Positions 1 to 64,000 of a stretch of DNA of 64,000 nt are shown piece after piece. The DNA is from Zeus faber (taxonomy: Eukaryota; Chordata; Actinopteri; Zeiformes; Zeidae): the NCBI GenBank assembly GCA_960531495.1, contig OY482851.1, forward strand, positions 16,456,321 to 16,520,320, in the 5' to 3' direction. The notes under the pieces were generated by a model. The model was given only the letters and a program-made list of their open reading frames with translations. It had not been told where the DNA came from and did no database searches. Both the position numbers and the translations under genes were made by a program. Each line of letters starts with the position of its first letter. Within the stretch, counting starts at the first letter, position 1.

Positions 1-1434
1 ATCCTCTGAGGAAAGGCAACGCACGGTCCACTTATCTCACGGCTCGTAAAGTCGGCTACGACGCAAATATTCAACGCAAGAGACGGAGAGACTTACGTCG
101 AGCTCTTCGTAGTAGTGATTGAGGAGGACGAGCTCAGGATCGGCCCCAGGAATGTGCTTCATTACCAGGTTGTGGCTGGAGAGGAAGGGGTTAAGGATAA
201 GGGCAGACCGCTCGCGTCCTTGGCTTATTCATTTTCTCCAAATTACACAAAGAAATGTATGCGTTAGAAAGAAAGACAAAATGGTAAAGGATACTAAAGA
301 GGTATGTCCTGAGTCACAAAGGCTTTGACCTGTGGAGGGAGAAGGTAAGCGCCGTACACTGTATATTCTTACCATGCTGCTCATTATGCCGCTGCGGATC
401 GCAGAGATAAGCGCTCACCTCTCTCAGCCTGTTGAGCTGTCATCCGCCGCATGTCTGCAACGAGATAAACGGCGCAATGTTGTGTTACTATGGGCCTGCT
501 TCATGCGGGGGCCACCGGGGCGTGTCCGTTTTTATATACTGTCGATAACAGGTGCAACCTCCGGATAGGTATTCTTTGCACAGCGTCTTCACCTGCACCG
601 CGGTGCTGTTGTAACGGGTGGCTGTTGAGGAAGATGGCTCCGGGGCACTTGAGCTTCCGTCTTTCTGCTCAGCCTCGTCCTATAATTAGATCACCCTTCT
701 GGTCTTTGTTTGTACAATTTTTTTTTTTTTTTTTAATAAATAAACCTGTGCATCTGGTATCGTTCGCCATTTTAAGATGTAAACCCCAGGTGGGAGTTGC
801 GTGACACTAGCAGGAGACGCCTCTCTTCTGGCAGCGATACAGGCGTGACACCCCAGGGTACCAGGCCCTCGTGGTTCACAAAGAGAACGGACAGAGTTGG
901 GGAGACGGGTGCACGTGGTGGAAGGAACCCGACACCGAGTGGAATCTGTTGTTACGCACAGAATCTCCCCATAACGTCTAACAAATGAAATCAGATGTAT
1001 TTAAAGTGCATCTGCATGGGTGTCAGGACACTGAGCAAGATGGATAGATGTAGAGATGCATGGTTCGATGGGTAGATAGATAGATAGATGGACAGAGAGA
1101 TAGATGGATGGTTCGATAGAAAGATACATAGAGAGATGGAATGGAAAAAAAAAATGGCAATGTACAACAAAACTAACGTAAAATGTAAAAATAGAAACTA
1201 ATAATAAAAGAAACATGCATTATTTTATTTTTTTTATCAGATTGTATACAAATAATGTTTAAAAAAAAAAATCCACACCGTTCATTTCATTTTACTCACA
1301 AAAAAAAACAAACGAAAAAAACCCCGAAAAAACAGTTCCACCCGAAAAATCTGCGCAAGCGTCTCACGCTCGCGGAAGTGGAGGGATTTGGGATTTGAGG
1401 TTGCGCCGTGTTTTAAAGAATGAACCCGTCACGT

Positions 1435-1466
<32 letters not shown>

Positions 1467-1640
1467 AAATAAAAGGACTTTCTGATTTTCCAATGAATGT
1501 TTATTTATTCATTTATTCTTCTGGTCCATAATGCAAAAGGCGTACTGTACCTCCACCTTCGCCTTGGCCAGACCTTCCAGTCCGCTCGGATCCGCAGCCG
1601 CAGCGCAGTGGATCAGGCCGCTCAGTACGAACAGCCACAT
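1..1640 (-). CDS. selenom: Selenoprotein M, 5' part (runs off left edge)
   Basis: Selenoprotein M is a small thioredoxin-like oxidoreductase of the ER lumen. Coding exons on the minus strand are 1640-1551, 454-419, 329-295, 175-97 and the first five bases of exon 5 at 5-1; all junctions are GT-AG and phases match. Exon 1 encodes 30 residues with a hydrophobic signal peptide starting MWLFVLSGL. The 36-base exon 2 encodes TCGGUQLNRLRE, with the selenocysteine TGA at 442-440 (residue 35) forming the family's CGGU redox motif. Exons 3 and 4 encode [12 protein letters not shown] and [18 protein letters not shown], near-identical to mammalian SELENOM as I recall it. Exon 5 begins with Arg, as in the family. 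The rest of the C-terminus and the SECIS element needed for selenocysteine insertion lie outside the window. The neighbour inpp5j is also the human SELENOM neighbour. An ordinary gene caller would break this gene at the TGA. Confidence 0.93.
440..442 (-). other. selenom: Selenocysteine codon (TGA) of selenom
   Basis: In-frame TGA in the 36-base second exon, preceded by TGC-GGC-GGA and followed by CAG-CTC-AAC, giving the CGGUQLN core of selenoprotein M. Splice phases on both sides keep the reading frame only if this TGA is read through. Confidence 0.92.
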
Positions 1641-4600
1641 GGCTCCCGCTCCCGCTCCCGCTCAAGGCTTCGGGTGGAACCGGGCTTCGACGTTCCGACA
1701 ACGCTCCCGAGGAGATGGAGGCGCTGGGTGGGCGGCGGCTGCGTCACGTCCGGACCCCCGTGCCACGTCAAACGTTTCCCCCGGTGTCCGAGAGGTGGAG
1801 AGAGGGGCGTGGCGTGCGCGCCCTCAGCCCCGCCGTCGCAGGAGATTGCCCAGTAGAATGTGGAGCGGTCGTTTTTGTCGTTTCGTCAAAAGGAGAAAAC
1901 CATACAATAAAACGACGGCAATATATTGTATGAGCATCACAATAACGTTATAATAACTTGGACTTTAAACATTGCAATACTTCATTCATATCCATGCCTG
2001 TATTATTGTATACATAATGATATATGTATATGATATATATATATAATGATATATAATATGTGTTCATTGTGTACAGAATATCCCATCTATACCCGCAGAC
2101 GAAAGCATCAAACATAATGTCACTTATACCCTGGTTTTATTTTTATTTATATGATCTTTCATATGTTTGTTTTTTTTTATTTGTATGCTTTCCATGCTAA
2201 TTGTCTGCACAACAATGCAACAGTGCTTACCTACCAAGACGGATTCCTGGTAAATGAAGATGTACTTGACCCCTGCGATTCTGCTCGAATCACTTCGCTC
2301 TGGCCGGAGGCTGCGGCCCAACGAGGCCGCACCCTCTCGCCACGAGAACAGTGTCTTTCCCGTCATCGACGGCTGTCACTGAGACGGACCCTCCACCTCC
2401 CCCGCGTCTGCAACCAGGCCCGGGGCCCCCACTGAGAACTGTGATTCTTCTGATTCAAATTGTTCTGATTCTGATTCTGATTCTGATTCTGGTTCTGGTT
2501 CTGGTTCCTTCGAGGGCCCCTAGAGGGGGCGCATCGAGGCTGATCAGCCGTCACGCTGCCTCCGGCGCCGTGCGTCCACCAGGGGGCGACGTGCCGCCAC
2601 AACGCGCGCCGCGGCCGCTGTAACGCAGTCGCCGCGGCGGGAGGACGGCGTTTGCAGCGGGGGTCCGTTCACGGAAGCGACCGGAGCCCGTGGCGTCCCG
2701 TCTCCACCGTTTGAAGGACGCGGGGAGACCCACGCGGCAGCCGGTCTCTGTCGACGTCGTTTTGTTTTTGTTTCTCTTCGTTGTTGTTGTTGTTGTTGTT
2801 TTCTCCGTCTTCGGCGTGGGAGGGTTCGAGCCGGTGGGTGGGGGGGGGGGGGGGGGGGGGACACGGTGCGTTTCGGAGATGTAGAGTCCGGCTGCAGCAG
2901 CACCTGCTCCCCGCGCCGCCTGCGTGATGCCCGGCTCTCATCTGGGAAACTGAAGCAGTTCTGGGGACCCTGTAAAAAAAAACAAAAAAAACAAGAGAAC
3001 ACTTAGGGCTGCGCGGGATCCCGTTGCGGCACCGGCGATAGACAGGGATTCATCCGTGATCGGTGTCGGCGGCCACCCAGGTGAGGAACCCTGTGTTGGG
3101 GAATGCGAGTGAGCGGCAGCACCTAATCCGTTTACAGTCACATTTCTCCTTGCATGGCATGTGTGTTTCACCCCTTTTCCTCGCAAATCCCTGTTCAAAT
3201 TGCGATTTAAATCAGCGGTTCCCAACGTAGGGTCCGAGGACCCCCTCCAGGGGGTCCCCAGTAAAAAAGGATTGACAGTTGAACTTCAGCATTATGCCAT
3301 TTACAGGACGACGGGGCCTTGGGAGAATGTCGAGTAAGGAATGTTTTTCGTCATGGTGTCACTGTTATCTCCCTAACTGTTGTGCAGTCAGGTGTGGAAT
3401 TTTGGACTGAATCATATATAAGATGAGATAAGATAAGCAGGGAACACCTTCGCTGAAATCCTATTAAATGGGGTCCGTGGCTAAATGCATATTACATGGA
3501 AGGTCCTTGACAGGAGAGGAGTTGACCATCACTCAACTAAATCATCCTGTCATTTCGCACCAATGAATTAAAATAAACACCCATGACCCTCATCAGCATG
3601 CAGTTGATATTTGGTGTCCAGCTGTGCCGCAGGCTGCTTGATGCCGAACCTACTGCTCCGATAAAGGAAAACAAAAATGGCACTAGAGGTCCATGTTTCT
3701 CTGTGAGTAATGTGTTTGTTTGTTTTTCTGGGGAATTAATCTAGAATAATTATGTCTGTTACAACCGGGGTACGTTTTATAAGGCTATTTTTGCATCTGA
3801 ATTTGTGCTCACAAAGATGCACACACATCTATTATGTTTACCCAACACATACACGCGCACGCACACCCACACACACATCAGATATATTCATGCACATAGA
3901 CTCGTGCATCCAAAACAGGGTTTGATGACAAAACACTGCATTAAATTGACCTTCATCTCTGTTTCTGCCAGAAATTGTTCTTGACACAAGAGCTGTAGTG
4001 CTGTTGTCTTCCATCTGAATTATTAATTTTTTCCATCTGTATTTATGTCTAGTGACCATGATGTAAAGGTCAAATAACGTTAAAATAACAGGCGACTTGG
4101 TTGATTACGGTGGCATACCTCCTCAATAATGCATTTTTTCATTTTTTTTGTCATGCACATAACTATGTTTGTCAGTTGCGAGGGGACCTCCCCTGTCGTT
4201 CAGGGTTGTTTACATTCCAACATTGGGACACTTGGTTTTATATTTAATAATGGTGTAATAACAATTCTTTCACAGTTCCCATCCCACAATTATGGACCAT
4301 TTAACAAGCCTGGGAGTTTTATTGCACTCTTTTTCTTAGTAATACATCAACAGATATTACTGCAGGCCTGGTTGAGACGAAACACCTTTAATAACCTGCT
4401 ACTAAAACGGTCGTCGGGTCAGAACGGAGTCTTTTTACAAAACTTCCGCCGCACATATCTCACAAGTCAAAGGTTTTCTTTGTGCGTTATCTCTCTTTTA
4501 TTGTTTCTCACCATTTTATGTGTCTTTATCATCATATAAACCCCCCCACACACACACACACACACACACACTCACGCACACAATACTGCCAACTAATTCA

Positions 4601-7600
4601 TGTCTTACACTTTCACAATTTCTGCTCCTTTGAAGGGATTTTTCATATTTCTCATTAAAAAGATAACAATGGCTGAAGAGAACACTTGGATTTGTCTCGA
4701 GTAAGCTTTTCATTTCATGCGCATGCAGGGGTTAGCGCTCCAGATCCACTGGCTTATCTTGTGTTGTCGGCGAAGCACAATTGGAATTGTGTTTGTTCGG
4801 CCTTAATGAGTCCGTCCGCTGTGGTTTCGCCGCTGTCCGAATTTGACGACACAGGCAGGTGGCTTCACAAAGATAACACGTTGCCAACCCACGTTAGTCA
4901 AGCTTGGCTGCTACCAAAATTTTTGCATTATGGGCAAAATCCTTTTGACAAAACGATTTCCAGCTTGTCACCTAGTTTGGAGTAGAGATACACTGGGACA
5001 TGGGAAAAGATGACTCCAGTGGCACTAGGACCCAGAGGAGCAGCCCACGGCGGTGGCGGCAGCTGCCGGTGTCATCTCTGTCAGGGTCATCATTAGTATC
5101 CCTGTCACAGGGGCATATGGGCCTGGAGGCCCCCAACACCAAACACACGCCTTGGCTGCAAGTTTAATAGTAATCACCAGAGATGTGAGAGGAAATATTT
5201 CAGCCTCAACACGGCTGGCTGGGGTGGTCGAACGGGAAGAACATTCTACACAATTAATCGTCATTGCAGGATAAGAAAATCAGATTTCATGAGTGACTCA
5301 ATTATTTCTGCTGTTGTTCATGAAAACGGGCGTGACTCCTTAATAAGGACTTCTTTTTGAATGGTACTGTGAGAGTCAATACAACACTCGGCTATGCTCT
5401 TACTGCATATCTCCCGTCTGGGTTGTGTTGAAGTACATGCTTCCTGTCTTGCGCAGCTTCCGCCCGGCGCATGTAAACACGGCGGCACACAAATCATTCT
5501 ACTGTCTTTGAAGGCGAGTGCAGTGAGAGAAGCCAGCATTCTGTGAGAAGACGTTTATACGAGTTTAGATCAGCCCTACGTTGGCCCCAATTAGGGGCCT
5601 TTATGTGTGGAGTTTGCATGTTGTCCCCGCGCTCACATGGGGTTTCCTCCATGTAATATCAGTGAGGACCCCCACTAAAAATATGCACATCATCGTCTGA
5701 CCAGTATGAGCCCATGATAGCATAATAATACACATCCACCGTATGAAGAAGAAGAGCCATTTATTAGTATTGAATATTGGAACATATAAATTCGGGCCGA
5801 GGGTTCATTTTCCTTAACTCAGCTGATGCAAAGGCACCAAATTCACATTCTATTCATTACAATTCATTATCTCTCGCATTGGCTTAAAATTCCCTTGACC
5901 TTTGGATGAAAACAATCCAAGGATTTTGCAAAATGATTACCATCAGCTCAAATACGTAATGTAACAGCTCAAGGCAAAATAAATCCTATAGGGCGCGATG
6001 AGAATGTGTTGGTTGTTGGAGGTTTGACGTTTTCAAACCACATACTATAACACACGTACATATTCATTATTTTTTCGTCTCTCATTCTTTCTCTCTCTCT
6101 CTTCCTCTATCTCTTCTTTGTATTTCTGACACCAATTACCCCGCGCACACAGCCATTACCTCCGATAATGATCTATCTGCAACGGTTGTGACAGTGGCCG
6201 TTGGGACTGTGGCATGTTGACGTCACCGGCGGAAACTGTGGAGCGGTTGGCTGAAGGAAATAATACAGAGCACATCAGCGGGAGAGCACCAGTGTCACCT
6301 CGGAAGGGGAACAGGGAGAGGAAGGCAAAAGGGAAAGGGATGGCTTTAATAACGGCGCTCGTCGTCGGCTGAAGGAAATATGTATCGGGAGAGAGGGACA
6401 TCGCGGGGAAAACAGAACCGCGGTGTGGCGACGTTCTGACGTTCTTCAAAAGAACAGGTTAATTCATGTTCATCGAAGGTGTGGAGCTGAAGGCTGAGAC
6501 AAAGAAGGGGGGTGATGTGGGAAAGAGAGAGAGAGCAAGATAGGGAGAGCAAAGGGGATTATAAAAAAAAAAAATAGGCCACGTCAGACTGAAAGGAGGG
6601 GAGGATCACTTTGGAGACATTTTGCGACTATGGACCGTCATGGCTGGTTTTCCTCCCTTGGCTCGTCTTTGCATCCCCCACTACCGCGCGTGCCCAATCG
6701 CCTCCCACTCTCCTCCCCCCGTTACCCCGCACGAAAACACCATACATGGGCTCGAGACATCCGAGGTATGCCGAGACGGGCACCAGGGTATCGGCCCGGC
6801 GGAAAATAACGGCGTGTTGCATGTTCACTGTGCACATGTGATCAACGCTGACCTTGCAGGAAGGAGCAGCGGCTCCCCTGCGTGAAAGTCACGGCTCCCT
6901 CTCTTGTAGGTCGTGTGAATAATCATGACCGGGGCTCTATTGTGTTTCTGCCCTGGGGCTGAAAAAAAACAACTCCCTCCACTGACCAATTACATGTCCA
7001 TAACACGCAAGGCCGAGCTGCACAGGGCGAGAGCGAGAGAGGGAATCTGCATCGTTCAGATCGGGGACGGATTAAAATGCACCCGCCGGATACAATGGCG
7101 GCAGGGCGCCTTGGCATTGCATCCGGCGGCTTTGTAAGCGAGGGACGCCGGGTTAGGGAGCCGCTCGCCCAGTCGGTGTAGGGAATGGTAAATATGCGAA
7201 TCTAGCCCCTCTTTTGCCTTCGCCGAAAGAAGATTCGACGTGACGCTGCACGGCAGCTTAATTTTATCAGGGGATCAAATTTTATTCGAAACGTTGATTT
7301 CAGTGTTTTTTTCCTTTGCAGCCGAGCGCCCGGCTCTCCTCGTGTTATTTGCTACTTGTTCCGGGGAGTTGTGTTGTTTTGGACGCCGCGGCGGTTTCTC
7401 GCGCGAGCGCCGCGCAGGTGTACCGAGGCTGATACCGACCGAGCATCACCGTGGTTACCGGAGGACCGGCAAGCACTTTTAGATACAGGCTGATAAGCGG
7501 CGCCCAGGCTTACATTCTCAGGTTCTATTTTTGAGTCGGTCCGACCGCGGAGGAGGAGCGGAGGGTGGAAGAGCGGGCGTTCCACTTTCCTCTTTTCTCT

Positions 7601-8202
7601 GCCTCGTTGTTTCTCCCCGTTTCACGCGCTCTTATTTAACCATCATGCGAGTCTCTCCCCCTCTCTCATTATCGCCCACGGGAGAACATAATCGCTGGTT
7701 TGCAGGGCCGTGAACAGGCAGGTAATTGAAACTATCACGATTCTGCCGAAGCCTGCACTCAATCCCAGAGCAGGAGAACGGGGGAACGTAGGAATGACTC
7801 AGACACTTGTCCTGCTGTGTCAACAAGATCCCATGACAACCACACCCTAATTACTAATTTATCACTTGTCATTTGTGAAAGAGCTGGGGGTTTTCCAATA
7901 TTGCTAATGATGGGTGGGAACATGCCCTTTATTTATCGGCAATGATGCTGCTTGACTCTCTTCTCAGCTGTCATTTATTTATTGGCACTTCCATCGACAT
8001 GATTATTCCCTGACCGGTGGAATACTGTCGGGGTGCTGTGGTTCTATACCCTACTTTCAGTGACTGTTTGATAGTAATTTAGGTCACCTAATAGTGATAA
8101 ATGAAGGAATAGCATCAGAAAAAAAATCCTAGAATGTAAGTTTGAGCTATTTGCACAATTCTGATAACTGTCGACTTGCCCCTTGTGTCGTTTGTTCTAA
8201 AG
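1641..8202. other. Intergenic region between divergent selenom and inpp5j
   Basis: No convincing coding exon was found. The stretch 1650-1860 upstream of the selenom start is CpG-rich and is the likely selenom promoter. The segments 2510-2780 and 7320-7620 are also GC- and CpG-rich and could hold non-coding first exons of inpp5j, but no transcript structure can be proved. A perfect CRE-like octamer TGACGTCA sits at 6218-6225. Simple repeats present are a GATA/GACA tract near 1070-1140, poly-C at 1441-1466, a TTCTGA/GGTTCT tract at 2448-2508 and poly-G at 2840-2860. A hAT-like repeat occupies about 3213-3535. Confidence 0.5.
3213..3535. repeat. Probable non-autonomous hAT-like DNA element
   Basis: The left end reads GCGGTTCCCAACGTAGGGTC followed by a G/C-rich 'ggaccccctccagggggtcccc' style block. 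The right end holds GGGGTCCGTGG and AAGGTCCTTGACAGG before a degenerate inverted copy of the left end. This layout resembles common vertebrate hAT-type miniature elements. Termini are degenerate, so the exact borders are inferred. Confidence 0.45.
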
Positions 8203-11073
8203 GTTTGGGAAGATGGATCCAGGCAACCAGAGCCAAAGCCAGACGCAAGCTGCCAAACCAACCGAAACCGAGGTTTTGGATACCGCTCAAGCCCCTCCAG
8301 CGGGTGCAGGGACCCCGGACAGTGCTCCGCCTCTGGCCCAGCCTGCAGCTCCCACCAGGCCCCGGAGGCCACAGAGGAGCCCCCGGGTGGAAGGTTCTGT
8401 GGATGTCTACGAATCCAAACCCGAACCGGTGCCCGACGATGACCAAGAGCGCTGTTGCCCCGATGGAGGCGTGGCCAGTCGTCCAAAGCCGGGCAAATCC
8501 TCCGCGGAGCCCAGTGTGGTCCACATAAAGGCGGGTCCTAAAGGGCCGGGCCACCTTCCAGTCCGGGCGGCCTCGGTCCCCCATCCCGCCACCGCCCGGC
8601 CTGTGTCTCCCCACTTCACCCCTCATTCCCAGAGGGCCTTCTCCGTGGCGGGTACTGCGGACACACAGGCCCAGACTGTGGAAGACTTCAGGCAAGTTCC
8701 GTTATGTCCGTCTTATGACATACCTAAATGAACGATCAGGAAGTGGCTCTTTGTTGATTAGGTTTCAAATACGGTTTCTTACACGTGGCGTGTCTCACAT
8801 TAAAGGTCTCAATTTGTCTCCGAAGACTCTCAAACTGTCCATTTCTAATCTGTTTAGTACAGCACAACCAGGAAATGATGAAGTGTATGTTTACAATCTC
8901 ATATTACGATATCTTGTAATACCACTTAGATGGTCATTTGACCTGTGGTTATTTGTCATGGCCTAATTCCAGCCATTGTCACAACTGAATCCCAGAGGCT
9001 TTGTTAGGCCTCTTATTACGGGGCTGGTTTTAGTGTGTTTGATACCCTTGGCCCAATTTGGGACATTTTTAGTTTCTCATTATTGGATAGCCTAGTTAGT
9101 GGCAGAAGATAATACTGAAACATGTATGTGATGATAAATGAATAATTAATTCATTGACAATGATTCCATTTTAAATAATTTGATTTAACAAGGTCACAGT
9201 CAACATGTTGTTCTTCACAACGGAGTCACACCACAAGCCTAACAACAGGTTCGATTGGATTAGAATATATGGGCATTTTAATCAATAGAGCGGTTACAGC
9301 ATCTAACACCCAACCCATAAAACTTTGGATATATTATAAATGACAGTGAAACGATATGATGTATGTACGAACAATGAACTGCACATCTGAACAACAGCAC
9401 ATCGTTTTTTTTAAATCACGCACCTCTGAACAAGCTGGGAAATAATGAAAGCTTTTTTTTTTTTTTTTTTTTTAATAATCCTGTGCAAATGAGTTGTATG
9501 TGCGACAAAAGGCTTCAGCATTCACAATGTGACTTTGGTCAATGTGACCAATCAGCAACTAAAATCAATGTGAAGATGCAGCAGTTACAGACGAGCGATA
9601 TTCAGGCGTCTGAGCCGTGCAATAGACAGATGAGACGGTGAACCGCCCCCATCCACGGCCTGCAGTTTTAGAGAGGGTGCAGATGACATTCTTTACTTCG
9701 GGCCTGGCCTGTTACAAACCTCCTTGATTTATGATAGCGATTAAGCTAATGGGAAGAGCAGTCACTTTCAGAAATGAAATATTTTTACTAATTCCTCTGA
9801 TATATATGTTTGCGCGACTCCGAGCCAGCGAGTTAATCACACAACAGACAATGCAATGTGGATGCTTCTTTACACAATTCGACGCTCGGATACACAATCG
9901 CCACCCAGCGCACCGAGGGATCTCGGTTGCGGGAGATGCACACAGCAATCCGCCCCGTGTGAATATCCAACAAAGATATTTGGCAGCCGAAGTCCGCGGA
10001 TCACGGAAACAGAGGTCGGTTAGAAAGATGAGAGAGAGAGAAAGAGAGAGCCAACTTGTCGTTGTGCCGACAGGGTGCACATCATCACATGGAACGTGGG
10101 CTCGGCCATGCCCCCGGACGACATGACGGCCCTGCTGGGGCTCAACGTGGGAGACGGCAACACCGACACGTACATCATCGGGTGAGTGTGTTAAGAGGCG
10201 TTGGCAGCTGTCCGGAGCCTCGCGACCGTCACTGCTTTTCACTTTTCCAGCTCCACCTTGGCGCCGCACGCACACTCGCCCGGTGTCGAACCGCCGTGTT
10301 GTCTTCCTCCCCTCCAGCCTTTCAATTTACTAATACTGTCTTTACTCCTCCGAACTCTGGTTAACCTGTCCCTCGTATCGCTCGGTGACAATATTGACCC
10401 TGGTGCATTTTTGTTTTGTGTGTTTTGTTGTTTTCTCGAAGGCTACAGGAAGTGAACTCAATGATTAACAAGCGGCTGAAAGATGTCCTCTTCACGGACC
10501 AGTGGAGCGAGGTCTGCATGGAGAGACTCAGCCCCTTCGGTTACGTGCTGGTCAGTAAACGGCTTCTACATACGTGCGCGTTCACACGTTGGGAAAAAAA
10601 CCCAAAAAACGCAAGAGAGGCTCGCCCGCGTGACGTGAGTACGGAGGGGACTCTCATCTCATTAGGGGTTCCCGGAGCGAAGGGTGAGCTGATGATTTAC
10701 AACAGGCGTGCAGAGTCGGTCGATCCGCGATCCTCCGCTGCCTCCCGCGCTCGACGTCAACACAGCGCGCCGCTTTCGCTCTCGCTCTCTGTCGCCGTCC
10801 GCCTCTCCACCTGCCCACCTTCCTCTTCCCCCTCTCTCTCCCTCTGAAATAAACATCACAGCGCTGCATATTCAGAATGTAAAAAAAAATGACAGGCATA
10901 CCTCGCTATGTGCATAGTCACGTTTGTGTGAGCGACTATGTCTTTTTTCTTGTTTTAGAAATAACACACAGAGCTTGATAAGTCGCCCCGAGACTCGTGT
11001 CCCGCAACACATCAACACTATGTGGGTCAAGTGATAGCGTCGCATATTTGTTGTGGTGTCCAAAGTGCTTTTG

Positions 11074-11140
<67 letters not shown>

Positions 11141-11506
11141 CGCGTGTCCACGGGGCCGTACAGCCGCTCGTGCACTCTCGCCAGCTGGTCCGGCACAGTG
11201 TGACGGTGTGCGTGGCTCTCACTTTGGAGTGGCGAGCCGGAGAACGTGAATCAGCTGTCGAGTGCAGAAAGCCGGACGAGTGTCTCCCAGGGTGCTGTTT
11301 TATTTTTGGAGCCCGCTGTTGTCAGTGTTGAAGGGCCCCTGACAGTGAGAATGATGCCGTCCTCTGGCGATAGCGTGGCCCGCGAGCCGAAAGAAACTCG
11401 TTAAGAATCGTCTCCCGTGCGAGGCCTTTTTCGTACGTTTTCAGGGATGTTGTGTAGAAGCCACCGACGTGGAGAGTACTGAGGGCGGCTCGGCTCAGCT
11501 CCGTCC

Positions 11507-11546
<40 letters not shown>

Positions 11547-12412
11547 GTCTCTCTGTCTCTCTCTCTCTATCGCTCTCTCTCTCTGTCTCTCTCTCTCTGT
11601 CTCTCTCTCTCTATCGCTCTCTCTCTCCCACCAAAACTGCGCCTTTGTGCAGGACAGTCACAGCTTGCTCATTTCCCTCCACAAAATAATTTATTTTTAT
11701 TTATTATTATTATTTAGTGAGAATTGTGGACTTTAACTGAAATACCTGTTTATTTGTTTTTAAATTATTTTATCTATGCTTATTTTCCATTCGTAACAAG
11801 AACATCAAAAATCAAAGGGCTGCCAGACCTGGAATTGTAAAATACACTACAGTACATGAATAACAGAAGTAAATGATAATGTATTACATATTATGTAATA
11901 TGTTACGCATTATGAAATGTCTCAGACATTACTTACTCATTCACTTTGTTGAAGAAATACAGAAAAGGTCTCCAAAGGGTCAAAAATATATCATAAGAGT
12001 TGTTGTTGTTCCAGAAACAAAACCTTTCCATTTGTATGAAGAAGATTATTTCGGACAACCATCTCTTAAAACAAGGTGGATGCCAGTCCCTGAAGTACCT
12101 GAAATACTTCAATAAACCTTGGCAGAAATTATTTACGTAGATGTGTCGAAATAAATGTACTTTATTTAATCTACCAGTGTTAAGATGGTTAAATTAAAAG
12201 GCAGAATGAATACCTCACAAGTAGGCAAATTATGTTATTCAAAAAGAATGTGCCTTTGATTTTTAAAGGAAGTAATATTTAGAGTCACTAGAACGAGGAA
12301 TTAGTAAAAGGCTTTAATTCATACCTTTTGACACGGCACTTGTTACTCACAGCTGGTTAAATCATGTGTGTACTCTACAAGTTCAGACGTGCACGGTGTG
12401 TCTGTAGACACA

Positions 12413-12458
<46 letters not shown>

Positions 12459-12630
12459 TTTGGCTTGAATATCTGTATCTAGCAAGCTAAAATATGTGGC
12501 TTGACAGCCTTCAGGAGTTCTCCCGGTGTTCACTAATGGTAATGAGCAATGCTTTTTAAACATACAAAACACAAGCAAATGAAGCCCTCAAGAAATCTGT
12601 ACCAACACTGTGTGCACACATACACACACC

Positions 12631-12673
<43 letters not shown>

Positions 12674-14953
12674 TCACGCACAGCCATGTACATGCTCCTG
12701 CTTATCCTCTCTGTCTGCATGCAAACACAAATACCCTTAGTCAGTCCAGTTTATGGTTCAGTGGAGTCCATTACGCAACGTCGTAGTCCAAGTAACTCGC
12801 AAGTATACAAGCGGAGCTGTGCTCTCTCTCTCTCTCTCTCTCGTGGAGATGTGTGCCGCCATCGCTGCCCACAAGGCATTGCGGACGTGACGCCTGATCC
12901 GACTTCCCAGACCTGCAGTTAAGAGCGGGGCGTGCATTCAGCGCTGGAGAAAGAACAGCGAAGAGAGCGCCGTGAATATCTGCCATCAGGCTCAATATGG
13001 AGATTCCTGGGCTTGTTTCCCTCCAAGAAATGTACTCGTGCCTGCCCTCCTTTATATAATACGCTAATAATCACTGACAGATTAGGGGCATCAATGATAC
13101 ACAAATGTCATGTAATCATGATTATCTATTGTTACATGGAGGATGTTAGGATATTAAACAGGAAAGTAGAATTGGTTTAGAAAACAGTTGTCTGTCATGT
13201 GTATCATGTTTCCTCGATGCATGGAGGCTCACTACCGAGGCACTGAGGGTGGACTGTAACCTCCTTTATGTTGACTACATCATGCAAAATAGCGGGATAG
13301 CTGGGCCACAGGATCCTGCAGGGCACAGTGCAAATGAAAAATAAAAGAGCAAGAGAGACAGAGAGATGGAGGGAGGGAGGGAGGGAGCAGATGCGTAGCA
13401 GCAGAGATGGACAATGTAAGCGTGTTCTGGCATTTTGCATTTGCAGAGAATCCCATTGAATTTGCTTATTGAAACTTCGGGCGTCAGATCAAGATCTATC
13501 GGCCCAGGAAGGAGACAAGTAACACGTTGAGGCTTTATGGCCGCCTCTTGAATTGATGCAAAGCGTTTCCTCTTAATTCCTCGCTGTGTGATCATTCCTG
13601 CGCTGATGCCTCTCGTCTTGTTTCCGCGTCGGTCTCTCCGACTCCCAGGTGACGTCCCAGAGGATGCAGGGCGTGTTGCTGCTGGTGTTCGCCAAGTACT
13701 ATCATCTGCCGTTCCTCCGAGGAGTCCAGACTGAGACCACCCGCACCGGCCTGGGGGGTTACTGGGTGAGCGGCCTTCTGACACCCCATGGTATTGTCCT
13801 GACACAGGGAGATATGGAGCAGACACTCCATATCTCCCTGTGTTGTACAAGGCCGCACCAGCACCATTTTTAATAATGATGTTTGATAGTATGATCTGTA
13901 CAAACTATATCCCTTTGCATCCTGTTATAGCTGATTATTTATTGTATATTGCTGTTACATCTACTGACCAGAGGGTGGTGCTGTAACCCATATAAAGGAT
14001 ATATTTTAGATTATATTATTTTATCTTCTTCTTCTTTCGTATTAATTTTATATATGATATAAATATTATATATACACAGTACTGTGCACAAGAGTGAGGC
14101 CAGACCCTGAGGCTAACATAAAGCCTGTACAAGTATTTTTTTTTAAACACAATGGAATTATCTCAAGCGTTTTGACGACACCTCAATCCAATGTCAAACA
14201 CTGACCCTTTATCACACAACTGCTGCGTCTGCGCCGCCGTCGTCGCTGAGCGTGAACAGACCTGTGGAGTGAGGCAGCGCGCAGTCTTTCGTCAATTCTC
14301 GCCGCCCTCCTTCCTGCATGAACGCAGATAGGCATCAGCATAATCAGCATGTTATTTGCCATGGGGAGGGGGAGGCAGCGGGAGGAAATTCTGTCACATC
14401 CTGTCCTCACAGTGCACACATTAGCGCTCGCGTTAAATATTGATAACCTCCTTCACCGAAGCACACCGGATACGCTCGCCACTCTGTCTCTTCACGTTCG
14501 CCACAGAACTCGGTGAAACCGCTCGGACAGCGCAGGCGTCTGTTCGCCGTCTGTTCGCCGTCTGTTCGCCATTTGTGTTCTGTCCGTCCCGCACACATTC
14601 CCGTCCATGTTCCCTCTGCTGGGTCATAACCGGCCGCTTGGACCGAATCACATAGTCAACGTAAATAGATTGACCCATCTTCATCCTTAATCCCTGCACT
14701 AAAATACTCTCCCTTTTTTTTTTTAACCAGGGGAATAAAGGAGGAGTGAGTGCTCGCATGTCCGTGTTTGGTCACACTATCTGCTTCCTAAACTGCCACC
14801 TGCCAGCTCACATGGAAAACTCAGACCAGCGCATGGAGGACTTTGAGAGCATCTTGCAGCAGCAGCAGTTTGAGGGCCAGGCGGCCACAGGGGTGCTGGA
14901 CCATGAGTGAGTTGACGCCACGTCTCACGCACACAATTCAGTTTTTCAGCAAA

Positions 14954-14990
<37 letters not shown>

Positions 14991-17900
14991 CTCTCTCTCT
15001 CTATCCACATCTATATGCACAGACGGAGTGGTCCCGTTTCATGGTCACCTCACAAGTTTGGTCGTTGCGTGTCGAACGTCTGATAGTCATCTTGTTTTTC
15101 CCACAGCATCGTGTTCTGGTTTGGAGATCTGAACTTCCGTATTGACGACCTCGAAATGCAAGTCGTGAAATCAGCCATTGACAATAACAAGCTGTCGGTG
15201 CTTTGGGAGAAGGACCAGGTAAAAGTCAAAAGGTTATTTTGTGCAAAAAGGATTGTCGGGTTGTTTTGCCTTTTGTGTGAGACGTTGCCCTTCCGATTGC
15301 TCTGTTGTTCCAGTGCAGCCTTGATAATAGCAGGCATGTTGGATGCGCGTTCACATACATTCTCTAAACTTGCCGTCACCTCACATAGTGATTTGATGTT
15401 GCCGTGTCAGTAAATATGGGCTCAGTGAAAACTTAACACTTCCCCCTTCTCAATCTTTAATCTGAATCTTCTCTGCTCGAACCCAGAATCGCGAGAGTGG
15501 CGCCGCCCCTTGCGGCCGCCTGCACGAGCACCCCGCGTCGATTACGCACATTTGAGTATTTTTCGTATTTTTCGAGCTTATAGAGCTTATTGTGCATAAT
15601 CACCGGGTGTCATGACATTTCACTGCATATATGTATGACCATATATGTATGTATGTGACAAATAATCTCTTGAACTTGAACTTGAACTTGAATATCAGTT
15701 GTACCGTCAGTCAGGCAATGCAGTGTGTGGCCAGTGCCACTAGAGGGCACGGTGGGCTTACAAATATTTAAAAAAATAAAACAGACAAAGTCGTCTCCTC
15801 TAAAAACGTCTTGATCTGTGCAGCTCAACATGGCCAAAGACAGTGAGACCGTCTTAGAGGGATTCCATGAGGGACCACTCAGATTCTCTCCCACATACAA
15901 GTTTGATGTTGGGACAGATACATACGACACAAGGTTTGTGGTGCACAAAAGGTTTGATTTGTCCGGCCTTTATGACAAAAACACGACTTTAAATCCAAAC
16001 GTAACGAAGTGTGACTTTAAATTTGTTGATGTTCGTGTGGCTCCTTCCTACTTTCTCCCTCGTTCTGTCCCTTCCACCCTATTTATCCTCCTCCCTTTCG
16101 CTCTCTCCAGCGGGAAAAAGCGAAAGCCTGCATGGACCGACAGGATACTGTGGCGCCTGAGGGCCACCGCTCCGGCGGGCGCGGCCCAAAATGCGGGGAA
16201 GCGTGGCTCTATGTCGGGTTTGACCAGCGGGGCCAAAGTCACGCAGCACTGCTACCGCAGCCACATGGAGTACACCGTCAGCGACCACAAGCCAGTCTCC
16301 TCCATCTTCACACTACAGGTGCAGTAGGCCAGGCGGAACATCGCGGGTTTCCCTTTGTCGTTAATGACATTGCCGCTTTGCCGCGTTAATCACCCGCTTC
16401 TCCACAGTTTCCGTACAAAGTGGATGTCCCGCTGGTGACGCTGATCGTGGACGACGAGTGGAACAGCATTGCGGACGCTCTCGTCAGGTTTAAAGTCGCC
16501 CCCAACTTCGCTCGCAGCTCCTGGGACTGGATAGGGCTCTACAAGGTAACGGAGCTTCGCCTCCTTGGACCCCCGCACCCGTAACACCCACCCTCCTTTT
16601 ACTTCACTCAAGAGATTTGTGTCCCGCGCTTCCGTAGGTAGGATTCAAACACCACAAGGATTATGTGGGGTATGTCTGGGCCAAGCAGGAGGAAGGTGAT
16701 TTCCTTCGACAAGAGCATCAGGTGATGAACAAACGTGTACGCCAAGCTTTTTTTTTTTTTTATGAACATTATATTTTACATTCACTTCATCCTTTTTTTT
16801 TTCCTAACTAACATTTTCCAGGTGACCTTTACCGAGGAGGAGTTGCCAAAGGGCTCCGGGGATTTTATTCTGGGTTACTATAGCAACAACATGAGCTCCA
16901 TCGTGGGAGTAACGGAGCCATTTCAGGTGAATAGGACACTTTTTACTTTTATCACAGAAAGAAAAAAACGATTTGGCGTTGTTCTAACAGACTTACACTC
17001 ATCCTTCACGCACATTTTAACAAAAATGACTGCAAGGTTAACATGGAGGTGAATAAGTAAAAGAGAGAAATGAGTGTTGTGTTGCATAGATTAGGAGAAT
17101 AGAACCCCTTAGAAAAGAAATGAGGTCCTTCTCGTCGGCGCAGCAGAGGGAGCTGTCCTAAAAGGAGGACAGCGGGACAGGATACAGGATAGCAGAGGAT
17201 CCAGGGTAACTCCATCATAGTCAGCCCCGAGCAGTGGGGAAGGTTACCCACGACTATAAATATGACAGAATAAGGAATTCCAGGGTACAGTATATGATGC
17301 GGTACGTATGGTGAGAGGCCGCTCAGGAAATATTCAGGAAAATAGGGCAAGACGCGGAGAGAACGACGCAGTTTAAAAGGGAAAGTGAATCGCACATGCA
17401 AAAATATTGTGGAGAGATCAGACAAATGATGTCAAGTTGTGCAAGACAGCGACCGCAGAGTAGAGGGGCAACCAAAAGAACCAAAAGCTGGAGTCGACAT
17501 CAGTGACAGTTGGTGCTGTTGTCACTTTTTTTTTTTCAACTCATCACGGGCCTCCTTCCTGTATGAATCGCCATCATTACTATATTATAATATAACTATA
17601 CCATATTACATAGGGCGGCAGTGGCGCAGATCATCCAGTAACCAGAGGGTTCCTGGTTTTGATCCCGGCTCCCCCTGGCAGCACCTCGAAGTGTGAGCAA
17701 GACGCTCAACCCTTGACTGCTCCTGAAGAGCTGGTGTGCTCCTTGCACGGTTGCCGCTGCATCGATGTATGAATGTGTGTGTGAATGGGTGAATGTGAGG
17801 CGTGTACTGTGAAGCGCTTTGAGGGGTTGTAAGACTAGGAAAGTGCTTTATAAATGCAGTCCATTTACCATTACTGACCACTCGTCTCGCACTTCCACCT

Positions 17901-18257
17901 CCGCCTCAACCTCCTCTCCCACCCCTCGCCCACCCGCAGATCCTGCTCCCCGCATTGGGCCACGACGCCAGTGCCTCCGACAGCTCCGACTTCAGCTCAG
18001 AGGACGACAGCACCGTCGTCCTGATGAGGACCCGGTCCCGCAGCCCCAGCCCAGGGGCGGGGCGGCACCGCGGCAGCCCCGTCCGCAGCCGCGGTGGGAG
18101 CCCGGCGCCGGCCAAAAAGCGCGGGCTGGGTCTCGCCGGCGGCTCCGGCGACGCCGCCAAGAACAACTCCACAGAGTGCCCAGCAGAGGGCAGCGGCGAC
18201 CCGCCCTCTGGCCCCGAGGGGAAACCGCCAGCTGTAGCTCAGGATCCAGGGTTGTGA
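8203..18257 (+). CDS. inpp5j: Phosphatidylinositol polyphosphate 5-phosphatase A (PIPP/INPP5J)
   Basis: The family removes the 5-phosphate from PI(4,5)P2, PI(3,4,5)P3 and soluble inositol phosphates and dampens PI3K/AKT signalling at membrane ruffles. Coding exons: 8213-8691, 10074-10181, 10442-10550, 13649-13765, 14731-14906, 15107-15218, 15824-15933, 16111-16318, 16408-16545, 16638-16721, 16822-16926, 17940-18257; 687 residues, all phases consistent. Residues 1-160 are Pro/Ser-rich. The 5-phosphatase domain (about 161-473) has TWNVG (165), GLQE (196), FWFGDLNF (333-340), PAWTDR (410-415) and SDHKP (461-465). The SKICH domain is about 474-582. The tail carries RSRSPSP-type motifs like the human 14-3-3-binding sites. 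The start at 8213 follows an acceptor at 8201-8202, implying an upstream non-coding exon. Intron 1 has a GC donor. Human INPP5J also neighbours SELENOM. The short Pro-rich region (human is longer) may miss an upstream exon. Confidence 0.93.
8692..10073 (+). other. inpp5j: GC-AG intron 1 of inpp5j
   Basis: The donor reads CAG|GCAAGT and the acceptor GACAG|GGTGC. Only this junction joins EDF to [10 protein letters not shown] in frame; no GT donor nearby preserves both frame and family sequence. GC-AG introns with a near-perfect remaining consensus are a known minor class. Confidence 0.8.
11078..11136 (+). repeat. (TG)n microsatellite
   Basis: About 29 TG units in inpp5j intron 3. Its translation gives Cys-Val repeats, which is a simple-repeat artefact. 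Confidence 0.95.
11507..11630 (+). repeat. (CT)n-rich compound microsatellite
   Basis: Imperfect (CT)n with GTCT and ATCG interruptions arranged quasi-periodically, in inpp5j intron 3. Confidence 0.9.
12411..12671 (+). repeat. Two (CA)n tracts, inpp5j intron 3
   Basis: Pure CA tracts at about 12411-12455 and 12632-12671, separated by ordinary intron sequence. Confidence 0.9.
13765..13859 (+). other. Long hairpin at the exon 4 donor of inpp5j
   Basis: An 18-base arm at 13802-13819 is the exact reverse complement of 13826-13843, with a six-base loop. Outside it, GCGGCCTT (13770-13777) pairs with AAGGCCGC (13849-13856), and GGT at 13765-13767, which includes the splice-donor GT, pairs with ACC at 13857-13859. 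The two outer segments are separated from the inner stem by an asymmetric internal loop. Confidence 0.75.
14957..15002 (+). repeat. (CT)n microsatellite, inpp5j intron 5
   Basis: About 23 CT units with a single interruption, directly downstream of exon 5. Confidence 0.9.
15488..15692 (+). repeat. Interspersed repeat with (CTTGAA)n tail, copy A
   Basis: Contains 'ccccttgcggccgcctg', 'gtgcataatcaccgggtgt' and 'tgcatatatgtatga', ending in a repeated CTTGAA tail. The same blocks appear in reverse complement at about 39484-39622. It lies in inpp5j intron 6. The oligonucleotide tail suggests a LINE/SINE 3' end. Confidence 0.6.
17613..17870 (+). repeat. tRNA-derived SINE in last inpp5j intron
   Basis: Starts GGGCGGCAGTGGCGCAGATC with a degenerate A/B-box head (tttgatcccggc), continues with 'ctcaacccttgactgctcct' and 'gtgaatgggtgaatgtgagg', and ends with 'gtgaagcgctttgaggggtt' and 'tataaatgcagtccatttacc'. 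This is the familiar body and tail of a widespread teleost SINE. It lies in the intron before the final coding exon. Confidence 0.8.
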
Positions 18258-19405
18258 TGAAGATCTCTCTTTTCAGTTTCCTCTGTGTTTTATTTTGTAC
18301 GTGCACTGTATGCCATTATTTCAGGACTAAGCATAGCCATCCGTTTTATTAAGAAGGATTACTTGGCCTTGGTAATTTTTCCCCAAGGCGTCCATTGTCC
18401 TTTTTTTTTTGTAATTTGTATGCCTCTCCCTTTGTCCTCCTGTTCTGTCTAATCTTCCCTCTCAGGCTTACATACGACAGGGAGCTCACTCTGGCTTTAG
18501 AGAATCCTAAGAGCATTGACCCAAATCAACCTGTACCAAATCAACCCAATCAAACTGAACGGTTACTCTTACCAATAATACAATCATCGTCTGAATATTT
18601 TGAAGCTGTGCATGGCTTTGCTCAATTGATTTTGTCAGCACATTATATCTGCGAGAATGTCAAAACATTCCACCTACGGGGAGGACAGCACATTTGGCTC
18701 GGAGAAATGAAATGTCACGACACCCCCGCCCCCCCCCAAAAAGCTCTGCATACGTTACAGAATGTTACGTCCACCGCCGCTCGATGAAATCGAAAAATTT
18801 TACGTCTCCAAAAGTGTGGTCACAGAACGAGGGCCGTAGAGTTCACCGCACTCCTGATTCTGTTAATTCCAGCGATCATATACTGTTTAGAGAACTATGT
18901 CAATAATTAACATGTGTGATAATGTTTACCAGAGAACTCATTCAGCAGATGCAAATTGACACTTCGTCCAGAAAACACACACTTACATTTCCTGCCAACA
19001 CGTATACCTCAGTATGAGTTTCTGGCCCCGACCTGACTCCTTGAATCATAAAGGTAACTTTCAACACAGACGTTCGCAGTCGTGATTTGCATTGAATTCT
19101 ACTACGGTGGCGGTGGAATTCCATGGCTTTATCTTTATCACACGTTTCTCTCGTTTCATACATGAACTTTTTCTGCCCCCCCCCCCCCCCCCCCGCACCC
19201 TCCTCCCTCTCATTTCATTGTGGATCTCTTCCCTGTGGTCGTGATAATTAGCTGACAATGTTCTGTCACTAGAAGTGATGTGTTGGATTTGGTAGCTTGT
19301 GAACTCTTAAGTACCACCTTGTAACAATGGGCTGTTAGATTAGGACAGTGTGTAACCTCATTGTGTATGTGTGCAACCATCTCTTCTTTTTCTGCGTATG
19401 TGCAC

Positions 19406-19496
<91 letters not shown>

Positions 19497-20702
19497 CGCA
19501 CGCCTTTCTCTTTTTATCAAATTGATTGTGTGGGTATTAGGGTTTTGGATGTGTGAATGTGTAGCTCGTTCCGAGTGGAAAAAAAAAAATATGTGAATGC
19601 CTTTGCATTTGCTGCTCGACATACTGTACATTCCAGTACTGTGACTTTGTGCTGTAGAGTGCTGTTTTTCGACTCCTCTTTGTAAAAACCTGTGGCTGTT
19701 GAGAAGTGTTTGAGTCTTGGTGAGGACGTTAAAAAGGGTGGGGGAAAAAAAAAAAATCAAAGTAAATGTTTAGATGAGTGAAATTCAGGATCATTTTGCG
19801 AGTGTGAAATTGTATTTATTTGATTCAGTTTGATCGTGCATTTATGCTTTTCGGAGCTATACACTGCGGCTGACCTTTGTAACAGAGTGACATGTTTTAA
19901 ATAGATTAGGTGGTCTGAACTTTGTCATATATAAGGAAATGCACTATGGTCAGTGATGTACTTTCCACATTGTCAACTTTATCAATACAGTGCAAAAATA
20001 CGTGGCTATACATATGTGTTAAGATCTTGGGAAAAGATACGTCTAAAGAATGTTGTATTAATATATGTTCTAAATAGAGGAGTTTGTATTTAAATATAAA
20101 TATATAACACAGTTTAAATATAAATCAGATGACAATCTACGCCATAAAGATTATTGTATTTAGATCATTCATTTATTTTCTTATTTAATTCTGTGAAATG
20201 AGCCTGAATTCTGCTGGCCAGTGAGGGGGAATTATTTCAAAACAAATGCGACAGTGATATTAAATCCATATTTTTATTTATATGTTTCAGGGTGGAGAAA
20301 ACCTCAGGTTTTCACCGGAGAAAAATTCAGACAAAGTATTACCTTGTTTTTTTTTTTTGCTGTGAACAGTGACGATTGTTTTAACTCAGCATGTCGTGCA
20401 CGAGTGAGATGAAGTTGCGTCACGGAGGGTTGGCGTTCCGGGCTGTACATCCAAGAGCTCGGCCTTAGGTTTGTTTTTTCCCAATGAAAAAAAACTTCTG
20501 TAACTGTCAAAAGGAAATACACAACTCCCCTTCACGCTTGGCTGTCTGTGTGGTTGTGTTGTGTTTGTTCTCGTTTTCAAAATCAAGATGGTTAAGAGGT
20601 AAATCCCTTAAATTCACCACCCACCTGCAAAAATTGCAACAACCGGAGCTCAAATTAGAAAACCTTTAAATGGCACAAGTGAGACCTTTGGGGTTCAATA
20701 AA
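18258..20702 (+). other. inpp5j: Putative inpp5j 3' UTR
   Basis: No other gene is seen after the stop. The first canonical AATAAA is at 20697-20702, so a long, AU-rich 3' UTR is possible. It contains poly-C at 19177-19194 and a (GT)n tract of about 84 bases at 19408-19491. The true cleavage site cannot be fixed without transcript data. Confidence 0.4.
19408..19491 (+). repeat. (GT)n microsatellite
   Basis: Pure GT repeat of about 42 units within the probable inpp5j 3' UTR or just downstream of it. Confidence 0.95.
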
Positions 20703-22370
20703 ATTAGATTTTTTATTTTTTTATTTTAATTGTTGGTGATATGGTTGGAACGTACCAAACCCAAATCATCCCCAGAGGCAACGCCTGATGTGCCTTGCAT
20801 CATCCTTTTGTAGTTCGATACTGCCCACCCTTGCACAAGTCTGGCCATCGATGAATGATGCAACACTAAAATGATGTTGATGGGATCGGTTTTCGTGACA
20901 CGCAAAAAAAAAAAACACGACTCTGTTTGAATGGTTTACACTTACAAGGTATTTTGGCTTTGTGGTGCGGAGAGCACAGCTGTTACTTCCCCCCCCCCCC
21001 CATCGCAGACCCGGTGGATTCCCTGTTCTATGTGCTCCATGATGCAACACCGGGCTGGGATTGAGCCGGTTCGGGACTTAATAAACAACCTATAAAAATG
21101 TCACAGTGACAAACACAAGTTTACGTGAGGATTGCTTTTGGGATGACTGTGGATGAGCAAATATGTACACTGAAAACGCAAAACAACAAGAAGGGTTAAA
21201 GTTTTACGGATCACCGTTTGCGTATGTTGAGATAGTACAAACACATAATGAATATCACAGAGATTTCACACACAGGAACCGTTGCCCCCCTGTCAGCAGT
21301 TTTGCTGGAAGAAGAACCGGCCTATTTATACCAAAGCAACTTTTAAAAATAGTAGTAATGAGCTGGGTCCCCTCTTTGTCTTTCGCGTATCAAATGCACT
21401 TGGCGGTGCAGCTTTTGGAAGCGAAGCAGCCAGAGACGTGTGCTGTAAGAGGAGTTCATCTGCAGTGCTTTCCCTGTCCTAAAAGGTAACCCATGTTCGG
21501 AGTCCGATCTTGTAATCGAGTTAGAAAAAGGGTCATTTCTGGCCTGAGGGATAAAGGTGAGTCGGGAGCTTTTGTAATGGAGTAAAATTCAGTTATGAAT
21601 GAGATGGTGAAAGCCGTGCCTTTGGCATTTTTTCCGTTGTCCTGTTTTCACTTTGCATAAACTTGTTTTCCAGTCCTGCAGGACCTACTGTCGTTGCCGA
21701 TCAGAACGTTGATGTTTACCTTTCATAGTCTAGTACCACATAGTAAATAAATATTTACAAACGCACATGCGAGTTGGTCGCAGGGGCCTTCTCAACACTC
21801 ACCGTTCTTTTCCTTTTGACAGATTTCTACAAACACACTCGTCTTTTTCCATCGTCAAAGGCGACGGGAGAGTTCACCGCTGGTTTTGCTTTTTTGTTGT
21901 GGTTTTGTACGTGACGGAAACCAACATGTGGACAAAGGACAAAAAAGAAAAAGATGACACAAAATACTTGGCTGTTAAAAATCCCCCCCCAGCTGTTTGA
22001 TCTGACAAAGCAAAGAAAGACGGCCAATGCTTTTTCAATGATCTTGACTGGAGTGTTCAATGGTCAAATGGTCAATATTGACACAGCGGCTTACATGTGC
22101 CACAGTTTGCAGAAGATTACGGATGAACAAATCCAGTTCCAACACTGTAATGTCACACAGGCCTTTCTAAAAGCCTCCTCGAAGCGTTCATTGTAAATAT
22201 TTTAGATAATTTCAACGTCATTTTCATACATATGAAATGGTAAAAATGAAAATCATCTGTTAAATGATTTGACAGTATTCTTTATATATATATATATAGT
22301 AGTATTATATAGTATTAGTATATAGTACAATAATATATAGTATTATAGTATTCTTTATATATATATATAT
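20703..22370. other. Intergenic, no gene seen
   Basis: A/T-rich sequence with poly-A and poly-C runs. Short open frames here show no recognisable domain or splice context. Confidence 0.5.
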
Positions 22371-22371
22371 A

Positions 22372-22478
<107 letters not shown>

Positions 22479-22639
22479 ATAGAGAACGTGGAAAGTTCCT
22501 GGCATCAGACTGAGATCTGATTGATAGTACATTTTGATTGGATTCTCGCTTCCATCCTGATATTCCCCCAGAGGGTGTATCCCAGGGATTGCATTACCTG
22601 CTGGGACCCTGTCTGGGATTGGTTGTTGGAAACATTGGA

Positions 22640-23110
22640 TTACAGCTTTATCTTATATCTTATATCTTACATAATTCATCTTATATGTTATATATTTCAT
22701 CTTACATCTTATGTATTTTATGTTATATCTTATATATTTTATCTTGTATATTTTATCTTGTATCTTATATCTCATATCTTATATGTTTTATCTGATATAT
22801 TTTATCTTATATCTTATATATTTTATCTTATATCTTATATCGTATATATATATATATATTACATCTTATATCTTATATATTTTATCTTATATCTTATATC
22901 TTATATATTTATTACATCTTATCTTATATCTTGTATATTTTATCTTGTATCTTATATATTTCATATTTTATCTTATATATTTCATATTTTATATTATATC
23001 TTATATATGTCATCTTATCTTATATAAGTTATCTTATATCTTACATATTATATAGTTTTTTCTGATAAATTTCATCTTATATATGATGTCATATATTATA
23101 TCTTATATCT
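22640..23110 (+). repeat. AT-rich minisatellite (TATCTTATATNTT units)
   Basis: About 470 bases built almost only from variants of TCTTATATCT and TATATTTTATCT. Two overlapping frames stay open because the unit lacks stops, giving Leu/Ile/Ser/Tyr repeats. The repeat ends abruptly at a CpG-rich sequence that leads to mat2a. Confidence 0.9.
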
Positions 23111-23876
23111 TCATTCTAGTCGCACCATCAAGTTCAACACAGAACAATGCGACGACTCCAGACAGGCTGATGAAACGGATGATGCGAGACGCGTGAACGA
23201 TTCGTCCGTCGCGAACGGACATTTTAAAGGAGCGGGTGCGGGTTGCGCGGATGCTGTTCCCGGCCGAATTCGAGCGGCGACGAGTCGCGAATCCGACGAA
23301 AGGAAGCCGTTTTGTTGCCTTCGGTTCGTGGACAAAGGCCGCCACCGAGACTTGGATCCCGACGCACATCGGGCGTTCCACCGCAGTACTCTTCACCGAA
23401 GTGCATGACGCTTTCAAGACGATGCGGCGGCTGGAGGGCGTTTGTTGACATTATTCAGCCTGAATCGATGACTTTTGAGCCAGTTTAACATATTTGGCGA
23501 GAAGCCTTTGTCCAACGGGGCCGAAACGACTCCTTCCGACTCGCGTTCACGGCTCCGCAGAAGTCCCCCCCCCCCCCTCCTCGCTCACCGTGCGAAGACA
23601 GTCGAACGAATCCTTTTTTTTTTTTTAATGAGTCATTCGTCTGAACCCGAATCTCGAAAAAGAGTAGGAGCGCTCATCGCTCCTCTCCCCCCCCCCGGAT
23701 GGGTGGAATGGTATCGTCCGCCGCTGCGTGACGTCAGACCTCTGCCCTTCCAAAGGATAAATTCTCGAGCGCTGCGCCACGGACCGGGTGTGCGTTGACT
23801 TTACCGGCGGCCGCAGTTGGAGTCGAGACGATACCGACATTTCACCATTTCTCTCAATTTGCAGGAGGCGCGAACG
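23111..23876 (+). promoter_or_regulatory. mat2a: CpG-rich upstream region of mat2a
   Basis: Many CpG dinucleotides from about 23120 to the start codon, continuing into intron 1 to about 24600, fit the CpG-island promoter of a housekeeping gene. A perfect CRE palindrome TGACGTCA lies at 23729-23736, about 150 bases before the ATG. The segment 'tctctcaatttgcag' ending at 23863 looks like a splice acceptor, so the 5' UTR may be split. The transcription start is not identified. Confidence 0.6.
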
Positions 23877-26800
23877 ATGATGAACGGCCAGATGAACGGG
23901 TTCCACAACTCCCTCATCGAGGAGGACTGCTTCTTGTTCACCTCGGAGTCGGTGGGAGAAGGACATCCCGGTAAGACTCGGAATGGGGGCGCGATACCTG
24001 CGGCGGTCCGCGGGTTTTTTTTTTAATGTTTTTGTTTTTGTTTTTTTGCTCTCCGTTCAGTTGTCAAACTAAAAATAATTTGAAGGCAAACGTCCGGGGG
24101 TGTTCGAAGTAAAGGTCGTTTGGAGGGTGCTGCTCATCTCCAAATCACGCGCTGCTAGCTAACGTTAGCAACCCGAGCCGCGCCGAGCGTCACGCCGCGT
24201 GCGCGGCCCGCTGACAGTGAGCACGAGGGAAGCATGGCCGCTCGCTCTGCCGCAGCCGGCGCTTCGCGACTCCTTGTTTTGTTTGTATTTTGTTGTTTTT
24301 ATTTGTTTATTTGTTTGTTTGTTTGTTTGTTGCGCTGCACGTGCCGGCTCGCTCAGGTTGCACCCACGGGGCGGGCGCGCGCCCCCCCCTCCCGCAGTGG
24401 CGGGGCTTGCACATCCCCGAACGCAAGCGAACGCACAGAAATGGCGACGGCGGAAAGTAGCGCTGCCCCCCCTTCTCCCCCTCCTCCTCCTCCTCCCCCC
24501 GCCCCACCGAGCGGGAGCGTTTAGCGCCGTAACGCCTGCTCCGTGGGTGTGTTCCGGCCGCGGCGCGTCGGTCGTCAACCGTGTTCGACCTCCGCAACGG
24601 TAATGGAGTAATTGTCAGTGATCAAGGCCTCCCTCCGCCCCGCAGACAAAATCTGCGACCAGATCAGCGATGCGGTTCTCGACGCTCATCTCAAGCAAGA
24701 TCCCGATGCCAAAGTCGCTTGCGGTAAGAAGTGTTTTCTACTCGCGTCATAAGCGCAACTCGACCTGACTCTCGTCAGGAAGCACGTTGTGCAACACAAT
24801 AGGAAATCACCTATAATACGAACATGACACACAGACTGTCTTTATGAAAATAAACCCTGCACAAAATCAACCTACATTATAATAATATATAATAGAGACT
24901 TATTCCAAATGCATCAACAGTCTCACTCTGGAACTCTACCCGACATTAAACAATGCATAAACGCATGACACCCGAGGGAAATGTAAGCGCCTGGCAGAGG
25001 GCACAAGATGTTTTTGGAAATCTGTTGTGGTTTTATTTTCGGTTAGTCTTGCATGTTAACTAACATAACATCTTCAAACTCTTGCCTCTAACAGAGACTG
25101 TTGCCAAGACTGGGATGATTCTGTTGGCGGGTGAAGTGACTTCGCGAGCGACAGTGGACTACCAAAAAGTTGTGCGTGATACCATTCGTCATATTGGCTA
25201 TGATGACTCATCCAAAGGTGAGGCGTATTTTTCTGGGTGTATTGTCTTGAGCTTGATGGTTTAAATATTTGTAGGCAATGTACGGCCTCGTTCTCTACTT
25301 ACTGTTGGCACGTTATACAGGCTTTGATTACAAGACCTGCAATGTTCTTGTGGCTTTGGAGCAGCAGTCTCCTGACATTGCCCAGGGTGTTCATATTGAT
25401 CGCAATGAGGAGGACATTGGCGCAGGCGACCAGGTTAGTCATGGGTAGAGAGCTGTTGTTCCGGTTAGTTGTCGTTTTGAGATCGATCGCCATTGGCTGA
25501 TAACAGCAAATGTCTCTCGTTGCAGGGCTTAATGTTTGGCTATGCCACCGATGAGACTGAGGAGTGTATGCCTCTCACCATTGTTCTGGCCCACAAGCTC
25601 AATGCCAAAATGGCTGAACTTCGCCGCAATGGCACCCTGCCATGGCTCCGTCCGGACTCCAAGACCCAGGTGGGTTTTATTCACTGCAGTAAAACCTTTT
25701 ATGGGGGACAGCGTTACATAATGTCACCGTAAGCATGTGTGAAATGCACATTTTTAAATACTCTCGTTGAAACTCGGGATCTGTATCCCGAAAATCAAAT
25801 CACCTTTTCCACAATATGCCCATAATAACTTCTATCTTTTCATTCCTGTGTAGGTGACTGTTCAGTACCGACAGGACCGTGGTGCCATGCTTCCGGTGCG
25901 TGTGCACACAATTGTGATCTCGGTGCAGCACGATGAGGACATCTGCTTGGATGAGATGAGAGATGCTCTCAAAGAGAAGGTCATCAAAGCTGTGGTTCCA
26001 TGCATCTACCTTGATGATGACACAATCTATCATCTGCAGCCAAGTGGACGCTTTGTCATTGGAGGACCACAGGTGACTGTTTTAAGACGATGGTTTTTTT
26101 TTTTTGGTTTTTTTTTAATAATATAAACATTGTTAAATTTTTATAATTACAGTTTTATCCGTAGCTGTATTTTATTTCTCCCCCCCCCCAGGGTGACGCT
26201 GGCTTGACAGGACGTAAAATAATTGTTGACACATATGGTGGATGGGGTGCCCATGGTGGTGGGGCCTTTTCTGGGAAGGATTACACTAAGGTGGACCGTT
26301 CAGCTGCATATGCTGCCCGCTGGGTGGCCAAGTCCCTGGTTAAGGCTGAGCTGTGCAAGAGGGTGCTTGTCCAGGTAACGCATAGTGTGGAGGCTAGTGG
26401 GTTGTTACTTTGGAGCCAAAAGCTGCTCCAGGTTCCTACCGCCATGTTTCCTGCTTGTTAAACCTGGAGTGACACTTTCATAATGTGCTGTATTAGGTGG
26501 CCTATGCAATTGGAGTTGCCCATCCCCTGTCTATTTCAATCTTCCACTACGGGACTTCCCACAAGAGTGAGAGGGAGCTACTTGACATTGTGAAGAAGAA
26601 CTTTGACCTCCGTCCCGGGGTCATTGTCAGGTAATGTATATCCTCTGAACATCTCTGCCTAGCTCTTTGAATCTGCGCCTCCTTGGCTCCTCAAGCAGTG
26701 CTTTACTTTCGCCCGTTTCCGCAAGTATTAGCATATATTTGCTAATTTGTTCTCTGGATTGTGCCTACTTTATTCCATTTTGGCTTCTATATTCAAGCAA

Positions 26801-27322
26801 TGATGCCAACTGCATGCACTTAATTTTATTTATTTGCTTCACTTAAAGGAAGTTACTTAGTTAAATGTACTGCTTTGCAAAAGATGGTCATTTGCAAACA
26901 TGCAATACCTGGCCTGATTGAAGCCTTTGAGCTTCAAACAGGCTCGAGTGCCTTTTTATATAAATGGGATGGGTTTGCTTTCCATCGGCAAGCTGCAGTC
27001 CCCACTCTGATCAAGGATGAGATGGTTGGCATGGTAAGTGTCAAAGCTTCCTTAGTTTCCCTTTATCCACTTGGCCTAATCAACCGCTTGTGATTGTCAC
27101 TTTGTGGATCTCATCGGGGCACTCCTTGGTGGCTTATTTGGTGTTGTAAGACTGTGTGTGGAACTATGCCTCTGTCACTTTATTTGACTGCTGCTAAATA
27201 TGTTGGTTATGTATTCCAGGGAGCTGGATCTGAAGAAACCCATGTACCAGAGGACCGCAGCATATGGCCACTTTGGCCGAGACTCCTTTCCATGGGAGAT
27301 GCCCAAAAAACTGAAGTACTAA
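23877..27322 (+). CDS. mat2a: S-adenosylmethionine synthetase isoform type-2
   Basis: Mat2a converts ATP and L-methionine to S-adenosylmethionine in cytosol and nucleus. Nine coding exons: 23877-23970, 24646-24723, 25095-25217, 25321-25433, 25526-25669, 25854-26072, 26192-26374, 26497-26630, 27220-27322; 396 residues (human 395). Translation begins MMNGQMNGF; the second ATG at 23880 matches the mammalian start. Visible motifs are GEGHPDK across the exon 1/2 junction, the ATP-binding [12 protein letters not shown] around 132-143, and the P-loop-like GGGAFSGKD at 279-287. The protein ends PKKLKY as in human. The last intron, 26631-27219, corresponds to the human intron whose retention is controlled by METTL16 when SAM is plentiful, and the matching 3' UTR hairpins are present. 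A GC- and homopolymer-rich intron 1 yields several spurious open frames. Very high confidence in identity. Confidence 0.97.
26631..27219 (+). other. mat2a: Terminal mat2a intron (candidate regulated/detained intron)
   Basis: Last intron, 589 bases, with donor CAG|GTAATG and acceptor TTCCAG. In mammals the equivalent intron is retained when SAM is abundant and removed when METTL16 dwells on hairpin 1 downstream. The family regulation is established; its operation here is inferred from the hairpins. Confidence 0.6.
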
Positions 27323-27346
27323 ACCTGTTAAGCTTTTCCCCTCAGG

Positions 27347-27379
27347 CTTGTTGGTGTATACTACAGAGAAGCCTACAAG
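27347..27379 (+). promoter_or_regulatory. mat2a: METTL16 hairpin 1
   Basis: Stem CTTGTTGG pairs with CCTACAAG with one mismatch. The loop contains TACAGAGAA at 27362-27370. It starts 25 bases after the stop codon, the position of the splicing-control hairpin in mammals. Confidence 0.88.
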
Positions 27380-28030
27380 ATCCTTGGGGTGAAATGCCCC
27401 TAACCTCATGCATAATGGCATCATTTAACTCCTGCCACTCCCTTCTTGCACTCCCCGTTTTCGGTCCCATGTCTTTTGCTCGGTAGAATCACACTAGATT
27501 TTAGGAGATATGAATCAGCAGTTTGAAAGAGACGCTGCTGATTAATGACTTACTGAAGTAAGCACTACTGTGCTTCATTTTTCTCCCACTTCTCGAGGTC
27601 CTCGTGTTCCTCAGGCTTTCCTCCAACCCTTCCATTAAGAGACCTTGGTAGTTACGAGGGTCATTGTGTTTTGGCATTCCATAATGGCAGCAGTCCCCTC
27701 TTTACTGGTGCTACTCGAGTAAAGGATCTGTACATCTAATCTGTGCTAACCTTCTCTAGGTGGAAGCATAAGGCGTTGGGTGTTGTATGATCTCTTTCCT
27801 CCCACATTTTAGTTAGCCTTTTCTATTTTGCAGACTGGTAAAGTTTAACAGTTTCTTTTTGTTAGCCTTCTCCCACCTTGTCTTTGTAGAGGAACGGCAC
27901 AATTAACAGTCAAGGGTGGTTGCGGTTTTCAAAATGTTGTGCATTGCAGGCTGGGAACAAACAGAACCGGGGTTATTGTCAAGCTCTGGCATGGGCAGAG
28001 CCTCAAATACCTCTATCAAGACTGTTGCTG

Positions 28031-28060
28031 TTTTCTGATGTACTACAGAAAAGTCAGAAG
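28031..28060 (+). promoter_or_regulatory. mat2a: METTL16 hairpin 2
   Basis: TACAGAAAA at 28044-28052 is flanked by TTCTGA and TCAGAA, which pair. Confidence 0.8.
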
Positions 28061-28352
28061 CTGCTATGTCACTGCACGGATCTGGAGAGGTATTTGTTTT
28101 ACTTGATACGGAGGGGGAAGTTAGATTGTATTACCATTTTTACTTTTCTTTTTTTTTGGTTGTTTCTACTCCCAAGTGAGCAAGGACCAGCGGTGGACAG
28201 CCCCAGGTTCAGAAAATTAAGTCTGGCTATGTTTTGCTCCACCCTTATGAATTGGCAATTCCAGATGGTTGCCTCAAAATACCGGGAAGGACTTTAAACG
28301 GTTGTCCCTGGAAGTTCCAACTCTGGCAAAGACAGTTTTTCCTTACTATGTT

Positions 28353-28387
28353 GATGGTGGGTGTATTACAGAGAAGCCCATTTCATC
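28353..28387 (+). promoter_or_regulatory. mat2a: METTL16 hairpin 3
   Basis: TACAGAGAA at 28367-28375. The inner stem is TGGGT with GCCCA and the outer stem GATG with CATC. Confidence 0.82.
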
Positions 28388-28608
28388 CATATCAAATATT
28401 ATCCATATTAAAGGAGTGTCTGCCACAAGGAAGCTTATTGGCTAGCTAATAGAAATCAATAGAAACAGTTTGACTATTTATTTGTTCTGGGACTCGGCGT
28501 GAATACAGAGGCTGGAGGTTCAAAAGGTAGCTTTAAGCAGAATTAAGTTATTGAATCTTGGATTCTTTGACTTGATGCCTATTGCATTTTTGGTGTTTTT
28601 CTTATGGT

Positions 28609-28637
28609 TCCAAAGTGTCGTACAGAAAAGCTTTGGA
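28609..28637 (+). promoter_or_regulatory. mat2a: METTL16 hairpin 4
   Basis: TACAGAAAA at 28621-28629 sits in the loop of a perfect seven-base stem, TCCAAAG with CTTTGGA. Confidence 0.87.
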
Positions 28638-28802
28638 CTGACCGCCATAAGGAATTGTCACTAAGTGTGATTTTAATATTTTACAACTTATTTTTGGACC
28701 ACAGATCTTTTTATTTTTGATGGTGAATTTGAAATTCTCCAGTGATGTCCGGTACTGTATTGCTGGCCCTTCCCTATCCTCATCTAAGGAATGACAAAGT
28801 TT

Positions 28803-28829
28803 GGCTGGTGTTGTACAGAGAAACCAGCC
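28803..28829 (+). promoter_or_regulatory. mat2a: METTL16 hairpin 5
   Basis: TACAGAGAA at 28814-28822 sits in the loop of a perfect seven-base stem, GGCTGGT with ACCAGCC. Confidence 0.88.
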
Positions 28830-28895
28830 TTGTTTACATGTCTATCCTGCTTGTCTGATAGGGTCTCCAAGTTTCGGTTTTGTTCCCTTTTTACC

Positions 28896-28937
28896 CACTC
28901 GGAGGTCGTCCCATTGGCTACAGAGAGTGTAAGAGTG
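28896..28937 (+). promoter_or_regulatory. mat2a: Possible degenerate METTL16 hairpin 6
   Basis: TACAGAGAG at 28919-28927 differs from the nonamer at the last base. CACTC can pair with GAGTG. The stem is weak and the loop long. Confidence 0.45.
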
Positions 28938-29064
28938 CCTTTTCTATTTCCTCTCTCCCTATTCCTGTGCTGAACTTCTATCAACATGCGTCCAACTTTC
29001 AGAGGAGGAAGGAGCTAAAGTGTATTATGCTTCATGTCTGGAGATGAGTGTCTCAATGTCCTGT

Positions 29065-29070
29065 AATAAA
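29065..29070 (+). terminator. mat2a: mat2a polyadenylation signal
   Basis: Canonical AATAAA after the hairpin array, followed by a T/G-rich stretch within 30 bases. Confidence 0.85.
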
Positions 29071-29099
29071 TGGCTGCTTTCCTTTCAAGTGCTGTCTTT

Positions 29100-32000
29100 A
29101 ATTTGTTTGAAAAGGTAATTATGGTAATTTATGCTAATTAACTGCAGACTTTGTTAATGGGACACCTCCCTCTTAATTCATACTCTGGTCAGAATGTCGG
29201 CGAAATTTAAAGCCATGAGTGGGATTCGCAAAGTTACTTCAGCTACTTTAATCCTGTTTAAACCAGTAAGACTGATCACACACTTATCATCACAATGTAT
29301 ACAGCAATTCTATAACTGCACACTCAAATTTTGCCATTTACCCTCCCTTTATCAGGTTTGAATGAAATTTGAGTTTGGGATGCAGTGTCGAATGTCTCCT
29401 GAGTTTAATCAGGATTTCTCTAAGAAGGCTTGCATTGTGGCCTATTTCCTGCGACGATAATTTGGTTTATGGTACCCATGTTTCCACATCCAAAGTCTCC
29501 ACGTTACTGTCTTTTGAATTATGCAAATTAAAAATCCATCATCACAACATTTACAGCCCAGGAGGCATTCCTGTTGAGCACATGAGCTGGACTTGTATCA
29601 AGTTTCAAGTCAGTCAGTGTGAGGGGCTGGACTTTCCAAAATTGCGCTTTTTGGCCTTAATTACAGCCACCGTCGGGCTGATTGGGCTCATGTTTCTTTG
29701 GGAATCATTTGCACATCATTTCCAGTTATTGGGCCACATTCCATGTTTCTACCTCGTTCCAGCTCACAGCAATTTCAAACCTGGAATAAAGCAATTAAGA
29801 ATAATAAACTGGCAGGAAGACGATCAGGTTCTACCTCTTCGGTGTTTGCACCCTTATTAAAATTCTGTCGTTTCATTGACTTTTTATTTATTTAAGAAAT
29901 GGGGGCGGGGACTAAACATGTATTGGTTTTAATATCTGTTTTGTTTAAATCATCACTAAATGGTATCAAAGTTCATCCAGAACAGACCCTCTTTTTTTTA
30001 AATTGAAAGCAAATCAGATAATGAAGAAAATACATGCTCTGTCTGGAATGGCATACTAAATGTGCATGCTAACAGGGTACTTAAGTGTGATCAGAAAGGC
30101 TGTAATTTGGACACCCTACATGATATAGCTGCATCACTTCCTTCAAGTGTGTTTTGGGTTGATGACAACATTGGACACAAAATTTGGTCACAATGCATTG
30201 GGCGATACACTTGCCCGCGTATTGTGCCGTGTTTGTATACTAAGATATTTCACTGGATGTAGTATGTCTTGTGCTTTTGCACCAATGGATTTCCCAAATG
30301 AATTATTGCCGAAGAGAAAAACAGCCATGATTGAGCCTTGAACCCGTTCTCTTAATTACTGTTGCAATATCTTGTTTAGACTTTGCGGTTTCACAGTATA
30401 ATTTTTTATTTTATTTTATTTTTTGCATGACTTGGCCTTTATATAGGTTTATAGTGGCTTATTTTACTATCAGGAGTACATATAATATACAAACGTTTTT
30501 AATGTCATAATGTAGTATATATAAGTATATACTGAAGGCTTTGATCACTATAGGGTTTGCTTGGCCCCACAAATATGATGATACAATATATGAAGGAATC
30601 AGCATGAAACAGTTGCAATTGTTAAAAATATTGTTGTGCAACCTTGTAAGGATTGTGCTAAACCTGCCATTTGCTTAATAGAAAGCCAGCACCCTCTAAA
30701 CACACCAGCCGTTAGCTGCTTACAGTCCAATAATAGGGACCAAGAAGTTAGAATACATAACTCTGAGCCATGTTGGCTCAGGTGAACAAGGTCCATGATG
30801 TCTCGGTAGTGTAGCAGCAGATTCCTGACTTATCCACTTCTTGACAAAGATTGGAATTTAGATCTGAAACACAAACTGGAGGTGAGTCAAGTCAAGAACA
30901 AGCGGAACTTACTCACCCACAAAGATATAGTGAGGCACGCCTAGCTGTTTCAGGAAGGCCTTGTCCTTCAAATAAAGAACATTACATGGAACAGTGTTGC
31001 ATCAATAAATATAGGATGCCGGTTCAAAAGGTTTGGCACAACAGTTTCCTTGAGAAACAGTGATTTGCACGCTGGAGAGATGATCTTTCATAAGCACATA
31101 ACCCAAAGTCCATGGATAAAGCCAACTGAGAAATAACAAATAAATACCCAGGGGAGGGCCCGGAATGTCCAGTTATTTTTGTTTGTTAATGTAAATAACA
31201 CAAGTTATAAGCAGTTATGGGAAGCCACATTTAGTTGACTTGTACCCCTTTCCCACTGCACAAAAAACCCGGTAACACCTACTTACATCTGGCATTTGTC
31301 ACCAGTGGGAAAGGAAAAACCCGGGTGGCACAACACGGCAATAGAGCCATGTTTTAATTGGCTCCACCTCCGATGTGAACAGGACCTGGGTCAACCCGCT
31401 TATTTTGACCCAATTCAAATTTCCAAATTGAAGTCAAAAGTTGTCGACTTTTTTCCACATGGGGAACCACGAAATGTTGTGAGTGTGGACACTGGCAGCA
31501 CGCTGCTTCTACTGTCGCGTTGGGTTGTTCACGAACGATCCCGTTCTTTCGAATGGATCAAAATGAATCATCTTTTCTTTTCAAGTTTCACAGTTTTATG
31601 TCATTGTTTATTTAAGTTGCTGTCTCCTCTACTGCTTTGTTCCCAACCACACTGGAACCATGACACGCCCCTTTTCCGACACATTCCTACATTACGTCCA
31701 ACGTGATGCACCAGAAAAAAAAATGCTGTCTCTCCTGGGAATGGGAAAGTTGTCAATCGTCTATTTTTAGCGGGGTTGATCCAGCAACGGTATATACCCA
31801 AAAACGGTATAAGTGAGCTGGAACGGATGTTCGAGTTCCATCTCGTCCCCTGTGCCACCTGATCTCTCAGTAACTTAGTGACACCTTCCCCTCTGCAGAT
31901 ATATCCAGATGACATGTGACTCCAAAGGGTCAGGGGTCATTGAACTTGCGTAGCCAAAGCGAGGGTGCATTCACTGGAGTTGCAGTTGTTTTGTAAAAAG

Positions 32001-32928
32001 CGACCCCAACAACACCTCTCTGCACCAGACGTACTTACGATACACGACTTCTTTGCGTGCGTAAACGTGCCATCTTATAAGACGGATCAAAAGTAATAAC
32101 ATTAAACTCAATCAATCGTTGACTCGACACGACCTTCGATCATCTCTGCGACAAATTAATTCCTTCGAAAGCGTGCCGGGTGTATGATACACACCAAGTG
32201 CATCACTACACTCGCAGTGCGTCAGGTCCAGGTCATAAATAGCACTGTTTCTCATGTAGCATCATCACATTTGGAGTCCAAACTGGTCTGTACTTACATT
32301 ACAACAGCTGCCCGTTTAACCAGGCAGGTCCGGCTCACTTGGACAGCTATATATAACTCCAAATGGCGGCAGTTTTTGCTCATGTTACATTTCCAAAGCC
32401 TGGAATAGGCGACGCCACCAATCATTCACAACGGCAGCTCCGTAGTATGTCGCAGTACCCCAGGATCCAAAGCGTCGCATTTTTTGTATCCCTAATAAAA
32501 CTCATTTTCTTATGGCTCAAACAAGGTTTCAAATGGTGAAATCATCCAAAAAAAAAAACGGGTCATGAAGGCAGATACATACACACACAAACAAACAGAG
32601 TCCTGGAGTTAAGGCACGACGGGTTTGGAAAAAACAGTCTTGAGCACATATTTTGGGAAATTCAAAACCCGATCAGCTGTCTGGGAAAACCAACATTTTT
32701 GTGTTCTCGTCAGTTCATTCTGTCCCTCCGGCGGATTGAATGTCATCTCGTCACGCCGGGGTATGAGTGGATGTGGTTCCGGTTACCCCAGGGCAACTTG
32801 TTCACTAGGATCCACAAAACTAGCTGTGGAATCAGTTACACTTAAATATAATAGAATAAATATAATAGAGACGTATGTGTTGCTTTGTATACTTAATTCC
32901 ACTTTGTTCAATTGGATATGATTGGCCT

Positions 32929-32960
<32 letters not shown>

Positions 32961-34050
32961 AGGGAGGCAATACTTGCACGTATTCGCAGGCAATACTCCC
33001 ACAACAAAACTCATAATCAATGGACCAGTGACTCGTCTTCAGAGTGGAATGCGAAACGCGCATCTTCCTTCCATTCGCATCTCGTGAAGCGGAAATGTGT
33101 GAAATGCTGATTGGAAACGCAGCACAGCTCTGGGGGGGGGAAGCGTACGCTCGCTCACGTAAGAGTTTGTTCCGCAGCCTCCCCCCAGTCTTGCTGATCT
33201 CTTCGGCGTCCTTTTCGGGCGAATGGCAAAGCGTTCAAGGTTTGGCGTTGTCCCATTACACGCAAAGAGTCTTTTGTTTTAGGAGGGCGGGGGGACGCCC
33301 GCTTTCTCCTTGTAATTACCCTGCATCGATATTTTTCAATCGAACTTGTGGTTCTGGTCATTCTGAAACACACAATGCTCCACGTGTGCTGTGGGAGAGC
33401 ATTGGATGACATATAATGAATTACACTTCAATATTAAACTTGGTTTGATTTATACAGGATGCGATATGAAGAGCTACATCATCACGTTACACTGATATGA
33501 AGGCATAAACAAATATGTTGTCAGACACACAACATGCCTGGGTTCATTACCTTGTATGAATACGTGTGGTATAGATAGAAATGTATTAAATAAGTCCCTC
33601 TATGGACTTCGTCGTCCACACAGCGAAGCACATAAATGACTGATAAGAGTTAAACAAGGGTACAGTCAGATCCTCTATAATAAGACGTCTGTATCACATT
33701 CGGAGAAAAAAAACCCACACTGCGATTTAACATTTTATGGGAAGATATCGTGGGAAATGGAGAAACAAAACCTATTTTTTTTTTTTACACATAAAAAACA
33801 TTACACTTGTGGAGTGGAAGAGTTTAGGAACTTGATCCAGTCGGCTGGCCCTCAAATTGGTGTAATCAGATTATAGACTCTTACAGGTCCTGGCCGCTTA
33901 AATAGAAGGTTGTAGTCCCATAAAATTAAACATTTGACATTGTACACGTCACCTGCACGCTTTCCTTGCGGAATTGAGGGCATGGCACTGGCCACAGATC
34001 GTGTTTCGTACAGGTGTGTGTATGATAAGCGTGTGGGATAAACGTACACA
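29100..34050. other. Intergenic, no confident gene
   Basis: Roughly 5 kb without a recognisable exon. Open frames near 29369-29860 and 31296-31706 show no family motif. Around 31245-31330 the sequence CCTTTCCCACTGCACAAAAA and an inverted 'cagtgggaaaggaaaaaccc' suggest a small transposon end. Poly-C of about 30 bases lies at 32931-32960. Confidence 0.45.
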
Positions 34051-34054
34051 CGGA

Positions 34055-34410
34055 GCTTGTTGCGTAACAGGTCGCGTGGCGCTGCGGCGGAAGGGCCAGG
34101 TGGGCGTGGTGCCTGGGTGACTTTCAGCCCATTAGGGAATGAAGAAAGCGGAGACTATCTGGGGCGGCGGCAGCAGAGCGGGGGGACGTGGGAACGCGTC
34201 CCGTCGCGCCAATCGCAGCAGCGGGAGCGGAGGAATAAAGGAACACCCGCGCGGCGGACGGGAGGGTGTGGACGGGCGACGCGGAGGGGAGTGGGCCTCG
34301 GCTCCGCCAATGGCACCGCGGGCGGCGCCTCCTGGACGCGGGCTTTGCGTAACAACAGGACCTGGGCCGGGCCCGTGTCGTCGCCCTTCATATAGAAACA
34401 ATGAATTAAT
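34055..34410 (+). promoter_or_regulatory. GC-rich promoter-like island
   Basis: Dense CpG and two CCAAT boxes (34209-34213 and 34307-34311) are followed by a TATA-like 'catatag' near 34388. This looks like the promoter or first exon of a gene that I could not identify, possibly linked to the candidate exon at 34693. Confidence 0.4.
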
Positions 34411-34641
34411 CTCACGAGACAGCGAGGATCAGCAGTTTGCCCGACCGTCAAAACGCTCTCGACTGAAGAGGGAGCTTTATTCCCACAGGAATTCCACCCT
34501 GGTTCTCACAGGCCCGGGGAAATATTTATCTGCTCCACATCTCCTTGGACAACTGAAATTCAATTTCAGCCCAAATGTTTTGAATGGGAAAGTGAGCTTG
34601 TGAGGGTAAAGCATATGTGGTAATATTATAAATATATATAT

Positions 34642-34646
<5 letters not shown>

Positions 34647-34692
<46 letters not shown>
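34647..34692 (+). repeat. (CT)n microsatellite
   Basis: About 22 CT units preceded by (AT)n. The tract would act as a polypyrimidine tract if the following exon is real. Confidence 0.9.
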
Positions 34693-34693
<1 letters not shown>

Positions 34694-34921
34694 GGGGAAG
34701 CGAAGATGGCCATCTACCTCACGAGGAGGAACAAACTGAGGGGAAAGGAGAGTGTTTTAGGAAGAGTGTTTGTAGCGTTGGTCAGGGCCAGAGTCTTGAT
34801 TGATTTTAACTTTCACAGACTGATGAAGAGTCTGGACGTCTTCATCAAGCTGTGGTGTTTTAATGACGCCATCTGTTCCCTGGTGGAGGACGACCTGTGC
34901 CAGTCTGTTTTTAACGTGTAG
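34693..34921 (+). CDS. Unidentified possible terminal exon
   Basis: A (CT)n tract ending in TTAG gives a plausible acceptor at 34692, followed by an open frame from ATG 34706 to the stop at 34919-34921. The 71 residues start MAIYLTRRNK and contain SLDVFIKLWCFNDAI, with an acidic stretch near the end. The spacing L..LDV...LW..N.AI is vaguely like the leucine-rich motif of FAM89/LURAP1 adaptor proteins, but this is weak. No matching upstream coding exon could be fixed, although a long open frame covers 34139-34603 in the GC-rich island. It may be a chance frame. Confidence 0.22.
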
Positions 34922-35090
34922 GACTCTGTTAGGTGAACCAAGTGTGTTTGTTGTATTGGCTGTAACTGTGAACTAGAGAAAATGTTAAATAAGATGCTTT
35001 AAAATCAAAAATCAAATCTCTCGCAGGGGAGAAGGGGCGCGCGAGAGCGAGCGCAGCAGAGCGAGCGCTGGGGAGGTCGCGGAGCGGAGA

Positions 35091-35092
<2 letters not shown>

Positions 35093-35145
<53 letters not shown>

Positions 35146-35191
35146 TCTCTCTCTCTCTCTCAGTCTCTCTCTCTCTCTCTCTCCTCTCTCT

Positions 35192-35234
<43 letters not shown>
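35093..35234 (+). repeat. Inverted (CT)n-(GA)n microsatellite
   Basis: About 95 bases of CT repeat run into about 45 bases of pure GA repeat with almost no spacer. The two arms are mutually complementary and could fold into a long hairpin. Confidence 0.92.
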
Positions 35235-35239
35235 GTTTT

Positions 35240-36337
35240 TTTCTTTCAATATTGGGAAGGACTCAAATCTGCAGGTCTGTTTGTTCCCAGAACATTCTGT
35301 ACAAATAATTAAACTACTTAAAAAAAAAAAAAAAAAAAGTGAAGATGCGGTTTAACAGCACGTGTGCTCTGAGCAGCATTCAGGGCAGAAGTACAGATCA
35401 TGGGTTTGAAAGGCTCCTCGGATTGGTAAACACCGCTGCCACCTAGTGAAGAAGCGCTGCCAATAGGGTCGTATGTTGGAGAATAATAATGGAGGTTTTG
35501 TTTTTTAATAATTCACCAAAAATATGCATGGCTGGTCAACCAATTCCATCTCACTGGATTTCTACAATTTGCTGTAACCTTCAGGAGATGTTTTCTGCAA
35601 ATGTGCATTTAATACAGTGGGGAATACCATATGTAGGTCCAGGCAACGAAAACATAACATGGATATTTGACATAACGCCAAATCAGATTTTATGACTTTC
35701 TTTAAATATATAACAGTTTCAAAACTCTACCTGTCACCAGTCTTAAATAAATCGTAAGGACACAATGAAACCAAACATAAGCACTTCAACAATCACAAAA
35801 GGAAAAACAGTTTACAAGACTCAATTTTCCAACAGCGCCAAAGTCTCGAATAAAAATGTGTGAGAGGAAAATCAATGTCCTTTGGAACTACATTGTCACA
35901 GTTCAAACAATATTCTTTTGTAAAGTAAATCATATTCATTTAACAAAATGTTCATCTCAGCAAAGTAGATCTCTGTAAAAAGTAAAATATATCTGTAATA
36001 ATACACGTTCTTAGCGAGAATTCAGGTTTGCTGTACACTCTGCAGGAGCATACTTCATCTGCAATATTTACTCAAAAAGTGAGTTAGTCTCTCATTTTCC
36101 CTTTTACGAGACTGTTCTGATAGAGTCCGCTTGAAGATTGACCGAGTGCCTTGAAAGTTGTGGCTCAGAGTCGTCTCAGGTCTCAGTCCGTAGTATTGAA
36201 GTAAACACGAGGACGGCCCGCTCTCCGACGCTATTCTACACGGTCGGTCGGGCCCCACCGTTTCGCCGTCGGGGGGCTGGCTTCGCCGGCCACCGCTCAT
36301 CAGTCGTACGCCGTCGCGGCACTCTCCGGGGCGTCCC
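35240..36337 (-). other. Probable 3' UTR / downstream region of c2orf68 homologue
   Basis: No coding exon is seen. The c2orf68 stop is at 36338-36340, so its 3' UTR extends leftward. No canonical AATAAA on the minus strand was located; ATTAAA-type signals (TTTAAT on plus) occur near 35508 and 35597. A poly-A run lies at 35321-35338. Confidence 0.4.
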
Positions 36338-37704
36338 TCAGGGCTTGTCTCGTCTTTTGTCCATTTCTTTTTTAATCCGGGCCCTAAGCGCTGCCCTCAT
36401 CGCCGGGTCCAGGACGTTCTTCGCCGCAACACGTTTCACGACATTCTCTGGCCTGTCCTCCTGAGGCAGAGAAAAGACGCAACTCAGCCCACCGGCACTG
36501 GTATGCTCAAAGGACAACACCGAAACGTGGAGAGATGAACGGAGGAAAGAACGTGCAAACCTTGTGGACAATGAAGGAGGTTATCGTGCCGAAGTCGTCC
36601 AAATAGTCCAGCCAGAACAGTTCGGTTCCATGGCATTCTGGTTCTGTACTTGACCCACTCTCATTCCAGTCTTCCGTTTCGACACCAACACCCGACTCTG
36701 ACCCAGCTAAAAAGAAAAAAAAAAAAAAGGAGAAAGAAAAAAAATGAACCTATGCACTAGTTAGTCAGTCACTTAACAGCCACCATCAAATGTAGAAAAG
36801 TAAAACAACGATATGCATTCCTACTTCTTCTGCGAGGGTGGTACACTTGGATGTCAGGGCGACGGGGGCGTCTGGGGGTGGTGGCATGCCTCTGCCGCTG
36901 AAGCTCCTTGGCCTGCTTCACCTCCTTGTCATAGTCATCTCTAAAAATGGTGGAAAATTTAAATCACGGCCTGGGTTTGGAGGAATAGCTTTCCTCCTGG
37001 AAGCGGCACACACAGCATATAATATATTGTCATACAATACAATATACTGTGTGCTGTACTATACTGTATAATGTAATATACTGTATGGCACAATACTGTG
37101 TAAAACTGTATAATATACTGTATAGCACAATACTGTATAATACTATACAATATAATATACTGTATAGCACAATACTGTATATATATGATATTGTTATGAC
37201 CATTTTGTTTTCAACCCTGGTACACACAGTATATAAACAGTATACATTTCAGTGTTTCATACTTTTGACAGTGTGAATTGTTTATACAGAGGTACAATAG
37301 GTCTGTCCGTCTGTCCGTCTACACGATCGATCTCTCCATGTTGTGACTGACTGAGTGGGCGGTGCTCAACGATAACTTATGTTCCTCATGATCACTGCAT
37401 TCTAATTGTTCGGATTAATCTCCAGTCACTGTGCGAAAAAACAACAACAACAACAACAATAGAAGCGTGCTAACTACAACAGCAATAGAAGCGTGTTAGC
37501 TACAACAACAATATAAACGTGTTAGCTACAGCAACCACAGAAGCGTGTTAGCTACAACAACAATAGAAGCGTGTTAGCTAAACAGGGAGATCACCTGGCA
37601 ATCTGGTTCCGCCGAATATGGTGCAGGAAGCCGTGGCTCATATCCAAACGGCCCCCGCGCTTGTATTTCAAGTCGTGCGCGTCGTCGTCCTTTAAAATCT
37701 CCAT
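36338..37704 (-). CDS. c2orf68: UPF0561 protein C2orf68 homologue
   Basis: Function is unknown; this is a conserved vertebrate protein. Four exons on the minus strand: 37704-37595, 36940-36825, 36706-36561, 36460-36338; 164 residues, GT-AG junctions, phases agree. Exon 1 encodes KRGGRLDMSHGFLHHIRRNQ and exon 2 begins RDDYDKEVKQAKELQRQRH, both closely matching human C2orf68. The middle is acidic and Ser/Gly-rich, followed by LFWLDYLDDFGTITSFIVHK. The C-terminus holds a basic helix ending KEMDKRRDKP. No signal peptide or membrane segment is visible. The gene lies head-to-head with usp39, 735 bases apart, and is linked to USP39 in human 2p11.2. Intron 1 contains a 26-base tandem repeat and intron 2 is short with poly-A. 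Confidence 0.93.
37018..37190 (+). repeat. ATACTGTATAGCACA tandem repeat
   Basis: Imperfect short tandem repeat built from 'atactgta' and 'tagcacaat' blocks, in c2orf68 intron 1. Confidence 0.85.
37450..37579 (+). repeat. 26-base tandem repeat, five copies
   Basis: Unit of the form acaacaacaatagaagcgtg plus ttagct, repeated at 37450, 37476, 37502, 37528 and 37554 with a few substitutions. It lies just inside intron 1 of the c2orf68 homologue. Confidence 0.9.
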
Positions 37705-38439
37705 TTCCCTCGAACTGATCAGATATTTGAACTCAACATGTCAACGACTCCATGACGTTAACGCGACGCTCCGCAGCCACTGAACCCCACACAAAGCGTC
37801 ACTCGCACAAATCGCTGTCCAAGTCCATTTATTCCGGGGTTTCCGGATAACTTCGTCGTCCAGAAATGAGGATTCAGGACTCAGGACACTTTATTCGCCC
37901 CGCACGTCATATAAATTCGATAAATGGTGAATGTTTGATAAAAGTGACAAGTATGACAAAATGGAAATGATATTAAAAAAAAGACCCAGAGGCGTTGCAA
38001 AACAAAAAGGAAGAGAAAAGGAAAAAAGTCTACACATAATCTAAATCGGGAAAAAGAAATTTGCCACAACGCAAAAAATACGAGAGAAAATACACAACAA
38101 TAAATACATTTATGTGAATATGTGTTAATGAATGAACAGTGTCAGTGTGCAGTAGAGTGCGTTTAATATAATGCTTTCTTATGCGCTTCTCGAGTAAATG
38201 TTTTTTTTTTTATTATGAATAACCCAATTATGAAAAAAATATCCAGAATACATTCGTCGGTTACATCCACCGAGTCTGTATAAATTAAAAGCGTATAGTA
38301 AAAAGTAAACCCCGGGTTGGTTTTTGTCGGACGTTTTATTATTCAGCGATCGTCGCCGCGAGTTTTGTTTCGACGCGCACGGCGCGGAGCTGTTGAAGGA
38401 GACTGAATCATTTTTAAAACGCTTAAAACAACTTATTTA
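37705..38439. promoter_or_regulatory. Bidirectional promoter region c2orf68 / usp39
   Basis: Only 735 bases separate the two start codons. The usp39-proximal 38320-38440 is CpG-rich (gatcgtcgccgcgag) and is the likely usp39 promoter. The middle is A/T-rich and includes a segment 'gacactttattcgccc' that looks like a repeat remnant. No TATA box can be assigned. Confidence 0.5.
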
Positions 38440-41400
38440 ATGGAGTCTTTGAAGCGAGAAAGAGACGTTCTGGATGACGAGGAGGACGATGATGACGAAG
38501 AAGAAGGAGGCAAGTTACTATCAACTTTAACGTAGATTAGCCGCTAGCTAGCAGCGATACAAACGTGCGCTTATTGCGTGTGATTATGTTACGGCGCCCA
38601 GCGAACGATCGAAAAATGGACATTCGACTCGAGAACCATGTGATGGAACACATCCCCCAAAACAAAACCACGTGCGTTCCAAACACTGTTGCCTTTACAG
38701 TTAGCTTGTTTAAGCTAACGTGCTAATTCTTCCTCTCGCGTTTGAACAGTGGCTCGCATCATTTTAATGTTACATTAGCGCCCCCCTACGACATTACTGC
38801 ATTATTGCATGCATGCATTGCATTTATATCGTGTGTGTGTGTGTGTGTCTGTCTATCTAATCTCTCTGCTTGCTGTCACAGTGGCGGTTAAAGTTCGCAG
38901 AGGACGCGACACAGAAGACCGCCGGAGCCGTCACTGTCCCTACCTCGACACCATCAACAGGTACTGGTTTATCATGACTGTAAAGACCGTTTATAATGTT
39001 CCAGTCCCTTCCGACCTGCTGTTCCGTATTGCTGCCCCAATCGTCCGCTGTTCTGTTTGTCTCGCCCACAGGAGCGTTCTTGACTTTGATTTTGAGAAGC
39101 TGTGCTCCATCTCCCTCTCGCACATCAACGTGTACGCCTGTCTCATATGTGGCAAATACTTTCAAGGTGGGCGGAGAATCCCATTCATCAGGCGACCAAG
39201 AGACTCGGCCTGAGCCGGACCCTTTTTCATCTTCTGTTCGTGCATGTTTCTCCCTCAGGTAGAGGTCTCAAGTCCCATGCCTACACTCACAGTGTACAGT
39301 TCACCCACCACGTCTTCCTCAACCTGCATACGCTCAAGTTCTACTGCCTCCCTGACAACTACGAAATCATTGACTCCTCGCTAGAAGACATCACGGTGAG
39401 TCAGTAGGTGCTGTCGGTGATGGCCGGTGGACGTTATTGAATCAGATGTCTGCGATTTCGGGCTTCAAACTAGATTCAAAAATCAAGAGGTATATTTGTC
39501 ACATACGTTCATACATATATGCAGGGGAATGTCTTTGCAACGCACCTGGTGATTATGCACATAAATACTAAAATGGGCGCAATGAGCACGAGGCGCTCTC
39601 ACAGGCGACCGCAAGGGGTGGCAATTCTGGATTCTATAATTATAAAATAGTATTCATTGTCTGTGTTGTATATACTTTTAAATCATTCTAAAAAAACATA
39701 CCTTATGGAGATGTGAACTTGGTCTGCAACAATGTTTATGTAGGTGGTACGTTTCAAAGTAACATCCAGATGAATGCCAGGACCCAAGGTTTCCCAACAG
39801 AACATTGCATCAGCATCAGACCGCCTCTGCCGTTTTGCCTTGTGACAGTTGTATTCTCCGTTTCACCTGAACTATCTCACCCCACGCAACTATCTGAGCG
39901 GCTAGGATTTCTAACACACAGGACTAGTCTTGAGTGTAAAGTAAAGCGTTGACTTAGTCTTGTGCTGTGACTATATCTTGGCATTTCTCTGTCCGTAGTA
40001 TGTGCTGAAGCCCACCTTTACCAAGCAGCACATCTCAGGGCTGGACAAGCAGGGAAAACTGTATCGAGCCTACGACGGCACCACCTATCTTCCAGGTATC
40101 GTAGGGCTCAACAACATCAAGGCCAACGACTACGCCAATGTGGTTTTACAGGTATGCATGCCGCTTGCCCGTAGACTGACCATGAGGACTTGTGTTTCTC
40201 GGAGTGGATATTGGAACGTTTTTTTTCCCCTTAAAATTTCAGGCTTTGTCCAATGTTCCTCCTCTGCGGAACTACTTCCTGGAGGAGGAGAACTACCGGG
40301 GCATCCGCAGGCCCCCGGGAGACATCATGTTCCTCTTGGTGCAGAGGTTTGGCGAGTTGATGCGCAAACTCTGGAATCCCAGAAACTTCAAGGCCCATGT
40401 GTCTCCGCATGAGATGCTGCAAGCCGTCGTGCTGTGCAGCAAGAAGAATTTTCAGATCACCAAGCAAGGTAATGCGTCCCGTCGGATCGATTGTCTCCGA
40501 CATATATTTAGAATTGAAGAAAAATAAATAGGCCATGTAGACCTATCTGTGAATGATCTGATACTGTAACTTTTACTTACTGTAGACTAACCACCTCCCC
40601 ATATGGGGCTCACTGGTTAGCATAGTGCTGCTGCTTAATGGTAACTTTGTGTAGATAGCTAGTATACACATGTGTTATTTCTCATTTTAATTTTTTCTTT
40701 TGTGTTTTTGATGCACTGTTTTTTGCTGCTGTAATGCCTGAATTTCTCTCCAGGTATTAATAAAGTGTTTTCTTTCATCACCGCTCTCTGTCTTACAGGC
40801 GATGCCGTAGACTTTCTTTCTTGGTTCTTGAATGCTCTGCATAATGCTCTTGGGGGCACAAAGAAAAAACCTTGTAAGTATCACAGACAGGCAGGACTTC
40901 ACAGTGTAGCTTAAGACAATGGCTCCTTTGTGGGAAATTCACAAGTTTCTTCAGTCAAGTTCACAAATCTGTTGAATTTGCAATTCATGGCCTGGTCTTC
41001 GAGAAGATGATGCCAAATTAATATAAAGTTGCTTTCACACATGCACTGCAACCCTGAAATTATCTGGACATTACCCGGAGAAGCTGTATGTGAATGCTTT
41101 GTACTCCTTTCTGCTTTCCTTTATATTCCTTTCCAATCTTACGTTTATATTGTGGAACCGTCCGAATACATGGAGTGTCAACGCAGAAAAAGATCAGTCA
41201 GTAGCCTCGTGTCTGACACGGACAATCTCTGTTTTCTGCTATATGTGTGAAAGGGCAACTCCTGGACAATGACAGAAATCATTATCCGGACATTGTCTGG
41301 AGTTCATGTGTGGAAGTAGCTTAAGTTGTAATATCAGTTTAGTAACTTTGTAATATTAAAAACAATTCATTCTTTTATGAACTTCTTTTAAAGATGAGTC

Positions 41401-43608
41401 TTAGATAAAAGTTTAATTGACTTGCAACAATTCCCCAATGGCCAAAAGCAAGCTTTTGGAACTAACACAGGCAACGTGTTCCCGAATTTATGCCCTCCTT
41501 TTTTTTTTTCTGCCGTTATAGCGATCATCACGAAAGTATTCCAAGGCTCCATGCGGATCTTTTCCAAAAAGCTTCCCCACCCAGATTTAGTGAGTTAATT
41601 ATTTGTTTCATACTGTTATGTTGTATTTTCAGTCCATGTATTTATTTTATAAGCCGATTATTTAACCATTTCACATTTTGCTTCAAACCAGAATAAACAG
41701 ATGTTTTCAGTTCGTTTCTGAAGTTGATCGAAAATATTCAGTTCTCGTTGATTTTAAAAAAACAAAACATTTTTCAATCCATTTTTCCAGCCCCCAGAGG
41801 AGAAAGAGGCATTGCTATTGAAAGAAGAATACCAGGAGGAGACATCAGAGTCCACTTTCCTCTTCTTGACCCTTGACCTTCCCACAGCACCGCTCTACAA
41901 GGATGAGAAGGAGCAGCTTATCATCCCACAGGTCCCCCTCTTCAACATCCTGGCAAAGTTCAACGGCAGCACAGAAAAGGTGTGTTGATGAGACTTGGGG
42001 CGATCGTGCAAAATTCCAATCGCCGATCGTTTGGGAGTCGGCGATTGGAATTTCAGACGGGCGGAAGGTGCCCTTTTTATCAGGTCCTTTTTATTTTGAA
42101 TTAAAAAAAAAAAAAAAATTACAGCATGAATGGGCGTCAAGGTAACTGATTGTCTGCGCAAGAGTGCTGCTCCGTTTGATCAAAATGGCAAAATGCCTAG
42201 AACTGGAGCTGGGGGACCATGTGCCTTTTCTTTGTGCTTTGAGCATCTGCCCCTTTTTAAGTCTGCACAGTACTGTAGAGCTAGAAAGTGAGACCCGATC
42301 ACCAGTGACATGACAGCTCTGAGAGGGAGGGGGCAAAGCCCCCCCCGCTCCAGTTTCAGAGCATGGTAAACTGCACTCACACTGTTTCAATGCTCAGATT
42401 TTTCCTGGCGGATAATTTATATATATTTTTTAAATCGTCTTATCTTCAGTGTCAATGGCGATTAATGGAGTGGAGAGACGATTTAATCATAAATCTGCCC
42501 AAGCCTAAAGTAGATCCAGCAAAAACTCTGAACCAAACAATAATTACTCCACAACAATGTTGAACATATTATTGTCATTAAAGGACATGAGGTTTGTAAA
42601 CTTTGATTGGATGTGGAAATTAGTTTGTCATAAAATGCCTTGGCTCTTGTGAAAGTTGATCCTTGAACGTTGTTTGTTTTCAGGAGTATAAAACCTACAA
42701 AGAGAATTTTCTCAAGAGGTTTCAGTTGACCAAACTACCTCCGTACCTCATCTTCTGCATCAAAAGATTCACCAAGAACAACTTCTTCGTGGAGAAAAAC
42801 CCCACCATCGTCAACTTTCCAATCACGTAGGTTTTGAATATGAACAATGCTGCATTATTTTTTATTTTTTTGAGTCTGACGTTCTTACTGAGGAAATGTT
42901 TTGCTCGTTTTTAAATCGCGACTTTGTTTTTACTTTTGCTCCAACAGAAACGTCGACCTCCGCGAATATTTGCCGGACGAGGTTCAGGCGACCGAGAAGA
43001 ACACCACGTACGACCTGGTGGCCAATGTGGTGCATGACGGAAAACCAACAGAGGGCGCGTACAGGATACATGTCTTGCATCATGTAGGTGTTAAAAGGTT
43101 TTGACTGACTGCCTTTGTCAGTAAATGACAACGCACTACAAACAGGGGAACCTGTGATTGATGGTGTGAACATCAGGTCGTGCAGGGTTCAGCGGTGCTG
43201 TCGTTTTTTTCTTCTCGTAGGGAACAGGGAAGTGGTACGAGATGCAGGACCTCCAGGTGACGGACATTCTCCCCCAGATGATTACGTTGTCAGAAGCCTA
43301 CATTCAGGCAAGTGCATTTATTAACGGGAACGACGCTTCTGTATTTGGGGCCGTGCGCTCCCTGGGTGTTTTGAAACAGTTCCATGAGTCAGGACCACAT
43401 TTTTTCTTGAGACATTGCAAAGATAGCTTGAGGATTTTTTTTTGTTTTTGTTTTTGTTTTTTTTCCTAAGTATTTAAGTCATATTGGATTAAAAAATGGA
43501 TAGAAACGTTCATCATTCTTTTAAATCTACTTTCAATTGTTATTTTTTTTCCAGATCTGGAAAAGACGGGAGGGTGATGATGACGCAAACAACCACACGG
43601 GGGCATAA
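38440..43608 (+). CDS. usp39: U4/U6.U5 tri-snRNP-associated protein 2 (USP39)
   Basis: Usp39 is a nuclear splicing factor needed for tri-snRNP recruitment and maturation of the spliceosome. Thirteen exons: 38440-38509, 38882-38960, 39072-39166, 39259-39395, 39999-40151, 40243-40468, 40799-40873, 41522-41589, 41791-41979, 42684-42826, 42948-43083, 43221-43307, 43555-43608; 503 residues. The N-terminus is a short acidic run (DDEEDDDDEEE), shorter than the basic/RS region in human (565 residues). The zinc-finger UBP domain is about residues 41-125 (HCPYLDTINR, ACLICGKYFQ, HTHSVQFTHH-type Cys/His pattern). The USP fold is about 155-500. The catalytic Cys position is Asp171 in NNIKANDYAN, so it is a pseudo-protease as in human. 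It ends YIQIWKRREGDDDANNHTGA. Introns 1 and 12 use GC donors, and the gene is tail-to-tail with the saposin gene as in human USP39-SFTPB. Confidence 0.96.
38510..38881 (+). other. usp39: GC-AG intron 1 of usp39
   Basis: Donor GGAG|GCAAGT, acceptor GTCACAG|TGGCG. The phase (one base carried over) is only satisfied by this GC site; nearby GT sites cause an early stop. Confidence 0.7.
39484..39622 (-). repeat. Interspersed repeat, copy B (inverted relative to 15.5 kb)
   Basis: The reverse complement shares 'ccttgcggtcgcctg', 'gtgcataatcaccaggtg', 'tgcatatatgtatgaacg' and 'tatgtgaca' with the element at 15488-15692. It lies in usp39 intron 4. Confidence 0.6.
41026..41323. repeat. Miniature inverted-repeat element in usp39 intron 7
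   Basis: The left end AAGTTGCTTTCACACATGCA and the right end, reverse complemented as AAGCTACTTCCACACATGAA, are imperfect terminal inverted repeats. Inner blocks 'tctggacatt' and 'tccggacatt' recur. No coding capacity. Confidence 0.6.
42011..42053. repeat. Perfect 16-bp inverted repeat, 11-base loop
   Basis: AAATTCCAATCGCCGA at 42011-42026 is the exact reverse complement of 42038-42053. It lies 31 bases after exon 9 of usp39. Confidence 0.9.
43308..43554 (+). other. usp39: GC-AG intron 12 of usp39
   Basis: Donor ATTCAG|GCAAGT, acceptor TTTCCAG|ATCTGG, restoring the conserved YIQIWKRR. Using the GT four bases later would give a divergent, truncated end. Confidence 0.85.
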
Positions 43609-43774
43609 GTATGGCAGTAATCTAACTTTCATTCAGAGGTGGCATATCGATGTGATTGGAGGGTCAAGGGGAAGTGAACTGATAGTGACTGTTTTTGGAA
43701 ATGGAAAAATAAGCGTAAATGTATGTATCCACCTTTTTCTATTTTGAAAGATCTGGAAACACTGAAATTTGTGA

Positions 43775-43780
43775 AATAAA
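43775..43780 (+). terminator. usp39: usp39 polyadenylation signal
   Basis: AATAAA 167 bases after the stop codon; compact 3' UTR. Confidence 0.85.
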
Positions 43781-44179
43781 ACATTCATTTTTCACATTTT
43801 ATCTCCCAAGTGTCGACTTGTCAAACTTTGTCATATGCTCAGCACACACAACTATTTAAGCAATTGAACAGACTGGGAATAATAACACAAGATGTACAAA
43901 GTAGAAAATTTATCCTGTTCATCTTCTTTAATGCATACAGTGCATTAGGCTTATAGGACACTACATCAAAAATGACATTGAAATGATGAAGTTATTAAAA
44001 TCTATAAATTATACCAACAAAGATTAAAACTGCTTACAAATGCAGTAAATGGTCTTTGACTGAATTCCAGCCTCAGTCCTACAAAACATTTCATGCAAGT
44101 TACAAAGATTCAGTGAGAAGTTACGTTGATAAAAAAAAATTGAGTTCAACTAAAGCATTTTTTGCAGGTAGCCCAAGCG

Positions 44180-44897
<718 letters not shown>

Positions 44898-45741
44898 TGC
44901 AGCATTCAGTTGCAGAGCTTGGCAGAGAAGGTTTGCTTCCACTAGATCCACATGAATCTCTCGCAAAAGGCAACACGCTAGGGAATAAAATGGAGAAGGA
45001 AAAACCCATAAGACATTGAGACAGTGCGTAGTGTCAAGTTATTTCATGAAAGTTGTGTTCTTAAAGTGTACTTTCACCCCGAAAGGATTTTGAAAAATTT
45101 GGAATCAATACCCAACACCTGGAAAATGGCCATGGTTTCACAGTCCACACTCAGTCAATACAGACCGGTTGGTGGGGATTTTTTTTCCCCCTTACATTTT
45201 ATTTACATTAGTGAATAAGAGCCAAGAAAAGCACTAATGTCATCATCCTTCCTTCACGCTATGTGCTGATTTAAACGGAATGTGTGGCCCTGCTGAACTA
45301 CACTCACTAGCTGTACTGCAGATTCGATCACATTAGTGCCTCAAATGGCCCTGCACGCAATATCAACTGTGTTTCCTTCCTTGTCTTGAAGTCAATGCGT
45401 GTTGCCAATTACAGGTTTGGTGAGATCTGCCACTTTTTTTGGCTTCACGCTACGTGTTCCTGAGTGTTGCGTGTCGAGCTGCTTCGATGGTGAATGAACA
45501 ACATTAAATTGTGATAGGTTTTCAAATTTATCTTCCCTCCCTTCCCTAAAATAATTCAAATTAATAATGATAAATAAAGGCTCAATAAACACCCAGCCAG
45601 GATAGTCCCATAGTTTATTCTGGCGTGTCGCTCACTCTCACTAAAGTCAATCTAAGTGGTAACAAACTGTAAATATGTTCTGATTATCCTCACGCACTGG
45701 CTGGGATGGTAAATAGATAATTGGTTTGCAATTTAAGGTTG
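44898..45741. other. Intergenic between usp39 and the saposin gene
   Basis: No exon is seen. A second minus-strand AATAAA (TTTATT on plus) occurs at 45614-45619 and may be an alternative end for the saposin gene. Confidence 0.45.
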
Positions 45742-45747
45742 TTTATT
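45742..45747 (-). terminator. Polyadenylation signal of saposin-like gene
   Basis: Minus-strand AATAAA about 65 bases beyond the last in-frame stop at 45812. Confidence 0.6.
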
Positions 45748-45811
45748 CCTCGTGCAAACAGCGAGAGGCACTTCGTCATCTACATGGACTGCATGTGCAG
45801 CGTAATGAAGA

Positions 45812-48800
45812 CTAAAAATCAAAACACCACTTAACATGGAAAAAACTTACACCGCACTTCTGAGCAGTTCCCATATCCCTGCACCAGTAATTTGGTCCCC
45901 GGGTACAGAAGTCCTCAGGAGTTTGCACCTCCTTTGCTGCAACGCACAGACTGGCACTCTTGGGAACGGATACGGGAGAAAGAAGTGTTAAAGGCACGTC
46001 GAGGGGTTGCTCACCGGTTACCGATCAGCGCCCATGTTGTTTTTATGCGTCTGTATCGCTGACGTTGGAAAACATGATCTGTTGTTATCAAGATCTGTGA
46101 TAACATTGATCATTTGTGGCGGGATGTCACATGCCCTCCACTTGATGCATTCCCTACAGAATCCGATCAATCAGCTCACAGCATACACACTACGTTATGC
46201 ATGGCGAATGATCACCTCATTGTTAGATATGTTGGAAACAGCTGTTGGTGGAACTGCCACTTGTGTCCCTTCATCTTCTCTTCCTAACCCTTATTAGGAG
46301 TAAGTGCATGTGCCACCGGAGGGTTCAGGTAGCGACTCGAGTTGAGAGATCGTGGAGCGAGCTGGCTAACTGATTACTAGAAATTCCTCCCACGACAGAT
46401 GGATCACCCCCAAAACCTTATTGACTTTGTAGACATGGTCAGCGGCCAAGGAAAATAACAGCTTATTGTACACGCAAATTCTTTGAGAGCTCAGCAAACA
46501 TTTCCATTTCTCGATGCTGCACTGAGCGTTTGACAAGAAGCCCATTGTTAATAAATCAAGGCAAGATACACACACACACACACACACACACAGCTTTACA
46601 AAATAACTTTTCAGATTTTCCTGAAATCCTCACCTCGCAGGCATCTGGAGCCTCCATCTGGTTTCCCAAAACCTTCTGCAACCTGGACCCAAACAGTGTT
46701 GCAAACACCTCACACTGTAAAAGAAAAAAACAAAACGCATTCGCAGAGGACCGAGGGATCACTTCAGCGATATTTTTAGCACTCGATTGTAACTCTCATT
46801 TTCATCCTGGAAGCATTTCAGTTTCACTCCTGTAAGTTCCAGAGCTACACCCTGGCCCTGACCTTGGGTATCACATTGGGGTATTGAAGGCAGACGGACT
46901 GGAGAAAAGAGGAGGTTTGAGGTTCGGTGGAGTTGAGGCCCAGGTGCAGTCTGCTCAGCGCGGCCACGGTGCGGCAGGAGTCACAGGGAAGTAGCAGCTC
47001 TGGGGAGTCAACAGAGCCAGGGTGTTGAGACATTAGGGAACCGAGAGATCCGTTAATTACCGCCAAATAAGCCCAGCGTCGTCTGAATACGTTGCCCCTC
47101 CCTAACCCGTGCTAGAGCGTCCCTCGAACAGGCAGAGGTGCAGCAGGGCACAGATTGAATGAGGGGCGGCTGACGATAACAGGAAGTCGACGATCTGCTT
47201 TCCGTATTTAATGATGAAGTCGTCGCATTGGTCCTTGTATCTGTGAGGTATGAGGCCGCACACCTGTCCCATCAACTTCACTATGGCTTCCTGCAAGAAA
47301 GAGAGACCGTCATGCATGGCAGATGACGCCGCATGTATAGCGATGAATGAGACTCACCTCGGTCCTGTTTTTAGGCAGCATGTCCTCCAGTTTTTTGATG
47401 ACAAACAAACACAGCGTGCACTGAGGACTGATCTACGAAAAAAGATAGAACACGCTGATTGGAGAGCCATCGTGCCGTGCTTATTTAAAAAACAAAAAAC
47501 AAAACAACAACACAGGGGGTGGGAAACGCTTTTCGGCTCGTCACCTGAACCCGCGTGCCCGTGCCCTCGTTCGAGGCCCTGCTGAATACGTCCGTATCCG
47601 CGACAACCTCGGGAAGTTGAACAACATCCCTCTCCGAATGGAAAGCACAGAGGCCCAGGACCATGCAGGCTTCACCTGGCTTCTACAAAAGGGAGAAGGG
47701 CGATGGCAGAGAGACAAAAAAAGGTGTACAGCCTCGCACGAGGAAAAGGGATTTAAGACCGGCCGGAGATGCACGGTCAAAACCAGGCGATGCCATTCCG
47801 ACGCGTTCAACCCTCACCAGGTGACCGCTGATGTACTGCAGCACTTGGGTCAGATACGCCTTCAACTGTGTCAGGCAGCTGGTTATTTCTTCGTTAGGGA
47901 GACGCCTGCACAGTTGTCCGAGGGTTGTATAGATCACCTCCTGCGCGGGGGGGGGGGGGCACATCACTTGGGTTTAAAATAAAGAAAAAGAGAAACATGC
48001 AATTATAAAGCAGAAGTGAAAGAGGAAGCAGCTTGATGCTTCTTTTATCCCCGGGGAGAACGCGCCGCGACGACGACGACGACAACAGCATGTGCGAGGC
48101 GGAAGGAAGAACGCCAAACGCGGCTCGATGAAACTTAGGCATGCACGTTGTTCGGTATGAAATATAAATGTTACTTTTATTCACACACACATGCAATAAA
48201 ACCTGTACCCGTCCATGTTTGCAGCACATGTCCACGCTTGTCCCTTTTAGAGTGAGAAACTTTGCAGCATAAAACAGCCGTAGTCGCGGCTGAGTGTCTT
48301 TGCTGGAGATCACATCAGTGAACATCTCTATGATCCTGCTGCAGTCTGAGCAAATGTCGGATGTCATGCAGCCACTTTAAATAAATGTCAAATAAATCCA
48401 ACACTCATTTCTGTTATTTAACTGCTGCTCAAAAGACGAGAGCCTTTTTTGATTTTTTCCCTTTCCAAACACTGCATCCATCGGTTTTTAAACATGAATT
48501 CTCTGTTCTGACATAGCAATTGTGCAATGCCTTGCCGTGCTTTTATGCGGTGGCCAGACTCCGCCCTTGGCATGAAACAGTGACTAAATTCCATTGGCAC
48601 TGAAGTGAGAAACTTTGCAGCATAAAAGAGCCGTCGTCTTACCTGGGTGTCTTCGTTGGCGATCATATCAGTGAACGTCTCTATGATCCTGCTGCAGTCT
48701 GAGCAAATGTCAGATGTCTGGGTCACAGAAACACAGACATGTTATGACTAAGACATATTGATGCAACGCGGGTAATAATAAGGAAAGATTTAATCGTAAC

Positions 48801-49225
48801 TGAATGTATGACTATGAAACCAAATGTCATATCTCGTCCAAATGCAAAACACCACAAAGGGAAAGGGTCACGGTGCAGAACACTGCAGTGGTCCCAAACA
48901 GGACCACAAGCTCACCCACGCCCCCGACGCAGAGGGCTCCATGGAGACAGGCTCATTGATGAACCTCGGGTCACCTTCGGCGGGAATGTCAGGGCACCGG
49001 AGGGTGGAGGGAAAAAAAAAGAAGTCGGAGACAAAAACAATGAGAGATATGAATGCGTACCGTCCTGATGGAGCACCGTCAACTCCCTTCGCAGCCTCTG
49101 CGAGGTTCAATCAACGCGCCCCGAACTGAAGGCGTGTCACGTCGGATCATAATAAACACACGACGTCTCTTACCGGGACGCGGGCAGAACGCGAAGACCG
49201 CCAGGAAAAGGCCAAATGTCGCCAT
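45812..49225 (-). CDS. sftpb: Surfactant protein B / prosaposin-like saposin precursor
   Basis: Saposin-type domains bind or disturb lipid membranes; SP-B organises surfactant films. Exons on minus: 49225-49174, 48974-48916, 48717-48643, 47940-47818, 47682-47545, 47432-47358, 47290-47107, 46999-46863, 46714-46634, and 45958 to about 45851 or, without splicing, to the stop at 45812. About 345 residues. Signal peptide MATFGLFLAVFAF. Saposin-B domain 1 spans CSDC to KPGEACMVLGLC. Domain 2 spans QCTLC to LLHLC and has an N-glycosylation site NRT. Domain 3 spans CDSC to SASLC. A C-terminal saposin-A motif CTRGPNYWCRDMGTAQKCG follows; a strong GTAAGT follows KCG, so one more tiny exon may exist, but I could not fix it. 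The tail-to-tail position with usp39 equals human SFTPB. The domain content and glycosylation are more prosaposin-like, so the symbol is by synteny. Confidence 0.82.
48262..48362 (-). pseudogene. Decayed duplicate of saposin exon 3
   Basis: The minus strand encodes TSDICSDCSRIIEMFTDVIS plus SKDTQ, 20 of 25 residues identical to real exon 3 at 48717-48643. It has no acceptor AG in frame before it, and the donor GTAAGA is replaced by CCGCGA. The following intron bases 'acggctgttttatgctgcaa' are also duplicated. It lies inside intron 3. Confidence 0.8.
48363..48604 (-). repeat. Intron block duplicated at 50.5 kb, copy 1
   Basis: About 240 bases shared with 50533-50780 at roughly 80 percent by eye (e.g. 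'gcagccactttaaa', 'gtggccaga', 'gaaacagtgact'). It separates real exon 3 from its decayed copy. Confidence 0.75.
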
Positions 49226-49499
49226 CGATCACGACGATCACCTCTGGATGCTCTCGTGGGGGTTTATTCTAAGGAAGCTGCGCCTTCGTGCGGACCGGAA
49301 GCGCGGCTTGCCGCGTCCAATCGGAGCGCGAGATGGAGAGCGCGAGCGCGCGTCGTGTGCCGCTTCCCGATCGAAAACCGTGATGTTGCCTCTTCGGTGA
49401 TCTTTTGGTTTTTGGGCCTTTTTCCTTGCAACGCGGCGTCATCTTGATAGCATTCATTTGCAAAACAATGTTCGCGTCAAAAATCTGCGGAAGTTCACT

Positions 49500-49588
49500 A
49501 AACCAGGTTCCCAAACCCGGGTCCGCGGCCCCCTAGGTGGCCTTGAAAATGACAGCGGGTCCGCAGCAAGATTATAATGATGATGGAG

Positions 49589-49624
<36 letters not shown>

Positions 49625-50170
49625 GTTTTATTAAGAATAATAAGAATAATAATCCATAATCTCAATGGCTTATGGCTGGTATATTTGTGTGAGTGCATGA
49701 GCGATAAATATCCAGCTGGTTTTTCAACTGACGCGCTCGCTGTTACCTGACGCATACTGTTTCGGATCCGACGAAACAACATTAGTGACGCTCGCATACA
49801 AAGTTGTTGCCACGTCATTGATCTTCCCGTGTTTCTGGTCCCCGCCCTGCACGCAATCAGCAGGAGGTGTAGTCGCGGTTTAAAACGTGGCCCACGCCTT
49901 CGTCGAGCAGTTTTTGGAGGTTGTTTTGAATGTTGATCTTGAACGATGAGGTTGACCGTATATTGGTTCTTGGTAAGATTGGTTCGCCATTGCTTCTCAA
50001 CTTTGTTTTTGTCTTTTGACACCGCGTGTTCATCTTTATAACGTTAAAAATGTATGATTGCTATTAGGCCTAAAGTCTGTTGAGGTTCACGAAAACTTGG
50101 GTCCCCAAACTGCGGTTGGCGGCCCCCTAGGGAGCCGTGAATTGATGGCAGGGGGTCTGCAGCAAAGTCA
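49500..50170. repeat. Pair of related repeat ends
   Basis: 49502-49570 and 50098-50165 share 'cccaaac..ggt', 'gcggccccctagg' and 'gtcYgcagcaa'. The segments at 49909 and 50449 share 'gtttttggaggttgttt'. The first block resembles the hAT-like end at 3213. An (ATT)n tract lies at 49592-49625. Confidence 0.5.
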
Positions 50171-50532
50171 TCATTTTAATGACCCCTTTTCTCTTTGTTG
50201 GGGAGTGAAAAGTTTGGAGCGCCTGTATTAAACAACCTCTCACTACTAGCCACAAACATATAACCGGTTTGGAAGGTCCCATTCTGCTTAGGGTGATTAT
50301 AGTGATGAAGTGATACAGATTCTCATTATGTGATATTGTTGTTGGCTCCCATCAAACACTGCATACTTTTTGCATACATGCGGTCTACATTGAGAAACTC
50401 CAACATTAAACAGGTGGTGTTGTCACAATTTTCATGGCCTTTGTTTAGCTGTTTTTGGAGGTTGTTTGGAATGATGCTGATTGTGTCGGGGATAGTACTA
50501 ATATTAATTATATTATTAAGTAACCAGTATAG

Positions 50533-50780
50533 CAGTGTCGTGCAGCCACTTTAAAAATGTAAAATAAATTCAACATACTCATTTCCATTATTTACCTGCT
50601 ACTCTAAAGCTGATAGCCTTTTTGGATTTTCACTTTCCGAACGCTGCATCCGTTGGTGTTTAAACATGACTTCCTTATTTCGATGTAAAACAATTTAGCA
50701 ATGCCGTGCCATGTTTTTCAGCGGTGGCCAGATTCCACCCTTGGCACGAAACAGTGACTGAATGCCATTAGCACTGTTAA
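50533..50780 (-). repeat. Intron block, copy 2, upstream of saposin gene
   Basis: Second copy of the saposin intron 3 block, without exon sequence beside it. Either a dispersed repeat or a segmental copy. Confidence 0.7.
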
Positions 50781-50839
50781 TGCCTGCCTCAGTGCTACCG
50801 GTACAGAACAGGTCACCTCAGTGGCTCACATCCATTCCT

Positions 50840-51310
50840 TACAATTAAACAAACACTGTGGAGCCACTAACCCAACCGATCAGTTTTCGTCTCCTCTGCA
50901 GCCGCTGACGGGTCCTTTGAGCTCTTCCAGCCAAGATGACCGTGAGCACCTCTACTGGTCTGATGTTGGCCCGGCCAGCCAACAATCCCTTGCTTGTGCG
51001 GCTAAATCCGACCAGCTTCCTCTCGAAGGCTTCCTCTATTACATCCTCACACAACAAACAACTAGTGTTAAACCACCCCAAACACATAAGAATTTGGTTG
51101 TGACATCAAGTGGAGGGGCCCTGCACTAGACCAATCCCGTCATAGGTTGCGCTCCAGGAGAAACTCCACCTGCTCTACAAATCTCACCACCTAATCTCGC
51201 TCCTCTCTACACTTTCCCCGATTCACCCGTGGACCTTGCCTGCCCTGCAGCCACATCTCCATGCATTCGCTGCCGCAGACACCCCCCTCCTCCCCTGAGC
51301 CCAACCTCCA
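50840..51310 (-). mobile_element. Possible decayed non-LTR retroelement fragment
   Basis: The minus strand gives EEAFERKL followed by a broken frame containing PVEV and a basic Arg-rich tail, like the C-terminal end of fish LINE ORF2 proteins. Several frame breaks. Weak, by-eye resemblance only. Confidence 0.28.
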
Positions 51311-54300
51311 CGGTCACACACACACACACACACACACTACACTGGACTGGACTGATAGATTGTCACTCAACTTCGCTAATAGCCTAGATATGCGTGCCGC
51401 ATGTGCTCTTTTTTGAGGATGGTCCATAGCCCGTGCATCTCCGACAACAACAATGCATTTAGAGACCATAATTATCATTCCATTACCATTGTTTAAGATA
51501 AGGATGCCACCTCCCATTAGTAGAACTCATCGTTCTAAAAATACACTCGAACTAGCTCTGTAAATACTACCTGGGACCTTGAAATTCTGCAGAGCCATAG
51601 CTCGTTTGCGAGCCAGATCAGGCTCTTCCCTGAAAAAAAAACCTTGGACTTCCTGCTTTCAGTTTGTGTCACGTTAGGGCCGCCACACTGAAGAAGACCC
51701 ATCCCTTCAAGAGTCATCTCACCCCCTGCTGTTTGGTGCGTTCAACCAATAGATGGCACTGAGGCATACTGTCAGGCAGTCTGTACTGCCCAAACATTCA
51801 TGTCATGGCCAGGATTGATGTGTGTCATTTGAGAACAGTTGTGTATTTCAGTTCACAGCTCAAAAGACATGTTCTCGTCCATGATGCTCTTTAAGACGAC
51901 AGATCGGCCTAAATTGCCTGATATCCCTTTTTCAACAATATCTTATATTTTGGCCAATACGTGACATTTGAATTCTTTTCACAATGCGCATAGGTTTGCG
52001 TTTCCCGAATTGCGAAAAATAAAAAGGGCCCTTGGGTGAAACGGGAAATGTTCAATGTTTCGGCACTTCCGTGTTGTTCGCTGCATCTGACGCCTCACTT
52101 GGCAGATACTTTGACATGGCGAACGAATTCCAGAGCGAAGGCAAAAATAAAGTCACGCCAGTTTGTTGTTAACGTGTAGGTTTTTAAAACCAAAATGGAG
52201 AGATTACCGAAACATGATCCACATTTAAAAATCAGCTCCATTTTCTTTATTTAAAAAAATAAATACAAATAAAAGCATAGTAGGTTATAGTGGTGCTTTT
52301 TTGATGTCGGGCCTTGACGGACATTTTATTTTGTTAAATATCCGTCACACTGCTGCTCTTCAGTCTGTAATGTAACACAACCAAAATCGAACGATCAATA
52401 TATTAAAGTTTTACTTCTTAACATATTTTTTTTCCCAGTATAATAAAGGTATAAACTAAAAAAAGTAAAATATCTTCCTCTTCCTCATTTTTCTTTCTTT
52501 TTTTACAGAGTACTGGATTCCCATAAATGAATTATAAGACACGTGGGCTACATATGATTAAAGCTGCTGCTTCCCTTTGCCTGTACGTGCTGTGATATCA
52601 TTGAAATACAGGTTTGATGCTGGTTTGCTGACAGCTTCAGCCTCATTCCTAAGTCTATCAGTAAATTATATCTTTAGTGTTTAGAGGTCTTTAGTGTGTG
52701 TTTTCAGGTGTTTCCCCTTGTCAAAGTGCCCTTTGGGGGTCAATAAAGCATCCCTTCATCAATCCATTTGTCCATCTATCGTTATAAGGCTTTTAACGAT
52801 ATATGAAGAAATCTAGATTTATGATGGATAATTGTCTCAAACATGTATCAAGTATAACTAATGCTATATAAATTGTACTTATTTTTCAGGTTAATTAGAA
52901 CATTGTAAATAATTCAAAATGTTTCTCAAAATGCTAAATCCTAAATGCAGAAACCAAGCCGCAAAAACCAAGAATGTTAATCCAAGTACCTGTAAACATT
53001 CCAGAGAATCCTGCCCACCTCTCCTTCTGCTGAGCGTTGCCGGTCAAGTAATTCCAGATGGATGTTGATGTTGTTGCTTTGAAGCAGCAAACAAAGCACA
53101 TTGACATCGACAAAGACGGGGACAACTTGAAAGCGGAAAGAACATGAACATTTTGGGGCAAATGTTTAATTTCCTGCGTTTGCTTAGACATGATCTAATA
53201 ATGAACACTGATCTGTTCACATCACATTATTAACACATAATGAATAAAGCAGCTGATGTACATGTCAAAAGGCTAAGTTCAAACATGTATTAAGTTAGAA
53301 GTTCGGCTCCGACCAACCATTTTTGTGAATAATAAAAGTGTAATGGGATATAGTTTGGACTGCATATTAAAGTTTGTAAGAAAACAACATTTTTATTTCT
53401 TGCATACTTGATGCGTATCCTCCTTTAATCTTTATCCTTGAAAGAAAACCTATAGAGTGTGAAATGCCACCCCAGGTGACGACAAATCTGATGTCGCTGA
53501 GATTGTGCGGAAGAATCGAACAAGGTCATTACTGTACGTTCAAACGTTTCCTGGAACCAAAGCAGCGTGACAAGCTGACAGGACGAGCTTCATTTCTTGT
53601 CTCCTGCCCGCCGTCTGCCGCGAAATGAAAGCCACAAAAAAATCAGGTTTCAGTACACGCTTGCAAATGCCAAACACATGTATGGAGTATAACTCGTCAA
53701 GGAGCTTGTGGGAGAGCTGATGAATTGAGACCCGGGACCAAATGTTTAGAGGAGGAGTAGCCAATAGAGTTTAGTTTGAAATATAAGATGGGGTAAGATA
53801 AGATAAGATTTATTCATGAACATTCTTCATGAATTTTCATCCCATTTAGGAACTTTATTCATCCTAGTGGTGGGAGAAATTGAGGATAGAGGAGAGGAGA
53901 AAGGAGAGGAGAAATTCATGAGTTGTGGATGTGCGCCCATTAAGGTGAAGATGATCGTCATCAGGACCTCATTTTAAGACTTTTAACTTTTTACAGCGTT
54001 TTCTTTCATTTTGCATATAGGCCATTGTTTTTTTTCATAAATGACAAATAATGTATTTTGTGTTAATTACCTTTTGTAGTATTGGAGTTATTTCACAACT
54101 ACAAGCTATTCAGTCATTTTTTAACAGTCGAAATGTGGCTGCCAACAGCAGTTAGATATCTGGTTGAACATCTTGGCTGTTTGGAAGTTTTTTATTTTCA
54201 CGCAAAAGAGTTCTGAAATAGTTTTAAGCTTCTAACTAGTCATGGACTAGTTTGGGACTAGTTTTTTTGGGACTGGTTTTGCAGTCAAGGGCACAAGTGT

Positions 54301-55700
54301 GTCCCCTCAATCAGGTGGCTCACAGTCAAACATGAAACAATGTTTGGGCTGCGGTAGGAATCCCAGCTGGTTTTCTTACACTTACAAAGTCTGCGTAATA
54401 CGTGCATTTATTTTTATAATGATTGATCTTAACACATTTATGGTAGCCATGTACAGGCAAGCATTTATATGCTCTGTATACTAAGATGTTCACTTAATTA
54501 GTATTGTAATTTATAAACGAAAATGGTGTAATTTGCATCCTTATAACCATTTGCATCATCAAAGACTCCACCCACCCCCACTTTGCCCCCCATTAAACAC
54601 ACACACACACACATGCACACACGCACGCACACACACACACACACACACACGCGCACATACAGACACATGCACATGCAGATACATATACATATACACTCAC
54701 ACACACTGCACACTCACAGACATTTACCCACTCTCTGCATATAGATTTTGCACAGATATTTCATCGCCTGATACTGTATATTGTGTATTGTACATAGTGT
54801 TCTTCGGATACTTAAAATTTTCTTCATCTCTCCTGATACCTTATTAATTTATATTTGTCTTGTATTTTAAACGCTATTCAGACTGGAAGCCAAAGGAAGA
54901 ATTTCATTGTGCAGGGAGACTTGTTTTTTTAACTGTACATATGACAATAAACAATTTGACTTTGACTTGGTTGTAGAGGATTAAAGGTTCCTGTTCCCTG
55001 GGTCTACATGTTGCTGATTTTTAATGCATTTATCACATTTTAGGACTGTGGTTGTAGCACCACCATCAGGGCAATCTGCTTCGTACTGCAGTAAAAACAA
55101 TCTGTGGACTGGACTAAACTGACCTGCAAAATTAGAAGCATTTTCAAGCAAGTTGAAGAAGAAAGAGGGGGGAGGAGGATGAGGAGGAGAAGAAGAAGAA
55201 GAAGAAGAAGAAGAAGAAGAAGAAGAAGAAGAAGAAGAAAATGAAAAAGAAATAGGCTGCCAATACAGGCAGGGCCTCCTAATTAGAGAATGCTGCTCTC
55301 CTACATTATTTCAAATCTCAAGTTGCCTGTCCACTTTACTTTAAACAGCAGGTTCTGAAAGACGACAAGGCGTGAACGTGTTTGCATTTGGATGCGCATA
55401 ACGATGGGAAATATATTTCTTGATGTTTTTTCTGTCGTATCTCACTGAGACAAAGATTAAACGGGTACTGCATTATATCATATTGTCGTGTGTGTTTTAT
55501 TGTTTCATTTCTCAATCAGGAAACGTTGTGGTCCGTAGCATATGATTTGTTTTCCTGGCAGAGGAAGGAAACTTACTAATCACTTTTGTCCACATATCAG
55601 CATCAATAATTTTATTGACGTAAGACTTGAGACTTGGCATTGGCGTTTTACAAATTTGGTATTCATTCATTTGCAACACAACATTTCGCTCACGTGTTTT
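51311..55700. other. Intergenic, repeat-rich, no gene seen
   Basis: Open frames are short and unsupported. A LINE-like tail 'tgccctttgggggtcaataa' followed by a degenerate ATC repeat lies at 52724-52790. Another 3' tail, 'aatttcattgtgcagggaga' then 'gacaataaacaatttgactt', lies at 54898-54970. Microsatellites are (CA)n at 51316-51337 and 54597-54700, and (AAG)n at 55183-55240. Confidence 0.5.
55183..55240 (+). repeat. (AAG)n microsatellite
   Basis: About 19 AAG units following a GAG/GGA-rich stretch. Confidence 0.93.
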
Positions 55701-55709
55701 TGTGCACGG

Positions 55710-56480
55710 TCACAGTGGACAGGTGCTGGGGTCACTGGCGCTGGGGAACAGCCTGATGGCCGCTGGCACAGAGGAACGCCTGAGACGTTTCAGTCGTGCG
55801 CCGCGGAGGGATGAGCGTGACGCCGAAGTCGCTCCTCGTGAGCTTTGAGGTGAGAGGGGTTTTCTCCTGGGTGGTTTTTGATATCTGCCCGCTACCCCTG
55901 ACCCGACAACGGAGCTGGCCTTCCTGGCGGCCCCTCGCCGGCTTGTCGAGCCTGTTTGCCATCGCCATCGACGGACCTGAGCCTCCCCAGGGCAGGAGGA
56001 CAGCCAGCTCTGTCCTTTCCTGTGGAGGGCCCCGACGTGGGTCTAGATCAGTGCATTGTTTATCTGCACACCCAGGAACCGGGCCCCGCTGGCACTCCTG
56101 CACTGTTGGAAGCCCCCCCCCCCCCCAAGATTAAAAAATGCTTTATTAATCCCGATGCGGAAACTCAGTGTTGCCCCACCGTCTGGGAAGCTCTCCGCGA
56201 GGCCTCCATGCTCCCTCCACTTGTCAGATGACTCATGCAGGTGGAGCGTTGTGGAGTTTGAAGCAGATGTCAGAGGCGTAGAGGGGGAAGATAACCAGGC
56301 TTTTCCCCGGGCTGCGTTGTGGTATGTTGCTCATCAACACACCCGACCGGCCGCCCCGCTGATGGACTTACGGCAGCTTGTCACGTCCATGTGTTTGGAC
56401 CTCGGCAACCGGTTCAGTAGCTTGGGGAATGATATACCCGGATTAAGTGGAAGGGTTAGGTCCACTGAAGACTTTGTTCA
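55710..56480. mobile_element. Probable LINE-derived remnant
   Basis: GC-rich island in A/T-rich surroundings. It contains 'aacagcctgatggccgctgg', 'cagaggaacgcctgagacg' and 'ctgcacacccaggaacc', phrases typical of a widespread fish LINE 3' region. Frames on both strands are broken, so I do not call a gene. Confidence 0.45.
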
Positions 56481-57620
56481 GCCCTCTGTTATTATGTTTA
56501 ATTAAGGATCATGATAACTTACACGATGAGTCAATCCGGTAATCTCACATACCTCTTGACGATTCGACGTCGGTTGACATAAACAATATGAATCTCCCTA
56601 TTAGATTTTTAGCGAATGAAAATGGCTCAAATGACTTTGAGTCAGCATTAAGTGTTATAACTAATAAATAAAGATGATTTTATATAAACAACTCCCTACG
56701 CCAGATATCAATATTCATATTGGCTCTGCTCATACTGAAACAAAGTCATGAGCTGATTTTGAAGTGTCCGTTGTATTGAAAGTTTCCGCCAAAATGAAAC
56801 TTGAAACTTGAGTCGTTCTTCCCTCTGGAGGATTTAATCGCTGTTTAATCGCTCATATATTTTTTTTAATGAAACCTGGGATTGTTTTAAAGGAGGTTGC
56901 TTCCGTTGAGACATTCCATCAGACAGAACAGTATCGTTTGACCTCTTCAGATCTTCAGAGACAATGAGACAGAGTCATTTCAACACGTAGTTGTGTCGGG
57001 GGTGGATGTTGTTCTCTTGTCACGAAAAGCACCGCGTTCAAAACACTTTGGTGATTTAGGACCAAGGGAGTGCTTCAAGGGCTCCGCCATGACGTAGCCC
57101 TATATTCTGCTTTGTTTTCAAATTAAACATGCTCAAAGGCCTCCGTAGATCAAGAAATGCCCGAGAGAATACAGAACATAGGCTGTACACAAAAACCCGG
57201 CCAGAGGGGACGAAGCGGCTCTAACGCGGTAACTGGATATCGCTTTACACCTTGACATTAGCAACCCGATGATCTAAGGATTTGGAGGAATACGTGTCAA
57301 TGATACTGGCAAACGATTGAGCACTTTACAAAGTAACGGTAAACTTGGTGTTTTTGCCTTAAAAATGATTAAAAAAAAAAAGCATTGACAATAAAGGTAA
57401 ATTAATATAGACGTCATGCCCCAACCCTTGCCCCTATACGGAGGTTATACGAGTCAGTGCACATCTAATATAGTCAATATTTTCTAATACCAAGAAAATA
57501 TGGTTTAGAGTGAGAGCTAGGAATGTTATCCACAATGTATGGATCAGCATTTTCGCACAACAGGCCAGGGGTTTCCAAACTTTGTAGGACTCCTTGCCAG
57601 AAGACGCTCTGCTCAGACCC
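56481..57620. other. Intergenic, nothing recognised
   Basis: A/T-rich sequence without splice-supported frames. 'ggggtttccaaactttgtag' near 57570 resembles a hAT-like repeat end. Confidence 0.5.
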
Positions 57621-57669
57621 CCCACCCACGCACGCACACGCACGCACGCACGCACACACACACACACAC

Positions 57670-57705
<36 letters not shown>
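57621..57705 (+). repeat. (CA)n / (CGCA)n microsatellite
   Basis: CACGCACG units passing into pure CA. Confidence 0.95.
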
Positions 57706-57911
57706 CACTACCCCTCAAAAAGAAAACAAAAAACGTACATTATTATATGCATTTTTTGGCGCATGCTACGTCATGCATTCGTGCATTCTTGCATTTTAGG
57801 GTTCTGGGAATGTGGTCGTTTGAGTGAATGGTAAGGAACAAGGAAAGAGAACATAATTTCAAGTAGAAAAATGTTCTCTGAAACGTCACCTTTGGGAGTT
57901 TCCTTTGAAGC

Positions 57912-57919
57912 TATATAAG
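57912..57919 (+). promoter_or_regulatory. mpx: TATA box of the peroxidase gene
   Basis: TATATAAG, followed about 30 bases later by a purine-rich start region and a short non-coding exon ending CTGAAG|GTACAG at 57976. The splice to TTTCAG at 58451-58456 places the ATG two bases into the next exon. A TATA-driven promoter fits a tissue-restricted gene. Confidence 0.72.
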
Positions 57920-58264
57920 TGCTGCACCTGCAGGACGGGAGGAGGCACCATTTAGAAACACACCAGGAGGCTGAAGGTACAGTTTTTATTCTTTCCATTT
58001 ACACTCACATCACAGCTTTTATTCTTCTGTCGGAGAGCCGCCACAGTTGTGAGATACCTAAGTCAGAATTATGAGATGCTCAGTCAATATTTTGACTGAA
58101 CAAAATTATGCTCTTGACCTTATTATGACTTAAGAATCTCAAATTGTGTGATACTTAAGTCGTAATTATGAGAAACTGAGATGAGATAATGATGACTTAC
58201 TGTGATCCATTTTCCCAATTCATTGTATGACCAGCTCCTAATGGCAGCTCCGAATTTTTATAAT

Positions 58265-58324
<60 letters not shown>

Positions 58325-58397
58325 AAGATACATATATAGATAGATAGACAGACAGGCAGACACACACACACACACACACACCCACACACACACACAC
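58265..58397 (+). repeat. (GATA)n and (CA)n microsatellites
   Basis: Fifteen or so TAGA units at 58265-58323, then GACA variants and (CA)n to 58397, in the 5' UTR intron of the peroxidase gene. Confidence 0.93.
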
Positions 58398-58458
58398 ATA
58401 TGTATATATATATATAAACCATTAATCAATTCAAACGGATACATTCATTATTTCAGAG

Positions 58459-59575
58459 ATGCGCGCTGTGCTGTGTTTGGCTGTGGCTCTGTCGGCGTGT
58501 TGGCAGACACATGGCGGTATGTGCTTTCTACTTTCATTCCTAAATTATATTTGAATTGAATTGGATTGAAGTTCAGGGTGATTGAAAATCCACCGGAAAC
58601 TACACAAATTAGATTTCATAAAACCTTTTTATTATATCAAAAAACGATTTAAGATTTCTTAACTATTAACTGAGAACATGTCGTGTGGTCATTACTTTCC
58701 TTTATAAATAAACGAAATAATAATAACAATAATAATAAAAATAAAAATAAAAATAAATAATAATAATAATAATAATAATAATGATAATAATGATAAAGAC
58801 AATGCTAATGATAATCATAATAATAATAAATAGCACAAACAACTGAACCTATGAGACAAACTATGAAACGCTAATGAAAGCAAATTACTTTTACCATCAG
58901 ATCCGCCTTCAAGCAGATTTCGTGCCATCGAAAATGCGGTCAACAGAGCGAAGATCCAGGTGGACAGAGACTACGAATACTCCAGGGAAAAGTGCGTGAG
59001 AAAAACCTTTTCACCATATTTCATTTCAAGTAAAAAACAAAACAAATAAATAAAACCACAACACAACAGCAAACAAACTCAAATAATAACATGATTGACA
59101 GAAAACTCCCAGAAGAAAATCTTTATTTATTATGCATCGTTATGCATTTATTATGCATTTTCTCACACCAGTCTAACGATGAAGACAAATAAACTTTTTT
59201 TTTTTTTAACTGCCGATTTATTAATGTACCTTTCCCACTTGTTTCTTGTCTTATTTACTGTAGGATCTTTATTTGACTAAATATGAAACTAAATAGACTC
59301 TTACACGTTTGACCCAGGAGCCTGGACCGTGTGCGGAGGCAGGAGGCCGGGCCCGCCGATATCCTGCGGCTCCTGAAGCAGCCCTCCGGTGTCGCCCGCC
59401 TGTCGGTGCGCTCCGCGGATTACACGGTGATCGCCGTGGAGCTGCTCCGGAAGAACAACCGGCTGACCAAGCGCTCGATCAACGCGACAGGTCGTTCGCC
59501 TTTCAGTATCAACTGTCCTGAATGGGATTGAAAGTGTGAGTTTCAGTTGACAACTTGATGGTCCTTGCTGACTTA

Positions 59576-59629
<54 letters not shown>

Positions 59630-62600
59630 CGCGCGCGCGTGTGCGTCCACCAAACAGATATCATTTCCGAGGAGGATTTGAAGATCATTGCTAACTTGAC
59701 AGGCTGCTCCGCCAGGGCCCGCCCCCCTACCTGCAACACCACCCCCAACCTGAGCAGGTTTCGGACCGCCACCAGTGATTGCAACAACAGGTGAGCAGTA
59801 AACACCTGATTCTCAAACTTCTTTTCCATATCAAGGACCCTCAATTTGAAAGGCAGTAGGCCTTTTTTTTCTCTCAGATCGGTGAAGGCGTTATTGTCAG
59901 ACATTTATTCCAAAATGCCATACCTATAGTTAATTAGGGAGACACCAGTGACACTATGATCAAAACAGTCCTCACGGTACAACGTGTTGTAAATTAAATC
60001 ATATTGAAGTTTGGTTTTTCTGTGGACCCCTGGGGGGGCCCGGGACCCTACGTTGAGATCCACTGCAATATAGCAAACGAGCCAACCAATTTGAATGTAA
60101 ACCATTTAAAATTGCAATGATCGAGGAGTCACGGCTCAGTCATGTGCCTCACAAACGGTGTTAACCCAGTGATGTACGGGATCAAGCCCTGTACAGCTTG
60201 TCATTGTACTTTCTAGTTATTTCAATTGAGAATACAATGGAGAACAATACAAAACCAAACTCTTAATCACTGACAACCTTTTTTAAAAGTCAGCACAGCT
60301 GTGAGAGGGAGGGGAAGATTCTAAGTGTAAATTATTTAAACCATTCCAGGAAAAACCCACGCCTAGGGGCCTCCAACACACCCTTCACCCGCTGGTTACC
60401 TGCTGAGTATCAGGATGGGATCTCTCTACCCAAAGGCTGGGACCCTGAGCTGAAAATCAACAGATTTGTTCTCCCCTTGGTAAATAGACAAAACTCTAAT
60501 GTGAATGGCTAACATGCTATTAGTTGTGTATATCTGGCATATTTTATTCATACACAAGCGAAAAACAACAGAATATCTGCAGAAGGTTAAATAACCCATT
60601 TCAACATAACACATCGCCGAGGCAGTCATTTCCTCCGTTCCTGTCCACAGGTAAGACTCGTGTCCAACCGCATTTTGAAAACAGCCAATGACGATGTGTC
60701 GAGTGACTCGCTCTACACCCACCTTGTGACCATCTTTGGCCAATGGACGGATCACGACTTAACGTTCACCCCCCATTCCCCCGTCATCCGCTCGTTCAGC
60801 AGCGGCATCGACTGTGACGAGAGCTGTGAGAGCACAAATCCCTGTTTCCCCATAACGGTTGGTTGTTATTTCATCACAAATGAAGGATATTTACAGAATT
60901 GTATCACCCGCGCACTTTCAAAAATCAATTTTCACACGCCCTGACGGTGCCCTGCGACTGCTTTCCAGATTCCCAAAGGAGATGCCCGTTTCACGGCGTC
61001 GGGCGAACAATGCATGCCCTTCTTCCGTTCGGCGCCGGCTTGCGGCTCCGGAAACACGGGCCACCTCTTTGGGGCGAGCACCGTGCGCCAGCAGATGAAC
61101 TCCCTCACGGCGTTCATCGACGTGGGTCAGGTTTACGGTGCGGAGAGTGTGAAGGCTCGCAACCTCCGCAACCTCACCAACGACAGGGGCCTGATGAGGG
61201 TCAACACCCGGTTCAACGACAGTGGCCGTGAGCTCCTGCCTTTCTCGACAATGGCTGGGAACATGTGTGCCAACCGAGCTCGCATCACCAAAGTCAGTGG
61301 CGCCGAAGAGGTCCCCTGCTTCCTGGCCGGTGGGTAAAAATATAATATATCCAGTTTTAAACATGTTAACCTTGGTGAAGGCGTGAGATAACATGTTATG
61401 GGATTGCACATTTAACACGGGCTCTGCTCTTGTCTTTCAGGTGATGAGCGTTCCAACGAGAACATTGCCCTCACCTCCTTGCACACGTTGATGCTACGCG
61501 AACACAATCGTCTGGCGCGTGCTCTCGCCACACTCAACCCCGAATGGGACGGAGAAAGACTCTACCAAGAGGCCCGCAAGATCTTGGGTGGATGCCTCCA
61601 GGTCAGAATTAACCACTCATGCAGCGGAGATCTTTATCCGACAAAGTGTTAAAAGTGACATCTCAGTGGGCAGAGCTATTTACATGTCTCTCGTTCCTAT
61701 TTCAGGTCATCACGTATCGGGACTACTTGCTGCACATTGTCGGCCCGGATTTCATTCGCAAACAGTTGTCAAACTACCCCGGCTATGATGAAAACATCGA
61801 CCCCAGCATTTCGAATGTGTTCGCCACAGCTGCCTACCGTTTTGCCCACCTGATGGTTCAGCCCTTCATTTTCCGTCTCGATGAGATGTACAAGGAGCAT
61901 CGCCAGTTTCCCAGCCCACTGCTGCATAAAGCATTCTTCACACCATGGAGGGTGGTCTTTGAAGGTAAAGGAATTGTCATTCATCAAACTGTAGTTCTAG
62001 TTTTCATCCTAGTTCGACTGCGCTAAGGGTTTAATTCGATTTGCCCCAAACTCACAATTTTTTTGATCACAACTGACAATGTCTTGTATGCTGCGTAGGG
62101 GGTTTGGACCCGATCTTGAGGGGTCTGATGGGTCGGCAGGCGAAGCTCAACACACAGGACCAAATGATGCACGATGAGTTGAGGGAAAGGCTGTTTGAAT
62201 TCTCAAATAAGTTGGCCCTGGACCTCGGCTCTCTAAACATGCAGAGAGGCAGAGACCATGGACTCCCAGGTATGGTCTTATATTCAGATTACTCTGGGTT
62301 CTATTTATATGAAGACACAAATATCTGTAAACGTTAACATTCCTGGATTGTCCGTTACCGTTCAGGCTACAACAGCTGGCGGAAGTTCTGTGGTCTGTCG
62401 CAACCTAAAAACTTGAACCAGCTGGCTAGGGTCATGAAGAACCGCAAGATTGCTCAAAATCTGCTTGACCTCTACGGCACACCTGACAACATCGACGTGT
62501 GGCTGGGTGGAGTGGCCGAGCCCTTTGTCAAGGGCGGGAGAGTGGGGCCCGTGTTCGCCTGCCTCATTGCCACTCAGTTCCAAAACATCCGCAGCGGAGA

Positions 62601-63626
62601 CCGGTGAGCGTAAACAGCGCCGCCCGTTGGGACGTTGACGGACATTTGTTGCAAGTTGCATAGAATCCGGTATATTTGATATTCAGAAGCCAAATTAGTA
62701 CATTCACAAAGCCTCTAAATATTCCATGAAACTGTGAATTCCAGACTTTGGTTTGAAAATGAGGGAGTCTTCACGGACGAGCAGAAGGAATCCCTCAGTA
62801 AGACATCCCTTGCTCGTATTGTCTGTGACAACACCGGTATCACTGATGTCCCAGAGGCGCCCTTCTTATATCGTCCCCGAGGGTCTGGCTACACAAAATG
62901 CAGTGACATCCCTGCCTTTGACCTCAGCCCATGGAAAATGGGTGGTAAGTGGATACCCGTAACATCTTTCGGACTTATTTGATTCAAGGCAATGATGCTA
63001 ACTGATTTTTGTTAATGTAATTTTCTATAGCACAAGGTTCCCAGGGCCCACCTGGACCTCAAGGTCCGAAAGGTAAAAGTAGCGCTCTTTCTTTGTTATT
63101 CCCAATAAAAGTAGAATATGATGTGCTATGGTGTATGACACACACAAAAGGCTGCAATATTAAGTTTTTGTTGGTGTTTCACATCTTTTGTGATCCAGGA
63201 TCCAGGGGCCCGCGTGGTCGTAGAGGTCCAAGGGGTCGTCCTGGCGTGTCCCCAGCAAAAGTTGCTTTCGCTGTGCGACTGGGGAACAACTTTCCAAAGG
63301 CAGCCCAGCCCATCCTCTTCCGTGAGGTCATCTACAACGGACAGAACAGCTATAATGTCAGGACGGGGAAGTTTACCTGTCAAAAGCCCGGCGTCTATGA
63401 GTTCCACTTCAGCTGCACTATCAGCGACAGGGATGGAAACGTGGATCTGATGAAAAACGGAGAGCTGGTGTTGCACTCCTTCACCACCCGACAGAAAGGC
63501 CTGGTCACAGCCTCGGGAACCACTATCATGCAGCTCAAGAGGAGAGACCAAGTCTGGCTGATAGCAAACAATGGTGGCAATGGTATTACTGCTGACAGCT
63601 ACTTCTCAGGCCATTTTATTTTTTAG
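58459..63626 (+). CDS. mpx: Secreted myeloid-type heme peroxidase with C-terminal collagen and C1q domains
   Basis: MPO/EPO-type peroxidases use hydrogen peroxide to make microbicidal oxidants in granulocytes. Exons: 58459-58516, 58901-58991, 59318-59490, 59658-59790, 60350-60479, 60651-60857, 60969-61329, 61441-61601, 61706-61964, 62099-62269, 62366-62603, 62745-62944, 63031-63072, 63199-63626; 883 residues, every phase consistent. Signal peptide 1-19; propeptide to about 110. The heme domain (about 128-727) has QWTDHD with heme-linked Asp229, distal His230 and Ca-ligand Asp231; calcium loop TAFIDVG (311-317); catalytic Arg388 and heme-linked Glu391; proximal His486 in [24 protein letters not shown]. 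The residue matching MPO Met243 is Asn392. After KMG, exon 13 adds Gly-X-Y triplets and exon 14 adds more, about ten in all, then a full C1q domain (about 760-883: [21 protein letters not shown] end). Human MPO ends near position 727. Confidence 0.93.
58728..58800 (+). repeat. (AAT)n microsatellite
   Basis: AAT and AAAT repeats with ATG interruptions in peroxidase coding intron 1. Confidence 0.9.
59577..59640 (+). repeat. (TG)n(CG)n microsatellite
   Basis: About 25 TG units then GCGCGCGCG, directly before peroxidase exon 4; potential Z-DNA-forming purine-pyrimidine alternation. Confidence 0.92.
60012..60068 (-). repeat. hAT-like repeat end in peroxidase intron 4
   Basis: The reverse complement reads GGATCTCAACGTAGGGTCCC then 'gggcccccccaggggtcc', matching the left end of the element at 3213. 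Confidence 0.45.
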
Positions 63627-64000
63627 TTTAGTGCCACATTTTGCATTCTGACGCTGAGACATGTTAAGATAAAATAAGATATTATATTGCTAATATATTT
63701 GCGCATTACAGCAGCTGAGTGGGGAACAGTGTTGGAGCTTGTTCAAGTCATATAATAATACATACATCCATAGTTAAGCAGTGTATAAAAAAATGGTTAA
63801 AGTAATTCAACCCTTCTTCCGAAAAAGTGAGCATTCCTGAGTATTGTAAACTGTATGAAGTGATTCATTGATGCTGATGATATTTCCTCAAAATGTAGGT
63901 TAATATTTTGTTCTGTACATTTTTGTTTTTATTTTGTTTTCTTTCAAAAGTCATCTTTACATTTTCCTTGTTTTCCTTCCAACCTTTTTTAGTTGTACAT
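63627..64000 (+). other. mpx: 3' UTR of the peroxidase gene (partial)
   Basis: A/T-rich sequence with no new frame. No canonical AATAAA is seen before the window ends, so the polyadenylation site probably lies beyond. Confidence 0.5.

Follow-up and report, generated by a model that had tools for sequence, protein, structure and literature searches.

The peroxidase gene and its collagen-C1q end

The window (the whole 64-kb stretch that was analysed, C7:16456321-16520320 of the 803 Mb Zeus faber genome) and its readable edge hold a single locus with a peroxidase match. This locus is a plus-strand gene at window positions 58459-63626, with 14 coding exons that form one frame of 883 codons plus stop. 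Each of the 13 introns has GT-AG borders, and no internal stop interrupts the spliced frame. Beyond window position 64000 the genome sequence consists of N. Reading the sequence upstream suggests, on the same strand, a TATA-like box (TATATAAG, 57912-57919) and a possible non-coding first exon ending at 57976. Coding exon 1 (58459-58516) brings the start codon and what looks by eye like a signal peptide. From the spliced frame and Pfam, exons 2 (58901-58991) and 3 (59318-59490) lie upstream of the peroxidase domain, which begins in exon 4 (59658-59790), continues in exon 5 (60350-60479) and still occupies exon 11 (62366-62603). The frame and alignment place the end of the peroxidase part (SPWK) in exon 12 (62745-62944), which closes on a phase-1 donor. 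Exon 13 (63031-63072) is only 42 nt long, is phase 1 at both ends and encodes collagen Gly-X-Y repeats, and exon 14 (63199-63626) carries the remaining, Arg-rich Gly-X-Y triplets, the complete C1q domain and the stop codon TAG. Introns 12 and 13 measure 86 and 126 nt, and exons 12-14 stay in phase. The original prediction, that correctly phased GT-AG exons run without a stop from the peroxidase into the collagen and C1q parts through junctions at 62944-63031 and 63072-63199, is thus borne out on the sequence for all introns, and for the coordinates and phase 1 of both junctions.

Peroxidase domain and catalytic residues

The peroxidase domain had been described as complete, and Pfam and the alignment with human MPO both agree. 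The An_peroxidase family matches residues 142-700 (E-value 1.4e-188, 628 bits for a cut-off of 25, profile positions 1-529 of 530), and the DHD motif (229-231), the R388/E391 pair, the proximal H486 and NMQRGRDHG all align with MPO. Along the gene, this alignment places Gln226, Asp229, His230 and Asp231 in exon 6 (60651-60857), Ala286 in exon 7 (60969-61329), Arg388, Glu391 and Asn392 in exon 8 (61441-61601), His486 in exon 9 (61706-61964), and Asn571 with NMQRGRDHG in exon 10 (62099-62269). The alignment with human MPO covers the fish peroxidase part over its full length (to MPO residue 742 of 745); MPO shares its catalytic residues but stops about where exon 12 stops, just after SPWK, whereas the fish protein continues with collagen and C1q. 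Human MPO does end at the peroxidase domain, as had been claimed for mammalian MPO. EPX and LPO likewise end there. Human MPO structures also match the model of a fused relative, P0003, at 49-52% identity.

Conservation was counted over 143 fused proteins, including the window gene and P0176 (counted as fused although it has no Pfam C1q call). The MPO residues considered are those of the heme pocket, Met243 and Cys153, and their counterparts come from the alignment. The heme pocket is nearly invariant, with Gln91 kept in all 143 proteins, Asp94 in 141, His95 in 142, Arg239 in 141, Glu242 in 142, His336 in 141 and Asn421 in 140 (MPO numbering); the window gene keeps every one of them, as Q226, D229, H230, R388, E391, H486 and N571. 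In MPO, Met243 forms a sulfonium link to the heme and Cys153 the disulfide between monomers, and the fish fusion has neither. None of the 143 fused proteins has Met at the Met243 position (136 have Asn, four His and two Gln, and one has a gap; the window gene has Asn392), and none has the dimer cysteine (Ala in 96, Ser in 33, Thr in 13, Gly in 1; Ala286 in the window gene). With the heme pocket conserved and both Met243 and the dimer cysteine replaced, the catalytic unit should be an EPX/LPO-like peroxidase. The name Mpx used in the original prediction is accordingly doubtful, the more so as the available part of one report describes a separate flounder MPO (PoMPO), also a leukocyte heme peroxidase but of 770 aa and with a signal peptide and peroxidase domain only (PMC9908613).

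A conserved head on a variable stalk

The C1q domain is full-length, as had been proposed, with all 127 profile positions covered by residues 764-882 (E-value 1.9e-27, 96.4 bits for a cut-off of 23.7). The linker of the window gene counts 11 Gly-X-Y triplets, close to the “about ten” first noted, and the Pfam Collagen match at 727-757 reaches 23.6 bits, below its cut-off of 27.2. Among relatives, linkers range from 0 to 18 triplets or are Pro/Thr-rich: the longest Gly-X-Y run is at least six triplets in 93 of the 143 fused proteins, three to five in 23 and fewer than three in 27, the last including the clade A copies (see below) of flatfishes, sea breams and puffers. A few of these 27 collagen-poor proteins may be gene-model faults. 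The head has 21 columns in which a single residue occupies at least 95% of the fused proteins, and its identity to the window C1q domain is 38-76% in 140 of the 142 others, the outliers being P0171 (28%, with a partly deviant tail) and P0176 (14%). With the head conserved and the stalk variable, selection appears, from these comparisons, to act more on the C1q head than on the collagen stalk.

Among solved structures, those of adiponectin, C1q and the collagens X and VIII match the C1q tail best. The single-chain model of P0003 is weak overall (mean pLDDT 61) and better in its C1q part, which fits the heads of collagen X, collagen VIII and adiponectin at 1.8-2.9 Å. Entries for adiponectin, collagens X and VIII and C1QTNF5 match the head, and several of their titles say trimer. 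As in the fish fusion, collagen VIII/X, adiponectin and C1q place a collagen stretch ahead of a C-terminal C1q head; none of this C1q/TNF family is known to have an enzyme domain in front.

Fused homologues and intron-free contigs

A homologue search returned 2134 proteins, the best 120 of which are 59-76% identical to the window protein, most of them across nearly the whole chain; the fusion is for this reason not a chance arrangement. Pfam calls both peroxidase and C1q in 97 of these 120 and peroxidase alone in 23, which answers the question left by the original prediction, namely whether fish databases already hold this architecture. The named homologues among the matches listed are fish proteins. 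Polymixia lowei P0003 and Lampris incognitus P0004 (‘eosinophil peroxidase-like’) have the same architecture as the window gene, which differs from database proteins of this type in sequence and linker only. Most fused proteins bear this same database name, from which the C1q domain is not evident. A query made of the Aldrovandia tail retrieved 79 proteins (74 with both domains) and added bonytongue, smelt, milkfish and carps; with the grass carp tail, 72 of the 120 proteins listed (of 146) had both domains, and characins now appeared, as did the bowfin Amia calva (P0167, both domains confirmed by Pfam). The linker is garbled in the bowfin gene model. Among the matches listed in the three homologue searches, there was no fused peroxidase from catfish, salmonids or zebrafish, and no fusion from gar, sturgeon, bichir or shark; a search of NCBIfam gave nothing useful.

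Three of the proteins with both Pfam domains come from short ‘lgn’ contigs that barely exceed their reading frames in length: P0025 has 894 aa and a contig of 2768 nt, P0149 893 aa and 2932 nt, and P0175 868 aa and 3133 nt. Contigs of this size cannot hold 13 introns, and are thus very probably assembled mRNAs.

Zeus faber also has a second fused copy. Of the 57 C1q matches in its genome, one, on C17, groups with the fused tails, and the DNA upstream of it matches the peroxidase exons from start to end. The last three C17 exons repeat the layout of the window gene: the first of them completes the peroxidase, the second is a collagen exon of 54 nt and the third encodes collagen plus C1q, with a phase-1 joint.

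History of the fusion

A FastTree phylogeny of the peroxidase part was built from 167 sequences and rooted on bowfin by choice, with P0001 (two genes run together) and all entries lacking a peroxidase domain (P0151-P0155, P0161, P0166, P0168, P0169, P0177-P0219) set aside; neither this tree nor the C1q tree includes tetrapod, gar or shark peroxidases. P0176 entered as fused, and the partial P0150, which has a Pfam C1q call, as tail-less, so that the tree counts 24 tail-less sequences for 23 by Pfam. Two clades were recovered, clade A (127 sequences, support 0.985), which contains the window gene, and clade B (39 sequences, support 0.975), each holding eels and their kin as well as clupeocephalans. 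All 39 members of clade B are free of the tail-less state, and clade A includes 23 tail-less sequences, all percomorph or holocentrid by name, in 13 groups. Parsimony requires at least 10 changes of tail state, a count that is not firm. Support is weak at many of the percomorph nodes, and for P0101, P0106 and P0109 the tail-less state may, by eye, reflect poor gene models. Some tail-less copies accompany fused ones from the same fish on equal-length contigs (P0018/P0089 and P0006/P0098). The tail-less percomorph paralogues mean that some copies can do without the tail.

The C1q domains were placed in an IQ-TREE phylogeny with 23 of the genome's 57 C1q matches beside the window's and nine outside sequences (loci L024, L025 and L027 were left out). 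There the C17 tail joins the 16 sampled fused tails in a single group (SH-aLRT 99), separate from the genome's 22 other sampled C1q copies and from the nine outside sequences, and within it the C17 copy is closest to clade B members. Because the fused C1q tails cluster and the tail-less sequences nest within clade A, a single origin of the fusion is favoured on phylogenetic grounds over repeated gain of the tail. A teleost-only origin was dropped once the bowfin fusion was found, since the latter implies a fusion older than the bowfin-teleost split. Under the bowfin rooting, the composition of clades A and B points to a duplication before crown teleosts; as the copies are on different contigs, this would be compatible with the teleost genome duplication.

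A proposed explanation and its rivals

Could the whole arrangement be an artefact, with a tail-less peroxidase and a neighbouring, separate C1q-like gene joined only by prediction? Some tail-less paralogues in other fish do stop at the exon-12 joint (SPWKEN), exon 13 is very short and an AATAAA is present in intron 13. However, in other fish three contigs too short to hold the introns encode the entire fusion, Zeus faber has its second fused copy, and the same joint recurs from bowfin to percomorphs; moreover, exons 12-14 are in phase, and the two small introns between them would leave scant space for a promoter. We thus regard this reading as extremely improbable, and a separate gene made of exons 13-14 and a chimera were both set aside given the intron-free contigs, the C17 copy and the bowfin fusion. 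Together with the presence of both domains in most of the listed homologues, these observations argue against two genes run together, and the peroxidase-collagen-C1q arrangement is, as judged from sequence, one real gene.

The explanation we prefer, with a probability of roughly 0.65 for the whole, is an old, single-origin fusion that yields a trimerised, secreted or granule-stored peroxidase of EPX/LPO type. Its historical part is the firmest: it is highly probable that a single fusion occurred before the bowfin-teleost split, when the last peroxidase exon would have come to splice into a collagen-C1q gene, and that it was kept in two paralogue groups. The product is a heme peroxidase that is probably secreted or granule-stored, and its C-terminus has been lengthened by two exons, a short collagen one and then the collagen plus C1q exon; the collagen stretch would act as a spacer only. 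As the dimer cysteine is missing, an MPO-style disulfide dimer is impossible for the fused proteins, and the C1q head probably trimerises instead, which we infer from the C1q family and which would set three catalytic units on each head in place of that dimer. Such a trimeric peroxidase would be multivalent both as a catalyst and towards any ligand of its head. That the head also binds a ligand (a microbial surface, a polyanion or matrix) and so positions the oxidant-producing enzyme is a more tentative proposal, which we would not favour over its negation; the microbes, apoptotic cells or pentraxins named as targets in the original prediction are hypothetical. More speculative again, and on balance unlikely, is a trimeric head that carries three heme peroxidases onto microbial or damaged surfaces and delivers oxidants at the target, even outside the phagosome.

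Two other roles for the tail seem unlikely, each to a similar degree. The tail might be a maturation or sorting device that trimerises the precursor and is then cut off the mature enzyme: MPO-family proteins undergo processing, and a linker as variable and flexible-looking as this one (in triplet number or Pro/Thr content) would suit a protease, but no shared cleavage motif was seen in it by eye, and the C1q head itself is conserved. Alternatively, the head might anchor the enzyme to matrix or polyanions rather than serve immune recognition, a role that is also conceivable for the collagen VIII/X and EMILIN heads. The structural matches of the tail and of the model, in which collagens X and VIII and adiponectin figure, and the Arg-rich Gly-X-Y stretch of the window gene and turbot P0137 would be consistent with such an anchor; however, many relatives have only 0 to 2 Arg/Lys in the linker, so that a basic stretch is not general, and C1q chains are also among the structural matches of the tail.

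In fish immunology, the peroxidases of granulocytes are standard as markers and as effectors. A C1q-headed form in bowfin and teleosts (bonytongues and eels to percomorphs) would alter how these enzymes are sized and purified and where they are presumed to be aimed. If the more speculative reading, a head that carries the enzyme onto microbial or damaged surfaces, is true, bowfin and teleosts would possess an innate effector uniting recognition and killing in one molecule. Whether an oxidant-producing enzyme can be positioned by a recognition head is directly testable in this system, and the tail-less paralogues that some of these fish also possess are natural controls.

The fusion in published work

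The architecture is already in sequence databases, and a description of it in the literature was not found: among the papers listed by full-text searches, which scarcely cover subscription journals, none is on a peroxidase-collagen-C1q protein. A 2021 paper by Choi is said to deal with starry flounder EPX. The fusion is not described in the available portions of PMC9908613, PMC9945314, PMC6453901, PMC6641155 and PMC6754371; the planarian matrisome and mussel shell studies are the two papers in which both ‘An_peroxidase’ and ‘C1q’ turned up, and in the available portions the terms are named apart, not as one protein (PMC6453901, PMC6641155).

In turbot, an ‘EPX-Like’ gene is reported, in the accessible part of the study, to have higher kidney expression after vaccination (PMC9945314), and the term C1q does not occur in the main text of that article. 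The qPCR primers given there for EPX-Like translate to words at 820 and 879 of P0137, a turbot protein of 915 aa whose C1q domain spans 794-912, so that both primer sites lie inside C1q. As far as this partial view of the source goes, RNA of the C1q exon thus seems to have been measured as peroxidase without this being noticed.

In the window gene (58459..63626, forward strand), intron 12 would, if retained, yield a tail-less protein form: read through in the sequence, it encodes 12 residues followed by a stop (62945-62982), so that translation would end soon after exon 12, which closes the peroxidase part. Intron 13 (63073-63198) is 126 nt long, divisible by three and free of stops, and thus its retention would add 42 in-frame residues; it also holds an AATAAA at 63104.

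The Gly-X-Y stretch (63031-63245) contains 7 Arg/Lys and no acidic residues, and is likewise Arg/Lys-rich in the turbot homologue (P0137), whereas many relatives have just 0-2 Arg/Lys there. For pipefish and seahorses (P0080-P0082, P0088 and P0112), the linker has grown into Pro/Thr/Gly-rich repeats that replace the plain collagen. Within the peroxidase domain, Gly317 (exon 7, 60969-61329) aligns with Ser174 of myeloperoxidase, a calcium ligand, and this position is Gly in 130 of the 143 rows counted as fused.

The Zeus faber genome carries a second fused peroxidase-C1q gene (L028, G000:C17:20382400-20392300). Some percomorph fish have both fused and tail-less peroxidases, on contigs equal in length (P0018/P0089, P0006/P0098); in P0001 two peroxidases are run together. 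Elsewhere in the window, putative exons at 15815-16327 and 38779-40412 resemble, by eye, an INPP5-type inositol phosphatase and USP39.
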